Part shown: in pieces, positions 1 to 64,000 of the stretch
Layout: every line of letters begins with the position of its first letter
Numbering within the stretch: the first letter of the stretch is position 1
Source of the DNA: an uncultured Anaeroplasmataceae bacterium
Lineage (GTDB): Bacteria; Bacillota_I; Bacilli_A; Acholeplasmatales; Anaeroplasmataceae
DNA length: 64,000 nucleotides
Direction: 5' to 3'
Assembly: GCA_944325035.1 (NCBI GenBank)
Contig: CALUYM010000005.1
Coordinates: 1-64,000, forward strand
The notes under the pieces: model-generated
Databases searched by the model: none
What the model was told of the DNA's origin: nothing
What the model saw: the letters and a program-made list of their open reading frames with translations, nothing else
Program-made: the position numbers and the translations under genes

Positions 1-72
1 CAACGCTACCGCTCTTATATTCTCACCTGCATAGCAGGCGGTTTTTATGTGAGGCATTCGCCTAACATAATA

Positions 73-102
73 AAAAAAGAGAAACAAAAGTTTCACTTTT
101 TT
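73..102. terminator. Bidirectional terminator-like hairpin
   Basis: Arms 73-85 and 90-102 pair with one mismatch around an AAAA loop; the outer part of each arm is an A or T run, so it can act on either strand. Confidence 0.45.
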
Positions 103-220
103 ATTTACTAAGAAATTATTGATCTTGTTTTAAACTCTATAATAAGTATATCTAATTTTACACATGTTTAACTTGGTTTTATGTTTTAGAAAAGTTTAAA
201 AGCTAAACTGATATTAATTA

Positions 221-277
221 AAAATACCTAGGTTTAAACCGAACTATTTAAAGTTAAGTTATAACTTAGGTATTTTA
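221..277 (-). terminator. Terminator of the siderophore ABC operon
   Basis: Arms 221-230 and 267-276 are perfectly complementary, lie just downstream of the yclQ-like stop codon, and on the minus strand end in a T-rich run. Confidence 0.5.
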
Positions 278-285
278 ATATAGTA

Positions 286-1203
286 TTATTTATTGTATGA
301 ATTATAAATCTCTGTAATTTGTGTAAACAAAGCTTGATATCCACCACTAACTGTATACCAAACAACTGGATCAAGATAAGTAATCTTATTATTCTTTTTT
401 GCATTTAAATTATCATAAATACTATTTGCGAATAAATCTGAAGATTCTTCTCCTGCAACAACAACAGTTCTATCAACCACATAAATACGATCAGGATTTA
501 ATTTTAATAATTGTTCATTACTTATTTGTTGACCATGAGTTGATACATCGATTGTTTCATCGGCTTCTAGAACACCTAAAACATCATGAATAATTCCGAA
601 ACGTGAACCTGCTCCATAAGCTGAAAAACTATTATTGTATAGTAAAATTAAAGCCTTATCATTAGATGTTGATGTCAATGCCTTTGTTTTACTAATTTCT
701 GCTTCTACAGTTTCTTTTTTGCTTTTTAAAATATTATCATCAATGTTAAATAAATCCGTTGCTAATTCTAAATTTTTATAAACATATTCAACAGCATCTT
801 CTTCTGTTCCTTGACTTAAAAGAATAGTTGGTGCAATCTTACTAAATGATTCTACATATGTACTTTGACGACCACTTAAAATAATTACATCTGGTTCAAA
901 TGTTACTATTGCTTCTTCATTTGGAGTTTTTAAGCCACCTACTGTTGTATTTCCAGAATATTCACTTAAATATGAAGGAAGTGTTGAATCAGGAATTGCC
1001 ACATCCACTTCAATATTCAATTCATCCATAATATCTAGAAAACCTAAATCCATTACAACGGCTTTTTTTATATTATTAGTCACACTATAAGTTGTCCCGT
1101 TGTATGTAACATTACGAGCATCTTCTACTTTTTTATCATTACCACAGCTAGCTAGCGCTGTTGATGCTAATAATACACTTGTTAATAAAATTCCTTTTTT
1201 CAT
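286..1203 (-). CDS. yclQ: Siderophore-binding lipoprotein, YclQ/CeuE type
   Basis: Extracellular substrate-binding lipoprotein of an iron-siderophore ABC importer. The N-terminus is a lipoprotein signal with lipobox LASC, so Cys20 should be lipidated after cleavage. The body has the class III binding-protein pattern of FepB/FhuD/YclQ, with the FEPDVIIL segment near residue 105. It is the last gene of a four-gene minus-strand operon in the order permease, permease, ATPase, binding protein, the same order as Bacillus subtilis yclNOPQ (petrobactin). The start has an AGAGG ribosome site. The petrobactin/catecholate substrate is inferred from that synteny and general resemblance; haem or vitamin B12 uptake cannot be excluded. 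Length 305 aa is normal for the family. Confidence 0.85.
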   Translation of the reverse strand: MKKGILLTSVLLASTALASCGNDKKVEDARNVTYNGTTYSVTNNIKKAVVMDLGFLDIMDELNIEVDVAIPDSTLPSYLSEYSGNTTVGGLKTPNEEAIVTFEPDVIILSGRQSTYVESFSKIAPTILLSQGTEEDAVEYVYKNLELATDLFNIDDNILKSKKETVEAEISKTKALTSTSNDKALILLYNNSFSAYGAGSRFGIIHDVLGVLEADETIDVSTHGQQISNEQLLKLNPDRIYVVDRTVVVAGEESSDLFANSIYDNLNAKKNNKITYLDPVVWYTVSGGYQALFTQITEIYNSYNK

Positions 1204-1224
1204 TTAATATACCTCTTCTTTCAT

Positions 1225-1980
1225 TTAATAATATATACAAAACTTTGTTCCATTAAGTTCAGTAACCTTAATATCAGTTTCAAAAACTGATTGTAATACT
1301 TCTTCAGTAATTACTTCTTCAGTAGTACCTTCTTTATAAATTTGTCCATCTTTAAATGCTACAATATAGTCAGCATATTTAGCCGCAAAATTAATGTCAT
1401 GAATTACAATAATAATTGTTTTTTGTCTTTCTTTAACTAATCTCTTTATCGTAGTCATTATCGTTCTAGCATGCTTCATATCAAGATTATTTAAAGGTTC
1501 ATCTAAGAAAATATAATCTGTATCTTGCGCTAAAACCATTGCTATATATGCTAATTGACGTTGTCCACCAGATAATTCATCTAAAAATCGATCTTTTAAT
1601 TCCATAATTCCTAAATAATTAATAGCATCATTAATAAATTGGTAATCTTCATCCTTTAAGCGATTTTTAGAATAAGGGTAACGACCAAACGATACTAAAT
1701 CATATACAGTAAGTCTAATATTTACATTTGTATGTTGCTTTAAAATAGCAAGTCGCTTAGACAATTCTTCTTGATTCCATTTATGAATTTCTTTTTCTTC
1801 TAAGCTTACTTCTCCTTCTGTTTTATCCAATGTTCTTGTTAAAATTGATAAAAGTGTTGATTTCCCAGCTCCATTTGCACCAATATAAGCAATTAATTGA
1901 TTATTTTTAGGTGTCGTTGATACATTTTTTAATACTTGTTTTGACCCATATTTTTTTGATAGATTAATTCCCTTTAACAT
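1225..1980 (-). CDS. yclP: Siderophore ABC transporter ATP-binding protein, YclP type
   Basis: Cytoplasmic ATPase that drives the two permeases encoded upstream. Walker A GANGAGKST lies at residues 34-42, the ABC signature LSGGQ near residue 137, and Walker B YIFLDEP near 160, followed by the switch His in VIHD. Length 251 aa is typical of FecE/YclP-type ATPases. AAGGAG precedes the ATG; the gene begins one base after the preceding permease ends, so translation is probably coupled. Co-transcribed with the binding protein, 21 bp downstream. Confidence 0.92.
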   Translation of the reverse strand: MLKGINLSKKYGSKQVLKNVSTTPKNNQLIAYIGANGAGKSTLLSILTRTLDKTEGEVSLEEKEIHKWNQEELSKRLAILKQHTNVNIRLTVYDLVSFGRYPYSKNRLKDEDYQFINDAINYLGIMELKDRFLDELSGGQRQLAYIAMVLAQDTDYIFLDEPLNNLDMKHARTIMTTIKRLVKERQKTIIIVIHDINFAAKYADYIVAFKDGQIYKEGTTEEVITEEVLQSVFETDIKVTELNGTKFCIYY

Positions 1981-1981
1981 A

Positions 1982-2938
1982 TTAAGCTCCTTTCTTAGCC
2001 TGGTTTAGTAAAAGGATTAAGAATCCAAGCCCACCAACTAGATTTAAAATAACATTTACTGATGTCGTACTCTTTAAAAAATAATTAACAACTAAAATTG
2101 ATAACATTAAAACCGTAATTGTAAGCATAGTTGAAAAAATAATATGATACTTATGTTTATAGGTTTTTAATAACATATTAGTAACTGTCACAACTAAAAT
2201 TCCCACGAATGACAATGGGCCAACTAAAGCCGTTGAAATACTCACAAGAGCTGCAATAATTATTTGTGCTTTAAAGACCAATCGTTTATGATTGATACCC
2301 AAGTTGATAGATGTTTCATACCCTAGTTGCATAACATCATATCTTTTATAATCAAAAGCACTAATAATAGCTAATAGAATTACAATCACTAACGAAATAT
2401 AAACTAAATTGGTGTTAACATTATTGAAACTAGGAATCAATTTACCCTCTAAATGACTAAATTCATTAGGATCCATTACTACTTGAATAAAACTTGTAAT
2501 ACTCTTAAACACTTGACTTAAAATAGTACCAATCAAGAGTAAAATATATATCTTTTTTGATAATAGTTTTCTAAATATTGTATTCAAAATTAAGCTAAAT
2601 AAAATCATCAATCCAATCGCTACAAAAAAATCAGTTATTCGAGAGATTTGAACAGTACTTCCAATAAAATAAGCAATTAATGTTTGAAATAAAATGTATA
2701 AACTATCATATCCCATAACTTGAGGTGTTAAGAGTTTATTATTGGTAATTGATTGAAAAATCTTAGATGAGAATGCTAGACAATAACTAACTAATATGAC
2801 AGTTAAAACAATTAATCCACGCTTAGGCAAAAAATAATTAATCGTCTTTGAATTTAAGCCGATGAAAAGATAAGTTAGTGTAATTACAAGCATTAATATC
2901 GGCATAATAATATAAATTAAATTTTTCTTAATACTCAT
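1982..2938 (-). CDS. yclO: Siderophore ABC transporter permease 2, YclO type
   Basis: Integral membrane permease of the BtuCD/FecCD family, 318 aa with about nine to ten hydrophobic segments. The conserved family tail is visible: a small-residue-rich LVGPLSFVGI segment near residue 240 and a glycine-rich LVGGLGFLILL close to the C-terminus. The ATG overlaps the upstream permease stop by four bases (ATGA), indicating translational coupling. It would form a heterodimeric channel with the upstream permease and pair with the YclP-like ATPase. Confidence 0.88.
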   Translation of the reverse strand: MSIKKNLIYIIMPILMLVITLTYLFIGLNSKTINYFLPKRGLIVLTVILVSYCLAFSSKIFQSITNNKLLTPQVMGYDSLYILFQTLIAYFIGSTVQISRITDFFVAIGLMILFSLILNTIFRKLLSKKIYILLLIGTILSQVFKSITSFIQVVMDPNEFSHLEGKLIPSFNNVNTNLVYISLVIVILLAIISAFDYKRYDVMQLGYETSINLGINHKRLVFKAQIIIAALVSISTALVGPLSFVGILVVTVTNMLLKTYKHKYHIIFSTMLTITVLMLSILVVNYFLKSTTSVNVILNLVGGLGFLILLLNQAKKGA

Positions 2939-3882
2939 ATTCTTCTCCTATTAATATACAATATTCCAAAGAATAAAATACAACCGATAATGCTTACTAC
3001 AACACCTACACTAATTTCATATGGAAAAATAACTAATCGAGCAATTATATCAGCCCCCATCAAAAAAGCCCCTCCTAAAAACATAGTATCGAGAATTGAC
3101 TTTTTTAAATTATCTCCTTTTAGCAAAAAAATAACATTAGGAATAATCAAACCAACGAAACCTATTTCGCCTACTGTAACGACAACGCTTGCGCTTATAA
3201 TCGAAACCAAAACTAAGCCGATAAAAGTGATTAACTTCGGATTTAAACCTAAATTAATACTAAACTCATCACCCATTCCAACGATTGTAAACTTAGATGC
3301 GTATATAAAGGATACAATTATTGCAGGAATTGTTAGATACAAAATTTCATAGTTTCCACGTAAAATATTAGTAAAACTTCCTTGTAGCCAACCAGAAACG
3401 GCCTGACTCATATCGAATTTTAAACTTAAATAAGAAGTAAAAGCTGAAATACACGCACCTAGCATCATACCAATTAAAGGAATCATAACTCGGTCTTTAT
3501 ATTTTATTTTTTGAATTAAATAAACAAATAGCAAACTTCCAACAATAGTAATAACAAAAGAAATCGAAAGTCTTGCCATATAACTCTTAGTAAATATCAA
3601 CGCAATTACAACACCAAGTGATGAGAAACTTGAAACACCTGCAGTAGTTGGTGACACAAATTTATTACCAGTTAAAGCCTGCATAATAAGACCTGCAACA
3701 GCTAAACTCATTCCTGTTGTTAGTACTGCAAGCATTCTTGGTAGACGACTATCTATTAGAATAAATAAATCACTAAAATCTCCTTTGAAGATATTTGCCC
3801 ATTCTATATTATAAGCTCCGATGAATATAGAGATTATACTTAAAAATATCGTTATAATAATCAATATAATGGATGTCTTCAA
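2935..3882 (-). CDS. yclN: Siderophore ABC transporter permease 1, YclN type
   Basis: First gene of the operon; FecCD-family permease of 315 aa. The FecCD pattern RLPRMLA is near residue 47, and VGEIGFVGLIIP near residue 235 is the segment that contacts the ATPase. Translation starts at TTG, six bases after AAGGAGG. The promoter directly upstream (TTGCAA, 17 bp, TATAAT on the minus strand) is embedded in a long inverted repeat that is probably an operator. Iron control is expected from function, but the repeat is not a canonical Fur box. Confidence 0.88.
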   Translation of the reverse strand: MKTSIILIIITIFLSIISIFIGAYNIEWANIFKGDFSDLFILIDSRLPRMLAVLTTGMSLAVAGLIMQALTGNKFVSPTTAGVSSFSSLGVVIALIFTKSYMARLSISFVITIVGSLLFVYLIQKIKYKDRVMIPLIGMMLGACISAFTSYLSLKFDMSQAVSGWLQGSFTNILRGNYEILYLTIPAIIVSFIYASKFTIVGMGDEFSINLGLNPKLITFIGLVLVSIISASVVVTVGEIGFVGLIIPNVIFLLKGDNLKKSILDTMFLGGAFLMGADIIARLVIFPYEISVGVVVSIIGCILFFGILYINRRRI

Positions 3883-3897
3883 ACTAATCCTCCTTTG

Positions 3898-3949
3898 TTA
3901 GTCATATCTAACCTAGTAGCATTATACAGTTAGATATGACTAATTGCAA
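3898..3949 (-). promoter_or_regulatory. Siderophore operon promoter within a 15-bp inverted repeat
   Basis: On the minus strand, -35 TTGCAA is at 3944-3949 and -10 TATAAT at 3921-3926, with a 17-bp spacer. Perfectly complementary 15-bp arms lie at 3929-3943 (filling the spacer) and 3898-3912 (start of transcription to Shine-Dalgarno). Each arm also contains TTAG-N6-CTAA. The arm centres are 31 bp apart, about three helical turns. Probable repressor operator; the regulator is unknown. Confidence 0.8.
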
Positions 3950-3963
3950 GAAAAATGTTATTA

Positions 3964-4022
3964 ATTTAAAAAAATCCCAGTTAAATACCAAACAATCTAA
4001 GTTTAGTTTTAACCGGGATTTT
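3964..4022 (-). terminator. Terminator after prs-pth
   Basis: Arms 3971-3985 and 4008-4022 pair with a single mismatch and are followed on the minus strand by a run of seven T. The loop is unusually long (22 nt). Confidence 0.7.
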
Positions 4023-4035
4023 AATTAATTCCTAT

Positions 4036-4611
4036 TTAGTTTTGATTCAAAAGACCGATTTCTGTCGATAGCTTCTTATCATCTTCGTGATAGATATAAT
4101 CAGCTAGGCATTTTGCGACTGATTCATATGATTTCATAAGTAAAATACTATCATCTTTAGAAGGACGTCCTAAAACCCAATCAACAACTGGAATTCGTTT
4201 ATCACGATCTATTCCAATTTTAACGCGTTTAAAACGATCTCCACCGCATAAAGAAATAATATTTTTTAAACCGTTGTGGCCACCAGCACTTCCAACTTCT
4301 CGATATCGAACCTTACCTGGTGACATATCTAAATCATCAGAAATAACAATGATATCATCAATTGTTAGATTGTAATATTTCATACAAGCTAACACACTCT
4401 CTCCTGATAAGTTCATATAAGTTGTTGGTTTTAATAAAATAGCTTTATGACCCATATTATTTACCATTGCGATAAGGCCTTTTAATTTTTTTTCTTCTTT
4501 GAAATCAACGCCTAAAGCATCGGCCAAAATATCTATCGTATCAAAACCGACATTATGACGGGTATGAGCATACTCTTTACCAATATTACCTAAACCAACA
4601 ATTAATTTCAT
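4036..4611 (-). CDS. pth: Peptidyl-tRNA hydrolase
   Basis: Releases tRNA from peptidyl-tRNA that drops off ribosomes. The N-terminus has the family GLGNIGKEYAHTRHNVGFD pattern with the expected Asn9 and catalytic His19; DDLDMSPGKVR around residues 91-101 holds the catalytic Asp, and GSAGGHNGLK follows. Length 191 aa is normal. Its ATG overlaps the prs stop (TAATG), so the two genes are coupled. In Bacillus the order prs-ctc-pth-fin-mfd-spoVT is typical; here ctc is absent and mfd-spoVT lie on the other side of the origin. Confidence 0.96.
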   Translation of the reverse strand: MKLIVGLGNIGKEYAHTRHNVGFDTIDILADALGVDFKEEKKLKGLIAMVNNMGHKAILLKPTTYMNLSGESVLACMKYYNLTIDDIIVISDDLDMSPGKVRYREVGSAGGHNGLKNIISLCGGDRFKRVKIGIDRDKRIPVVDWVLGRPSKDDSILLMKSYESVAKCLADYIYHEDDKKLSTEIGLLNQN

Positions 4612-5594
4612 TATAGAAGATCTCGCTTTGTCTTATCGTAGCTATAAGTGAATAATCCTGATAATGATTCATCGTTGATAATACGTAAAATACCATGTCC
4701 TAAAATTGAACCTACAGAACAGATTCTAATTTTTGGTGATTCTTTTTCTGGAGCTTGAGCAATAGTATTTGTAATTACAACTTCAACAATTTGAGAATCG
4801 TTGATTCTTTGAATTGCAGGACCAGATAATACGCCATGAGTGGCACATGCATATACCTTAGCTGCACCTTTGCTTAATAAGGCGTTGGCAGCTGCAACAA
4901 GGGTTCCAGCTGTATCAATCATATCATCAACAATGATACAAGTTTTACCCTCTACATTACCGATAATATTCATAACTTCTGCCTTATTAGGTTCAGGACG
5001 ACGTTTATCGATAATCGCAATTGGAGCTTCTAATACTTGTGCAAATGCACGAGCACGAGTTACTCCACCATGGTCAGGAGAAATAACACACACATTATCT
5101 AAATTCTTATCTAAGAAATAGTTAGATAAAACAGGTAAACCCATAAAGTTATCAATTGGAATATTGAAGAACCCTTGAATTTGTGCTGCGTGTAAGTCTA
5201 AAGTAATGACACGATTAGCACCTGCTGCTTGAATTAAATCTGCCACTAATTTAGCTGTAATTGGTTGACGAGATTTAGCTTTACGATCTTGTCTTGCATA
5301 ACCATAATAAGGGATAACTAAAGAAATTGATTTACAAGATGCTCTTTTTAATGCATCACACATAATTAATAATTCCATTAAATGGTCATTTGCTGGAGCT
5401 GATGTTGGTTGAACAACAAAGACATCACATCCACGTACTGTTTCATTAATACTAACATTAATTTCACCGTCAGCAAAATGAACTACATCACAATTAGCAA
5501 GTGCTAAACCACAAGCTTCCGCAATTTCTTGTGCTAAGGCACGGTTAGCACTTAAAGAGAATAATTTAATTTTCTTTCCGTCAATAATAGCCAT
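4611..5594 (-). CDS. prs: Ribose-phosphate pyrophosphokinase
   Basis: Makes PRPP from ribose 5-phosphate and ATP for purine, pyrimidine, His and Trp synthesis. The class I signature is present: [11 protein letters not shown] near residue 132 and the PRPP-binding loop [12 protein letters not shown] near 217-229. Length 327 aa is slightly longer than the usual 315-320. TAGGAG precedes the ATG, and a strong promoter lies 40 bp upstream. Forms a two-gene operon with pth. Confidence 0.97.
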
Positions 5595-5633
5595 ATTTTT
5601 TTTACTCCTAACATTTAATTTCTACCCTTATCA

Positions 5634-5662
5634 ATTATAACAATAACCACTATTTTTTTCAA
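5634..5662 (-). promoter_or_regulatory. SigA promoter of prs-pth
   Basis: On the minus strand, TTGAAA (5657-5662), 17-bp spacer, TATAAT (5634-5639), with a TG one base before the -10 (extended -10). Confidence 0.8.
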
Positions 5663-5806
5663 ACTTAATTTTATAAAATATAATACAACTTAATTTAATA
5701 AAAGTTAATCCATCTCATGAAGCGCATTCTATACTCTTCGCTCTATTTTTTATTAGTTTTAATATTAAAATCTTTACCATTCTAATATGTTAATATAATT
5801 TATCTA

Positions 5807-5857
5807 TAAAAAAATGCCTTGAAATAATTAAACAAAATTAAAATTATTTCAAAGCCA
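5807..5857 (-). terminator. Terminator of the yjdF-like to ispE run
   Basis: Arms 5816-5829 and 5842-5856 pair over 14 bp with one bulge; on the minus strand the stem is followed by seven T. Confidence 0.8.
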
Positions 5858-5908
5858 TAATTTACATATAAGTTCTTATTTTCTAACCAAATAAATTTAA
5901 TATTATTA

Positions 5909-6745
5909 CTATATCTTAATAGTTGTTTCAATTAAAGTATAAAACTTTAATTCTTCCTTTATTTTAGAAAAATCTCCAGTTTCGTTAAAAACACATAAGG
6001 CAGTTCCACTGCCAGACATAAATACAATGTTACCTAACGATTCTATCTTTTCTTTTAAAGCAAATAACTCCGGTTTTATTTTAAATGCTGGAGCTTCTAA
6101 GTCATTAAATATATTTTTTTCTAATGTGTTAAGGTCTCCAGTTTCTAAGAATGTTTTAATCGCATCAAATTGAAATTCATGATTATTATCATTCTTATAA
6201 TCATATGCTTGATATACATCTTTAGTTGATAATCCGTAAGGTGGTTTAACAATTAATAATTTGATGTTTTTTAAATCTAAATCCAATCGACTAACTTCTT
6301 CTCCACGACCTGTACAAAAGGCGGGTTGTTGATAGATACAAAATGGCATGTCCGATCCTAAACGAGAAGCTAGCTTTGCTAATTCATCTAAACTCCTATT
6401 TTTGTTAAATAAACGATTTAATCCACGTAATGTAGCCGCTGCATCACTTGAACCACCACCAAGACCAGCTTCTGATGGAATATTTTTTGTCAAATGAATC
6501 ATTACACCTTTAGTTATTTGATATTCTTCTTTAAATAATTTAGCTGCTTTATATACAAAATTATCTTCTGTCTTAATATTAGTATTATCAACTAAAACAA
6601 TACCGCTTTCAATTTCTTCAAATGTCAATTTGTCACAAATATCAATCGGAACTAGAATTGAATTCATTTGGTGATAACCATCATCACGAATTTTTCCAAC
6701 TTCAAGTCCTATATTAATTTTAGCATAAGCATTTTCTTCAATCAT
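5909..6745 (-). CDS. ispE: 4-diphosphocytidyl-2-C-methyl-D-erythritol kinase
   Basis: GHMP-family kinase of the MEP isoprenoid pathway; phosphorylates the 2-hydroxyl of CDP-methylerythritol. The GHMP ATP-binding motif PSEAGLGGGSSDAAA is at about residues 91-105, preceded by the N-terminal YAKINIGLEV and followed by SGSGTALC near the C-terminus. Length 278 aa is typical. It lies three bases after yabG and ends the overlapping minus-strand run. In Bacillus, veg and sspF lie between yabG and ispE; they are missing here. Confidence 0.95.
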   Translation of the reverse strand: MIEENAYAKINIGLEVGKIRDDGYHQMNSILVPIDICDKLTFEEIESGIVLVDNTNIKTEDNFVYKAAKLFKEEYQITKGVMIHLTKNIPSEAGLGGGSSDAAATLRGLNRLFNKNRSLDELAKLASRLGSDMPFCIYQQPAFCTGRGEEVSRLDLDLKNIKLLIVKPPYGLSTKDVYQAYDYKNDNNHEFQFDAIKTFLETGDLNTLEKNIFNDLEAPAFKIKPELFALKEKIESLGNIVFMSGSGTALCVFNETGDFSKIKEELKFYTLIETTIKI

Positions 6746-6747
6746 AA

Positions 6748-7512
6748 TTACCTCAATATTCGCATTTTACCATAAGATTCTAATCCAGAAATACCCGCAT
6801 CTTTCGTTAGCGAGTGTTCCCAAATTGAATCAAAGGAAACAATCTCATCAAATGGTGTCGTCGCAGCTTTGATGGCACAAATTGCAGGATCATAAGCGTC
6901 AATATTTACTCGCTTAGGACTAGAAGCCGCATTTGCTCCATAAGCTATTAAAGCTTCAAAATTTGAACCACATGCACCAGCATAAATGTATAAATCATCT
7001 TTAGAATAAATCTCACGTAAAACACGTAAAGCTTTTAAATAATAAGGAGTTGAGGAATAGTTATCAAGGTTATAAAGTCCTTTATGATTATATGAATCAT
7101 GACCTGTAATAACTACAATGTCTATTTGATAATCTTTAACTAAAGATACAATTTCTTTTTCAATCAAATCCTTATCTAATATAACCCCAATTGAAAAGAT
7201 ACCTAATTTTTCATATAGTGTATGACAGCGATATAAGTAATCAAGATCGCTATCAATATGCAAAATTTTACCTGTTAAATGTAATTGGTTCTTACGATAA
7301 TTGGTTTCAATTTGATGTCGTTTATTTTGGAAAAGTTTATCAAAAAAAGCACGTTCATTCAAAGAAACTGTCATCAAATCCGAATGATAAGATGTAGCTT
7401 CCAGACGGATATAAACTCCTTCTAAAATATACACTTCATTGATAATATTTTTTATTCGAAAAAGAATATCACCTTTATATTTTTTACGTAAAACATAAGA
7501 ACCAATTTTCAC
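6748..7512 (-). CDS. yabG: Sporulation-specific cysteine protease YabG
   Basis: Spore-coat and cortex-protein processing protease made late in the mother cell. The sequence matches the YabG family over its length, with the candidate catalytic His in ITGHDSYNHKG (His138) and Cys in YAGACGSNFEA (Cys181); their 43-residue spacing resembles the His172/Cys218 pair of B. subtilis YabG. I choose GTG at 7512 because GGTGAT sits four bases upstream; a TTG 12 bases further up would place the ribosome site inside the gene. It sits between rsmA and ispE inside a housekeeping run and probably has its own sporulation promoter. Confidence 0.93.
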   Translation of the reverse strand: MKIGSYVLRKKYKGDILFRIKNIINEVYILEGVYIRLEATSYHSDLMTVSLNERAFFDKLFQNKRHQIETNYRKNQLHLTGKILHIDSDLDYLYRCHTLYEKLGIFSIGVILDKDLIEKEIVSLVKDYQIDIVVITGHDSYNHKGLYNLDNYSSTPYYLKALRVLREIYSKDDLYIYAGACGSNFEALIAYGANAASSPKRVNIDAYDPAICAIKAATTPFDEIVSFDSIWEHSLTKDAGISGLESYGKMRILR

Positions 7513-7526
7513 ACTAATCACCAATT

Positions 7527-7535
7527 TATTCTATG
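7527..7535 (-). promoter_or_regulatory. Candidate sporulation -10 element upstream of yabG
   Basis: On the minus strand CATAGAATA fits the SigK -10 consensus CATANNNTA exactly and the SigE -10 at 7 of 8 positions. I see no good -35 at the right distance for either factor. B. subtilis yabG is SigK-dependent, which favours SigK. Confidence 0.4.
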
Positions 7536-7547
7536 GCAATTTTTTAT

Positions 7548-8408
7548 TTATAACAATTCTTTAAGCCTATTTGAAAGTTTAACAAAATCTTCAATTGTTA
7601 ATGCCTCACTACGGATACTTACATTAATATCAAGTTCTTCTAAAACTTTTAATACAATATCTTTATTATACCCAGTTGATTTTAAATTATTAACCAAAGT
7701 TTTTCTTCTTTGTGAAAAAGCATCACGAATAAATTTAAAGAAAAATGTTTCATCTGTTACTTGATATGGTGGTTTATCATATGTATCAAGACGAATCACT
7801 GCGCTATCAACGTTTGGTTTTGGGACAAATATATGACGAGAAATTGGTAAAACTTTCTTCGCCTTTGCCCGGTACTGAATACAAACTGATAATGCATTAT
7901 AATCTTTAACATCCGGTTTTGAACAAAGTCGATTTGCGACTTCGTCTTGCATCATCATTGTATATGACTTAATTCGATTTGTTTCTGATAATAATTTTAA
8001 TATAATCGGAGTAGTAATATAGTATGGAAGATTGGCAACTAAGGCAATCTTTGTGGCAGCTCCAAAATACTTGTCAATGTACTCGTTTATATTTACTTCT
8101 AGAATATCTTTATTTACTAAAAAGAAATTATCATATGTAGCAAAATTTTCTTCTAAGATTGGTATTAAGTCTTTATCAATTTCAAATGCTAAGACTTTTT
8201 TTGACCGATTTAAAAGATGCTCAGTTAAACTTCCTAATCCCGGACCAATTTCAATTACACATGTTTCATTATCAACCTCAGATGCATCAACAATATTTGC
8301 TAGTACATTTTGATCAATGATAAAATTTTGTCCAAAGAATTTTTTAATGTGAAAATCTTTTTCTTGTAATATCTTTGAAGTTTCTTTTTCACTTCCAATT
8401 CTTTTCAT
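7548..8408 (-). CDS. rsmA: 16S rRNA (adenine1518-N6/adenine1519-N6)-dimethyltransferase
   Basis: KsgA/RsmA dimethylates two adjacent adenines in helix 45 of 16S rRNA during 30S maturation. The SAM-binding loop EIGPGLGSLT is near residue 55 and the catalytic NLPYYITTPI near residue 125. The ATG at 8408 has AGGTGA six bases upstream; a GTG at 8417 lies within that ribosome site and is rejected. With this start the protein has 286 aa and still overlaps the rnmV end by 20 bp. Pairing with rnmV is a conserved Bacillota arrangement. Confidence 0.96.
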   Translation of the reverse strand: MKRIGSEKETSKILQEKDFHIKKFFGQNFIIDQNVLANIVDASEVDNETCVIEIGPGLGSLTEHLLNRSKKVLAFEIDKDLIPILEENFATYDNFFLVNKDILEVNINEYIDKYFGAATKIALVANLPYYITTPIILKLLSETNRIKSYTMMMQDEVANRLCSKPDVKDYNALSVCIQYRAKAKKVLPISRHIFVPKPNVDSAVIRLDTYDKPPYQVTDETFFFKFIRDAFSQRRKTLVNNLKSTGYNKDIVLKVLEELDINVSIRSEALTIEDFVKLSNRLKELL

Positions 8409-8943
8409 CAAGTTCACCTGCCATTTCTTCTAATTGTTTATAGCTAATACCAAACATCATTAATCGTTTCAGAAATGTTTTAGCATTAGGTTTACCTATA
8501 TTTAATCTTGCACTCAATAAATCTCTTCTTAAACTAGCACTACTGCTACCTGCTAAATTGAGATCAATTAAATCATTCATTGTCAAAATAGCTTGCTCAG
8601 TTTTAACACGAAGTAAACTATGAAGTGATTCTTCTATGTCTTCTTTGGCAGCATGTTCTATTCCTACTTTTTTCTTATTTTTAGAAATACATTTGGCTTT
8701 TTTTAAAAAAGCATGTGTCGCAGATGGTACCACGTCCATAATACGTTTCCGAATACGTTCACCTGGAGCATCTGGATCTGTAAAAATAATGATTTCATTT
8801 TGTTCACTTAATTTTTTTATTAAATTAAGTGTATCATCACTTATTTCTGAACCATTTGTAATAACACAGTTAGCATCAGGATAAACTTCTTTTATTTTTG
8901 CCTCATCATGTATTCCTTCAACAATAATTACTTGACCATGCAT
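8389..8943 (-). CDS. rnmV: Ribonuclease M5
   Basis: Endonuclease that trims 5S rRNA precursor. The TOPRIM domain begins at the N-terminus: VIIVEGIHDEAKI with the catalytic Glu, and IIFTDPDAPGERIR near residues 53-66 with the metal-binding DPD. Length 184 aa is normal. AAGGAG precedes the ATG. It overlaps the HD-domain gene upstream by 16 bp and rsmA downstream by 20 bp, indicating tight coupling. Confidence 0.95.
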   Translation of the reverse strand: MHGQVIIVEGIHDEAKIKEVYPDANCVITNGSEISDDTLNLIKKLSEQNEIIIFTDPDAPGERIRKRIMDVVPSATHAFLKKAKCISKNKKKVGIEHAAKEDIEESLHSLLRVKTEQAILTMNDLIDLNLAGSSSASLRRDLLSARLNIGKPNAKTFLKRLMMFGISYKQLEEMAGELDEKNWK

Positions 8944-10160
8944 AAAGGCTCCTTATAAAAAATGCGTTTAATTTCTTTTTGTCCAGATAAAATTAATCCT
9001 TTAATAATTGGAGAATAATCTTCTAAACTTTGAATCTGATTATTTTCATCTAAAATTTTAATATCATTGATATCATAATTCAAACTTTGATCACTGTGGA
9101 GATATGCAGTTTGTCTTACCGATGTCGAAAAATAATAATATGGTCGATATTTAGGATTCATCTTATCATAAATTGTTCTAGCTACAAAACTCGCTTTTTC
9201 ACTATCTATTTCTAGTGGTGTAAATAAGCTTCGTTTTTCAAACGATAAAGCCAAATCACGTAAAATTAAATCACTTGATTTAGTTAACTGCTTAATTAAC
9301 CCATTTACATATGAATCATCTAATAAAACATAACTGGATAAATCATTCGTATCTTTCATTACACTAACTAATTCTTCACATGATGCATCAACTTTAATAT
9401 CATTCTCAGCTAAATCATAGATACGATGATAAATTGATTGTAATAACAAATCATAAGCATGAGCTTTTTTATGATAATACACTTGCCAATACATATGGTA
9501 TCTGGCCATAATATAAGACTCCAATGAATTAACACCACTTGCTCTACATACAATCTTATTATCAATTACCTTCATACTTCTTAGAATACGACGATAATCA
9601 ATATTACCATAAGCAGCTCCAGTAAAATAAGCATCCCGTGATAAATAATCCATTCGATCCACATCCAGTTGTGAAGAAACTAACGATTCAATTAAAGGAT
9701 ACTTACCTTTATGACCAATGACATTAGCAATATCTTCTGCCATACCTGGTATATCTTTTAAGCGCTTGTTAATTTCAGTATCACCTAAAATAAGATTGAT
9801 AGACATTTGTTCGTGACTTACTTTCATAACATGCTCAAAAGCATGAGAATATGGTCCATGACCAATATCATGCAACATTGCTGAAGCTAAAAATATTAAT
9901 TGTTCATACTCTGTTAAAGCTTCTGCTAAGCCTTCTACTTGAATTAGACATTGACGTGCCAATTCGTAGGCACCTAGCGAATGGGTAAATCGTGAATGTT
10001 CTGCAGTTTGAAAAACCATTGAAACTCCAGATAACTGACGAATACGACGAAGACGTTGGAACTCATAAGTATCAATTAACTTTAAAAATAACTCATATTC
10101 GATTGTAATATAACCATAAATAGGATCTCTAAAAACTTTAGCACGCTCTAATTTTAACAT
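8928..10160 (-). CDS. HD-domain phosphohydrolase, YwfO type
   Basis: Predicted metal-dependent nucleotide phosphohydrolase of the dGTPase-like HD superfamily (410 aa). The metal-binding pattern is clear: an early His in TRFTHSLGAYELA, the HD pair in LHDIGHGPYSHAFEH around residues 97-110, and the distal Asp in QLDVDRMDYLSRD. Family members such as B. subtilis YwfO and E. faecalis EF1143 act on (d)NTPs; the exact substrate here is not visible. Starts after AAGGAG, overlaps the end of the upstream membrane-protein gene by 7 bp and the start of rnmV by 16 bp. Confidence 0.85.
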   Translation of the reverse strand: MLKLERAKVFRDPIYGYITIEYELFLKLIDTYEFQRLRRIRQLSGVSMVFQTAEHSRFTHSLGAYELARQCLIQVEGLAEALTEYEQLIFLASAMLHDIGHGPYSHAFEHVMKVSHEQMSINLILGDTEINKRLKDIPGMAEDIANVIGHKGKYPLIESLVSSQLDVDRMDYLSRDAYFTGAAYGNIDYRRILRSMKVIDNKIVCRASGVNSLESYIMARYHMYWQVYYHKKAHAYDLLLQSIYHRIYDLAENDIKVDASCEELVSVMKDTNDLSSYVLLDDSYVNGLIKQLTKSSDLILRDLALSFEKRSLFTPLEIDSEKASFVARTIYDKMNPKYRPYYYFSTSVRQTAYLHSDQSLNYDINDIKILDENNQIQSLEDYSPIIKGLILSGQKEIKRIFYKEPLCMVK

Positions 10161-11002
10161 TGCGGCTCCTTCCCTTCTTCCGATTCAAAGGCAGCTTCTT
10201 TTGAAGCTTCGTCATTTTGATCTAGAGCAAGCAACTTTTCTTTTTTCATTTGTTCAAGTGCTTCTTCTAATTCACTAAAATTTAAAGCCTTAACCTTTCT
10301 TCTGACCGCATCCTTATCAGCATGATAAAGGTACTCTTTTAAAATCGATTGCTTACGAAGTGTCATATCTAAGTACCCAACAACACAAAAAATTGATGAG
10401 CCAATCATTGTTTCTATTATATCTAACATTGTATCTTGCAAAGCATCGCGGCCTGAGAATTGAATCGAATAATCAATATTATCTTTATAACGTTGCATAT
10501 TTGAACCAAAAATACCATCAATTGTGAATTCAAAAGTTTCCCATACGCATTCACATGCTAATGCAAAACAAAAACAAAATATTGCAATAAATCCAGGAGA
10601 AAGACGGAAAGTTACACCTTTTCGTTCATTTAAAAAATAAATAATAATAAAACCTAAAACGGCGATAAACGAACCACTAAATGTATGTAAAATATTATCC
10701 CACCAACTGAATCTAATATAAAATTCAAAAATTTCACCAAATAACAAACATGCCGTTGTAAATAAAAGATATATAATTTCTATAATAATCGGTAAGTTTA
10801 CTTTAAAAACACGTTCAACTAAAGTTGGCACAAAACTTAGTAAAAACAATGCTACGCTTTGAGTTAAAATAAAATCAAAATTTGTTTCTCGATGTGCTTT
10901 TATATTTAAAACTAGTCCAGCTATACTATAACCAATCATGGCTAATGATAAAACTCGAATAACACGATATAGTATTTTACCAAATTTTAAAGATTTTGTC
11001 AT
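10154..11002 (-). CDS. Membrane protein of the YjdF/DUF2238 type
   Basis: Polytopic protein (282 aa) with about six hydrophobic helices in the first 200 residues, then a soluble, charged C-terminal tail. Conserved-looking features in the membrane part are WWDNILHTFSG, CECVWETFEF and DTMLDIIETMIGS, which resemble the YjdF family of unknown function; the acidic and His residues buried among the helices could bind a metal, but that is speculation. I choose ATG 11002 because GGTGA lies just upstream; an ATG at 11038 lacks a ribosome site. It heads the overlapping run that reaches ispE. Confidence 0.6.
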   Translation of the reverse strand: MTKSLKFGKILYRVIRVLSLAMIGYSIAGLVLNIKAHRETNFDFILTQSVALFLLSFVPTLVERVFKVNLPIIIEIIYLLFTTACLLFGEIFEFYIRFSWWDNILHTFSGSFIAVLGFIIIYFLNERKGVTFRLSPGFIAIFCFCFALACECVWETFEFTIDGIFGSNMQRYKDNIDYSIQFSGRDALQDTMLDIIETMIGSSIFCVVGYLDMTLRKQSILKEYLYHADKDAVRRKVKALNFSELEEALEQMKKEKLLALDQNDEASKEAAFESEEGKEPQC

Positions 11003-11174
11003 TTTTTCACCCATTTCATTTTTAAATAATAATAGCATACTTTTTTTAAATTCTCAATTTATTACTTAAAAATAATCATAGTGTTTTTAAAAAAATTTTT
11101 CATTAGATAAATTTTGTTTTACTATTATAAAAATTGTAATATTTAATTTTTAACCAATAAGTTTTGTTTTAATT

Positions 11175-11203
11175 GCATATCATAGTTAGCTAATGCATAC
11201 GAT
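11175..11203 (+). promoter_or_regulatory. SigE-type promoter of cwlJ-gerQ
   Basis: GCATATC (11175-11181), 14-bp spacer, CATACGAT (11196-11203) fits the SigE consensus KMATATT-N14-CATACAHT at 6 of 7 and 7 of 8 positions. Expected transcription start is near 11210, the first G of GGTGAT, giving a leader of only about 9 nt. In B. subtilis cwlJ-gerQ is SigE-dependent. Confidence 0.7.
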
Positions 11204-11218
11204 TAGATAGGTGATTAA

Positions 11219-11638
11219 ATGGCCGTTATAAAACATACTAGTGAAGAGGTAAAACTATTAGCTCGGTTAATGAGAGCAGAGGCGGAAGGAGAGGGTAAAC
11301 TGGGAATGTTACTGGTTGGTAATGTTGGTGTTAATCGGGTTAGAGCTAATTGTTTAGACTTTAAAGACATTAATACGATTAATCAAATGGTTTTTCAATC
11401 TCCTGGTGGCTTTGAAGCAACACAAAAAAATTACTTCTACCAAGCTGCTAGAGAAGTTGATATTAACTTAGCAAAACGTGTTATCAATGGTGAACGGTTT
11501 TCCCCGGCCACAACTGCCCTTTGGTTTTATAATCCCTTCGGTGAAGCATGCCGTGCTCAGTGGTATGGCCAGTGGAATAGTGGAAAATATAAAAACCATT
11601 GTTTCTACCAACCTTTAGAAAGTGAAAATTGTTATTAG
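11219..11638 (+). CDS. cwlJ: Spore cortex-lytic enzyme CwlJ
   Basis: Germination hydrolase that degrades cortex peptidoglycan; its activation by Ca-dipicolinate is known from Bacillus. The 139 aa match the length of B. subtilis CwlJ (142 aa) rather than SleB, with no signal peptide or peptidoglycan-binding repeat. Hallmarks are LLARLMRAEAEGEGKLGMLL, GNVGVNR and a C-terminal LWFYNP...CFYQP segment; the Glu in RAEAEGE is the likely catalytic acid. It is the first gene of a two-gene unit with gerQ, whose product is needed for CwlJ placement in the coat. A SigE-type promoter lies immediately upstream. Confidence 0.95.
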   Translation: MAVIKHTSEEVKLLARLMRAEAEGEGKLGMLLVGNVGVNRVRANCLDFKDINTINQMVFQSPGGFEATQKNYFYQAAREVDINLAKRVINGERFSPATTALWFYNPFGEACRAQWYGQWNSGKYKNHCFYQPLESENCY

Positions 11639-11652
11639 GAGGAACTTTATTT

Positions 11653-12018
11653 ATGAATTTTTGTCAATTCCCGCAGTATCCTTATTATATGAGTCCCAAT
11701 TTTATGAATCCAATGTATAATCAGTATCCAAATCCTGAAAATTATCCAGCACTACCAAATGAAGAATCATATATTGAAAATATTTTACGCCTTAATTTAG
11801 GTAAACCGGTGTCTATTTATATGAACTTTGAAAACAGTCAATGGGGTTCTAAGATTTTCAAAGGAATCTTAGAAGCAGCTGGAAAAGATCATATTATTAT
11901 TTCTGATCGTGATACTGGAATGAGGTATTTGTTATTAACTATTTATCTAAACTATGTAACATTTGATGAAGAAATAAATTATTATTATCCGTATAAAGAT
12001 ACACAATCAATTAAATAA
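11653..12018 (+). CDS. gerQ: Spore coat protein GerQ
   Basis: Inner-coat protein required for CwlJ localisation and function. The N-terminus is rich in Pro, Tyr, Asn and Gln (residues 1-40), followed by the conserved GerQ domain: SYIENILRLNLGK, a Trp-containing IYMNFENSQWGSKIFKG, the DHIIISDRDTGMRYLLLTIYL segment and YVTFDEEINY. I start at ATG 11653, ten bases after AGGAGG; the ATG at 11629 is inside the end of cwlJ and precedes that ribosome site. The resulting 121 aa overlap nothing. Lysines in the N-terminal part of Bacillus GerQ are transglutaminase targets; here few lysines precede the domain. Confidence 0.93.
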   Translation: MNFCQFPQYPYYMSPNFMNPMYNQYPNPENYPALPNEESYIENILRLNLGKPVSIYMNFENSQWGSKIFKGILEAAGKDHIIISDRDTGMRYLLLTIYLNYVTFDEEINYYYPYKDTQSIK

Positions 12019-12048
12019 ATATGATATACTTATTTTAGAGGTGGTAAA

Positions 12049-12453
12049 ATGAGTTGTATATTTTGTAAAATTGCAAATAAAGAAATTCCTTCAAGTGTTG
12101 TCTATGAAACTGAAAATGTAATTGCGATTCTTGACTTATCGCAAGCTAATCAAGGTCATACTTTAGTTATGCCAAAATCACATTATGCTAATATTTTAGA
12201 GTTACCTGATAATATAGCTAGTGAATTAGCCTTAGCTACAGTTAAAGTTGCAAAAGCGATTGACGAAGCATTTCATCCAGATGGAATAAATATTTTAAAT
12301 AACTGCAAAGAAGCAGCTGGTCAAACAGTAATGCATGTACATGTTCACATTATTCCTAGAATGAAAGATGATGGAATTGAAATTGAATTAGCTAATAATG
12401 AAGGTAAATATGATTTATCTTCCATTTGCAATAAAATTAAACACTATCTATAA
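12049..12453 (+). CDS. HIT-family nucleotide hydrolase/transferase
   Basis: Cytoplasmic HIT protein, 134 aa. N-terminal CIFCKIANKEIPSSVVYE with a CxxC that usually binds zinc, and the catalytic histidine triad VMHVHVHIIPR near residue 98. Resembles B. subtilis Hit and PKCI/HINT enzymes, which hydrolyse adenosine phosphoramidates; the physiological substrate is unknown. An extended -10 (TGATATACT ending at 12030) and GAGGTGG precede it. A strong terminator follows. Confidence 0.9.
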   Translation: MSCIFCKIANKEIPSSVVYETENVIAILDLSQANQGHTLVMPKSHYANILELPDNIASELALATVKVAKAIDEAFHPDGINILNNCKEAAGQTVMHVHVHIIPRMKDDGIEIELANNEGKYDLSSICNKIKHYL

Positions 12454-12457
12454 GACT

Positions 12458-12506
12458 AAAAGGTCTGTAAACACCCTTAATGTTGGGTTTTTACAGACCT
12501 TTTTAT
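12458..12506. terminator. Bidirectional terminator between hit and the helicase gene
   Basis: Nearly perfect 19-bp stem: outer arms AAAAGGTCTGTAAA and TTTACAGACCTTTT, inner ACCC/GGGT, flanked by A and T runs on both sides, so it can serve both converging genes. Confidence 0.9.
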
Positions 12507-12541
12507 AATCTAATATTTAACTTTTATTCAGTTATAAAAAT

Positions 12542-14881
12542 TTAAGAAGTATAGTGTTTTTCATTAAAGAAAAACTCAATATTTGTTCTTAACATATTTT
12601 CACCATTTAAAGTAATTCGATGAGACCATTCTTTAGGCATTAATCGTTGATATAAGTTCATCTTATAACGCTCATCTACTAAAATAACCACACCACGATC
12701 TTCTTCTGTCCTTATAACACGTCCAGCAGCCTGAACCACTTTATTGAAACCTGGATATGTATAAGCATAATCAAAGCCTAATCCATATTTTTCATCAAAG
12801 AACTCTTTTAATAAATTATTCTCAACATTTACCTGAGGAATCCCAACACCAACAACAATAACTCCGTTTAATAAATCACCCACAAAGTCAACGCCTTCTG
12901 AAAAGGAACCACCTAAAACAAAAAGACCTAAATGTGGATGAGCTGTATCCTTAAACTTATTAAAAATCTTTTCTCGTTCATAATCACTTGATGACTGACT
13001 TTGCAAAACAATTTCTGTATCCTTTACATTAAGATGAGCTAACACTAAATCAATATATTTATATGATGGAAAAAACACAATATAATTTCCTGGTTTAGCA
13101 TACACAAGACTTTCGATTGTTTTTACAATATCAGGAATTGTCTTAACGCGATCTTTGTATTTAGTAGAAATATTGTCTTTTATTATCAATTTTAAATTAT
13201 CTTGATCAAAAGGAGATGGTAAAACCAAATATTTCCCATTTCCTTGAGTTAATAGATCCATATAATACTTAATTGGAAATAATGTTGCACTAAAGAATAC
13301 TGTCCCTTTGGTTTTATATCTAATAGTATCATAAATAAAACTTGATGCATCACAACATTTCAAAATTAGTTCAAAATGATTATCATCTTTTTTCTTAACA
13401 ATGAATAAATGATCAGAACCAAAGAATTCTAAAGTATCAACGAAATCTTTTAATTCAAAATATAAATTCATAACCTTGTCTTTTTCTGGAATATCTTTAT
13501 TATCTGTTAAAATTATATTTACCCTTGTGGATAAGTGTTTCAAATGTGATATTAATTCATCGTCTATAAAATGGGAGTAATAAAACAAATTTTCATTAAT
13601 TAAATTATCGTATTGTGATAATGCTTGATAGAAAAAATGGACAACTCTTGCCACTTTAGAGTCATAGCCTCCAATCAGGTCCTCAAGTTTGCCTGGGACT
13701 AAACTATCTAATGATGCACTATACATATCCTTGGATCTCTCAACTAAGTTATGTGCCTCATCGCACAAAATTTTAGGAGTGTATTCTGTATCTTCAAAAT
13801 ACCTAACTAAATGAGCTTTAGGATCAAAAACATAATTATAATCACATACAACTAAATCACAAAAATAAGATAAATCAAGGGAAAATTCAAATGCACAAAT
13901 ATTATGTTTTAAACTATAAGATTTGATAATGTCTGGAGTAAACAAAGTTTCATTTTTATAAACATCTTCAATTGCGTGCCGTAAACGGTTAAAATATCCC
14001 TTGGCAAACGGACAATCTTCTACCTCGCATCTGTCTTTCCCTAATAAACAGCTTTTTGTCTTAGATGAAATAACGATTGAGTGCATATTTAATCCAGCTT
14101 TTTCTAATAATTTTATAGTATCAATCACCACTGTTCTTCCCATTGTTTTAGCCGTTAAGTAAAAGATTTTTTCATGAGGTTCTTGAATTGATTTCAATGT
14201 ACTGAATAGTGTCGCCATAGTCTTACCAATACCCGTTGGAGCTATAGCATAAAGTGTTTCATTAGTTGACATTGCAAAATATGTTGCCTTCATTAATTCT
14301 TGTTGTCCTGCTCGTTTATTTTTAAATGGAAATTTAACGTTTTTAATCGAATCAAGTTTTAAAGCTAATGCATTATCTAAAACATTCAACCATAACGCAT
14401 ATTTTTCTAAACTCTCTTTGAAGAAGGTTTCAAGTTCATAGCGTGTAAATGTTAAATCAAAACTTTTTGTTTTATATTCTTTAATTTCAATATAAGTTAA
14501 TCGTAATTCAATTTCATCTAAAGCTTCAGCTTCTAAATATATATATCCGTATAACTTAAGTTGAGCTAAATGTTCTTTATGGTAGTCAATATCAATATTT
14601 TTTAAATTCTCTTCTGTAGATTTAATTTCTTCTAAAATTAATTTTCCATTTTCATTTAAAACTCCATCGATAAAACCATGTATTTTAAACTCATAATCTA
14701 AAACATTATAATTATATTTTACATAGTATTCTTTTTTACTTTCACTATTATATTTATGTTGTAAATAGCTATGCGCACGTTTTCCTTCCTCTTGACTTCG
14801 ATTCGAAAAAAACTCATTCGTTAAGTCGCCAGAAGAATATAAAAACGTCGCAATTTCTTTAACGGCAATTGTCTTTTTCAT
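12542..14881 (-). CDS. DinG/XPD-like helicase with N-terminal PD-(D/E)XK nuclease-like domain
   Basis: Superfamily 2 DNA helicase of the Rad3/DinG group, 779 aa. Residues 1-180 resemble a Cas4/RecB-type PD-(D/E)XK domain: GFIDG (Asp72), LEEIKS (Glu85, Lys87) and Gln107 followed by Tyr. Helicase motif I APTGIGKT is at 214-221, four cysteines between about 270 and 350 form the likely 4Fe-4S site (SCLLGKDRCEVEDCPF and later C residues), DEAH motif II is LCDEAHN, and the C-terminal motif VI is QAAGRVIRTEEDRG. Likely role is DNA repair or replication-fork processing. ATG 14881 follows GGTGAGG; the upstream GTG is inside that site. Confidence 0.88.
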   Translation of the reverse strand: MKKTIAVKEIATFLYSSGDLTNEFFSNRSQEEGKRAHSYLQHKYNSESKKEYYVKYNYNVLDYEFKIHGFIDGVLNENGKLILEEIKSTEENLKNIDIDYHKEHLAQLKLYGYIYLEAEALDEIELRLTYIEIKEYKTKSFDLTFTRYELETFFKESLEKYALWLNVLDNALALKLDSIKNVKFPFKNKRAGQQELMKATYFAMSTNETLYAIAPTGIGKTMATLFSTLKSIQEPHEKIFYLTAKTMGRTVVIDTIKLLEKAGLNMHSIVISSKTKSCLLGKDRCEVEDCPFAKGYFNRLRHAIEDVYKNETLFTPDIIKSYSLKHNICAFEFSLDLSYFCDLVVCDYNYVFDPKAHLVRYFEDTEYTPKILCDEAHNLVERSKDMYSASLDSLVPGKLEDLIGGYDSKVARVVHFFYQALSQYDNLINENLFYYSHFIDDELISHLKHLSTRVNIILTDNKDIPEKDKVMNLYFELKDFVDTLEFFGSDHLFIVKKKDDNHFELILKCCDASSFIYDTIRYKTKGTVFFSATLFPIKYYMDLLTQGNGKYLVLPSPFDQDNLKLIIKDNISTKYKDRVKTIPDIVKTIESLVYAKPGNYIVFFPSYKYIDLVLAHLNVKDTEIVLQSQSSSDYEREKIFNKFKDTAHPHLGLFVLGGSFSEGVDFVGDLLNGVIVVGVGIPQVNVENNLLKEFFDEKYGLGFDYAYTYPGFNKVVQAAGRVIRTEEDRGVVILVDERYKMNLYQRLMPKEWSHRITLNGENMLRTNIEFFFNEKHYTS

Positions 14882-15063
14882 ATTTTTCCTCACCAGAATT
14901 AAAATTACTTATACACTTTTAATACATTTATTATAACTACTATAATTTTAATATTCAATCTTAATTAATCATAAACACCCTATGCTTAAATTTCTTGTCA
15001 TTATTATCTACTAAAAGATATTGTAAATGCATAATCAATATTTAATATATATAAGATAAATTA

Positions 15064-15090
15064 TAAAAAAGGATTAGCTTAAAGCTAACC
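15064..15090 (-). terminator. Terminator overlapping the mgtC stop
   Basis: Ten-bp near-palindromic stem at 15071-15090 followed on the minus strand by TTTTTTAT. The mgtC stop codon (15085-15087) is within the stem. Confidence 0.85.
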
Positions 15091-15822
15091 CAAATATTCA
15101 ACAAAGTTTACGTAATCTAATCCTTCTAGCTTGGTAATTAAATCTTTGCAATATAAATATTTTCCATTCCTATTTTTACGTGCAAGCAGTGAAATCGAAT
15201 AAACACTAAGTCCTGAATTAGCATAAGATGAATCATATGCAATTGAACGAACTATTAATTCTTGTTCACGTATATATTCCAATAATTTTTTTAAATCTGG
15301 ACGACTTAATAATTCAACGTGAATTTCATAAGCTCTTGATTTTCTTTGTAGTTTAAGTTCCAATTTTGGTAATACAATTAAAGAAATAATAATAAATAAT
15401 GTGCTAATTAATGCTAATGTATAAAAAGCAATTCCTACAGCCAAGCCAACAGATCCTGTAGCCCATAAAGCAGCAGCCGTTGTCAGACCTTTAACTTGAT
15501 TACGACTTGTAACTAAAATTGTACCGGCACCTAAAAAACCAATTCCTGTTACAACACCGGCAGCCATACGTGAAACATCGGCATTTGGAGCAATAAATTC
15601 ATTAGTTAGCATCGAAACACAAGAACCAAGACAAACTAAAATATGGGTTCTAAGTCCAGCAACGTGATGTTTCGTTGCTCTTTCTGCGCCAATAATACCT
15701 CCGATTAGCACTGATAATACTACACGAATTAAAATCGAGTAGATATTGATATCTCCTGCCCAATTACCTAATAATTTTACGATTGGATCAATACTATGAT
15801 CTACTATTCCTTCTAAAAACAA
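15085..15822 (-). CDS. mgtC: MgtC/SapB-family membrane protein
   Basis: Inner-membrane protein of 245 aa. The MgtC signature region is present: LIGGIIGAERATKHHVAGLRTH and ITGIGFLGAG-type VVTGIGFLGAGTIL, with about five transmembrane helices to residue 150, then a soluble ACT-like C-terminal domain. MgtC proteins in pathogens modulate F1Fo ATP synthase and help growth at low Mg2+; the ancestral role in Gram-positives is uncertain. Translation appears to start at TTG; the ribosome site is weak (GAAGAG). The 5' leader is about 130 nt and could be regulatory. Confidence 0.85.
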   Translation of the reverse strand: MFLEGIVDHSIDPIVKLLGNWAGDINIYSILIRVVLSVLIGGIIGAERATKHHVAGLRTHILVCLGSCVSMLTNEFIAPNADVSRMAAGVVTGIGFLGAGTILVTSRNQVKGLTTAAALWATGSVGLAVGIAFYTLALISTLFIIISLIVLPKLELKLQRKSRAYEIHVELLSRPDLKKLLEYIREQELIVRSIAYDSSYANSGLSVYSISLLARKNRNGKYLYCKDLITKLEGLDYVNFVEYLG

Positions 15823-16000
15823 ACTCTTCTCTTCTGAGTAACTATAATTGTCTAAATGTTACCCTTTTTCCTTTCTAAAATATAGTTAGCTGATATTAGA
15901 CTTATCGCTTAAAATTTTTTTACATTCCATCACAATTATAACATAGTTTACTCTCTTAAAAAATATATTATATGAAGCTTTTATTAGTTTTTAATTGATA
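15823..16000 (-). promoter_or_regulatory. Promoter and long leader of mgtC
   Basis: An extended -10 (TGTTATAAT on the minus strand) lies near 15938-15946, about 115 nt before the start codon. Within the leader TAACTATA and TATAGTTA (near 15880 and 15840) are complementary and could form a long-range stem. I do not recognise an M-box or other known riboswitch. Confidence 0.35.
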
Positions 16001-16031
16001 ATAAAAGCGTAAGTTTTTGCTCACGCTTTTA
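16001..16031 (-). terminator. Terminator after the SPFH operon
   Basis: Arms 16003-16013 and 16020-16030 pair with one mismatch around a short loop, followed on the minus strand by TTATT. Confidence 0.75.
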
Positions 16032-16045
16032 CATCATTAACCGGT

Positions 16046-17017
16046 TTATTTATTTGAATCTAAATTATCATCATTTTTTATTAATTCTGCAATTGAAGTC
16101 ACAGTTGAGGCTAGATTTTGCATATTAGATGGAATAATTACCTTAGTTGATTTTCCGTCCGCAACTTTTTGCATAGCTTCATAACTCATTAATGTTAATA
16201 CTTCTTGTGTTGGTGTAGCATCTTTTAAGAATTCTAAACCTTCTGCTTCAGCCTTTCTTAACAAGCGAATACCTTCAGCTTCGGCTTCTTTAACTTTAAG
16301 GATAGATTCTGCTTCAGCCTCGGCCTTTTTAATTATAGCTTCTTTTTCTGCTTCAGCTCTTAAAATTTGTGATTCCTTATCACCTTCAGCTTGTAAGATT
16401 TTACTCTTTTTGTCACCTTCAGCAAGCAAGATTTTTTCTCTACGTTCACGTTCAGCACGCATTTGTCGTTCCATTGAATCACGAATATCTTGTGGTGGTA
16501 AAATATTCTTAACTTCCACACGATTTACTTTAATTCCCCAAGGATCAGTTGCTTCATCTAAAATTGAACGCATCTTATGATTAATGATATCACGACTTGT
16601 TAATGTCGCATCTAATTCAAGTTCTCCAATGATGTTACGTAATGTAGTAGCACTTAATTTTTCAATTGCAAACACAGGGTTTTCAACACCATATGCATAT
16701 AATTTTGGATCTAAAATAGTATAGAAAACAACTGTATCAATTTGCATTGTAACATTATCCTTTGTGATAACTGGTTGTGGTTCAAAATCTTTAACTTGTT
16801 CTTTCATTGAAATTACTTGAGCAATACGATCAATAAATGGACATAGAAAATGAATTCCTACACCCCAAGTAGTATAGTAACCTCCAAGTCGTTCAATAAT
16901 ATACTTATTAGTTTGTTTTACTACTCTGATTCTTGTGATTAAGTAAACAATAATTACAATTAACACAATTCCTAGGACCATAAATCCGACTAAAGCACCT
17001 GTTGATAAAAAATTCAT
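16046..17017 (-). CDS. SPFH/Band 7 membrane scaffold protein (QmcA/stomatin type)
   Basis: 323 aa with one N-terminal transmembrane helix (residues 6-28), a Band 7/SPFH domain to about 200, and a long alanine/glutamate-rich coiled coil at 190-265 with repeated AEAEKEA-like units. Proteins of this kind oligomerise into membrane microdomain platforms together with NfeD-like partners, which is exactly the gene found 14 bp upstream. The GGGAGG ribosome site supports the start. It is the last gene of a three-gene unit. Confidence 0.9.
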   Translation of the reverse strand: MNFLSTGALVGFMVLGIVLIVIIVYLITRIRVVKQTNKYIIERLGGYYTTWGVGIHFLCPFIDRIAQVISMKEQVKDFEPQPVITKDNVTMQIDTVVFYTILDPKLYAYGVENPVFAIEKLSATTLRNIIGELELDATLTSRDIINHKMRSILDEATDPWGIKVNRVEVKNILPPQDIRDSMERQMRAERERREKILLAEGDKKSKILQAEGDKESQILRAEAEKEAIIKKAEAEAESILKVKEAEAEGIRLLRKAEAEGLEFLKDATPTQEVLTLMSYEAMQKVADGKSTKVIIPSNMQNLASTVTSIAELIKNDDNLDSNK

Positions 17018-17031
17018 ATTTTTAACCTCCC

Positions 17032-17472
17032 TTATCTTTTTCTAACAACAATTTTATTACCTTTAATTGCGATGATAGTTACAACTTCACCGCTCCTTAC
17101 AAGGTCTGTTTCATTCTCTGGTAAAATCGCTTGATATATTACTCCGCTTATTTTTACACTTCCTGGATTAAATTTTGAAATCTCATCTTGTACTACGACT
17201 TCTTTTCCGATTAGATCATCTGCATTTGTTGACCTCTCTTGATTTTTCAATAGTTTCTTTAAAAATGGTCTCGTTAAAACAAGTGTCATAAGCGAAACTA
17301 ATGCAAAAATTAAAATTTGATAATAGTAAGCTAAATCAGTTGCTGCAGCCACAATCATAGCAACCAAAGACCCTAACGCAAACCAAATTGAAACTAAATC
17401 AAACGTTATAGCTTCTAAAATTATACAAATAATGAATACAGCTAACCATATCCAAATCATATAATCTGTCAT
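17032..17472 (-). CDS. NfeD-like membrane protein
   Basis: 146 aa. Residues 1-70 form three to four hydrophobic helices and residues 80-146 a small OB-fold domain (DLIGKEVVVQDEI...GSVKISGVIYQA), the architecture of short NfeD proteins (NfeD1b). These are partners of SPFH proteins and are thought to organise membrane platforms. GGAGGGTGAG precedes the ATG, which overlaps the previous stop by four bases. Confidence 0.88.
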   Translation of the reverse strand: MTDYMIWIWLAVFIICIILEAITFDLVSIWFALGSLVAMIVAAATDLAYYYQILIFALVSLMTLVLTRPFLKKLLKNQERSTNADDLIGKEVVVQDEISKFNPGSVKISGVIYQAILPENETDLVRSGEVVTIIAIKGNKIVVRKR

Positions 17473-17846
17473 CTCAACTCACCCTCCATATCTATTATAA
17501 TTGCTTTATCCGATGCACTATATGCAGCCTGATATCTCTTAAATTCTTTTTTATTTATAATTATATTAAATGCATCAGCAATGAAATCGATTAACTGTTT
17601 CGAACAAACACGTGCATAAGTTTTAGTAATCCCTACTTTTAACAAGCTTTTCTCATCATACTCATTACTTAAAGCTGAATCTTTATTTAACTTGAAAAAA
17701 TAAACTTTTTTACCAGCACGATCAATACCAATTCTAACACGATAAGCATCATCTAAATAATTAGCTAATGACTTATTAAATGTTATATATGAATCATAAA
17801 TATTAACAACTCCGACTGTTGGCTCAGCATTAAAAAATTCTAACAT
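17469..17846 (-). CDS. Unknown 125-aa protein at the head of the SPFH operon
   Basis: I do not recognise this family. It is a soluble protein with no signal peptide or membrane helix, starting MLEFFNAEPTVGVVN. It alternates predicted beta strands with polar loops (VRIGIDRAGKKVYFFKLNK), followed by an aromatic and lysine-rich segment. It has a strong ribosome site (AAGGAGGAG) and overlaps the NfeD gene by four bases (ATGA), so it is very probably a real gene translated together with NfeD and the SPFH protein. A role at the membrane platform is only guilt by association. Confidence 0.7.
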   Translation of the reverse strand: MLEFFNAEPTVGVVNIYDSYITFNKSLANYLDDAYRVRIGIDRAGKKVYFFKLNKDSALSNEYDEKSLLKVGITKTYARVCSKQLIDFIADAFNIIINKKEFKRYQAAYSASDKAIIIDMEGELR

Positions 17847-17982
17847 GTTAAGCTCCTCCTTTAATTATATTATACAATTAAATACATAAAAATACAATAT
17901 AGTGCTTAACATTTTTTATAAAAAAGCCTTTACTAAAAGATATGCTTATTTTTCTTTAATTATACCATTACTTTAATAAAAT

Positions 17983-18008
17983 AAAAAGAGATTCAAATAG
18001 AATCTCTT
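17983..18008 (-). terminator. Terminator overlapping the diguanylate cyclase stop
   Basis: Perfect 8-bp stem 17986-17993/18001-18008 with a 7-nt loop, followed on the minus strand by TTTTTATTTTATT. Confidence 0.85.
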
Positions 18009-19191
18009 AGTTACCAAAATTAGATAAATGATTTTTTCCTTTTAACTTAACTTCATATAATGCCTGATCGGCTCTATCAAAAGCTTTGCTAAAATTCTTA
18101 CAGCCAGCAACAGAAATAATACCGATACTATAAGTCATCATAACTGACTCACCTTCAAGCATAACTGGAGTTTTGGTTAAATCAATTAATTGTAATAATT
18201 TGTTCTTTATTTGTTGTGGCGATTGATTTAATAATAGAATCATAAATTCGTCTCCACCAAAACGAGATGCATAGTCATCTTTTTCCAGCAAATTCATAAT
18301 TCTATTACCTGTAAGTTTTATAGCAGCATCACCAACACTATGTCCATATGTATCATTGATTTTCTTAAAGTCATCAATGTCAACAATACACAAGAAAGCA
18401 TCTTCATTTCTTTCTTTACTCATATATTTTCTATAGTATTCTGCAAACATAAGACGATTTGGGAATGGTGTTAAGATATCGCCTTGCATCAAGACATTCT
18501 TACTAACCATCATATAATTAATGCCTTCTTTATCTTTTGTTTCTACAGGAATTAAACGATTCTTATCATTACCTATAAATCGATCAGTGTCTTTATATCT
18601 AGTTTCAAACTTTACAATCTTACCAGCTGAGGCAATAGTAAATATTTCATCATATTTTTGTCCTAAAATATTATTACCAAACAATTCGTAGAATGTTTTA
18701 GCTTCTTTATTATAATAATGACATTTAACAGCTTCTTTATTTCTATAAATAATTCTTCCCTTGTCATCGGCAATAACTATTTTATTAGGAATACTATTCA
18801 AGTAAAAATCTAGACGTTCTCTTTCGTAATCAATCGTCTTCATATCTGTAATATCCATAATTGTAACAAACCAACAATTATTTTCTCTATCATATTTAGC
18901 AGTATCATGAACCCAAAAAATCGAACCATCTTTTCGACGCATTCGAAATTCATAATCTAAATCCTCATTGTTAGCAATCTTTTCATCAATTCTAATTAAT
19001 ATTTCTGATACATCATCTACAACATGATCAGCAAAACGATTATTATAATCTCTTTCCATTTCTTCTCTTGTATATCCAATCATTTTATAAAAATGATCGT
19101 TAGCATAAATAATAGTAGAATGTTGATCGTTTCGGCAATATAGGACTCCAGAATGAATATGATTTAATACCTTTTCAAATTCAGTATACAT
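18007..19191 (-). CDS. PAS-PAS-GGDEF diguanylate cyclase
   Basis: Predicted cyclic-di-GMP synthase, 394 aa, cytoplasmic (no membrane helix). Residues 1-115 form a PAS domain (IYANDHFYKMIGYTREEM, then a PAC-like FRMRRKDGSIFWVHD), residues 120-225 a second PAS-like domain (PNKIVIADDKGRIIYRN), and the C-terminal 165 residues a GGDEF domain with intact RFGGDEFMILL active site and VDIDDFKKINDTYGH. The catalytic motif is complete, so activity is expected. The ligand sensed by the PAS domains is not evident. GGGAGG precedes the start. Monocistronic. Confidence 0.92.
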   Translation of the reverse strand: MYTEFEKVLNHIHSGVLYCRNDQHSTIIYANDHFYKMIGYTREEMERDYNNRFADHVVDDVSEILIRIDEKIANNEDLDYEFRMRRKDGSIFWVHDTAKYDRENNCWFVTIMDITDMKTIDYERERLDFYLNSIPNKIVIADDKGRIIYRNKEAVKCHYYNKEAKTFYELFGNNILGQKYDEIFTIASAGKIVKFETRYKDTDRFIGNDKNRLIPVETKDKEGINYMMVSKNVLMQGDILTPFPNRLMFAEYYRKYMSKERNEDAFLCIVDIDDFKKINDTYGHSVGDAAIKLTGNRIMNLLEKDDYASRFGGDEFMILLLNQSPQQIKNKLLQLIDLTKTPVMLEGESVMMTYSIGIISVAGCKNFSKAFDRADQALYEVKLKGKNHLSNFGN

Positions 19192-19777
19192 GATTTGCCT
19201 CCCTTCCGTATTTATTTAAAAATTTCTTCATGTTATCACTTGTTTGATCATTAAATTCAATTAACTTCTATAAATTCATTATTTTTTATTTGATTCAACT
19301 AAATTTTACGCAATTTAACTTTATAAATTAAAAGAATTATAGCATACTTGCTAGTATATGTCTAGGCGCTAAAATACATTTTTCATTTTATTTTAATTCA
19401 GGATAAAAACCTTAGACAATTAAAGTAAATTTGTAATTTACTAAGTCAAATTAGAAAAGAATATAATTTGAAAATAAATATTAAAAACGTTTTTAAATTA
19501 GCAAAAATTTAAAAAAATGTATATTATTTTGAAACGATTCATTTATACTTTACAAAAGAAAATATAATTTTTATACGCATAACAATAAAGTTTTATAAAA
19601 AGAAATAGGATATTGCTGATAAAAAGAAAATTTTGTTTATATTAAATTAAAAAAGAACTGCGATTTTTACTTAGCTACTCATAATTTTTTCCTCAAACAG
19701 ATTACAATTTAAAGTTATAACAAAAAGACACATAAAAATAAACAATTCATAATTATAGAAAATATATGATTTTTTTC

Positions 19778-19810
19778 ATAAAAATGGACCCACCATTTAG
19801 ATAGGTCCAT
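19778..19810 (-). terminator. Orphan terminator-like hairpin
   Basis: Perfect 7-bp arms 19784-19790 and 19804-19810 followed on the minus strand by TTTTTATG. No gene ends here; it may end a short RNA started in the 19.8-20.0 kb region. Confidence 0.5.
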
Positions 19811-20041
19811 AGTTAATTTTATCTATTTTTTATCATTTTTTCAAGAGATAAACTAAATTTTTTCTCTATTTTGACTTTATATAATTGCTATTTATTAAAT
19901 AAACATTTCAAGTAATTTAGCAAAGTATATTTTTTATATCTTAAATTTATATTTAATATAGACTTTGTAGAAAATGTCAATTAAAAATACTAAAAAATTA
20001 TATTAAAATTAAGATTTAACTATACTCACTATAATGTCTTT

Positions 20042-20083
20042 TAAAATATAAAAATCTGATACCATTAAAGATGTCAGATTTTA
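20042..20083 (-). terminator. Terminator of the flavodoxin/aldo-keto reductase operon
   Basis: Arms 20051-20059 and 20073-20081 pair, with a T-rich run (TTTTTATATTTT) on the minus strand; about 50 bp after the last gene. Confidence 0.65.
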
Positions 20084-20131
20084 TATTTTATCTATATGGT
20101 TATATATTAATGAAAAAATTTACGGAGAGTT

Positions 20132-20728
20132 TTATTGTAGACTATTTAAATTAAGATTATCTATCCATGATATTACATCGTTTCTTGTTACAGATGATGA
20201 AAATCTTTTTCCATCAATCCATCTTCCCTCATTTTTAGCTAATTCTTCCAAAATAGAATCATTATAACCTGAAGATGCAGATGTTGCAAATGGGATGATT
20301 GTTTTATCAGTAAAACTATTATTGCTAATAAAATCATTAATCACCCAACTTGGTTCTTGCCACCAAACGGGAAAACCTAAAAATATATAATCATAATTTT
20401 CAAAATTTGATATTTCAATTGAAACCAATTCGGTATGTCTATTTGGATCATTGTGTTCTTTTACTACTCGACTATCTTGATTTGAATAATTCAAATCTTC
20501 TATAGAGTATGGTATAAGCGGTTCTAATTCAAATGTTGCAATATTTAAATATTCTGAAATATAGGTTGCTACTCTTTCAGTATTATTCGTAGCTGAATAA
20601 TAAACAACTAGCGTATTTAAATTTGTGAAATCACTACTACTTTCGTTTTTATTATCCAGTGTATCACTTTGACAGCTTCCTAAGGCGAATAGAGCTAATA
20701 CTAATAATAAACTAAGAAGTTTTTTCAT
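20132..20728 (-). CDS. Lipoprotein-type flavodoxin
   Basis: 198 aa. The N-terminus is a clear lipoprotein signal (basic start, hydrophobic stretch, lipobox LGSC), then a polar Ser/Asn linker, then a flavodoxin fold: VVYYSATNNTERVATYI is the FMN phosphate loop near residues 42-58, and the YIFLGFPVWWQEPSWVINDF segment is typical of flavodoxin_4-like proteins. I start at ATG 20728, one base after the preceding stop; a TTG 24 bases upstream would extend the N-terminus into the aldo-keto reductase gene. If exported, it would hold FMN on the outer face of the membrane. Last gene of the unit. Confidence 0.82.
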   Translation of the reverse strand: MKKLLSLLLVLALFALGSCQSDTLDNKNESSSDFTNLNTLVVYYSATNNTERVATYISEYLNIATFELEPLIPYSIEDLNYSNQDSRVVKEHNDPNRHTELVSIEISNFENYDYIFLGFPVWWQEPSWVINDFISNNSFTDKTIIPFATSASSGYNDSILEELAKNEGRWIDGKRFSSSVTRNDVISWIDNLNLNSLQ

Positions 20729-20729
20729 T

Positions 20730-21587
20730 TTAGTTATTTCTTCTTGATTCAATTAGTTTATAAAACCATTCTACCATTTCTGGTGTTTGATGATTAAAGA
20801 ATAATGAATTTTTAGTATCTAACCCTTTAATTTTAGCCATATCTTGATCATCTAGTTCAAAAGAGTAAATATCAAAATTTTCTTTAATTCTTGATTCATG
20901 AACTGATTTTGCAAGTGAAACTATACCTCTTTGATATAACCATCTTAGAATAACTTGCGCTACACTTCTATTATGTTTAGCACCAATTTCTTTTAATACT
21001 GGATTATTAAACATATCATTTCTTCCTTCGCCAAATGGAGCCCAAGCTTCAATTACAACATTATATTTATCAGCCCATTCTTTAGCTTCTATATTTTGGT
21101 TAAAAGGATTAACTTCAATTTGGTTTACCATCGGTTTAATCTTAGCTTGTAAACAAATATCAACCAATCTATCCTCATAGAAATTAGAAACCCCAATAGC
21201 TTTTACCTTACCTTCAAGATATAGTTTTTCTAAATCTCTATACGCTGCAAAGTAATCACCAATTGGTTGATGTAATAAGATTAAATCTAAATAATCAACT
21301 TTTAGTTTTTTCATTGACTCAATAACTGAATCATATGTTTTATTTTCACCATAATTATCAATCCATACTTTAGTAGTAATAAACAATTCACTTCTTGCCA
21401 CATTGCATTCAGCAATTGCTTGACCCACTTCTTCTTCATTGAAGTAAGCTTGAGCTGTATCTATATGCCTATATCCAGCATTTATAGCCATTAATACAGA
21501 ATTCTTACAATCATTTTTTGAAATTTGATATACTCCATAACCATTAGCAGGAATTTTTACACCATTATATAATTCAAAATTTTTCAT
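20730..21587 (-). CDS. Aldo/keto reductase
   Basis: NADPH-dependent carbonyl reductase of the AKR5/YvgN group, 285 aa. The catalytic tetrad is complete: Asp43 and Tyr48 (HIDTAQAYFNEEEVG), Lys73 (TTKVW) and His106 (LLHQPIGDY). GVSNFYEDRL near residue 150 is the family signature. It lies one base after the cytoplasmic flavodoxin and directly before the lipoprotein flavodoxin. The natural substrate is not visible; related enzymes reduce methylglyoxal, diketogluconate and other aldehydes. Confidence 0.92.
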   Translation of the reverse strand: MKNFELYNGVKIPANGYGVYQISKNDCKNSVLMAINAGYRHIDTAQAYFNEEEVGQAIAECNVARSELFITTKVWIDNYGENKTYDSVIESMKKLKVDYLDLILLHQPIGDYFAAYRDLEKLYLEGKVKAIGVSNFYEDRLVDICLQAKIKPMVNQIEVNPFNQNIEAKEWADKYNVVIEAWAPFGEGRNDMFNNPVLKEIGAKHNRSVAQVILRWLYQRGIVSLAKSVHESRIKENFDIYSFELDDQDMAKIKGLDTKNSLFFNHQTPEMVEWFYKLIESRRNN

Positions 21588-21588
21588 T

Positions 21589-22053
21589 TTATCTTATCTC
21601 CTTTATAAATTGAATATGTTCATCTGTTGATTTATTAAATAAACCTTCTTTAAATACAATATTTGGATTAATAGTTTTAGCATTTGTTATAACATTTATC
21701 ATATATTGAGGATCTTTCGTATAACTATTTGCAAATAAATAAACTTCTCCAGCATATTGTTTTAATTCACTAATAAACGTAGCAATTGGCATTGGGAATG
21801 TATACCACCAAATCGGAAAAAATAGCAAAATTTTGTCATATTTAGTGAAATCGATATGATTTTCTTTAATCTTTGGATATATTTTTTTATCCCATTCCTC
21901 TTTAGCTTCAACATATGCACAGGTATTATAATCTGTTGAATAGGGAATTTCTCTTTCTATTCTTACAGTATCGAAATCAAATTCCTTATTAATTTCTTCA
22001 ACTAGATTTTTAGTGTTATTAGACCAGCTGAAGTAAACAATTAATCTTTTCAT
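21589..22053 (-). CDS. Cytoplasmic flavodoxin-like protein
   Basis: 154 aa, no signal peptide. The FMN phosphate loop is VYFSWSNNTKNLVEEI at the N-terminus, and LLFFPIWWYTFPMPIATFI near residue 80 matches the flavodoxin_4 family. It has the same fold as the lipoprotein two genes downstream but low identity to it. First gene of a three-gene operon diverging from a LysR regulator, a layout that usually means the LysR protein controls it. Confidence 0.88.
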   Translation of the reverse strand: MKRLIVYFSWSNNTKNLVEEINKEFDFDTVRIEREIPYSTDYNTCAYVEAKEEWDKKIYPKIKENHIDFTKYDKILLFFPIWWYTFPMPIATFISELKQYAGEVYLFANSYTKDPQYMINVITNAKTINPNIVFKEGLFNKSTDEHIQFIKEIR

Positions 22054-22151
22054 TCAATCACCTCTGTAATTATGATACAATATAAATAGAAAAAAGTTTT
22101 ATATCACTAATGCAATCTAGTATAAATAAAACGTATAGTGAAGGTGATAGG
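22054..22151. promoter_or_regulatory. Divergent promoter region, flavodoxin operon and lysR
   Basis: A 98-bp gap between divergent genes. On the minus strand a CATAAT -10 lies near 22066-22071; on the plus strand TATAAA lies near 22120. A LysR binding site would be expected here but no clear T-N11-A dyad stands out. Confidence 0.35.
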
Positions 22152-22979
22152 ATGATTGATATTTATTTGTTAGAATACTTAATAGCATTTTATGAAGAAG
22201 GCAGTTTATTGAAAGCAAGTGAAAAATTACATATATCTCAACCTTCTTTATCTCGTTCCATGCAAAAAATTGAATTTGAGTTAGGAATTAGCATTTTTAA
22301 TCGAACTAAAAATAAGCTAGAGTTAAATGAAAATGGATTAGTAATAGTTGAATATGCCAAAAATATTGTAGCTTTAGAAAAACTTATGTTAGAAAAAGCT
22401 AAAGAAATTAAAAATAGGAATCTAACCTTGCGAATTGGGTTAACTGCACCTGGTCCTATTTACAAGTTTCAACATTTATTTTCACCATCAAGTCAAATTA
22501 AGGTTACTACATCTATTCAAAGTGAACAATCACTAATTAATGATATCAAAAATGGATTACTAGATTTAGCTTTTATTAACACTAAAATAGAAGACGTGAA
22601 TTTAGTTTGTAGGCATGTTATGGTTGAACATCTTTATATGTGGATACCAAAAACACATTTCTTATCAAAATTAACGAATGGTATTTATTTTAAAGATGCT
22701 GATGGACAATCATTTTTATTAGCTGAAAACTTAGGAATTTGGGAAGATATCACACGTAAAATGCTTCCAAATTCTAAATTATATATCCAAAATATTAATA
22801 ATTTATTAGATATTGTAACTGCTTCTACTATTCCCGCCTTTTTAACAAATGCTACAAATAATCTAAGAAATGATGATAATAGAGTAGCAATTCCTTTTTT
22901 AGATAAAGAAGCCTATATGAATTTTTATGTTATTTGTAAAAAAGAAAATAAAAATTTGCTTAACAATTTAAACAAATAA
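22152..22979 (+). CDS. LysR-family transcriptional regulator
   Basis: 275 aa. N-terminal winged helix-turn-helix with the LysR hallmark SLLKASEKLHISQPSLSRSM and FELGISIFNRTKNKLELNENG, followed by a ligand-binding domain from about residue 90 (LRIGLTAPGP). I start at ATG 22152, seven bases after AAGGTGA; an ATG at 22110 would overlap the promoter region and add an unlikely N-terminal tail. Divergent from the flavodoxin-aldo/keto reductase operon and probably its regulator; the inducer is unknown, with carbonyl or redox stress a reasonable guess. Confidence 0.88.
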   Translation: MIDIYLLEYLIAFYEEGSLLKASEKLHISQPSLSRSMQKIEFELGISIFNRTKNKLELNENGLVIVEYAKNIVALEKLMLEKAKEIKNRNLTLRIGLTAPGPIYKFQHLFSPSSQIKVTTSIQSEQSLINDIKNGLLDLAFINTKIEDVNLVCRHVMVEHLYMWIPKTHFLSKLTNGIYFKDADGQSFLLAENLGIWEDITRKMLPNSKLYIQNINNLLDIVTASTIPAFLTNATNNLRNDDNRVAIPFLDKEAYMNFYVICKKENKNLLNNLNK

Positions 22980-23012
22980 AGCCAGACTTAAATCAGCCTG
23001 GCTTTATTTTTA
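22978..23012. terminator. Bidirectional terminator between lysR and the histidine kinase gene
   Basis: AGCCAG/CTGGCT outer stem with inner CT/AG pairs, followed by TTTATTTTT on the plus strand; it also lies just past the minus-strand kinase stop. Confidence 0.75.
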
Positions 23013-23026
23013 TATAAAATCATATT

Positions 23027-24400
23027 CTATTGTGTATAAATTGGTTTACTATCTTTTTTCTTAATCGTAAAAGAAACTCCACCCTGTTCTTCATTTTTAA
23101 CCATTAAATCATATTCAAAAAAATCTAATGTCTTTTTAACTATAGACATGCCTAACCCAAATTGCCCATCTGCACCTTTTTCATATGGTTTAAAAAGGGC
23201 ATTTAAAAATTGATCACTTATCGGTTTTCCATCATTATAAACCATTAAAACACCGTTATTTAGCGTTATTACTATTTTGGTTTTAGCATAGCGTTTAGCA
23301 TTATCAACTAAATTATCAACAATCGTATAAAAATTTTCTTGATATCCTTTAAATTTTGTATCATCTAATTCTAAAATAAATTCAATATTTTTTGTTTGAT
23401 AGCGATATGTATTCACTACATCATTAATTATTTCTTTCATCGGAATTTCCATAAATTCTTCTGTTTTTTCTAAGTATTCTAATCGATTATATTGTAAAAG
23501 ACGTACTACTTTATGCTGTAAGGTATTTGCTTGTTTTATAATTATTTTAGCATCTTCCTTATCAGCCATTCCATCTTGAATTGCTTCGGCATATGATTTA
23601 ATAACCGCAATAGGCGTTTTGAAATCATGACTTATGTTTTGTAACATTTCTTGTTTCGTACCCTCATTATCCAGCAATTCTTCACGCATTTTTTCAATCG
23701 ATACAGATAACTCAGAAAGTTCATCCGATCCTTGATCGATATATTCTTCTTTATAATTAGTTTTAGGTAAATTGGCAATATGTAACTTCAAACGATTTAT
23801 TCTAGATACATAACCCCCACCCCATAAACCAAGAATTAAGAAAGCAAAGGTTAAAACTATTCCAAAAATACCAATAAGTTGATACGCCATCTCTGATTTT
23901 AACGTATCAGCAATTCTTGAATTCGTAATTGCTACTACAAAGTCAAACGAATCACTGTCGATATTTGGATTTAGATTTTCAACACAATATGTGTAATAGA
24001 TACGATCTTTATTTGCATTTTCAATCGTACCATTATTAGATGCTCCTGGAATTAAATATGGACTAATACTTCTGGTAATCATATCGATTTGTTCTTGTGA
24101 TACATATGCGTTTAATTTTTCTGACATATATATAATACTTGAACTAACAACTCTACCATTTTGATAAATCGCAACACCTTGAAATGTTGTAATATTTATA
24201 TTTTCACTTGAGTCAAGTTTCACTCCATTTTGCCAAACATCATCAGTGATAGTAATAAAAGACTCTAACCTATCAAATGTTTGAGCATTAGAAACGGATT
24301 TACTTCTATCTAAAGTAATTAAACTGAAAAGAATTGTTGTAATACAAAGTAGTGTAAAATACAAGATTGTTATTTGCGTTGTAAACTTGAACTTTCTCAT
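23027..24400 (-). CDS. Membrane sensor histidine kinase
   Basis: 457 aa. Two transmembrane helices (about 7-28 and 168-192) enclose an extracytoplasmic sensor domain of about 140 residues; then HAMP-like linker, dimerisation domain with H-box NISHDFKTPIAVIKSYAEAI, and a HATPase domain with N-box DNLVDNAKR, and G-box GLGMSIVKK. The ATG overlaps the response-regulator stop by four bases, so the pair is translated together. The stimulus is unknown. The Phe/Lys after the phosphorylated His (HDFKTP) is one of the common HPK variants. Confidence 0.93.
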   Translation of the reverse strand: MRKFKFTTQITILYFTLLCITTILFSLITLDRSKSVSNAQTFDRLESFITITDDVWQNGVKLDSSENINITTFQGVAIYQNGRVVSSSIIYMSEKLNAYVSQEQIDMITRSISPYLIPGASNNGTIENANKDRIYYTYCVENLNPNIDSDSFDFVVAITNSRIADTLKSEMAYQLIGIFGIVLTFAFLILGLWGGGYVSRINRLKLHIANLPKTNYKEEYIDQGSDELSELSVSIEKMREELLDNEGTKQEMLQNISHDFKTPIAVIKSYAEAIQDGMADKEDAKIIIKQANTLQHKVVRLLQYNRLEYLEKTEEFMEIPMKEIINDVVNTYRYQTKNIEFILELDDTKFKGYQENFYTIVDNLVDNAKRYAKTKIVITLNNGVLMVYNDGKPISDQFLNALFKPYEKGADGQFGLGMSIVKKTLDFFEYDLMVKNEEQGGVSFTIKKKDSKPIYTQ

Positions 24401-25065
24401 AATAAACGATATCCATACCCATAGATTGTTTCAACATTTAAACGATTCATTTTTTGGCGTAATCGGCGCATTAAGTCATCGACGACACGATCGGAACCAA
24501 AGTATTCACTTCCCCATACATGATCTAAGATTTGATCTCGTGAGAAAGCTTTTCCTTTATTTTCAATAAAAAATATCATTAAATCATATTCTTTCGCAGT
24601 TAAGTTTAATACCTTTCCATTATCATATACAATTCGTTTATCTGAATCAATTTCATAATCATTATACTTTAAAATATGTATATCATATTCTTGATTTGTC
24701 TGATAGGAACGATTTAAAAGATTTCTAACACGTAAAACTAATTCTCGAATCGAGAAAGGTTTAGATAAATAATCATCTGAGCCTAATTCAAGTCCCATGA
24801 TTCGATCGATATCTTGATCACGGGCAGAAACAAAAATAACTGGCATTTTAGGATTTTTTTCTCTTACTTTTTTAATTAAATCATAACCGTTTAATCCCCC
24901 AGGTAACATTATATCTAAAACCCATAAATCATACTTTTCATCAATATGTTCATATGCTTCTTCACCAGTTTTAAAATGTGTTACTTCATATCCTTCATTT
25001 TTTAAATATTTACTTACTAGATTTGCTAAATCTAATTCATCTTCTACATAACCTATTTTATACAT
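24397..25065 (-). CDS. OmpR/PhoB-family response regulator
   Basis: 222 aa. Receiver domain at residues 1-120 with phosphoacceptor Asp in DLWVLDIMLPGG (about residue 51), acidic pair DELD and Lys in YLSKPF; DNA-binding winged helix at 130-222 ending GYGYRLL. Cognate regulator of the downstream kinase. A leader of about 85 nt separates it from a hairpin that may be the end of a small RNA. No target operator is recognisable. Confidence 0.94.
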   Translation of the reverse strand: MYKIGYVEDELDLANLVSKYLKNEGYEVTHFKTGEEAYEHIDEKYDLWVLDIMLPGGLNGYDLIKKVREKNPKMPVIFVSARDQDIDRIMGLELGSDDYLSKPFSIRELVLRVRNLLNRSYQTNQEYDIHILKYNDYEIDSDKRIVYDNGKVLNLTAKEYDLMIFFIENKGKAFSRDQILDHVWGSEYFGSDRVVDDLMRRLRQKMNRLNVETIYGYGYRLL

Positions 25066-25519
25066 AATACATACAATATTAATTTTTTAATTAATAATCT
25101 CCTTATCTTTAATTATACTTAATATTTATTCTTTTTTCAAACCACTATATAAACAAAGAAGAAGCCTAGATAGCTTCTTCTTCGTTTAATTGGGAGAGTT
25201 AGTTTGCTTATGAAAATTTTCTATCTATTATTTGTAGGGAGAATTATGATAGAATACTTCAGTCTCCTTTGAGACACCTATAGTATACATAATAAAATTC
25301 GGATAATTATAGTAAAATTATGTGAAATTATGTAAGCTTAATATTTCAGGAATATTTAGGATATAAGTAATATTAATATACATACAAATCCTAAATTTTT
25401 TCATCTAATCTTACAATCTTTTAAAAATATTTAATAACCATTGTAATAAAGTTTAGTATATAAGCAATACACTTCTTTTATCGTAATACTTATCTCATTC
25501 TTGACTCATATTTTTAATT
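25066..25519. other. 454-bp gap upstream of the two-component system
   Basis: Contains the response-regulator promoter region, a strong hairpin at 25156-25182, a second hairpin at 25262-25275, and a candidate small RNA between them (listed separately). The remainder (about 25340-25519) is AT-rich with nothing recognised. Confidence 0.5.
25148..25277 (-). ncRNA. Candidate small RNA upstream of the response regulator
   Basis: On the minus strand a -10-like TATACT (25282-25287), with another TATAAT at 25306-25311, precedes a perfect GTCTC-AAAG-GAGAC hairpin at 25262-25275. Two UCUCCC motifs follow in unpaired-looking AT-rich sequence (near 25234-25239 and 25191-25197). The element ends in a 10-bp hairpin (25156-25165/25173-25182) followed by a T-rich tail. 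No ORF with a ribosome site lies on this strand. It could instead be an attenuator of the two-component operon. Confidence 0.35.
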
Positions 25520-26377
25520 CTATCTTGTTAGTTTTTTTCTAATAATACTAACTATAATTGAAGCAGTTAAGAAAAATATGATAATTATTGAAATAATGAA
25601 AATTAAAAATAAATATTGATAAGGATTTTTAAAAGAAGATAAAAATTTTTGCCAATCATTTTGGCCTATCTTTATTTTTAAGTTTTCTTTTGGCATCTCA
25701 TTAGATTGATATTGATAATGTCTTTTTCCAACCTTTGTAAAATCTATATTAGATTGTTCAAGAACCGGCATATCACTATCTAAGTACAAATTAATTGTTA
25801 AATTATTGAATGACTTCCACATTGAAGCAGGTGCTAAATAATATTCTAAAGTTCCATATTTTAAATTATCTATTCGGCTTGCTCTACCGCCTAATCTATA
25901 ACTGTAATTAACAGAAACATCATATTCTTCTAGTGGTTTAAATGTAAGTGTAAAAGTTATAGTTTGGATTTTAATCCCTAAATAAGGATTATCTTTGACT
26001 AAGATAATATATTGCCAATCATTAATACTGATATCTTCATTGGTAGCATAATACTCTTCTGATATATAAGATAATTTAACATCATTAGCATAAACCAGTG
26101 TATCATTGCCATCGATACTAGGAGATATAAACATTGAATCGGTTTTTACGGTATAATCTTTTGTGTTTTTCATGCTATATGTTGCATTAATGTCAGCATA
26201 TTCGCCTTTAAAATGGATATCTAATACTTCGCTTGTAACTATTAAATCATCATTCTTTTCAAAACTTATATTCGTTGCTAAATCATTAGGCTTGGGAGCA
26301 GCCATATTAGCACTAACCGGAACAATGAATAATCCAATAAGCATAATTAATAAAATTACTATCCATATTTTTTTCAA
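25520..26377 (-). CDS. Secreted, C-terminally membrane-anchored protein of unknown function
   Basis: 285 aa. Residues 1-24 are a signal peptide (cleavage likely after SAN or nearby); a beta-rich extracellular domain of about 220 residues follows, containing AAPKPNDLATNISFEKNDD and several aromatic strands; residues 250-280 form one C-terminal transmembrane helix ending in KKLTR inside the cell. I do not recognise the family with confidence; it has some resemblance to DUF4424-like surface domains. Starts at TTG after GGGAGGG. It may be linked to the adjacent two-component system, but nothing proves that. Confidence 0.75.
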   Translation of the reverse strand: MKKIWIVILLIMLIGLFIVPVSANMAAPKPNDLATNISFEKNDDLIVTSEVLDIHFKGEYADINATYSMKNTKDYTVKTDSMFISPSIDGNDTLVYANDVKLSYISEEYYATNEDISINDWQYIILVKDNPYLGIKIQTITFTLTFKPLEEYDVSVNYSYRLGGRASRIDNLKYGTLEYYLAPASMWKSFNNLTINLYLDSDMPVLEQSNIDFTKVGKRHYQYQSNEMPKENLKIKIGQNDWQKFLSSFKNPYQYLFLIFIISIIIIFFLTASIIVSIIRKKLTR

Positions 26378-26566
26378 TATATCTTCCCTCCCATTTTGAT
26401 AATATTAAAACATTTTTAACTTTTTTATTTACTATAGCACATAAATTAAATTTAGAATATCTGCTAAATATTTATCATCCAATAATGATCTCTTTTTCTT
26501 TTATAGATTCTTAAGCTATTGTTGATATAAATACTCACTGTTTTATACTTTTAAATTGTTTATAAA

Positions 26567-26589
26567 CAAAAAAAGGAGCTTAAACTCCT
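26567..26589 (-). terminator. Terminator overlapping the rpoE stop
   Basis: AGGAG/CTCCT stem at 26574-26589 with a short loop, followed on the minus strand by TTTTTTTGTTT. Confidence 0.85.
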
Positions 26590-27115
26590 AATCTTTGTCG
26601 TACATATCTTCATAATCATCCATAATGTCATTATAAGCATCTTCATCGATAAACTTATCTAATGTATCATCATCGTCATCATCATCAAAGTTAGTTACAA
26701 TAACATCATTATCGATTAAATCTTCTTCATCTTCATCGTCTTCAGAAACTTCTTCATCTTCATCATCAGACTTTGATAAATCCTCATCTTCTTCTGGTAA
26801 ATAGTAGTCTTCAGGCTTAATGTTGTCTTCTTCATCATCTTCAACAACATCAGTGTTAAATGCGCTACCATCTTTATCCCATTCATCTAATGATTGACGA
26901 GATTTTAAATCCCATTCATCATTTCCCATGTATACGAAAAGAGAACTTGTAGTTATATCAATATATAATTGAGCTGCGTGTTCACCATCTTCATCAGTGA
27001 TACCCTTCATCTCTAATACTTCTTTGATTAATTTTGAAATTGGTTGTTTAGTACGTTTTTCATTCATTAGCTTGATTGCTACTTCAAGCATTGACATTTG
27101 TTGAATATTTTCCAT
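26588..27115 (-). CDS. rpoE: RNA polymerase delta subunit
   Basis: Accessory RNA polymerase subunit found in Bacillota; speeds polymerase recycling and reduces nonspecific binding. Residues 1-85 are the HARE-HTH domain (SMLEVAIKLM...QPISKLIKEVLEMKG), and the last 85 residues are almost entirely Asp and Glu, the unstructured acidic tail typical of the protein. I use ATG 27115, seven bases after GGAGG, giving 175 aa, close to the 173 aa of B. subtilis; an upstream ATG would add a Cys-rich stretch unlike the family. Confidence 0.95.
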   Translation of the reverse strand: MENIQQMSMLEVAIKLMNEKRTKQPISKLIKEVLEMKGITDEDGEHAAQLYIDITTSSLFVYMGNDEWDLKSRQSLDEWDKDGSAFNTDVVEDDEEDNIKPEDYYLPEEDEDLSKSDDEDEEVSEDDEDEEDLIDNDVIVTNFDDDDDDDTLDKFIDEDAYNDIMDDYEDMYDKD

Positions 27116-27179
27116 GTTCATTCCTCCGATAGAAACGCTATAACATATTTTACTAAAAAGTTGACATTTTTTCAAGTGC

Positions 27180-27539
27180 TTATTTCAGTATTAAATAGAT
27201 TTTTATAGTATCTTGGTATTCACCATCAATAAAAAAGTCATATTCAATTATTATTTTTTTAGGTGTTACTTCTAACCTTTTGGTATATACTAAAAAATCA
27301 AACATTAATCCTAGTTGATTTTTATAACTAGCTTTTGTTCGCTTTCCTAGTTTAAAATGAAACTCACCCTCGGTTTGACCATTTCTTATTAAGGAAATAT
27401 AATCTGAATAAACAATTAATTTATTAAATGTATTTTCAAGTGACTCATCCTTAAATAAATAGACATTTTCAACAGCTTCCGCTTCTGTAATATAGTCTAC
27501 TTTAGAATCTCTTGCAATACTATAAAAATGAACTTTCAT
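27180..27539 (-). CDS. DUF1934 (YwiB-like) beta-barrel protein
   Basis: 119 aa, soluble. The pattern of alternating strands with SLIRNGQTEGEFHFKLGKRTKASYKNQLG in the middle and an IEYDFFIDGEYQDTIKIYL ending matches DUF1934/YwiB, a small calycin-like family of unknown function. B. subtilis ywiB also neighbours rpoE (with argS between), which supports the assignment; argS is missing here. AGGTGATTTAA precedes the ATG. Lies between bofA and rpoE on the same strand. Confidence 0.8.
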   Translation of the reverse strand: MKVHFYSIARDSKVDYITEAEAVENVYLFKDESLENTFNKLIVYSDYISLIRNGQTEGEFHFKLGKRTKASYKNQLGLMFDFLVYTKRLEVTPKKIIIEYDFFIDGEYQDTIKIYLILK

Positions 27540-27548
27540 TTAAATCAC

Positions 27549-27728
27549 CTACAGTACTAAAATTAACAGCACCAGAATCAATCCTGGTGAATAAAAGATA
27601 CCTATTAATAAGATATTAATAATATTAAACGGAATATTAAAATTAAACCATTGTCCAAAGAAATTTAACAATAGAATACTCACAATTCCAATCAAAAGAC
27701 TTTTAATTACATATTTAAATAATTTCAT
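27549..27728 (-). CDS. bofA: BofA-like pro-SigK processing inhibitor
   Basis: 59 aa, almost wholly hydrophobic, two membrane segments. The C-terminal PFNIINILLIGIFYSPGLILVLLIL matches the N-P-I-N...G-x-L-G-x-P-G pattern of BofA, which holds the SpoIVFB protease inactive in the outer forespore membrane. It directly follows recR, as bofA does in B. subtilis (dnaX-ybaB-recR-yaaL-bofA). ATG 27728 is preceded by GGTGAT; an ATG-like codon at 27743 is before that site and rejected. Shorter than Bacillus BofA (87 aa). It has its own SigE-type promoter and an unusual hairpin over the start codon. Confidence 0.78.
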   Translation of the reverse strand: MKLFKYVIKSLLIGIVSILLLNFFGQWFNFNIPFNIINILLIGIFYSPGLILVLLILVL

Positions 27729-27752
27729 ACTATCACCATTCAATAGTATGAA
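27724..27752 (-). promoter_or_regulatory. Hairpin covering the bofA start codon
   Basis: Perfect 10-bp arms 27724-27733 and 27743-27752 with a 9-nt loop. In mRNA read through from recR, one arm contains the AUG and the loop contains the GGUG ribosome site. Not a terminator: no T run follows on the minus strand. Confidence 0.75.
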
Positions 27753-27771
27753 AAAAGGACAAAGATTATTA
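27743..27771 (-). promoter_or_regulatory. SigE-type promoter of bofA
   Basis: On the minus strand TAATAAT (27765-27771), 14-bp spacer, CATACTAT (27743-27750) fits KMATATT-N14-CATACAHT at 6 of 7 and 7 of 8 positions. Predicted start near 27736. B. subtilis bofA is known to be SigE-dependent. Confidence 0.65.
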
Positions 27772-28368
27772 ATAATTTCTTCGTCCTTCTAAGGCTTTTA
27801 AGACAGTTGTTTGATCTGCATAAGCTATATCGCCACCTACTGGAAGACCATGCGCAATTCGTGTAATTTTAATATCATAATCCTCAAGAAGGCTCTTTAT
27901 ATAGCGAGCGGTTGTCTCGCCTTCTAACGTTGCATTACAAGCTAAAATTAGCTCTTTAATTTCTCCTTGTTTGACTCTTTCAATTAAATGGGGAATGTCA
28001 ATATCTTCAACCCCAATACCATTCGAAAAATCAATAGCTCCACCTAAGACATGGTAGATACCATGAAAGACTTCTAATTTTTCAATAACAAATAAATCTT
28101 TTATATTTTCTACTACCATAACTTGACTTTTATCACGGGTTTCATCCATACAAATAGGGCATAATTCTTCTTCAGTTAGATTTCCACAAACCTTGCATGG
28201 ATGCAAATTACTTTTTACATTAACTAAGTTTTTAGCAAAAACTTCAATATCGTCTTTATTCATATTTGAATAAATATGAAGCGCCAATCTTTCTGCTGTT
28301 TTTTTTCCAATACCCGGAAGCGATGAGAAATTATCAATTAAACCTAAAATACTTTTAGGATAATCCAT
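27769..28368 (-). CDS. recR: Recombination mediator RecR
   Basis: 199 aa, standard length. Helix-hairpin-helix near residues 15-30 (FSSLPGIGKKTAERLA), zinc finger CxxC...CxxC at 57-72 (CKVCGNLTEEELCPIC), TOPRIM domain from about 80 (VMVVENIKDLFVIE). Acts with RecF and RecO in RecA loading at gaps. Two bases separate it from ybaB; conserved dnaX-ybaB-recR order. Confidence 0.97.
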   Translation of the reverse strand: MDYPKSILGLIDNFSSLPGIGKKTAERLALHIYSNMNKDDIEVFAKNLVNVKSNLHPCKVCGNLTEEELCPICMDETRDKSQVMVVENIKDLFVIEKLEVFHGIYHVLGGAIDFSNGIGVEDIDIPHLIERVKQGEIKELILACNATLEGETTARYIKSLLEDYDIKITRIAHGLPVGGDIAYADQTTVLKALEGRRNY

Positions 28369-28370
28369 TA

Positions 28371-28679
28371 TTAGAATAGGCCTCCTAAGCCTGGCATTCC
28401 AGCAAATCCACCTAAACTTTTTTCTTGTTCAGCTTCGATTTGCTTAATCGCATCATTAAAAGCTGCTAAAATTGAATCTTCGATCATTTCAATATCATCT
28501 TTTGATTCAAAAGCATCTTTATCAATTGTTACTTTTTTTACCTCATGATCTCCAGTCATTTCGATTTGAACCATTCCACCGCCAGCTTTCCCAGTGAATA
28601 CTGTTTCACTAATACGCTTTTGGTTATCCATCATTTCCTTTTGCATTTTCTTAAGTTTCATCATTGCTGCTTGATTCAT
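28371..28679 (-). CDS. ybaB: YbaB/EbfC nucleoid-associated protein
   Basis: 102 aa. N-terminal coiled coil MKLKKMQKEMMDNQ followed by the conserved GGGMVQIEMTGDHEVKKV strand-helix unit. Small dimeric DNA-binding protein; function in DNA repair or nucleoid structure is not fully settled. Conserved placement between dnaX and recR, two bases from each neighbour. Confidence 0.95.
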   Translation of the reverse strand: MNQAAMMKLKKMQKEMMDNQKRISETVFTGKAGGGMVQIEMTGDHEVKKVTIDKDAFESKDDIEMIEDSILAAFNDAIKQIEAEQEKSLGGFAGMPGLGGLF

Positions 28680-28681
28680 TT

Positions 28682-30412
28682 TTATTCCTCCTCAAATTTA
28701 ACTTTATCTTTATCAAATAAATCAACTAATTGACTCATTTCATCAACATTAGTCGTTTCTAAAACGACTTTTTTTACAGGTATTTCAATATCAGTTAATT
28801 TAGCCTTAGGATTACCTGCTTTATAGTTTATCACATATTCACGAGAAATAGTTAACCAACTATCTTCAGGAATAGCAAATAAAGATTTAATACCTAGCAA
28901 TTTTAACGCTTTTTGATAATATGTTTTTTTCATCAAACGATTACATTTTACTAGTTCTTTAAATGTTAAAATCGCCATATCATTATTGACACAAACCACT
29001 TTAGCATTTACTAATAAATCGTTAGTGATATCATTAGTGTTAGTTTCTTTAATATAATTGATTTTTTCTTCTAAATTAGCTCTTAAAGCCTTATTACCAG
29101 TCTGAATAATTGGTTCTAAATCACAAACATGGACATAAGTATCATCTAAAATTGTTTTTTTAGCAACAGGTTGTTCATAATTTAACGGCTCTAAATCTCT
29201 TGGATCTTGCGCAAAAGGAAGAACATGCTTTGGTTGTATTTGTTCTTGATGCACAGTCTGATTTTGATTTAAAACACTTAACATTCTCTCCAGTTTAGAC
29301 ACTCTATCAATTAAATCTTGATAACTAAGTTCTTCCTTATCAGCCATTTTCAAAAGAGCTAATTCTAAAAATGCTCGCTTTTGGTTGGAAAACTTTATAT
29401 TATTTAAAGCATCGTTTAAAACCTCAATAAAATGATAAATTAAACGATTCGAAGTAGAATCTACTAAACTCAAATACTCTTTGCTATTATAGAATTGACT
29501 GTTTGAAATACTCATACCGGCCTTTGTCATTAACATATTGCGCAAGAACATGATTAAATCATTAATAATTCGTGGAATTTCTTTTCCTGATTCAATAATT
29601 TCATTCAATACTTTAATTGATTCTGCACCATTTGCATCTTTAATGCTTCCTAGCAGTTTTAACATTATTTCTGCAGAAACATTACCACTAACTGCTAAAA
29701 CGTCAGCTGAATCCACTATATCATCAGTTGAATAACTAATACTTTGATCTAAAAGGCTTAAAGCATCTCGCATTCCTCCATCACAGTAGCTAGCAATTAA
29801 ATCAATAGCTTCTGGTGTTACCTTTATTTTTTCCGCTTCAATAACAATTTTTACTCGCTCTTCTATATCCTTTTTATCGATTGCTTGGAAATCAAAGCAT
29901 TGGCAACGTGATAAAATGGTAGCAGGAATTTTATGTGGTTCTGTTGTAGCTAAGATAAATAAAACATGGGCAGGTGGTTCTTCTAATGTTTTTAAAAGCG
30001 CATTGAATGCACCTTGACTTAGCATATGAACCTCATCAATAATATAGACTTTATATCTACATTCTGAAGGTAAATATTTAACCTTATCTCTAAGATCACG
30101 AATTTCATCAACACCGTTATTACTCGCAGCATCAATTTCAACTACATCTGAAATTATTCCTTTGTTAATTCCTTGACAAATACTACAAGTATTGCATGGT
30201 TCAGTAGTTGGACCATGTTCACAGTTAAGAGCTTTGGCCATAATTTTAGCCATAGAAGTTTTACCTGTTCCACGTGGTCCAGCAAATAGATATGCGTGCG
30301 CTACTTTATTTAGTTTTATCGCATTTTGTAAAGTCGTTACAATATGTCTTTGACCAGCTACACTTGCAAAGTCTTGAGGACGATATGAACGATATAAAGC
30401 TTGATATGCCAC
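28682..30412 (-). CDS. dnaX: DNA polymerase III gamma/tau subunit
   Basis: Clamp-loader ATPase, 576 aa. N-terminal YQALYRSYRPQDFASVAGQ, Walker A GPRGTGKTS near residue 47, four-Cys zinc module (C...CNTCSIC) near 65-80, Walker B VYIIDEVHML, and a long C-terminal tau-like region from about 360. I choose GTG 30412, which gives the usual N-terminus MAYQALYR and has AGGAA ten bases upstream; a GTG at 30421 is also possible. First gene of dnaX-ybaB-recR-bofA. Confidence 0.95.
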   Translation of the reverse strand: MAYQALYRSYRPQDFASVAGQRHIVTTLQNAIKLNKVAHAYLFAGPRGTGKTSMAKIMAKALNCEHGPTTEPCNTCSICQGINKGIISDVVEIDAASNNGVDEIRDLRDKVKYLPSECRYKVYIIDEVHMLSQGAFNALLKTLEEPPAHVLFILATTEPHKIPATILSRCQCFDFQAIDKKDIEERVKIVIEAEKIKVTPEAIDLIASYCDGGMRDALSLLDQSISYSTDDIVDSADVLAVSGNVSAEIMLKLLGSIKDANGAESIKVLNEIIESGKEIPRIINDLIMFLRNMLMTKAGMSISNSQFYNSKEYLSLVDSTSNRLIYHFIEVLNDALNNIKFSNQKRAFLELALLKMADKEELSYQDLIDRVSKLERMLSVLNQNQTVHQEQIQPKHVLPFAQDPRDLEPLNYEQPVAKKTILDDTYVHVCDLEPIIQTGNKALRANLEEKINYIKETNTNDITNDLLVNAKVVCVNNDMAILTFKELVKCNRLMKKTYYQKALKLLGIKSLFAIPEDSWLTISREYVINYKAGNPKAKLTDIEIPVKKVVLETTNVDEMSQLVDLFDKDKVKFEEE

Positions 30413-30631
30413 ATAAAACACTTCCTATCAAGGGAATTATATCATAATTTCATATGTAAATATAGTAAAATATTGTTTATAAAATCAAACATATGAAATC
30501 AAATTTAAATTATGATAAACTTATAATTCACTTAAGTTTAAAAAAACTAGCTTTTTCTCTTTCGTCCTACTTGGACTGAAATTAAATTATATTAGCAATA
30601 AATGAACATAATTATATATTCTTAGATTATG
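30413..30631. other. Intergenic region upstream of dnaX
   Basis: In many Bacillota the 4.5S/SRP RNA gene lies here. I looked for its conserved GNAR-tetraloop and asymmetric-bulge sequences on the minus strand and did not find them; only a short GTCC-AAGTA-GGAC stem near 30570-30582 is visible. Confidence 0.4.
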
Positions 30632-30672
30632 AAAATAAAAGATTTATACCACTATTTGATATAAATCTTTTT
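30632..30672 (-). terminator. Terminator after gyrA
   Basis: Perfect 11-bp arms 30638-30648 and 30660-30670, with T-rich sequence on the minus strand. Confidence 0.8.
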
Positions 30673-30677
30673 ATTAT

Positions 30678-33230
30678 CTATTCCGTTGTTACTTCAGATA
30701 AATCTTCGATTACTTCTTTTGGTTCCTCATCATCTTGTTTATAGACAAGTGCAACATTAGAAACTACTTGGTCTTCTCTTAAACGGACTAATTTAACACC
30801 TTGAGTAGCTCGACCTGTTTGCGAAATATCACTACAATGAATACGAATGACAACACCCTTATTAGTTGTAGCTATTAAGTCTAGTTCATCATTTACTGCT
30901 CTTAATGTTTTAAGTGTACCATTCTTATCAGTAATATTTACTGTCTTAACACCCTTACCACCACGAGTTTGAACACGATATTCATCGATGCCAGTTCGTT
31001 TTCCATAACCTTTTTCAGTTATTACTAAAATATCTTTATTCTCATCTGTAATGACGGCCATACCAACAATTTGATCACCTTCATCTAGACTCATACCACG
31101 AACTCCAGATGCATTACGTCCAATTGTACGTACAGTGTTTTCATTAAAACGAATAGCTTTACCATTTGAAGCTCCTAATACAATCTCACGATTTCCATCA
31201 GTTACTTCAACTTGTAATAATTCATCATCAGCTGCTAAACTGATTGCATTAATACCATTAGTTCTAATATTTTTGAATTGACTAACAAGTGTACGTTTAA
31301 TTGTACCTTTCTTTGTTACAAAGAAAAGTGTTTCGTTTTCATCATCAAAATTATCGATATGCGTCATTGCGGCAAGTTTTTCACCGTTTTCAAATGGTGT
31401 TGGAATTAAATTCACAATCGGTATTCCTTTAGAAGTTCTTGAACCCTCTGGAATTAAATAAGCCTTCATCTTATAAACACGACCACGGTTTGTGAAGAAT
31501 AAGATAAAGTCATGCGTAGAAGTTGATAATACATGTTCTACTACATCATCTTCATTTGTTTTAATTCCCGTCATACCAACTCCACCACGGTTTTGACTCT
31601 TATATTGGTCTTGTTTCATTCGCTTACAGTAACCACGTGATGTGATTGTTACAATAACATCTTCGCGTGGAATTAAATCTTCATTTTCGATATTTAAATC
31701 AATGGATAAAGAGATTTCTGAACGACGACTATCAGCGTAAGTTTCTTTAATTTCAATTAATTCTTTACGTATAATATTTTCAACTTCTGCTTTAGAAGAA
31801 AGGATTGTCTTATAACGATCAATATCTAATCTCAATTGATTAGCTTCTTCTAATGTCTTTTCACGATTTAAACCTGATAAACGACGTAGTTGCATTTCCA
31901 AAATAGCTTGAGCTTGTTTTTCTGACAATCCGAAACGTTCCATTAGACGTTCTTTTTCAAGTCCATCATTTGAATTACGAATAATCTTAACTACTTCATC
32001 AATATTATCAATTGCCTTAAGTAAACCTTCTAAAATATGAAGACGAGCCTCAGCTGCATCTAAATCGAATTTAGTACGACGAGTAATAACTTCCACTTGA
32101 TGCCCTAAATAAACCTCAAGAGCTCGCTTTAAAGATAATGATTCTGGACGACCATTTACTAAAGCAATCATGTTAATACCAAATGATGTTTGAAGTTGAG
32201 TATATTTATACAAGTTATTCAATAAAACATTAACATTAGTGTCTTTTTTACATTCAATAACTATTCGTGTACCTGTCTTCATTGAAGATTCATCCCGTAA
32301 ATCGGTGATACCTTCAACAATTTTTTCTTTAACACATTCTGCAATCCGATCAATTAGCTTCGATTTATTTACTCCATATGGAATTTCTGTAACAATAATT
32401 TCGTTGTGTTTACGACGATTATTAGCTTCATAAACTTCACATTTAGAGCGAATTGTAATCATACCATTTCCAGTTTCATATGCATTTCTTAACCCAGTAC
32501 GACCTAATACTAATCCACCTGTTGGAAAGTCAGGACCAGGAATATATTGCATTAATTCATCAACTGTAATTTCTGGATTTTCCATTAATGCAATTGTACC
32601 GTCAATAATCTCTCCTAAATTATGTGGTGGAATATTAGTAGCCATACCAACGGCAATCCCCATCGCTCCATTGGCTAGTAGATTAGGATAACGAGCAGGT
32701 AACACAACTGGTTCTCGTTCTGTTGCGTCATAGTTATATTGAAAATCAACTGTATTTTTCTTTAAATCTCTTAACATTTCTGAAGAAATTTTAGCTAAAC
32801 GGGCTTCAGTGTAACGCATCGCTGCAGCTCCATCTCCATCGACAGAACCAAAGTTACCATGTCCATCTACTAGCATATAACGATAGTTAAAATCTTGGGC
32901 CATTCTAACTAATGCTTCATAAATTGATGAGTCACCATGAGGGTGATACTTACCCATTACATCACCGACAATACGAGCACATTTTTTATGTTGTGAATTT
33001 GAACCGATATGAAGTTCATCCATTCCATATAAAATACGGCGCTGAACTGGTTTTAATCCATCTCTAGCATCTGGTAATGCTCTATCAACAATAACCGACA
33101 TCGCATAATTTAAGAAAGATGTCTTTAACTTTTGAGTAAGTTTTGTCTCCTCAATATTACCATGTGTAAACCCGACTTCTTCATTAGACGTTTCGGTATT
33201 TTCATTTATATTTTCATCTAAATTTTGCAT
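30678..33230 (-). CDS. gyrA: DNA gyrase subunit A
   Basis: 850 aa; breaks and rejoins the G segment of DNA. Catalytic Tyr is in [10 protein letters not shown] near residue 128, preceded by the quinolone-resistance region ([20 protein letters not shown]) which has the usual Ser at the first position. The C-terminal beta-pinwheel has the GyrA-box QTRGGKG near residue 760. I start at ATG 33230, six bases after AGGAGG; the upstream GTG-like start would overlap gyrB. Terminator follows. Confidence 0.97.
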
Positions 33231-33240
33231 TTGAATCCTC

Positions 33241-36189
<2,949 letters not shown>

Positions 36190-36193
<4 letters not shown>

Positions 36194-36396
36194 ATAATTT
36201 TATATTCCTTGCCTAAGACTTTTACAATCATGTTTGGATAAAGTTTTCTTCCACGACGATTATCAATTTCACCATCAACTAAAACTTCATTTTCAGCTAA
36301 GAAAAATTTAGCTTGCCCTCCAGAAGATATTATGTCAGCAATTTTTAAAAATTGTCCTAGCGTAATATATTCCGTATTAATTTTAATTTCTGTCAT
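36190..36396 (-). CDS. yaaA: S4-domain RNA-binding protein, YaaA/RlbA type
   Basis: 68 aa single S4 domain: ITLGQFLKIADIISSGGQAKFFLAENEVLVDGEIDNRRGRKLY. It is the small RNA-binding protein always found between dnaN and recF in Bacillota; role in ribosome assembly is suspected. ATG 36396 follows AGGTGA by six bases; the GTG at 36405 lies within that site. Overlaps recF by four bases. Confidence 0.93.
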
Positions 36397-36496
36397 TAAA
36401 ATCACCTACAATTCTTTTTTATTATATCATAAAACGCAAAAAAAGGCTAGTTTTTTCACGTTTTATTAAAAGATATATATGATATCGTTTTTTTAT

Positions 36497-36532
36497 AAAA
36501 AAAGCCTAGAGGGTAATTTCTAGGCTTTTTTA
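36497..36532 (-). terminator. Terminator after dnaN
   Basis: Perfect 10-bp arms 36501-36510 and 36519-36528 with an 8-nt loop and a T run on the minus strand (arms also A/T-flanked, so bidirectional in principle). It separates dnaA-dnaN from the S4-recF-gyrBA unit. Confidence 0.9.
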
Positions 36533-36533
36533 A

Positions 36534-37676
36534 TTAATCCATTCTAATAGGTAAAATTAATTGAGTTAAATTTGGTTCTGTTTCACTTAATATGATAAAT
36601 GGTTTTGTTTGATCTGTGAAATTTAAGGAAATAACTTGTCCATTAAAGCTTCGTAATGCTTCAACTAAGTAGCGCGCACTAAATCCAATTTTTAGTGGTT
36701 CTGCTGAAATTAAATCAGTAGGTATGATTTCTTCTTTTGCATCACCAATTTGTGTATTAGTAGTTGAAATTTCAACTGTATTATCTGTTTTTAACATTAA
36801 CTTGATAATAGAATAAGTGATTTCTTTATCCTTTTCTTTATCGCGAGGAGAAAGTAAACTAACACGTTCAACAGCATCTAATAATTCATCCTTGTTAAAT
36901 TTAATAATAATTGGAAGGCTTTTATTAAGTAATTTAGATGTGTCTGGATAATTACCATCTAAAAGACGAGTTTGGAATAAAACATTTTTAAATTTAAATA
37001 GTAAACAATTTTTTTCAAAGTATAATTCTAAGCAGTCATCAAAATTATCAATTGATTTATATAATTCATCAAGTGATTTACTTGGAATAGTCACATTAAA
37101 ATCAGAATAAGAATTATTTAAATCCACTTTAGTTTGACTAATTCGATATGAATCAGTTGCAATACATGTTAAAGTGTTTTTAGCTAAAGAGAAATTAACA
37201 CCTGTTAGAATTGGTTTCTTTTCAGAAGTACTTGTGGCAAAAACTGTTTGACGAACAATATCACGTAAAATAGAAGCTTCTAAAATAAGTGGATTAGATA
37301 GTGCTACGAAATCTACAGCTGGATAGTCAATATAATCCATGACATGAAGTTTGTATTCAGCACGATCAGCTTTGATGATTAAAATTCTTTCTTCAATTAA
37401 TGTTAATGTAATTTTCATACTATTAACTTTACGGATAATATCAATAAAGAATTTTCCAGGTATAACAGTACGTCCGATTTCTTTAATATCAAGACTCTTA
37501 TCAGAAATCATAGTTTGAATTGATAAATCAAGATTGTAAGATGTTAAAAATAAATCAGAAGAGGTAACTTCCATTTTTATTCCAGTTAAAATTGGCATTG
37601 GTGTTTTAGAAGGAAGACCTCTTGAGATTGTGTTTAAGTTTTCAAGTAAGACTTCACGGTCGATTGTAAAATTCAT
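36534..37676 (-). CDS. dnaN: DNA polymerase III sliding clamp (beta subunit)
   Basis: 380 aa. Three clamp domains; N-terminal MNFTIDREVLLENLNTISRGLPSKTPMPILTGI and a C-terminal ILPIRMD consistent with the family. AAAGGAG precedes the ATG. An extended -10 promoter lies in the dnaA-dnaN gap, so it is probably expressed both from dnaA and from its own promoter. Confidence 0.97.
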   Translation of the reverse strand: MNFTIDREVLLENLNTISRGLPSKTPMPILTGIKMEVTSSDLFLTSYNLDLSIQTMISDKSLDIKEIGRTVIPGKFFIDIIRKVNSMKITLTLIEERILIIKADRAEYKLHVMDYIDYPAVDFVALSNPLILEASILRDIVRQTVFATSTSEKKPILTGVNFSLAKNTLTCIATDSYRISQTKVDLNNSYSDFNVTIPSKSLDELYKSIDNFDDCLELYFEKNCLLFKFKNVLFQTRLLDGNYPDTSKLLNKSLPIIIKFNKDELLDAVERVSLLSPRDKEKDKEITYSIIKLMLKTDNTVEISTTNTQIGDAKEEIIPTDLISAEPLKIGFSARYLVEALRSFNGQVISLNFTDQTKPFIILSETEPNLTQLILPIRMD

Positions 37677-37770
37677 AAATAATTTCTCCTTTTATGTTAT
37701 ATATTTAATTTATTATATTGTTATTATTATTACGAATGTGGAAATGTGGAAAAGTTCATTTTTGCTTGAT

Positions 37771-37820
37771 TTTTCCTACCTTTTTATTATATCACACCCT
37801 GTGGGAAAGTGGTAGGAAAA
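37771..37820 (-). promoter_or_regulatory. dnaN promoter framed by a 10-bp inverted repeat
   Basis: Extended -10 TGATATAAT on the minus strand (TATAAT at 37786-37791) lies between perfectly complementary 10-bp arms at 37771-37780 and 37811-37820. A TGTGGATTA (one mismatch to a DnaA box) lies at about 37824-37832. Confidence 0.55.
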
Positions 37821-37833
37821 TTATGTGGATTAC

Positions 37834-39174
37834 CTAATTTATCTTGTGAATAATTCGATCGATGGCCATATTGATTCCATCATTAATTTCACGTTCATGG
37901 TTAATTTTGGTAACTGCAGCGATTACTGTCGTATGATCCTTGCCACCCATTAAAGCTCCAATTTTTTTATAAGGAAGATCATACTTAGTTTTTAAGATAT
38001 ACATACAAATATGACGTGGTACAATGTATTTACTTGAACGTTTTGTTCCAATTAAGTCAGAAATACTAATGTTATAAAAATCAGCGATGATACTCATGCA
38101 GTTTTCATAGGCATTTTGATCGCCCATATTTTTTCGATTTTCAATCAAAGGTGCGATTACTTCTTTTACTAAATCTAAATCAATATCACGATCTAGGTTA
38201 ATAGAATATGTTAAGACACGTTGTAAAATACTTTCAAGTTCACGAATATTGTTAGAAAAAGTCGAGGCTATATATTTTAATACATCATCTGGAACAATTA
38301 AATCACTACTATCATTTAACTTTCTGCGTAAAATTTTAATACGATGCTCTAAATCTGGGACAGTAATATTTACAGATAATCCCCAGTTGAAACGACTTGT
38401 TAAGCGGTCCATAATATCTTTTAGTTGATCAGCTGGTTTATCAGCAGTGATAACTATAAGTTTATTTTCATCATGCATTCGGTTAAAAAGTTTAAAAAAC
38501 TCTTGTTGACTTTTCTTTCCCCGAGATAACATTTGAATATCATCGACTAATAAGACATCTAAATTGTCATATTTATCATGGAAATCATCAAAATTGTTTC
38601 TTTGAGTAGCTTTTCCATAATCATCAATAAAGTCTTCAGCATAAATATACAATACTTTTTTATTTATATCATTATCAATAATTTCGTTTCCAATTGCGTG
38701 CATTAAGTGAGTCTTACCTAAACCAACACCACCAAAAATATAAAGTGGATTAGCTACGAAAACACCTTGGTCGCGATTTGAAACTTGAGTAGCGACACGG
38801 AATGCGATTTTATTTGATTCACCTACAACAAAGTTTTCAAGCGTGTAGTTTGGGTTTAGTCGCGTACGCCTAATGCTTCCTGCGGGAATTTCAGGTTGAG
38901 GTGTAGGTGTTTCTGAGACTATTTCTTCAGTTATTACAAATTTAAATCGAACTCGTTCGCTTGTTAATGATGCTAAAATATCTTGAATTCGATTATTATA
39001 AACTTTATTGATTTTAGTTCTAACTAAAGAACTTGGGCATAAAACAAAGATAGTACCATTATAGTATTTAACAACTGTATTGACGCCTAAGAAGACATCA
39101 TTAAAAGTTTCTTTACTCAAAATACTTTCTAATTGTTCTTTAGTTTTTAACCATAAATTTTGATATTGATCCAC
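37834..39174 (-). CDS. dnaA: Chromosomal replication initiator DnaA
   Basis: 446 aa with GTG 39174, the same length as B. subtilis DnaA and beginning at the position equivalent to its N-terminus. Domain I to about 85, linker, AAA+ domain with Walker A GGVGLGKTH and Walker B LLVDDIQML, and domain IV with the DnaA signature GKDHTTV near the end. A longer reading from 39222 is excluded because it begins upstream of the promoter -10 (39204-39209). The DnaA box inside that promoter predicts autorepression. Confidence 0.96.
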   Translation of the reverse strand: MDQYQNLWLKTKEQLESILSKETFNDVFLGVNTVVKYYNGTIFVLCPSSLVRTKINKVYNNRIQDILASLTSERVRFKFVITEEIVSETPTPQPEIPAGSIRRTRLNPNYTLENFVVGESNKIAFRVATQVSNRDQGVFVANPLYIFGGVGLGKTHLMHAIGNEIIDNDINKKVLYIYAEDFIDDYGKATQRNNFDDFHDKYDNLDVLLVDDIQMLSRGKKSQQEFFKLFNRMHDENKLIVITADKPADQLKDIMDRLTSRFNWGLSVNITVPDLEHRIKILRRKLNDSSDLIVPDDVLKYIASTFSNNIRELESILQRVLTYSINLDRDIDLDLVKEVIAPLIENRKNMGDQNAYENCMSIIADFYNISISDLIGTKRSSKYIVPRHICMYILKTKYDLPYKKIGALMGGKDHTTVIAAVTKINHEREINDGINMAIDRIIHKIN

Positions 39175-39203
39175 TTTAATCACTTCTTTCCTTAGCAATT
39201 TTG

Positions 39204-39231
39204 AGTATAGCATATTATCCACAAAAGTAAA
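39204..39231 (-). promoter_or_regulatory. dnaA promoter containing a DnaA box
   Basis: On the minus strand TTTACT (39226-39231), 16-bp spacer, TATACT (39204-39209) with TG one base upstream (extended -10). A perfect DnaA box TTATCCACA (39215-39223 on the plus strand) fills the spacer. Confidence 0.75.
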
Positions 39232-39573
39232 TGAAAAGTTATCCCCAAAAAATGTGGATATTTTTTTATGATATTTATAAAATCCACATACTAAAATGTG
39301 GATAAATTATATTATTTTTATCAGGTTTTAAGAGATTTTTATTAAGTTTTCCACTTTTCCACATTCAACCTAATGTGTTGATAAAATTATCCACATTTTA
39401 AGCTAAAAAAACAGTGGAAAAATATGGGGGAAATTGTCTAAGAAAGCTATATTATGTAAAATTTTAATGAAGTTTGAAAAGCAATTAGCTATTAAATTTA
39501 TTTATAAAAATTTTTAAAATAAAAAATCATTAAAATTGTAAAATAAAATTGTAAGGAAAATTAAAAAAATGTA

Positions 39574-39602
39574 TTGACAAAGATATGACTTTTCGATATA
39601 AT
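39574..39602 (+). promoter_or_regulatory. SigA promoter of rpmH
   Basis: Consensus TTGACA (39574-39579), 17-bp spacer, TATAAT (39597-39602). The only fully consensus pair noticed in the window. Confidence 0.95.
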
Positions 39603-39640
39603 CATTTTCGCATGGTTTCGTAAGAAAGGCAGGCTATAAA

Positions 39641-39775
39641 ATGAAAAGAACATATCAACCAAACAAACACAAAAGAAAAGTTACACATGGTTTCCTTGTT
39701 AGAATGTCAACTAAGAGTGGACGCCAAGTAATTAAACGCCGTCGTCAAAAAGGTCGCAAGCGTTTATCAAAGTAA
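39641..39775 (+). CDS. rpmH: 50S ribosomal protein L34
   Basis: 44 aa, [18 protein letters not shown]..., the usual length and sequence of L34, nearly all Lys/Arg in the second half. Missing from many ORF lists because of its size. Strong consensus promoter and AAAGGCAGG-like ribosome site upstream. First gene of the conserved rpmH-rnpA-yidC-jag series leading away from oriC. Confidence 0.98.
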
Positions 39776-39798
39776 TTTAATAATTATATGATAATACT

Positions 39799-39850
39799 AG
39801 AACTACCTGATCATTTTATTTTTTATTAGTGGTAGTTCTTTTATTTTTTT
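39799..39850 (+). terminator. Terminator or attenuator between rpmH and rnpA
   Basis: Perfect 9-bp arms 39799-39807 and 39831-39839 followed by TTTTATTTTTTT, placed just before the rnpA ribosome site. It would make L34 mRNA far more abundant than rnpA mRNA. Confidence 0.85.
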
Positions 39851-39862
39851 AAGGAGATATTC

Positions 39863-40207
39863 ATGAACAAACAATATCGCGTCAAAAAAAGTGATGAAAT
39901 TGAATCAATTCTAAAAGCACATAAATCTTTTAGTAATAAATATTTCGTCGTATATAAAAAAGAAAATTACGAAGCCTTGAATTTTAGATATGCGATTAGT
40001 GTTGGTAAGAAATTAGGAAATGCGGTTTCAAGAAATAAAGTTAAGCGACAAATGCGAGCAATTGTTGATTCCATTTTAATTCCTGATTTAAAAATGGATG
40101 TTTTCATAGTTGCAAGACCAAGTGTATCTGGTCTAGCCTATCGACAAATGTATCAGAATATTATCTATTTATTTAATAAACTGAATATTAAACATAAAGG
40201 AGCATAA
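39863..40207 (+). CDS. rnpA: Ribonuclease P protein component
   Basis: 114 aa basic protein that assists RNase P RNA in maturing tRNA 5' ends. The RNR signature is AVSRNKVKRQMRAIV near residues 53-67. AAGGAGA precedes the ATG. The RNA partner gene rnpB is not in this window. Confidence 0.96.
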   Translation: MNKQYRVKKSDEIESILKAHKSFSNKYFVVYKKENYEALNFRYAISVGKKLGNAVSRNKVKRQMRAIVDSILIPDLKMDVFIVARPSVSGLAYRQMYQNIIYLFNKLNIKHKGA

Positions 40208-40209
40208 TC

Positions 40210-41199
40210 TTGAAAAATTTTTACACAAGAAATATGAACAAAATTACTACCATCGCTATCCTTATCGTTTTTGTATCAGTTCTAGCGAGCTGTCGTCAAG
40301 GTACGTGGCCAACAACTCCATACACTAACTGGGGTGCAGAATTCCATTTCTCTAGTTTTTGGCAAGGCTTATGGGGATGGCCGGTTGCAATTTTGTCTTA
40401 CCCAATAGCGTGGCTGATGGGTACAATTGGTGGTGCTTTAGGTGATTCTTATGCTTGGGGTATCATTTTTACTACAATTATTGTAAGAACTATCGCGTGG
40501 CCAATTTATGCTAAGCAAAACTCTACTTCTTTAAAAATGACTTTAATGCAACCAGAAATGCAAAAGTTACAAATGAAGTATGGTACACGTAAGGATCCTG
40601 AGAGTCAACGTCGCATGCAACAAGAAATGATGGCTTTATATAAGAAGTATAAGATGAACCCATTAGGTTGTGGTGCTACAATGATTCTTCAATTTCCAAT
40701 TTTCATGGCGATGTATGAATGTGTAAGACGTATTCAATTATCGCAAGTTCTTGATGGAACTGTTCAAGTTGCAGGTCGTTTCTCATTAGGTTCGACTAAA
40801 CTATTTGGGTTCTTTGATATTAATACATCAGTAATGGCCAGTGGTACTTCTGGTATCGTGCAAGCAACACGTACTAGAGATATTATTTTTGGTGTGGTTT
40901 TAGCTATTTTATTTGCTGGAGTTACTCTTTTAAGCCAAAAATTATCACAAAGACCACCTAAGTATCAAAAGAAACGTCCAAATCAAGTAAAAACTGATCA
41001 ACAATTAAGTCAAGAAAAGACAATGAAGATGATGAATTATGTAATGGTAGTTATGTTCTTCTTCATGTCATTATCAAGTACTGCGTTAACTCTATATTGG
41101 TTTATTGGTGGTGTTTACCAATTATTCCAGGCCCAATTAGGACGCAAACTAAATGAACGAGCTTATTATAAAGCTAAAGAAAAGCACAATATAATTTAA
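40210..41199 (+). CDS. yidC: Membrane protein insertase YidC/SpoIIIJ
   Basis: 329 aa lipoprotein-type YidC: signal peptide with lipobox LASC (Cys28), then five membrane segments. TTIIVRTIAWPI holds the conserved Arg of the hydrophilic groove, and the QPEMQKLQMKYG cytoplasmic hairpin follows. Starts at TTG (40210) seven bases after AAAGGAG. In Bacillus the SpoIIIJ homologue is also needed for forespore development. Only one copy is visible. Confidence 0.96.
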   Translation: MKNFYTRNMNKITTIAILIVFVSVLASCRQGTWPTTPYTNWGAEFHFSSFWQGLWGWPVAILSYPIAWLMGTIGGALGDSYAWGIIFTTIIVRTIAWPIYAKQNSTSLKMTLMQPEMQKLQMKYGTRKDPESQRRMQQEMMALYKKYKMNPLGCGATMILQFPIFMAMYECVRRIQLSQVLDGTVQVAGRFSLGSTKLFGFFDINTSVMASGTSGIVQATRTRDIIFGVVLAILFAGVTLLSQKLSQRPPKYQKKRPNQVKTDQQLSQEKTMKMMNYVMVVMFFFMSLSSTALTLYWFIGGVYQLFQAQLGRKLNERAYYKAKEKHNII

Positions 41200-41211
41200 G
41201 TTGGTGATATT

Positions 41212-41805
41212 TTGCAAAAGAAAATTGAAATAAGCGCTGCTTCATATGAAGAAGCTATGGATTTAGCAATCCAAAAATTACATGTGGCTGAAGATAAGAT
41301 TTTCTTAAATGAAACTTCAAATGGAAATTATGAAGCTTTATTAGATGTAAACTTAGCTTTAGAGGGAAAAAAATATCTTGAAAGTATTTTAAAAGCTTTT
41401 GGGGTTGAATATAATATTGAAGTTAGAACCATAGGTAATGAAAAAGAGATTCACTACTTAATTGATTCACCAGATAATCCATTATTAATTGGAAATAAAG
41501 GAAAAACATTAGAAGCCTTCCAATTATTACTTAAGAATTTAATTGGTTCTTTTACCAAAGAATATATTATAGTTACATTAGATATTGGTTCTTATCGTGC
41601 TAATCGTATCCATCAATTAGAAATTTTAGCTACTAAAACGGCTAAGGAAGTTGCTAAGACAAAAATTGAAGTTAAATTACACCCGATGAATTCATTTGAA
41701 CGTCGTGTTATTCATGAAAAATTAGCAGATTGGAGAGATGTTTATACTGAATCTGAAGGTGAAGGCGAAGATCGTGCTATCGTAGTTAAGCCTAAAAAAC
41801 AATAA
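41212..41805 (+). CDS. jag: Jag/KhpB RNA-binding protein
   Basis: 197 aa. N-terminal Jag_N domain (residues 1-50, SYEEAMDLAIQKL), KH domain (about 75-130, with GNKGKTLEAFQ) and R3H domain at the C-terminus (HPMNSFERRVIHEKLAD). Thought to regulate cell elongation mRNAs together with KhpA. Starts at TTG behind GGTGAT. Followed by a terminator that doubles as a parS-like sequence. Confidence 0.95.
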   Translation: MQKKIEISAASYEEAMDLAIQKLHVAEDKIFLNETSNGNYEALLDVNLALEGKKYLESILKAFGVEYNIEVRTIGNEKEIHYLIDSPDNPLLIGNKGKTLEAFQLLLKNLIGSFTKEYIIVTLDIGSYRANRIHQLEILATKTAKEVAKTKIEVKLHPMNSFERRVIHEKLADWRDVYTESEGEGEDRAIVVKPKKQ

Positions 41806-41836
41806 GAAGTTTCACGTGAAACTTCTTTTTTTATAT
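41804..41836 (+). terminator. jag terminator containing a parS-like palindrome
   Basis: Perfect 12-bp inverted repeat 41804-41827 followed by seven T. Its centre (41808-41823) matches parS TGTTTCACGTGAAACA at 14 of 16 positions, differing only in the outermost pair. Confidence 0.9.
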
Positions 41837-41890
41837 AAGAATTTATTTAGATATGATATAATTATACAAAAGCTTTTAAGGAGGAAAACT

Positions 41891-42652
41891 ATGAAAATAT
41901 TGCGTAAGTTAGTCTTATTATCTATATTAATTTTTTTAGGATATGTTATAGTTTCTTCTAGTGTAGAAAACATCATTGTTCGAAATAAAATTAATGCCTT
42001 TAAAGATGAGTGTATCCCAGTTGAAAAACTCAATACAAATAACAAGGTCTTTTATAGTGTTTCACGTGAAAACAATGAACCAAGTTTAAAGTATCAAAAT
42101 GGTTATGTAAAACCAGGAGCACCGTTAGATATTGTTTTAAAATTAGACTCAACATATACTTTTCCGATTTTTCACGAAGTAGTATCTTTTACAATTGGAG
42201 GACATGCTGCATTAGTCACTATGGAATATGAAGATGGAAATATTGATATTCCATCACATGCGATGCTTGAAACTACTTTTAATGATGAATCAAAAGAAGT
42301 TTTTATTAATACAGCAAATTATTGGGAAAATATTAATTTTACTTATAGTTATATGGTTTTGCGAGTTAAAATGACAGAAGATGAGAAGGTAGCTGTGATG
42401 AATCAAGCAGTTTCAATGTTAGGCGATCCATATAATTTAAGCTTTATTTTTAATACTAAAAACTCTCATTATTGTTCAGACTTAATTACCAAAATTTTTA
42501 AAATTTTAGGTATGAACTTAAATTATGATGGCTTTGTGACTACAATTTATGATTTGATTATGTCAAATAAAACTGAAATAGTTATGTATAAAGAATATAA
42601 TCCACACACTAAAATTTCAAGTTATTACGGTGTAAATTTGACACAACTATAA
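41891..42652 (+). CDS. Permuted papain-fold (YiiX/NlpC-P60-like) membrane-anchored protein
   Basis: 253 aa with an N-terminal membrane anchor (residues 5-26). The domain has a His in TIGGHAALVT and a Cys in HYCSDLITKIF in that order, the permuted arrangement of YiiX/YebB-type NlpC/P60 enzymes; possible amidase or acyltransferase activity at the cell surface. I choose ATG 41891 after AAGGAGG; an upstream reading from 41816 runs through the jag terminator. A parS-like sequence is embedded in the gene. Converges with the next gene, leaving only two bases. Confidence 0.75.
   Translation: MKILRKLVLLSILIFLGYVIVSSSVENIIVRNKINAFKDECIPVEKLNTNNKVFYSVSRENNEPSLKYQNGYVKPGAPLDIVLKLDSTYTFPIFHEVVSFTIGGHAALVTMEYEDGNIDIPSHAMLETTFNDESKEVFINTANYWENINFTYSYMVLRVKMTEDEKVAVMNQAVSMLGDPYNLSFIFNTKNSHYCSDLITKIFKILGMNLNYDGFVTTIYDLIMSNKTEIVMYKEYNPHTKISSYYGVNLTQL
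42058..42073. promoter_or_regulatory. Second parS-like site
   Basis: TGTTTCACGTGAAAAC matches the parS consensus at 14 of 16 positions. It lies inside the next coding sequence, 250 bp from the first site and about 2.6 kb from oriC. ParB/Spo0J binding is inferred. Confidence 0.8.
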
Positions 42653-42654
42653 AA

Positions 42655-43107
42655 TTAATTAATAAAATACATATGACCGATAAGAATACTTGCTAGTAAT
42701 GTCCATAATAAATAAGGCGTTATGATTGAAGCTTCATATCGGTTTTCTTTTAATAAGAATATAAAAATAAGCAGACCTGATGTAAAAGAAAAAATTGACA
42801 AACTAAAACTTAAAAATAAATGATTAAATTTAAAGAAATATAAATCAAATAAAAACATTACAATATAATTCATTATGAAAGAAGCTTTGAGTTCGATATT
42901 TAAACTTTTTTTATAAATTTTATAAGTTAAATATAAGGAGTTAATCACAAATAAGGTAATCCATACAATCATGAAAGTTTGAGGTTTAAATGCCCAATAG
43001 GGTTTATTTAAACTTAAATAAAACTCGCTATCATTTAGAAAAAAACCAGGAATGCTATATAAGATAAAAATGAGGATAAAAATACTTATTAATTTTAGAT
43101 ATTTCAT
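42655..43107 (-). CDS. TspO/MBR-family membrane protein
   Basis: 150 aa, five hydrophobic helices. LNKPYWAFKPQTFMIVWITLF near residue 33 and the C-terminal YLLWTLLASILIG match the TspO/MBR (translocator protein) pattern. These bind porphyrins and steroids; function in bacteria is uncertain. The family's aromatic residues are partly replaced (for instance FF in the third helix), so identity is somewhat divergent. Minus strand, against the local direction. Confidence 0.8.
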   Translation of the reverse strand: MKYLKLISIFILIFILYSIPGFFLNDSEFYLSLNKPYWAFKPQTFMIVWITLFVINSLYLTYKIYKKSLNIELKASFIMNYIVMFLFDLYFFKFNHLFLSFSLSIFSFTSGLLIFIFLLKENRYEASIITPYLLWTLLASILIGHMYFIN

Positions 43108-43227
43108 ATAATCACCATATTATCAGTTTATGTTTTTTATATATATATTATGCGTTATTTATAATAACTTTTTTATTTTTTGAATAAAATCGTGTTTCTT
43201 TCATATAATAAATTAATCGACAAATAA

Positions 43228-43256
43228 TTGAAAACGTTTTCAAATAGTGTTATAAT
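43228..43256 (+). promoter_or_regulatory. Promoter with a cre (CcpA) site over the -35
   Basis: TTGAAAACGTTTTCAA (43228-43243) is a perfect palindrome fitting the cre consensus. Its first six bases are the -35 (TTGAAA), followed by a 17-bp spacer and TATAAT (43251-43256). CcpA binding would block RNA polymerase. Confidence 0.85.
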
Positions 43257-43280
43257 TAAAGCAAAGAGGAGGTACAAATT

Positions 43281-44306
43281 ATGAATAAAATCAAAGTTGT
43301 ACAATATGGATGTGGAAAAATGAGTAAATACATCCTACGTTATTTATATGAAAAAGGTGCACAAATTGTTGGGGCTATCGATAATAATCCTGATCTTTTA
43401 GGAATTGATGTTGGTGATTATGCTAATTTAGGAATTAAAACTGGTGTTAAAATATCTGATAAATATGAAGAAGTCTTAGATAATTGTGATGCTGATGTAG
43501 CGGTTGTAACTTTATTTAGTTTTGTAGAAGATATTTATCCTCATGTTTTAGAATGTGTTAAACGAGGAATTAATGTTATAACAACTTGTGAAGAAGCAAT
43601 TTATCCTTGGACAACAAATGCTTATCGTACTAATGAATTAGATGCTTTAGCTAAAGAAAATGGTTGTACTGTGACTGGTTCTGGAATGCAAGATATTTTC
43701 TGGATCAACATGGTTTCATTAGCTTGTGCAGGATGTCACAAGATTGAAAAAATTGAGGGTGAGTATAGCTACAATGTCGATGAGTATGGCTTAGCTTTAG
43801 CTCAAGCTCATGGTTGTGATTTAAGTGTTGAAGAATTTGAAAAAACACTAGCTCATCCTAAAGAAGTAGTTCCTTCATATGCATGGAATGCAACTGAAGC
43901 TTTAGCTAGTAAATTGGGATTGACTATTAAATCTATTAAGCAAGAAAATGTACCATATACAGCAGATAAAGATATCTATAGTTCTACACTTGGAAAGAAT
44001 ATTGAAAAGGGTCGCTGTATAGGAATGGCTGCGGTTGTTACAGCCGAAACTTTACAAGGAATAACTTTAGTAGAAAAGACAATTGGAAAAGTCTATGGAC
44101 CTGATGATGGCGATATGTGTGATTGGAAGATTACAGGTGAGCCTAATGTGGAATATCATGTTGTTAAACCTGCAACAGTAGAGCATACATGTGCAACAGT
44201 TGTTAATCGTATTCCTTCATTACTAATTGCGCCAAGTGGTGTGGTAACGTGTGATGAACTTGATGAAATTAAATATTTAACTTATCCTATTCAATATAAT
44301 TTGTAG
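43281..44306 (+). CDS. 2,4-diaminopentanoate dehydrogenase-like NAD(P) oxidoreductase
   Basis: 341 aa, Rossmann N-terminal domain ([17 protein letters not shown], then [18 protein letters not shown]) related to dihydrodipicolinate reductase. Overall pattern ([27 protein letters not shown]) fits 2,4-diaminopentanoate dehydrogenase, the ornithine-fermentation enzyme of Clostridia. The other ornithine genes are not here, so substrate remains open. Control by a perfect cre site suggests it is repressed by preferred sugars, consistent with amino-acid catabolism. Confidence 0.75.
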
Positions 44307-44327
44307 TATTAAATATCTGTTTCAATC

Positions 44328-44366
44328 CAAAGGCAGTTGACATTTTTATTTGTCAACCGCCTTTTT
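44328..44366 (+). terminator. Terminator after the dehydrogenase gene
   Basis: AAAGGC-GTTGACA stem with one mismatch to TGTCAAC-GCCTTT, then TTTTAATTG. Confidence 0.9.
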
Positions 44367-44473
44367 AATTGTTTCTTTTATTTTTTGTCTATAAATAATT
44401 ATAATATACATATGATATTTGTAGATAAACATTAAAATATGGTAAAATCTAAGTAATGATGAAAGGAGGAAAT

Positions 44474-45136
44474 ATGAAACGCCTTATAAATAAGATTATT
44501 GACGTTTTATTCACTGATGAATATTACATTGCGAGAACCAATGTTAACTCATCACTTTCAATGATTATTAATTTTATATGGGCCTTATCCAAGATTATGG
44601 CTGGAATTATGACCAGAGTATATCTAATTTGTGTGAGTGGTTTTTTCACCCTAGGGTTAGGTCTTTGCAAAATTATTTATTTCTATGGTCGTAAAAATAA
44701 CCAAAATCCACATCGTGATATTTTAAAAATGGCCACAGTCTTACTTTTATCAAGTCTTAGCTATGGAGCATACATGATTGTGTTGTTATATTTTCCTGAA
44801 GAACCAACAGATTATGGCTTGATTGTATCCTTAATAATCACAATTGTAGCTTTTTTTAAATTATATTTTTCGATTTCCGGAATTCGTAAAATGAGAAAAC
44901 AAAAAGAACCATTAGTTATGGGAATAAAGGGAGTAAATTTATCAGGAGCTTTAGCAAACCTTGTATTAACTCAATCTTGTTTGTTTTTTATAATTAGATC
45001 AGATATTAATTTACATATATTATCAATTGTCAATGCGATTATGGGAATTATAGCTGCACTTGTTTCAGTGCTTATTTCAATCGGAATGTATCGGCTTGCA
45101 CATAATATAAAAATAAAAGATAATTCAAATAATTAG
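44474..45136 (+). CDS. Unknown six-helix membrane protein
   Basis: 220 aa, first 40 residues amphipathic with a basic start (KRLINKIIDVLF), then about six hydrophobic segments and a short polar tail. No family recognised. ATG 44474 follows AAAGGAGG; an ATG 18 bases upstream is inside that site. TAAAAT about 30 bp upstream is a plausible -10. Possibly co-transcribed with the next gene, 44 bp downstream. Confidence 0.6.
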   Translation: MKRLINKIIDVLFTDEYYIARTNVNSSLSMIINFIWALSKIMAGIMTRVYLICVSGFFTLGLGLCKIIYFYGRKNNQNPHRDILKMATVLLLSSLSYGAYMIVLLYFPEEPTDYGLIVSLIITIVAFFKLYFSISGIRKMRKQKEPLVMGIKGVNLSGALANLVLTQSCLFFIIRSDINLHILSIVNAIMGIIAALVSVLISIGMYRLAHNIKIKDNSNN

Positions 45137-45180
45137 TTCTAAAATAAGAAAAAAATCATATCTTTTAGTAGGTGATAAGA

Positions 45181-45603
45181 ATGGATTTAACTAAAAGTTT
45201 TACGTATTTAAATAAGCAAAATGATAAAAGTATGATTTTAAAAGAAGTAAAAGCTGAGTTTAAAGTGTTTCAATCTAAATATTTAGTTTTGACAAAAGAA
45301 GTTGATCGTCCCGATGATTTTTATTATATCGATGATGATATAACTTTTATTATAAAACTAAAAAATATAGGAGATAAAAATATTTGTGATTTCACTTTAA
45401 AAGATGACATTCCAACATTAATTAATCCGACAGATAGTGGTTTTTATGAAGTTATTACACCAATTGGCGATATAAGTTTTGATGATAACTGTGTAGTAAT
45501 TGAACATATCAATCTATCTCCAGGTGCTGAAATTGAAATAATAATTTCAGGAAAAGTTAAAGATGATAACAATTTATGCAGTGATGAAGATATAATTTTT
45601 TAA
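45181..45603 (+). CDS. Single DUF11-like domain protein
   Basis: 140 aa, soluble, no signal peptide. Residues 35-125 match the pattern of the DUF11 Ig-like repeat: LTKEVDRPDDFYYIDDDITFIIKLKNIGD, VIEHINLSPGAEIEIIISGKV. That domain normally occurs in multiple copies in large secreted surface proteins; here it stands alone and appears cytoplasmic. ATG 45181 follows AGGTGAT. Function unknown; a spore-layer role is conceivable because the upstream sequence holds a CATATCTT motif at the same distance as in nearby sporulation genes. Confidence 0.65.
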   Translation: MDLTKSFTYLNKQNDKSMILKEVKAEFKVFQSKYLVLTKEVDRPDDFYYIDDDITFIIKLKNIGDKNICDFTLKDDIPTLINPTDSGFYEVITPIGDISFDDNCVVIEHINLSPGAEIEIIISGKVKDDNNLCSDEDIIF

Positions 45604-45635
45604 ATTTTTTAGACACAATTTTTTATATTCAAGTT

Positions 45636-45663
45636 AAAAACTCATTTTTGAGTTTTTTTTTAA
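45636..45663 (+). terminator. Terminator after the DUF11-like gene
   Basis: AAAAACTC/GAGTTTTT stem with a T run; about 35 bp after the stop. Confidence 0.85.
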
Positions 45664-45692
45664 TAAAAAAGAGACTAAAGATTATTAGTCTC
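45664..45692 (-). terminator. Terminator after the lipoprotein cluster
   Basis: Perfect GAGACTA/TAGTCTC stem (45671-45692) followed on the minus strand by TTTTTT; back to back with the plus-strand terminator next to it. Confidence 0.9.
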
Positions 45693-45712
45693 AAAATAAA
45701 GCTAAGGATATT

Positions 45713-46312
45713 TTAAATATGATTTCCTAAATAGTCATAATATATATTTGATTCTGGCATTTTAGGTATACTAGCAGAATATAGAGAGTGAAAATCATTA
45801 GAGTAATACCAATAAGTTTGATATGTTGCAGCTCTTACTCTGAAGTAAAATGTTTCTCCTGCATACATAAATAAAGAAAAGGAAAACCCAGCAGTTTTAG
45901 TCTCTTCATCGTAATATCCGAAAATAGAGCATTTAATTGGATCAAAGTAGTATTGAATACTAACACATTGAGCCACAATTTCATCATTTGCATTTGTATA
46001 AGAATTTAAGAAATAACATAAATCTGTTAACTCTCTAGGCATAACATCAACCACATAAAAAGTATCATTATTTTCTACAGATGTTGTTGATTTTGAATAG
46101 AAGTGATAAAAACCATCTTCTTTTGCTTCAAATTTTAAATTATAAAAAATAAGTGCATTGACTTTTGGAAGTAATCTATTATTTGTATAATCAAAACATT
46201 TTTGTTCGACTTCAAAAGTACTCATCTTTTGATAGATATATTCATCGTCAGTATTATTTGAACATCCAACGAATATAAATGATAATAATATAATTAAGAA
46301 GAGTTTTTTCAT
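45713..46312 (-). CDS. Lipoprotein of a tandem paralogue family (member 4)
   Basis: 199 aa lipoprotein, lipobox VGCS after a 16-residue hydrophobic stretch. The mature part has predicted beta-sandwich segments: LKFEAKEDGFYHFYSKS, YVVDVMPREL, DEETKTAGFSFSL and FYFRVRA, ending YDYLGN. These align segment by segment with member 2 (46740-47366). The F-x-A-x-E-x-G-x-Y-x-F pattern recalls pre-peptidase C-terminal (PPC) domains, but no peptidase is present. ATG 46312 follows AGGAGG and overlaps the previous stop by four bases. Confidence 0.8.
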   Translation of the reverse strand: MKKLFLIILLSFIFVGCSNNTDDEYIYQKMSTFEVEQKCFDYTNNRLLPKVNALIFYNLKFEAKEDGFYHFYSKSTTSVENNDTFYVVDVMPRELTDLCYFLNSYTNANDEIVAQCVSIQYYFDPIKCSIFGYYDEETKTAGFSFSLFMYAGETFYFRVRAATYQTYWYYSNDFHSLYSASIPKMPESNIYYDYLGNHI

Positions 46313-46743
46313 TGAGATATACCTCCTAAGTTTAATTTCATTACTTGGGAATTTCCTTTTGAAGCTGGTTTTATTGAACCAATGTAAAAGCAAAAATAAA
46401 TAGTATCACCTTTATTTAGCTGAGATATATATGAGAATAATGAAGCACTAGTATATGAATAAAATAAGCTATTTTCATTTTTTTCTTGATAATTCATTTT
46501 TTCATAAACTCCAACTCTTAAATCGAAATCTTCAGCAGTTACATCGAAATAAAATAAGTAAGATGAACTTTCTTTTGCTTCAAATTTAAGCCATAAAAAA
46601 TCAAATTCATTATTAGTAGAAAACTCGAAATTTTCATAATTAAATATTTCTGAGTGATTATCAGCAATAGTTTCATCTTTTTTACAAGATGAGACTATTA
46701 ATAATTGAAAAAATAATAGTAATATAAAAATAAATCGTTTCAT
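46309..46743 (-). CDS. Lipoprotein of a tandem paralogue family (member 3)
   Basis: 144 aa lipoprotein, lipobox VSSC. It is the short version: it keeps LWLKFEAKESSSYLFYFDV and a final TIYFCFYIG strand but lacks the middle 60 residues seen in members 2 and 4. Overlaps both neighbours by four bases, so the cluster is a single coupled unit. Confidence 0.75.
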   Translation of the reverse strand: MKRFIFILLLFFQLLIVSSCKKDETIADNHSEIFNYENFEFSTNNEFDFLWLKFEAKESSSYLFYFDVTAEDFDLRVGVYEKMNYQEKNENSLFYSYTSASLFSYISQLNKGDTIYFCFYIGSIKPASKGNSQVMKLNLGGISQ

Positions 46744-47366
46744 TCTATTGCCCCCAAAAATTCAAAGTATAATTGAGCGGTTGGTAAGTTGTAATAATAA
46801 TTATTAGAGAGCATGTATAGTGGATAAATATCATCAGTAATTGATACATTTCTTACTCGTAGAAATATTTTTTGTTCTTTTTTTAGATTGATATTAAAAG
46901 AATATCCAGCAATTCCGGTCTTTTCATCATAGTAACCACCATAAACAGAAAATGAGTTTTCACCTCTGGAAGATACAAAATCAAATTCTACTTTGTTGTT
47001 AAGAACTTCATAACTTTGATTATAATAAGTTATAACCCTACCCTTAATTGGGTCTAGTTTTTCAAACATAACATCGACAACAAACATTGTTTGACTTAAG
47101 TTTACAGGTTCTAATGAACGAGAATAAAAGCAATAGTTTCCTTCTTCTGAAGCTGTAAAACTATAGTTAATAAAATTAAGAGTTGAGTCAGTTATTATTT
47201 TATTTTCATATGTAGGAATTTTTAGTTCATCTTGATAAAAATAACCATCTATATAACTTGAGTAAATATAATCATTTGAAAAATTATATTTGTATTTTGA
47301 TTCTTCCGTCTTGGAACAACCAATAAGTAAGAATGATAAAGCAAAGATAATCAAAATCTTTTTCAT
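46740..47366 (-). CDS. Lipoprotein of a tandem paralogue family (member 2)
   Basis: 208 aa lipoprotein, lipobox IGCS. Aligns with member 4: YSFTASEEGNYCFYSRS, FVVDVMFEKLD, DEKTGIAGYSFNI, KIFLRVRNVS and C-terminal YFEFLG. The two are clearly duplicates despite considerable divergence. Function unknown; cell-surface location is inferred from the signal. Confidence 0.78.
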   Translation of the reverse strand: MKKILIIFALSFLLIGCSKTEESKYKYNFSNDYIYSSYIDGYFYQDELKIPTYENKIITDSTLNFINYSFTASEEGNYCFYSRSLEPVNLSQTMFVVDVMFEKLDPIKGRVITYYNQSYEVLNNKVEFDFVSSRGENSFSVYGGYYDEKTGIAGYSFNINLKKEQKIFLRVRNVSITDDIYPLYMLSNNYYYNLPTAQLYFEFLGAIE

Positions 47367-47381
47367 TTTAAGTACCCCCTT

Positions 47382-47948
47382 TTATAATAATTTTGGATAT
47401 ACATAACAAAAGCATTTAGTTTCAAATAAAATGTTAAGCATTTGAAATCTAAAGTAATAAGTTTGATTTGGTTCTAATGTTATTGATTGACTTACTCCAA
47501 ACTCATAAACTCCATCTATATACGAATTATAGTTAGCCTTTAAACTAACATCTATATCCTTCATTGACCATCTATGAATAGGTTTTTTACTTATATCAAC
47601 TTGAAATGAATCGTAATATGATTTCTTTTCCCTTAAATAGGAAGCTTCATTGGTAGTATAGCCATCCATCATAAACAAAATAGTATATTCGGTAGTATCA
47701 TTAGTATGAAGTTCAATAAATTTATAATCTAAGCGATTAAAGACAGCATTCTTAATGTAGGCCCCATTTTCATCATCACAAACTATGGGTTCTTTATTAT
47801 TAAAGATTTCATCAATTTCAGTCGAAGATTTTTCGAACATCGCTAGTGTATTATTATAATTTAATTTATTTTTTGGTAGTGTAATAAATAAAATGGAAAT
47901 TGATAATGTAAAAATACCAAGTAAGATAATTTTAAATTTTTTATTCAA
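47382..47948 (-). CDS. Membrane-anchored protein heading the lipoprotein cluster (member 1)
   Basis: 188 aa. N-terminal helix (residues 6-24) without a lipobox, so it is probably an uncleaved anchor. Extracellular part shares the same rhythm (YKFIELHTNDTTEYTILFMMDG and ITLEPNQTYYFRFQML) more weakly than members 2 and 4. TTG 47948 follows AGGAG by eight bases. First of four genes; a TATAAT on the minus strand near 48040-48046 is a plausible promoter. Confidence 0.7.
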   Translation of the reverse strand: MNKKFKIILLGIFTLSISILFITLPKNKLNYNNTLAMFEKSSTEIDEIFNNKEPIVCDDENGAYIKNAVFNRLDYKFIELHTNDTTEYTILFMMDGYTTNEASYLREKKSYYDSFQVDISKKPIHRWSMKDIDVSLKANYNSYIDGVYEFGVSQSITLEPNQTYYFRFQMLNILFETKCFCYVYPKLL

Positions 47949-48326
47949 TGAAATCACTCCTTTTTCTTATGCATTGTTTCATTAATTTTTTTAAATATAG
48001 AAGTATTTTATTTGGTAATTAAATAGTTTTTATTGATTGGTATTATACTTTAATCAATTTGTTAAAAGTAAAAATAATTAAAGTCATTAAAGCACATAAT
48101 ATTTCCCCCTTTAGATTTTAACTATTTATAACATTTTAACAAATTATCGAAAAAAACAATTAATTTATAAAAAACTATATTTTGTAAATTAAAAAATTCA
48201 TAAAAAAAAGAAATTTAATAATGAAAATTTATTAAAATAAGTAAATATATGTTAAAATGATAGGGTTAATAATTAAAATATTTAATTATATAAATTTTTG
48301 ATAATTAAAAATAATTAATTACCTAG
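47949..48326. other. AT-rich gap between the lipoprotein cluster and csoR
   Basis: About 380 bp, almost entirely A and T. Holds the promoter region of the minus-strand lipoprotein operon at one side. No gene, RNA or repeat recognised. Confidence 0.5.
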
Positions 48327-48382
48327 TTGCACATGTTTTAATTATATGCTATACTAGTTATACCCCACCTGGGAGGGGTGTT
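48327..48382 (+). promoter_or_regulatory. csoR-copA promoter and CsoR operator
   Basis: TTGCAC (48327-48332), 17-bp spacer, TATACT (48350-48355). Just downstream, TACCCC (48361-48366) and GGGGTG (48375-48380) form the GC-rich dyad typical of CsoR operators, overlapping the transcription start and leader. The only strongly GC-rich patch nearby. Confidence 0.85.
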
Positions 48383-48392
48383 AGGAGGAAGT

Positions 48393-48647
48393 ATGAAAAA
48401 TAACGAAGTGTTAAGACTTTTAAAAACTTCAAAAGGTCAAATTGAAGGAATTATAAAAATGATAGAAGAAGAGAAGTATTGTATTGATGTATCTAATCAA
48501 ATTATGGCAACAATTTCTATTCTGAAAAAAGCTAATTTAACAATTTTGGATAATCATATTCATCATTGTGTTTTAAATGCTGAAGATAGTGACAAGCTTA
48601 AAAAGATGGACGAAATTTCTGATGTTTTAAAGAAGGTGCTTAAATAA
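48393..48647 (+). CDS. csoR: Copper-sensing repressor CsoR
   Basis: 84 aa four-helix DNA-binding repressor. The Cu(I) ligands Cys30, His55 and Cys59 have the same spacing (25 and 4) as the characterised B. subtilis Cys45/His70/Cys74. ATG 48393 follows AGGAGG; an ATG 15 bases upstream is inside the operator. It lies with one-base overlap before the copper ATPase and is expected to be autoregulated through the upstream dyad. Confidence 0.93.
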   Translation: MKNNEVLRLLKTSKGQIEGIIKMIEEEKYCIDVSNQIMATISILKKANLTILDNHIHHCVLNAEDSDKLKKMDEISDVLKKVLK

Positions 48648-51031
48648 TGCAAAAAAAGTATAAAGTAACAGGAATGACCTGTGCAAGTTGTGCTCAGCAT
48701 GTCAGTAAAGCAGTAAATGGACTTAAAAATGTTGAATGTAAGGTTAACTTATTAACCAATAGCATGGAAGTTAATTATAACGAAAATGAATATAATGATG
48801 AAGATATTATTAATGCAGTAAAAAAAGCTGGATATGGTGCTCAAATTTATCAAAATGAATATTTAGAGAAACAAACTAAGCGAGTAAATTTTGCACGTAT
48901 CAGCTTAATTTTAAGTGTTGTTCTTACTGTATTGTTAATGTATATTGCGATGGCACCGATGATTAATATGCCGTTACCTTTCTTTTTAGAAGGTAAATAT
49001 ATTTTGGTTAATGTATATTTACAATTAGTATTAACACTTTTGGTAATGGTTTTAAATTATCATTATTTTACAAGTGGTTTTGTAAAACTTGTTAAACTGA
49101 GACCTAATATGGATAGCTTAATTGCAATCGGTAGTATGGCTTCATTTATTTATGCTTTTGTAAATTTGGTTTTAATTCAAATTAACTATTCTAATAATTT
49201 CGAATATGCTAATCACTTGATGCATTCGTTATATTTTGATTCAAGTGCGATGATTTTAACATTAGTTTCAGTTGGAAAGTTCCTAGAAGGATTATCTAAA
49301 AAACAGACCACTAAATCTTTGGATTTACTTATGGATTTAGTTCCTAATTCGGTTTTAAAAAAGGTTGATGAAAAATTTGAATTAGTAAGTACATCAAGCG
49401 TTAAAGTCGGTGATATTTTAGAAATTAATCCATATGATTTAATTCCTGTCGATGGTAAAATTATTGAAGGTAGTTCAAATTTAGATGAAGCTAGCATCAC
49501 TGGTGAAAGTATGTTGATTTATAAATCAGTAGGAGATAATTTGATTTCAGGAACTAAAAATCAAGAAGGACATTTATTGATGGAAGTTACTAAAACAAGT
49601 GAGAATTCAACGATGTCAGAAATTATAAAGTTAGTAGAAGAAGCGTCTTCATCTAAAATGAAATTAGAAAGAATTGTTGATAAAGTATCTTTAATCTTTG
49701 TACCAACAGTAATTTTGATTGCATTAATATCATCAATTGTATGGTTAATTGCTGGTTATGAATTTACATTCGCTTTAAGAATTTTTATTAGTGTTCTAGT
49801 TATTTCTTGTCCATGTGCATTAGGTTTAGCAACACCATTAGTAGTCATGGTTTCGACATTACTATCATCACGAAATCATATTTTGGTAAAGAAAGCGGAT
49901 GTATATGAGAGATTGCATAAAATAAATATGGTTATGTTTGATAAGACAGGAACTTTAACTAAAGGAAAGATGGAAATTATCGATAACAATTTAGATGAAG
50001 AAGGTTTTAAGATTTTATCTTCACTAGAAAAACATTCTAATCATCCATTAGCTAAAGTTATTTTAGAATCGTATCATGGCAAACTTTATGAAGTAAATAA
50101 TGCTAAAACAGAAATAGGTCGTGGTATCAGTGGACAAATAAATGGTGTTACATATTATGCCGGTAGTGACTCATATTTAAAGATGTTTGGGTTATTGGCA
50201 GAAGATAATTTAGAAACAGGTACAATTATTTATTTATTCAAAGAAGATAAAGTTATTGGTCATTTGGTTTTTAAAGATACTTTAAAACCAACCAGCAAAA
50301 AAACAATTAGTTTATTCAAAAAAGCTGGAATAAAAACTGTTATGTTAACGGGAGATAATGAAAAAGTAGCTAACGAAATTGCTACAAGTTTAGAAATAGA
50401 TCAAGTATACAGTGGTTTATTGCCTCAAGATAAAGCCAAGATTTTATCTTTAGAACAAGAAAAAGGTAATCATGTCATGATGATTGGTGATGGAATAAAT
50501 GATAGTGTTGCGTTAGAAAAAGCGTTAGTAGGCGTAGCTATGAATGAGACTAATATTGCTAGAAGTAGTGCTGATATTGTTTTAACAAAAAATGATATAT
50601 TGGATGCGTATAATGCATATTATATCGCTACTAAAACAGTTAAAAATATTAAACTAAATTTATTCTGGGCTTTTATTTATAATGTTATTATGATTCCTCT
50701 TGCTGCTGGAGTTTTCTATTTACCATTTGATTTAACACTTAATCCGATGATAGCTGCTTTATGTATGTCATTATCTAGTGTTTGTGTATGTTTAAATGCA
50801 TTATCATTAAATCTTATTAAATTAGAAAGGAGTGATGGAAGAATGAAATTCAAAGTTGCTGATATGAGTTGCTCAAAATGTGAAGCTCACATTAAAGAAG
50901 CTTTAAATGTAGCTGGTGTTAGTAGTGTTGAAATTAATTTAAAGAAAAAGACAGTTGAAGTTGAAACAACTTTAAGTGAAGAAGAAATCTTTAAGTTAGT
51001 GACTGATGCAGGTTACAGCCCATCTAAATAA
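48647..51031 (+). CDS. copA: Copper-exporting P1B-type ATPase with a C-terminal CopZ-like domain
   Basis: 794 aa. N-terminal metal-binding domain (GMTCASCAQHV, residues 8-18), eight membrane helices with the CPC ion motif in VISCPCALGLATP near residue 388, phosphorylation motif DKTGT near 430, TGDN and GDGIND near 600-625. Residues 733-794 are a second heavy-metal-associated domain (DMSCSKCEAHI), which is unusual because most CopA proteins carry these only at the N-terminus. It is joined without linker after LIKLERSDGR. An internal ribosome site precedes codon 733. Confidence 0.95.
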   Translation: MQKKYKVTGMTCASCAQHVSKAVNGLKNVECKVNLLTNSMEVNYNENEYNDEDIINAVKKAGYGAQIYQNEYLEKQTKRVNFARISLILSVVLTVLLMYIAMAPMINMPLPFFLEGKYILVNVYLQLVLTLLVMVLNYHYFTSGFVKLVKLRPNMDSLIAIGSMASFIYAFVNLVLIQINYSNNFEYANHLMHSLYFDSSAMILTLVSVGKFLEGLSKKQTTKSLDLLMDLVPNSVLKKVDEKFELVSTSSVKVGDILEINPYDLIPVDGKIIEGSSNLDEASITGESMLIYKSVGDNLISGTKNQEGHLLMEVTKTSENSTMSEIIKLVEEASSSKMKLERIVDKVSLIFVPTVILIALISSIVWLIAGYEFTFALRIFISVLVISCPCALGLATPLVVMVSTLLSSRNHILVKKADVYERLHKINMVMFDKTGTLTKGKMEIIDNNLDEEGFKILSSLEKHSNHPLAKVILESYHGKLYEVNNAKTEIGRGISGQINGVTYYAGSDSYLKMFGLLAEDNLETGTIIYLFKEDKVIGHLVFKDTLKPTSKKTISLFKKAGIKTVMLTGDNEKVANEIATSLEIDQVYSGLLPQDKAKILSLEQEKGNHVMMIGDGINDSVALEKALVGVAMNETNIARSSADIVLTKNDILDAYNAYYIATKTVKNIKLNLFWAFIYNVIMIPLAAGVFYLPFDLTLNPMIAALCMSLSSVCVCLNALSLNLIKLERSDGRMKFKVADMSCSKCEAHIKEALNVAGVSSVEINLKKKTVEVETTLSEEEIFKLVTDAGYSPSK
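50843..51031 (+). CDS. copZ: Possible internally initiated CopZ-like copper chaperone
   Basis: ATG 50843 is in frame with copA and is preceded by AAAGGAG (50826-50832) with a 10-base spacer, better than many real starts here. It would give a free 62-aa heavy-metal-associated domain with the Cu-binding CSKC motif, i.e. a CopZ chaperone, from the same mRNA as the ATPase. Whether the separate product is made cannot be decided from sequence. Confidence 0.5.
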   Translation: MKFKVADMSCSKCEAHIKEALNVAGVSSVEINLKKKTVEVETTLSEEEIFKLVTDAGYSPSK

Positions 51032-51035
51032 TTTT

Positions 51036-51066
51036 AAGGCAGTCTAATAATAAGACTGCCTTTTAA
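51036..51066 (+). terminator. Terminator of csoR-copA
   Basis: Perfect 10-bp arms 51036-51045 and 51053-51062 with a 7-nt loop, then a short T run. Confidence 0.9.
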
Positions 51067-51205
51067 ATTGATTTAACAAACTATTATTTTAATTAATTAA
51101 AATGCAATATCTACTTTTAGTTATATTTTTATTTAGTTTTTAAAATTACCTCTAGCATTATTTAAAATTTTATGATAGAATATGAAACTAAGTGAGGCGA
51201 TATTT

Positions 51206-51931
51206 ATGCAAATGATAAATGAACAAACGTTAAATCAAAGTGAAAAGAGTTTAAATCAGGAAGCTGTTAAGAAAATAGCTCCCAAGAAAAAACACCCATC
51301 ATACACAAAGGGTGAAGAAATTTTTAATTATGTAAGTCATATAGTAGGTGCAAGTTTTGGATTATTTTCCTTAGTCTTTTGCCTTATTTATTTTAGAAAT
51401 AGTTTAACTGCAAGCAAGGTTACAAGTATTATTATCTACTCGCTTTCAATTTTACTATTATATCTAATGTCAACACTATATCATGCATTACGAGGTAAAG
51501 CTAAAGCTGTTTTTAGAAGATTTGATCACTTAACAATTTATCTACTAATTGCAGGTTCTTATACTCCATATTGCTTAGTTGCATTAGAAGGACAAGTACT
51601 AGGTTGGGTTATGTTCGGAATTGTATGGGGAATTTCAATTGTAGGTATTGTTTTAAATGCGACTATGCTTACTAATAAGGCAGTAGCGATATTTAGTTAT
51701 ATTTCTTATGTGGTAATCGGTTGGATTGCGATAATCGCAGTAAAACCATTAATTGCAGCAATTACAGTTCCAGGCTTTATTTTATTGTTATTAGGTGGTA
51801 TTTCTTATACTATTGGTATCATTTTCTTCTCTTTAGGTGTTAAGAAAAAATGGTTCCATTCAATTTGGCATTTATGGTGTTTAGCAGGAACAATATTACA
51901 GTTCTTATCAATTGTTATTTATGTTTTTTAA
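51206..51931 (+). CDS. Haemolysin III/YqfA-family membrane protein (PAQR fold)
   Basis: 241 aa, seven hydrophobic helices. Conserved PAQR features: NYVSHIVGA, STLYHAL, RFDHLTIYLLIAGSYTPY and FHSIWHLWCLAG, containing the Ser, His and Asp that bind zinc in this superfamily. Despite the name, the function in most bacteria is unknown; a role in membrane fluidity has been suggested. ATG 51206 follows GAGGCGA; an ATG at 51182 has no ribosome site. Monocistronic. Confidence 0.88.
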   Translation: MQMINEQTLNQSEKSLNQEAVKKIAPKKKHPSYTKGEEIFNYVSHIVGASFGLFSLVFCLIYFRNSLTASKVTSIIIYSLSILLLYLMSTLYHALRGKAKAVFRRFDHLTIYLLIAGSYTPYCLVALEGQVLGWVMFGIVWGISIVGIVLNATMLTNKAVAIFSYISYVVIGWIAIIAVKPLIAAITVPGFILLLLGGISYTIGIIFFSLGVKKKWFHSIWHLWCLAGTILQFLSIVIYVF

Positions 51932-52046
51932 TATTAACTAAAACTTATTTTATAAATATATTTAAAATGAAAAAAATATGAGTTCTATTAGATAGGCAAG
52001 AGATGTTTACAAATAATTAAATAACTACAGGTAATAAATTAGGATT

Positions 52047-52090
52047 GGCGTGATTCCCAAATTGAGTTGGAGTTATGCCTTTTTATTTTC
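52047..52090 (+). terminator. Terminator-like hairpin downstream of the haemolysin III gene
   Basis: Eleven-bp stem (52047-52057/52069-52079) including several G-U pairs, followed by TTTTTATTTTC. About 115 bp after the stop. Confidence 0.65.
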
Positions 52091-52235
52091 TTCAAACTTT
52101 TCATTAGTATAAATATCTATATGTTTAATTATTTGCCTAATTTAAAGATATTAAGTTATTTTTTAAGAAGAAATTCAAATTAAAACGAGTAAAATTAAAT
52201 CAATAAAATGCTTGCTAGCTTAAATAAATCATTTA

Positions 52236-52287
52236 TGATATACTAGTAACATTGAAGAAGTCAGAATAGGATGTCATCCTATTTTTT
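52236..52287 (+). promoter_or_regulatory. mfd promoter with hairpin leader
   Basis: Extended -10 TGATATACT (52236-52244). About 20 bases downstream a perfect 8-bp stem with a 3-nt loop (52265-52272/52276-52283) is followed by TTTTATT, which is terminator-shaped and lies before the mfd start. Confidence 0.6.
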
Positions 52288-52309
52288 ATTGTTTTGTGAG
52301 GTGATTTTT

Positions 52310-55300
52310 ATGCTAAATAATTATCTAAGTCAAAAATTTAAAGATATCTTAAATAAAAAAGATAAGATATATTTAAAAAATCAAAATGCGAACTTTATGT
52401 TAAATTTAATCGTAGCTGACTTTTTAAAAAATGATAAAAGTCTTTTTGTCGTTTTACCAACATTGTTTGAAGCGCAAAAGTGTTACGATGCTTTAACAAA
52501 TATGCTAGATGAAGATGCAGTTTTGTTCTTCCCAGCTGATGAATTGATTGCGGTAGAATTATTAGATATTGAAGGTGATTTTAAATACGAAAGAATTAAT
52601 ACGCTAGTATCACTTCTTGATTCAAATAAAAAATATATAATTGTGCTAAACTTAACAGGGGCCATTCGCTATGAAATGAGTTTAGAGAAGTTAAAAGATT
52701 ATATATTTAGAATTGATAATAATAGTGTTATAAATGAACAAAAACTATATCATAAATTAGAAGAAATGGGATATCAATTCTCATATACTGTTACTAAGAC
52801 AGGAGAATATAGTCATAGAGGTTCCATTATTGATATTTTCCCACTGAATTATTCCCATCCATTTAGAATTGATTTATTTGGTGATGATGTTGATTCAATT
52901 AAGACATTTGACCAAGAAACACAGCGCTCAATTGAGAAAGTAGATTCATTTACTGTTATTCCCGTTAAGGAATTAATATATACTGATGATGAATTAAAAG
53001 AGACTGTTATAAAGATTACCGAATTAAGTTCTAAATCTATAAGTGAGGAAGAAAAAAATAAGTTTAACCGTGATATAACAAATCTAAATTTACGTAAAAA
53101 TACTGATAATATGATGCGATATATCAAGTTATTTGATCAGAATGCAACTCCTATTTTTGATTTTGTAGAAAACAAAAGAGTTTATTTAATTGATTATAAA
53201 AAATGTGAAGATACATATGAACATTTAGTTTTAGATTTGAAGAATTATTGTGAAGATATTGGTGGTTTTTTATTACTTGAATTAGACTATTTAAAAGATT
53301 TTCACTATGTTCAAAGAAATAGTGATGTTTTGAGCGAAGGTGTTGTAGATGTATTTAAAAATGGTGAAGATTTATTAGTTACTGTTCCAGATAAAATGTT
53401 AGCAGATAAAAATAAAATAGTAAGTTTTTTATCACGACATTTAGGTAAATATACAATTCTACTTAACTTTAAAAATCGGATTAGAGCTGATCATTTAAAA
53501 GAGGATTTATTAGCAGAAGGAATATATTTTAGAGAAGTTCATGCAATCGAAGATATAGATTCAAATGTTATAAATATTTTCTTTGATGACTATGCTCCAT
53601 CTTTTAAATCGGATGTATTAAAAATAATTGTTTTAAATGAGGAAACATTATTTGAAATAAAATACCAAACTAGAAAACCAAAATATAAATCGGTTTATAA
53701 AAATACGACTAAAATTAATCGTTATGACGAACTAGTAATTGGTGATTATGTTGTTCATTTTGATTATGGTATTGGACGATATGCTGGTTTAAAAACAATG
53801 GAAAATAATGGCATTAAACGTGATTATATTTATATAGAATATGCCGATAGTGATGCGTTATATATTCCACTTGAACAAATTAATTCAATTGAAAAATATG
53901 GTTCAAAGGCATATGAAGATGTAAAATTATCTTCTTTAAGCAGTAAATCTTGGTCCGTTCAAAAAGCGAAAGCGGTTAAGAGAATACATGAAATAAGTCA
54001 AAATTTAATTCGTCTATATGCAAGAAGACAAGCAGCAGTTGGTTTTGAATTTAAGCCCGATACAGAAGAACAAATTCAATTAGAAGCGGACTTTGGTTAT
54101 GAATTAACGCCTGATCAAAATAAAGCGATTATCGAAATTAAACGAGAAATGGAATCACCTCGAGTAATGGATCGTCTAGTTTGTGGTGATGTAGGTTATG
54201 GTAAAACTGAAGTGGCCTTGCGAGCAGCTTTTAAAGCAGTAATGAGTGGAAAACAAGTTGTTGTATTAGCCCCAACTACAATTCTTTCACGTCAACACTA
54301 TTTAAACTTTAAAGGTAGAATGGATAAATTTGGAGTTAGAGTTGATTTGTTAAATCGTCTTCAAAAACCAAAAAAACAAAAAGAAACATTAGAAGCTTTA
54401 GCTACAGGAGAAGTTGATGTAGTTATTGGTACTCATAAACTTCTAGGTAAAACGGTAAAATATCATGATTTGGGATTGTTAATCATTGATGAAGAACAAC
54501 GTTTTGGGGTTATGCAAAAAGAGCGTATTAAAGAGTTAAAAGTCAATATTGATACGTTAACATTATCGGCAACGCCTATCCCTAGAACCTTACAAATGTC
54601 AATGGTTGGTATTAAAGAATTATCAATGTTAGAAACTCCACCTAAAAATCGTTATCCGATTCAGACTTATGTTTTAGAACGAAATGAGTCAATAATTAGA
54701 GATGCAATCTTACGAGAGTTGGCTCGTGGTGGTCAAGTGTTTTATATGTATAATTTAACGGAATCTATTTTTGATATAGAAAATCATTTGAAGTCATTAG
54801 TTCCTGAAGCTAGATTTTGTGTAGGACACGGCAAGATGGAAAAGGATGAATTAGAAAATGTAATTCAAGATTTTATCGATAAAAAATATGATGTTTTAGT
54901 GTGTACAACGATAATTGAGACAGGGATTGATATGCCAGATGCGAATACCTTATTAATTCATGATGCAAGTCGTTTAGGTTTATCTCAATTATATCAGTTA
55001 CGTGGTCGTGTAGGTAGAAGTGATAAAATTGCTTATTCATATTTAATGTATGATCCTAAATCTATTTTATCGGAGATGGCCTTAAAACGATTAGAAACAA
55101 TTAAAGAATTCAATGAATTAGGTTCAGGATTTAAAATAGCAATGCGTGATTTAGCTATTCGTGGAGCAGGAGATTTTTTAGGCGATAGTCAATCAGGATT
55201 TATTGAATCAATTGGATTAGAGACTTTCTTACATATCTTAGATGAAGAATTGAAAAATTCGGGTGAAGAGGTTAAAAAGGTTGAAAAGAAAGATGTTGAT

Positions 55301-55756
55301 GTGTCGCTTAAAAAAGTTTATGCATCTCGAACTATTTCAGATAATTATATTAATAATGAAGATGTGAAGATTGAAATTCACAAAAAGATAGATAGAATTA
55401 GGACCCTTGATGATTTACAAGCATTAACAGCTGAACTAATTGACCGCTTTGGTAACTTTGATGAAGTTATTGAAGTTTATATGTATGAAAAACTAATGAG
55501 TCAATTGGCTAAGAGACTAGATATTAAAAAGATTTTGGATACTAAGAGTCAAATTTTATTATATATGTCACAAGAAAAATCAAGTAAAATGGATGGTAAT
55601 TTGATTTTTAAACTTGCAACAGAAACAAGTAAAGAAATAGAACTTCACTATGTAAATAAACAAATTGAAATTGTTATGAATAAAGCTAAGTTTAAAGAAA
55701 ATCAGCATTTAATCCCTTTAACGACATTTTTAGATAAATTAGACAAAAATTCATAA
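52310..55756 (+). CDS. mfd: Transcription-repair coupling factor Mfd
   Basis: 1148 aa. UvrB-like N-terminal region, RNA-polymerase interaction domain (VIGDYVVHFDYGIGRYAGLKTME near residue 480), translocase with Walker A GDVGYGKTE, DEEQRFG box and motif VI QLRGRVGRS, and the C-terminal inhibitory domain. Removes stalled RNA polymerase and recruits UvrA. ATG 52310 follows GAGGTGAT; an upstream start at 52271 begins inside the leader hairpin. In Bacillus mfd follows pth; here they are on opposite sides of oriC. Confidence 0.96.
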   Translation: MLNNYLSQKFKDILNKKDKIYLKNQNANFMLNLIVADFLKNDKSLFVVLPTLFEAQKCYDALTNMLDEDAVLFFPADELIAVELLDIEGDFKYERINTLVSLLDSNKKYIIVLNLTGAIRYEMSLEKLKDYIFRIDNNSVINEQKLYHKLEEMGYQFSYTVTKTGEYSHRGSIIDIFPLNYSHPFRIDLFGDDVDSIKTFDQETQRSIEKVDSFTVIPVKELIYTDDELKETVIKITELSSKSISEEEKNKFNRDITNLNLRKNTDNMMRYIKLFDQNATPIFDFVENKRVYLIDYKKCEDTYEHLVLDLKNYCEDIGGFLLLELDYLKDFHYVQRNSDVLSEGVVDVFKNGEDLLVTVPDKMLADKNKIVSFLSRHLGKYTILLNFKNRIRADHLKEDLLAEGIYFREVHAIEDIDSNVINIFFDDYAPSFKSDVLKIIVLNEETLFEIKYQTRKPKYKSVYKNTTKINRYDELVIGDYVVHFDYGIGRYAGLKTMENNGIKRDYIYIEYADSDALYIPLEQINSIEKYGSKAYEDVKLSSLSSKSWSVQKAKAVKRIHEISQNLIRLYARRQAAVGFEFKPDTEEQIQLEADFGYELTPDQNKAIIEIKREMESPRVMDRLVCGDVGYGKTEVALRAAFKAVMSGKQVVVLAPTTILSRQHYLNFKGRMDKFGVRVDLLNRLQKPKKQKETLEALATGEVDVVIGTHKLLGKTVKYHDLGLLIIDEEQRFGVMQKERIKELKVNIDTLTLSATPIPRTLQMSMVGIKELSMLETPPKNRYPIQTYVLERNESIIRDAILRELARGGQVFYMYNLTESIFDIENHLKSLVPEARFCVGHGKMEKDELENVIQDFIDKKYDVLVCTTIIETGIDMPDANTLLIHDASRLGLSQLYQLRGRVGRSDKIAYSYLMYDPKSILSEMALKRLETIKEFNELGSGFKIAMRDLAIRGAGDFLGDSQSGFIESIGLETFLHILDEELKNSGEEVKKVEKKDVDVSLKKVYASRTISDNYINNEDVKIEIHKKIDRIRTLDDLQALTAELIDRFGNFDEVIEVYMYEKLMSQLAKRLDIKKILDTKSQILLYMSQEKSSKMDGNLIFKLATETSKEIELHYVNKQIEIVMNKAKFKENQHLIPLTTFLDKLDKNS

Positions 55757-55796
55757 TTTGAATAATTTTGGTAAAAATATAACCGGTGAATAAAAT

Positions 55797-56312
55797 ATGA
55801 AAGAAACTGGTGTTATAAGACGAATCGACGAACTAGGTCGAATTGTTATTCCTAAAGAAATTCGCAAGCGTCTGAAAGTAGGACCAGGCGATATGTTAGA
55901 TATTTATACTAATGAAGACATGATTACATTGAAGAAGTATTCTATTCTTGATGATTTTAGTCAAAATATAATTCATGTTATTAAGGCTTTAAAAACTGAT
56001 AAGGTTGATTATGTTATTACTTCAAGTCAAGAAGTATTAGTTTCAACTCTTAATTTATCAAAAGGAGATGTTCTATCAAAAGAGTTTTTAAAATTCTTTT
56101 TAAAAACTAGCGAGATAGAATTACCTCCCTCTAAAAATTTAAGTTTAACAGAAAACTACCAACCTAATAAGCATATTATTGCAAAAAAAATATTTAAAGA
56201 TGGGGACTTAGTTGGATATGCAATTATGTTAAGTCAAGATAGCTTTATGAAAAGCGATAAAGACATGTTTTTAGTTTTAGATAAATATATTAATAACTAT
56301 ATAGCGTCTTAG
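55797..56312 (+). CDS. spoVT: Stage V sporulation regulator SpoVT
   Basis: 171 aa. N-terminal AbrB-type swapped-hairpin domain (GVIRRIDELGRIVIPKEIRKRL, residues 5-27), then a GAF-like C-terminal domain. Forespore-specific regulator of SigG genes in Bacillus. GGTGAA precedes the ATG. Directly follows mfd (40 bp), as in Bacillus. The assignment to SpoVT rather than AbrB rests on the long GAF-like C-terminus and the mfd synteny. Confidence 0.93.
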   Translation: MKETGVIRRIDELGRIVIPKEIRKRLKVGPGDMLDIYTNEDMITLKKYSILDDFSQNIIHVIKALKTDKVDYVITSSQEVLVSTLNLSKGDVLSKEFLKFFLKTSEIELPPSKNLSLTENYQPNKHIIAKKIFKDGDLVGYAIMLSQDSFMKSDKDMFLVLDKYINNYIAS

Positions 56313-56315
56313 TTA

Positions 56316-56355
56316 AAAAGTATCAGTGAAAATTCATTGATACTTTTGCTTTTGT
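56316..56355 (+). terminator. Terminator after spoVT
   Basis: AAAGTATCA/TGATACTTT stem followed by TGCTTTTG. Confidence 0.75.
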
Positions 56356-56497
56356 TAAGAATTTGATTATTACATGCAGTGACTGTTATAATCAATTGTT
56401 ATTATTCACTATAATAGGATGTTGTGTAGTTTGAAATGATTTGATATAGTGTATTTGATTTATTTATAGTTAATAGAAATATACGAGGAATATAAAG

Positions 56498-57087
56498 ATG
56501 GATTTTGATGTTGAAATAGATAATTTTTTAAGAATAAAAACAACTGGACGAGATGATTCAAATTACAATTTTATTAATTTTCCATATGAACCAACGCCAT
56601 ACGGTGTTTTACAAGAATTGGTGAATAGCGGATATCTTACCAAGCGCGATAAAATTGTTGATTTTGGCTCAGGTAAGGGGAGAGTTGAATTTTACCTTGC
56701 ATACGCTACCAAGGCTCATGTTATTGGGATAGAGTATGATTTAAGATTATATCAAAAAGCCTTAGAGAATAAAAAGAAAGCGATTAGTCAAAATCGAGTT
56801 AGTTTTATTAATATTGATGCCAAAGATTATCAAATTGATGATGATATAACGGCAGTTTATTTTTTTAATCCGTTTTCAGCAGAAATATTACAATATGTAA
56901 TTAATAATTTAAAAAATCGAAAATAAAATCACCAAGAACAATTAAGTGTTTCTTTTACTATCCTTCAAATGAATACTTAAATTTATTGGCTGATGATGGT
57001 GATTTTGTATTGATAGATGAAATAGATTGTACTCATTTGTATAAAGAGAATAATAAACGAGAGATAATTGTTTATTTAGAGTTATAA
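56498..57087 (+). pseudogene. SAM-dependent methyltransferase, frameshifted
   Basis: The first 142 codons encode a class I methyltransferase N-terminus: conserved SAM loop KIVDFGSGKGRVEFYLA, then VIGIEYDLRLYQKA and a VYFFNPF catalytic-region motif. The frame stops at 56924-56926 within an A-rich stretch, but the C-terminal part continues in another frame (SPRTIKCFFYYPSNEYLNLL, then VLIDEIDC, to TAA 57085-57087). A one-base deletion or two-base insertion near 56912-56935 explains this. It may be a real mutation, a programmed frameshift or a sequencing error in the A-run. GAGGA precedes the start. Confidence 0.8.
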
Positions 57088-57269
57088 TACAATTTATAAA
57101 AAAGATTAAAACTATGTAGAAAATAGATATTTAGATTTCAAATTAGGCTATAAAATTATAAAACATGAACTAATTGAAAGAGTCTAAGAATTAAACTTTA
57201 TAAGCATCTTGATTGTTTTAATAAATTAACTATGCTATATTTAGGATAGAGTTTTAGGAGGACTAAACA

Positions 57270-57629
57270 ATGAAAATTTTTTATGCATCAAGAATGGGTA
57301 AGGTCGAAACCTTAGCGAAAAATATATCTAGTGATATTTGTAAAATTGAAAACGGTACAGAATTTTCTAATGAACCATTCTTATTATTAACCTATACAGA
57401 TGGAAATGGTGTTGTTCCACAAAGTGTACTAGATTTTTTAAATAATAATGCTAGTAATTTAAAAGCGGTAGTTGCTTCTGGAAGTATGGCACGTCATGCT
57501 GATACTTTTTGTTTTGCGGGCGATATTATTGCCAAAAATTATAAGGTGCCATGCATCTTAAAAGTAGATGGTTCAGGTACTGAAGAAGATGTTAATTTTA
57601 TTAAGAAATATTTAGCTGAAAACAACTAA
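57270..57629 (+). CDS. nrdI: NrdI-like flavodoxin
   Basis: 119 aa. N-terminal KIFYASRMGKVETLAKNI, LLLTYTDGNGVVPQSVLDFL and VASGSMARHADTFCFAGDIIAKNYKVP match NrdI, the flavodoxin that supplies oxidant for assembling the Mn(III)2-tyrosyl radical of class Ib ribonucleotide reductase. nrdE and nrdF, usually adjacent, are not in the window. TAGGAGG precedes the ATG. Own terminator follows. Confidence 0.8.
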   Translation: MKIFYASRMGKVETLAKNISSDICKIENGTEFSNEPFLLLTYTDGNGVVPQSVLDFLNNNASNLKAVVASGSMARHADTFCFAGDIIAKNYKVPCILKVDGSGTEEDVNFIKKYLAENN

Positions 57630-57634
57630 TTATT

Positions 57635-57675
57635 AAACCAATCATATTGCTATGGTTGGTTTTTGTTTTTTTTTG
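57635..57675 (+). terminator. Terminator after nrdI
   Basis: AACCAATCAT/ATGGTTGGTT stem with one G-U pair, then a long T run. Confidence 0.85.
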
Positions 57676-57766
57676 AAAACTTAAATAAAAATAGAATATA
57701 AAGATAAAGACTTTATTAAATAAGTTTTTTTACAGTTATTTTGATATTTAAAATGAGCGTTTCTTT

Positions 57767-57775
57767 TGGTATAAT
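57767..57775 (+). promoter_or_regulatory. Extended -10 promoter of the FAD-purA unit
   Basis: TGGTATAAT (57767-57775). No good -35 at 16-18 bp, as expected for an extended -10 promoter. Confidence 0.55.
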
Positions 57776-57809
57776 TAATTGTAATGCTCGAAGAAAGGTC
57801 TGAATACAA

Positions 57810-60513
<2,704 letters not shown>

Positions 60514-60514
<1 letters not shown>

Positions 60515-60960
60515 TGGAATCTGTTTTGATTAGTGCTTGTCTACTTGGTAGAAACACAAAGTATAATGGTGGTAATAATTACAAAGAAGAAGTTAATCAA
60601 TTAAATTCAATTTGTAAATTAATTCCCATTTGTCCAGAAGTCGATGGTGGACTTTCTATTCCCCGTATTCCGGCTGAAATCCAAAAAGATAAAGTGATAA
60701 ATAAAAATGGTGTTGATGTCACAAGAGAATATATTAATGGTGCACGAAATGCCTTAGATTTAGCTAAAAGTCATAATGTAAAATATGCAATATTAAAAGA
60801 AAAAAGTCCATCGTGTGGTGTTCATGAAATCTATGATGGAACATTTAGCGGCATAAAAATAAGTGGGCAAGGAATAACTACTAAAATGCTTGATGAATTA
60901 GGAATTCTAGTGTTCAATGAAAATGAAATTGATAAACTAGTATCTCTTTTAAAATTTTAG
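60514..60960 (+). CDS. DUF523 protein, thiouracil desulfurase (TudS)-like
   Basis: 148 aa. Three conserved cysteines: SACLLGRN near residue 9, PICPEVDGGL near 33 and KSPSCGVHEIYDG near 97. In the characterised TudS enzymes three cysteines hold a 4Fe-4S cluster that removes sulfur from thiolated bases, so a desulfurase role is likely. Starts at GTG overlapping the purA stop by one base. Substrate is not known; the purA neighbourhood hints at nucleobase metabolism. Confidence 0.82.
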
Positions 60961-60983
60961 TTAGAATACTATATTAAATTTGA

Positions 60984-61020
60984 GACTTTAAGGTTAACTT
61001 AAGGTCTTTTTTTATTTTTT
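60984..61020 (+). terminator. Terminator of the FAD-purA-DUF523 unit
   Basis: GACTTTAAG/CTTAAGGTC stem with one G-U pair and a T run. Confidence 0.85.
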
Positions 61021-61081
61021 TTGTAAAAATATGTCGAAATTTATTTTATATAAGTATATAATTTAGTTGGGTGGTGATTAT

Positions 61082-61846
61082 ATGTTCCCGATATTATTAG
61101 TTAATGGTCTAGGTGATAAAAATTTTTCTTTTATGCGCGGTTTTGTAAGCGTAAAAAGAGAATTAACAAAAAAAGGATATAAGGTTTATTTATCTAAACA
61201 AGATGGTCTTGGTACAATAGAAGATAATGGAGAAGCTTTGAAAGAAGAAATACTTGAGATAGTTAAGAATGAAAATGTAGCTAAAATACATATAATTGCT
61301 CATTCCAAGGGTGGATTAGATGCTAGATATGCAATTTCCAAATGTGGTATGGACAAGTTTGTATTGAGTTTAACGACCCTTTCAACACCACATCATGGAA
61401 GTGAATTATCAAGACGTCTTCTTAAAATGCCTAAGTTATTTGCAAAGATAATTGATGGATATTGGAATCTATTTTATCTTGTATTAGGTGATGCTAAACC
61501 GAATTTGCTTAAAACCGCTAAGGAATTAACACCTGAGTATGTAGAAAAATTTAATGAAGAAGTTGTTGATAAAAAAGGAGTTTATTATCAGAGTTATTCT
61601 GCTTATCCTTTAAAAAAAGAGAAAAGTCTATTATTATTAATACCACATTTTTTAAATTGTAAATTTGGCAAAGAAAAAAATGATGGAATTGTTGATGTAG
61701 AATCGGCAAAATGGGGAATTTACCGAGGTGAGATTCCTGCGTGGCACCATAATTTAATTAGAATGCGTTTATCGAAAAAGAAAAATAAAATGATAATGGA
61801 TGTATATTATAAGATTATTGATGATATAAAAAAATTAGAAGAATAA
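61082..61846 (+). CDS. Alpha/beta hydrolase of the bacterial lipase type
   Basis: 254 aa. Oxyanion start FPILLVNGLGD, nucleophile elbow IIAHSKGGLDAR (Ser75), late Asp in KNDGIVDVESA and His in PAWHHN; this triad order and the HSKGG form match family I lipases. No signal peptide, so it may be intracellular. ATG 61082 follows GGTGGTGATT. TATAAT at about 61058-61063 gives a short leader. Monocistronic; substrate not determined. Confidence 0.85.
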   Translation: MFPILLVNGLGDKNFSFMRGFVSVKRELTKKGYKVYLSKQDGLGTIEDNGEALKEEILEIVKNENVAKIHIIAHSKGGLDARYAISKCGMDKFVLSLTTLSTPHHGSELSRRLLKMPKLFAKIIDGYWNLFYLVLGDAKPNLLKTAKELTPEYVEKFNEEVVDKKGVYYQSYSAYPLKKEKSLLLLIPHFLNCKFGKEKNDGIVDVESAKWGIYRGEIPAWHHNLIRMRLSKKKNKMIMDVYYKIIDDIKKLEE

Positions 61847-61849
61847 AAA

Positions 61850-62380
61850 TGGATGTTAAAAAATTAAATTTTTATTAGTTGGTCAAAAAATAAGATTCAT
61901 AAATATGCTCAAATATTAAAAAGTTTTATCGAGTCTTGTATCCAATCAGCAAATATATTTTTTGAAAACATTAAACCAGGAGATAAGTGATAAAATAAAA
62001 TTTTTGAAAGTTTAAACAGCGCTAAATATGGAGTTATTTGTTTAACAAAAGAAAATTGTTCCAACAATTGGGTTAATTTTGAAGCAGGTTCGATTTTTAT
62101 AAAATTAGGTAATAAAGTAATATGCCTATTAGTTGATTTAGAACCGGAACAAGTTGGGAAACCACTTAATATTTTTTAAAATACAAGATTAAATCATGAT
62201 GAATTATTATCACTATGCTTCATCAAGATTAATTGTTAAAAATTCATGGATCATTTGGATGTATATCTTTGAGCAGATAGAAGTTTTAAAAGAAAAATAG
62301 AACCGTTTTATCATAGAATGGTTGATAAATATAATCGATACAGTAATGGAAATTTAGACAGATTAAAAAACAAGTGAATA
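61850..62380 (+). pseudogene. Decayed TIR-domain gene
   Basis: Translating frame 2 gives a prokaryotic TIR domain: FISWSKNKIHKYAQIL, FIESCIQSANIFF, IKPGDK, then KIFESLNSAKYGVICLTKENC, WVNFEAGSIFIKLGNKVICLLVD and KPLNIF. It is interrupted by TGA (61988) at the position of the conserved Trp, TAA (61991), TAA (62177, normally Gln) and a one-base shift between ATG 61850 and FISWS in a T run. After about 62239 only fragments remain. Related TIR proteins act in anti-phage defence by degrading NAD; this copy is dead. Confidence 0.75.
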
Positions 62381-62459
62381 ATAGAAAGATAACTTTTGTG
62401 CTATTTTTTCCCAACTTATTCATTCTAAAATAATACAATGGATAACGAGGAGAATGAAT

Positions 62460-63863
62460 ATGACAATAGTTGAACGCCAAGCAAGAAGAAGAGATAAGAT
62501 CTTAAATGGTAAAATTTTAAACGTAATTTTAATGATATCAATACCATTAGTGTTTTATAATTTGTGTAATTATCTATATGGTATATTCGATATGATGATT
62601 GTTCAAAAATCTGGTATTGGAGAAGCAGGAGATATCGTCGTATTAGATCAAATTAAAAATATGTTATCGACTATCGGTTCAAGTCTGGCTGCCGGCGGTG
62701 GTATTATTACAGCTCGTCTTTATGGTGAAGGTAACATCCCTAAATCAAAAAAAAGTGCTAATACCCTCTTCACCTGCGCGCTAATAATTTCACTTATTAC
62801 CTTAATTTTTATCCCGTTAGGTAAGCCACTTTTAATCTTATTCAATACAGATCAGACGACAATCGATAATGCAATGGGTTACTACTATGTTCAAATTTTA
62901 GTTTTAGTAATTACCACAATGAACTCTGCATTTATTGCAATTGAGAAAGCTAAAGGTAATACTAAATTATTATTTGGATTAAATATTATGGTTGTAATTC
63001 TAAAGATTGCTATTACTATTTTATTTATCTATGGACCTTTTACAAATGTAACAATGACTTGGGTTGCAACTGCGACTTTAATAGCACAGTTGTCCATGTT
63101 TATTGTGGGTATGATTATCTGTTTCTTACCTTCTAATGTATTAGGAGTAAAGATTCGTGAATTTAACCTTAATAAGGTAATAGTTCGCGGAATGTTAAAA
63201 CTATCATTTCCAATTTTCATCGGAAGATTTTTATTCTCCTTTGGAAAAGTTTATGTAAATTCAGTAGCACTAGAAGCTTACGGAAAAGATTGTGTTGGTG
63301 CCCTAGGTATTTCTAATACAACCGTCGGATTATTATCTAATATTATTAATTCATTTGAAGACGGTACATCTACTATCATATCCCAAAACTACGGAAATCA
63401 AAATGGAATAAGAATTCAAAAGACTTTTTATACCAACTTAATTGTTCTAGTTGTTATTTCCCTTTTAGGAACGGGTTTACTAATCTTGTTACAAAATCCA
63501 TTAGCTAAATTTTTTGCACCAAATAATCCAGTGCAACAAGAGATGATTATCAATATTGTTAAATATGAGCGACTTGATATTTTATTCATGGGACTTCAAG
63601 GAGCAGGTTATGCTGTTTTCTATGGTTTTGGTCGTACAAAAACTACAATGGCAATTTCTATGTCTCAATTGTTTGCTCTAAGAATTCCTGCGCTTTTGAT
63701 AATGATTTATGGCTTAAATGTTAATTATGAAGCTTGTGGAATTGCAATGTTATTCAGTAATTCTGTTAGTGGTGCGCTTTCTGTGATTTTAGCGGTTTGT
63801 TTTATTGCTAGATTGCCTAAAAGTAAAAAGTATCAAGATTTATTTCCAGAAATGAGTGCATAA
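62460..63863 (+). CDS. MATE-family multidrug/cation exporter
   Basis: 467 aa with twelve hydrophobic helices in two MATE repeats. First repeat begins IPLVFYNLCNYLYGIFDMMIVQ, second near residue 245 with LKLSFPIFIGRFLFSFGKVYVN; the GGGIITARLYGEG loop is typical. Na+ or H+ coupling and substrate are not evident. ATG 62460 is seven bases after GAGGAG; an ATG at 62454 is too close to it. Stop codon falls in a terminator loop. Confidence 0.9.
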   Translation: MTIVERQARRRDKILNGKILNVILMISIPLVFYNLCNYLYGIFDMMIVQKSGIGEAGDIVVLDQIKNMLSTIGSSLAAGGGIITARLYGEGNIPKSKKSANTLFTCALIISLITLIFIPLGKPLLILFNTDQTTIDNAMGYYYVQILVLVITTMNSAFIAIEKAKGNTKLLFGLNIMVVILKIAITILFIYGPFTNVTMTWVATATLIAQLSMFIVGMIICFLPSNVLGVKIREFNLNKVIVRGMLKLSFPIFIGRFLFSFGKVYVNSVALEAYGKDCVGALGISNTTVGLLSNIINSFEDGTSTIISQNYGNQNGIRIQKTFYTNLIVLVVISLLGTGLLILLQNPLAKFFAPNNPVQQEMIINIVKYERLDILFMGLQGAGYAVFYGFGRTKTTMAISMSQLFALRIPALLIMIYGLNVNYEACGIAMLFSNSVSGALSVILAVCFIARLPKSKKYQDLFPEMSA

Positions 63864-63877
63864 GCACTCTTTTTTTA
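63854..63877 (+). terminator. Terminator overlapping the MATE stop
   Basis: Perfect GAGTGC/GCACTC stem with a TAAG-containing loop and seven T. The MATE stop codon lies in the loop. Confidence 0.9.
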
Positions 63878-63884
63878 CAAATAA

Positions 63885-63900
63885 ATGAAAACGTTTTCAT
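63885..63900. promoter_or_regulatory. cre site upstream of the chaperone promoter
   Basis: ATGAAAACGTTTTCAT is a perfect 16-bp palindrome fitting the cre consensus, 23 bp upstream of the -35 of the right-edge promoter. Confidence 0.75.
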
Positions 63901-63922
63901 TTGTTAAATTTTCACTCTTGCA

Positions 63923-63991
63923 TTGACACTGCCAAAATTAGTGTTATACTATAGGTGTAATCGTTTGGCACTTAACAATAAAGAGTGCTAA
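63923..63991 (+). promoter_or_regulatory. Heat-shock promoter with CIRCE operator
   Basis: TTGACA (63923-63928), 16-bp spacer, TATACT (63945-63950), then a CIRCE element: TTGGCACTT (63965-63973), 9-bp spacer, GAGTGCTAA (63983-63991), against consensus TTAGCACTC-N9-GAGTGCTAA (two mismatches, both in the left arm). Indicates HrcA control of groESL or dnaK-type chaperone genes just past the window. Confidence 0.92.
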
Positions 63992-64000
63992 AAGATAAAG

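Follow-up and report, generated by a model that had tools for sequence, protein, structure and literature searches.

The bofA gene in a 64,000-nucleotide stretch from the genome of an uncultured Anaeroplasmataceae gut bacterium (the window) lies behind the housekeeping gene recR, and its start codon is covered by a candidate hairpin whose upstream arm coincides with the -10 box of a putative SigE promoter. The best reading of this region appears to be a developmental insulator, or read-through lock, on bofA, and we give it a probability of about 0.7. In growing cells, polymerase running on from recR would make RNA containing both arms of the hairpin; the arms would fold, the ribosome site of bofA would be hidden, and little BofA would be made. 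In sporulation, SigE would start transcription right at the Shine-Dalgarno box, downstream of the -10 box, and the resulting RNA, having no 5' arm, would be translated. In this genome a terminator after recR would form the first barrier and the hairpin the second. Both the read-through from recR and its effect on bofA translation are presumed here.

The genes are encoded on the minus strand. The source of the presumed read-through transcripts, recR (27769..28368), was identified by its Pfam RecR and Toprim domains, and bofA (27549..27728), encoding an inhibitor of pro-SigK processing, by PF07441 (34.7 bits, cut-off 26.1). The domain search also found genes for a DUF1934 protein and a HARE-HTH protein. 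The genome (1.55 Mb, about 92% complete) has full-length sporulation sigma factors, which are missing from many members of the family, and, of 160 genomes from the order, just 25 have bofA itself. There is a sigE/sigG pair, a sigK-like gene whose product has an N-terminal extension, and a SpoIVFB-type M50 protease gene adjoining a SpoIVFA-like gene. With SpoIVFA and the SigK pro-sequence assigned from size, place and appearance, the known partners of BofA, that is, the putative SpoIVFA/SpoIVFB/pro-SigK module, are encoded in this genome. Two checked family members without these sigma factors (G016, G018) have one M50 protease only. In genus g3 (G004, G010, G014, G021, G027; loci L036-L038, L040, L042), a BofA-family protein is encoded away from recR; despite this protein, full-length sporulation sigma factors were not found in the four members searched for them (G004, G010, G014, G021).

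The intergenic sequence between recR and bofA reads GAAGGACGAAGAAATTATTAATAATCTTTGTCCTTTTTTCATACTATTGAATGGTGATAGTATGAAA on the minus strand. The 5' arm TTTCATACTAT (27753-27743), expected in read-through RNA only, is complementary to the 3' arm ATAGTATGAAA (27733-27723) without a mismatch. The first-pass annotation had described a perfect 10-bp hairpin with the bofA AUG in its stem and GGUG in its loop. The pairing is indeed perfect and is one pair longer, with 11 Watson-Crick pairs, and the AUG (27728-27726) lies inside the 3' arm. Only part of GGUG is in the loop, since two inner G-U pairs, bringing the fold to 13 pairs in total, narrow the loop to the five nucleotides AAUGG. For the 64 ATG-initiated open reading frames of at least 80 amino acids in the window, Watson-Crick stems over the start codon reach at most 6 bp, compared with 11 bp at bofA, and only 0.08% of all 2,474 ATG triplets have a stem of at least 10 bp. 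The 171-nucleotide recR-bofA region folds more stably than all 200 of its shuffled versions (z = -3.2). The predicted cost of opening the ribosome-binding site is 8.9 kcal/mol in the long RNA and 0.8 kcal/mol in the short one. An Rfam search with E-values up to 1 found no known RNA family at the hairpin.

The promoter is placed such that its own transcript would not contain the 5' arm. The putative SigE -10 box CATACTAT (27743..27750, minus strand) lies within the 5' arm, as the first-pass annotation had it, and the best -35 box, TAATAAT (27771-27765), overlapping the recR stop codon, is found 14 bp further upstream, again in agreement with that annotation. We take both boxes, from general knowledge, to agree with the SigE consensus. 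As the -35/-10 match, the 14-bp spacer and a sigE gene are all present, we infer that SigE may use this promoter. The position of the -10 box predicts the transcription start at or next to the first base of the Shine-Dalgarno box GGTGAT (27732..27737), that is, at 27735-27737. Whatever the exact start base, mRNA born at this promoter should be unable to form the hairpin, because the 5' arm holds the -10 box and is thus absent from the transcript. In the whole genome, the pattern CATAnnAT-N2-9-GGnG-N3-9-ATG has 36 matches compared with 2 for the reversed pattern; therefore a start at the Shine-Dalgarno box appears normal for mother-cell-type promoters of this organism, which seem to produce mRNAs with extremely short leaders. 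SpoIIID sites have the consensus WWRRACARNY, and within the bofA promoter the sequence AAGGACAAAG (27755-27764, plus strand) resembles such a site in 9 of 10 positions.

An element absent from the first-pass annotation is an intrinsic terminator, AAGGACGAAGA-N12-TCTTTGTCCTT followed by TTTT, which overlaps the recR stop codon (27788-27751, minus strand). It changes the rank of the hairpin. The proposal that the long RNA is silent and the short RNA is free is supported by the position of the arms, by folding, by the spoVM control described below and by the matching of arms within species across families. However, given the terminator, probably few recR transcripts reach bofA in this genome, and the hairpin is probably a back-up, or second layer. 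Different but equivalent terminators occupy the same place in L052 and L054, two relatives from the genus of the window genome, and in a member of genus g7 (L041); together with the window locus (L001) and one weak case in family f14, they make up the junctions at which a terminator was computed upstream of the bofA promoter.

One possibility is that the terminator does the work in this genome, and the hairpin is a by-product, arising from chance complementarity between CATACTAT, fixed by SigE, and ATAGTATG, fixed by the start codon. Indeed, the terminator before the promoter is stable (-12.1 kcal/mol), and both relatives in the genus retain terminator and promoter with little occlusion of the ribosome-binding site (1.6 kcal/mol in L052 and 2.8 in L054). 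Shuffles of the window locus with the -10 box held fixed are not significant (p = 0.17), because the pairing of the hairpin sits in the -10 box itself. On the other hand, few start codons are covered by a stem as long as 11 bp. Placed in front of the window ribosome-binding site, 97% of other natural bofA promoters would hide it less well than its own promoter does (0.03), and none of the other approximately 31 promoters of the genome with a similar arrangement of -10 and Shine-Dalgarno boxes that were inspected has a stem of this length. On balance, a by-product is unlikely.

The comparison with relatives points to a lock that is retained while its sequence changes. We considered families f1 (the family of the window genome, assigned to Anaeroplasmataceae because its RecR is most similar to that of uncultured Anaeroplasmataceae/Anaeroplasma), f12, f14 and f17, all from one class; bofA genes of more distant Firmicutes (L168, L173, L187, L196), which are not directly behind recR, were left out. 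Nearly all collected recR-bofA junctions of these families have a CATAnnnT box about 6 nucleotides before the Shine-Dalgarno box. The f1 relatives have GAATATT as the -35 box; its position is that of the window box, over the recR stop codon, and the spacer is again 14 bp long. The arms vary between lineages both in sequence and in register. At L070, L071, L075 and L089, the -10 box pairs with the start codon, which is also the arrangement in the window. In genus g6 of f1, it is the spacer, AAAATCATCAT or AAAATCACCAT, that pairs with ATGGTGATTTT, covering the whole Shine-Dalgarno box, and in f17 AAATCATCTCAT pairs with ATGAGGTGATTT. Further arm pairs are TAGAATCAC and GTGATTCTA (L059), ATTGTTTCA and TGAAACAAT (L056), and AACACATCT and AGGTGTGTT (L135). 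At two f17 loci (L138, L146), the genes recR, bofA and tmk form a tight row, and housekeeping transcription may have to cross bofA there.

Despite this variation, arms match the ribosome-binding site of their own locus. The arm duplexes have -7.41 kcal/mol with matched partners and -5.88 +/- 0.23 kcal/mol with permuted ones, and none of 20,000 permutations was as strong, with the caveat that the common descent of the loci makes tests across them less than fully independent. The permutation test is significant inside f1 (0.00025) and inside f14 (0.00015); inside f12 and inside f17 it is uninformative, as the members are too alike. A covariation count for ten family members in a fixed alignment, with 81.7% of cells paired compared with 78.0% after shuffling, is no more than suggestive, since the arms slide in register from species to species.

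Occlusion, defined as the cost of opening the Shine-Dalgarno box and start codon in read-through RNA, was compared with that in upstream shuffles keeping the -10 box. It is 9.34 kcal/mol against 5.03 in f1 (Wilcoxon p = 5e-5), 14.18 against 5.75 in f17 (p = 0.03, five loci) and 7.00 against 4.61 in f14 (p = 3e-5), where only 15 of 37 junctions individually reach 0.05. The difference in f12 is not significant (8.10 against 6.76 kcal/mol, p = 0.16). As a control we used 23 leaders of spoVM, many from the same genomes and of similar layout, with a SigE-type promoter and usually located behind the housekeeping gene rpe. They show no significant excess of occlusion (5.68 against 5.22 kcal/mol, p = 0.22), and the occlusion of f1 bofA exceeds theirs (p = 3e-4). 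In the window genome, spoVM (L248, G000 C2:139347-139457; 29 amino acids, downstream of rsgA-rpe) has a 10-pair stem between the -10 box and the start codon. It had been considered as a second conserved lock; this was rejected, as the relatives do not have the stem, and spoVM then served as the negative control.

Conservation of the hairpin, which the first-pass annotation had proposed as a check, gives a mixed picture: most of the other family members that sporulate have the hairpin, and within the genus the window genome alone has a strong one. Its loss with the promoter kept had been named as evidence against the lock; all three members of the genus have the promoter, one has a strong hairpin, and all three have a terminator. 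The genus relatives would therefore seem, by sequence, to rely mainly on terminators. The f1 junctions without a terminator mostly carry a hairpin, and the window genome has both devices. Two types of device at the same place of the junction fit a single purpose, to stop recR transcription from expressing bofA. A class-wide generalisation, that recR-bofA promoter DNA carries both SigE recognition and the antisense of its own ribosome-binding site, that selection for silence of read-through RNA re-makes this antisense in new sequence and register or swaps in a terminator, and that promoters thus act as RNA insulators in reduced, packed genomes, is tentative, and we lean somewhat against it.

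Translational coupling, in which ribosomes finishing recR would open the hairpin so that read-through bofA is translated only after recR, has a low probability. In genus g6 of f1 and in f17, no more than a few nucleotides separate the recR stop codon from the 5' arm, which would put the start of the arm in the footprint of a ribosome terminating on recR, and coupling may occur in these groups. However, the arm begins 16 nucleotides past the stop codon in the window and is also several nucleotides away in L059, L125 and L135, whereas in L001, L052, L054 and L041 a terminator precedes the arm. Moreover, we know of no need for vegetative translation of a mother-cell gene that has its own SigE promoter. 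It is very improbable that the palindrome is a DNA operator, e.g. for SpoIIID, which is known to repress bofA in B. subtilis and binds in front of the gene there (PMC517825): although the dyad symmetry spans the promoter, the arms vary between lineages in sequence, length and spacing and many of them use G-U pairs, which would be expected of RNA but not of the operator of one protein, and a single operator was rejected, as the arms of different lineages are unlike.

The read-through lock has several known parallels. In IS10 and IS50, RNA reading in from outside hides the ribosome site of the transposase gene. Incoming transcripts would have the same effect at bofA; however, IS10 and IS50 are mobile elements and have no developmental promoter. 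In bacteriophage T4, the ribosome site of gene e (lysozyme), and also of soc, 49 and I-TevI, is sequestered in long early RNA, whereas transcripts from a late promoter immediately before the ribosome site lack the 5' arm and are translated; the effect, shown experimentally, is about 100-fold for gene e (PMC3014915). The likeness to gene e drawn in the first-pass annotation stands, as both traits are seen in the bofA sequence: the long RNA is predicted to sequester the Shine-Dalgarno box and start codon, and the RNA from the nested promoter would exclude the 5' arm. Unlike the phage gene, bofA is a chromosomal development gene, known here from sequence alone. In B. subtilis, a large hairpin was proposed to block spoIIG read-through RNA of sigG and is absent from RNA made from the sigG promoter (Masuda 1988; Sun 1991; reviewed in Mearls 2018, PMC5942855). 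As with bofA, a sporulation gene stands behind another gene, and the predicted hairpin blocking read-through cannot form in RNA from its own promoter. However, the gene and the sigma factor are different, the hairpin has 20 or more base pairs, and the upstream transcription is itself sporulation-specific, whereas bofA follows a housekeeping gene, recR, and its 5' arm falls on the -10 box or spacer of the promoter. A literature search, mostly of papers outside subscription, found no report of such a structure for bofA. The bofA lock would thus be a known type of lock on a new gene, with an apparently unusual overlap of promoter and antisense arm.

If the lock is real, it shows how a sporulation-only protein that blocks SigK activation stays off although its gene closes a housekeeping gene cluster. 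A type of lock so far known mostly from phage T4, and suggested for sigG of B. subtilis, would then have a chromosomal case that is phylogenetically replicated. Close relatives exchange terminator for hairpin, and this makes the purpose of blocking read-through testable. In growing cells, RNA-seq coverage of genes with a lock of this kind would not necessarily indicate protein.
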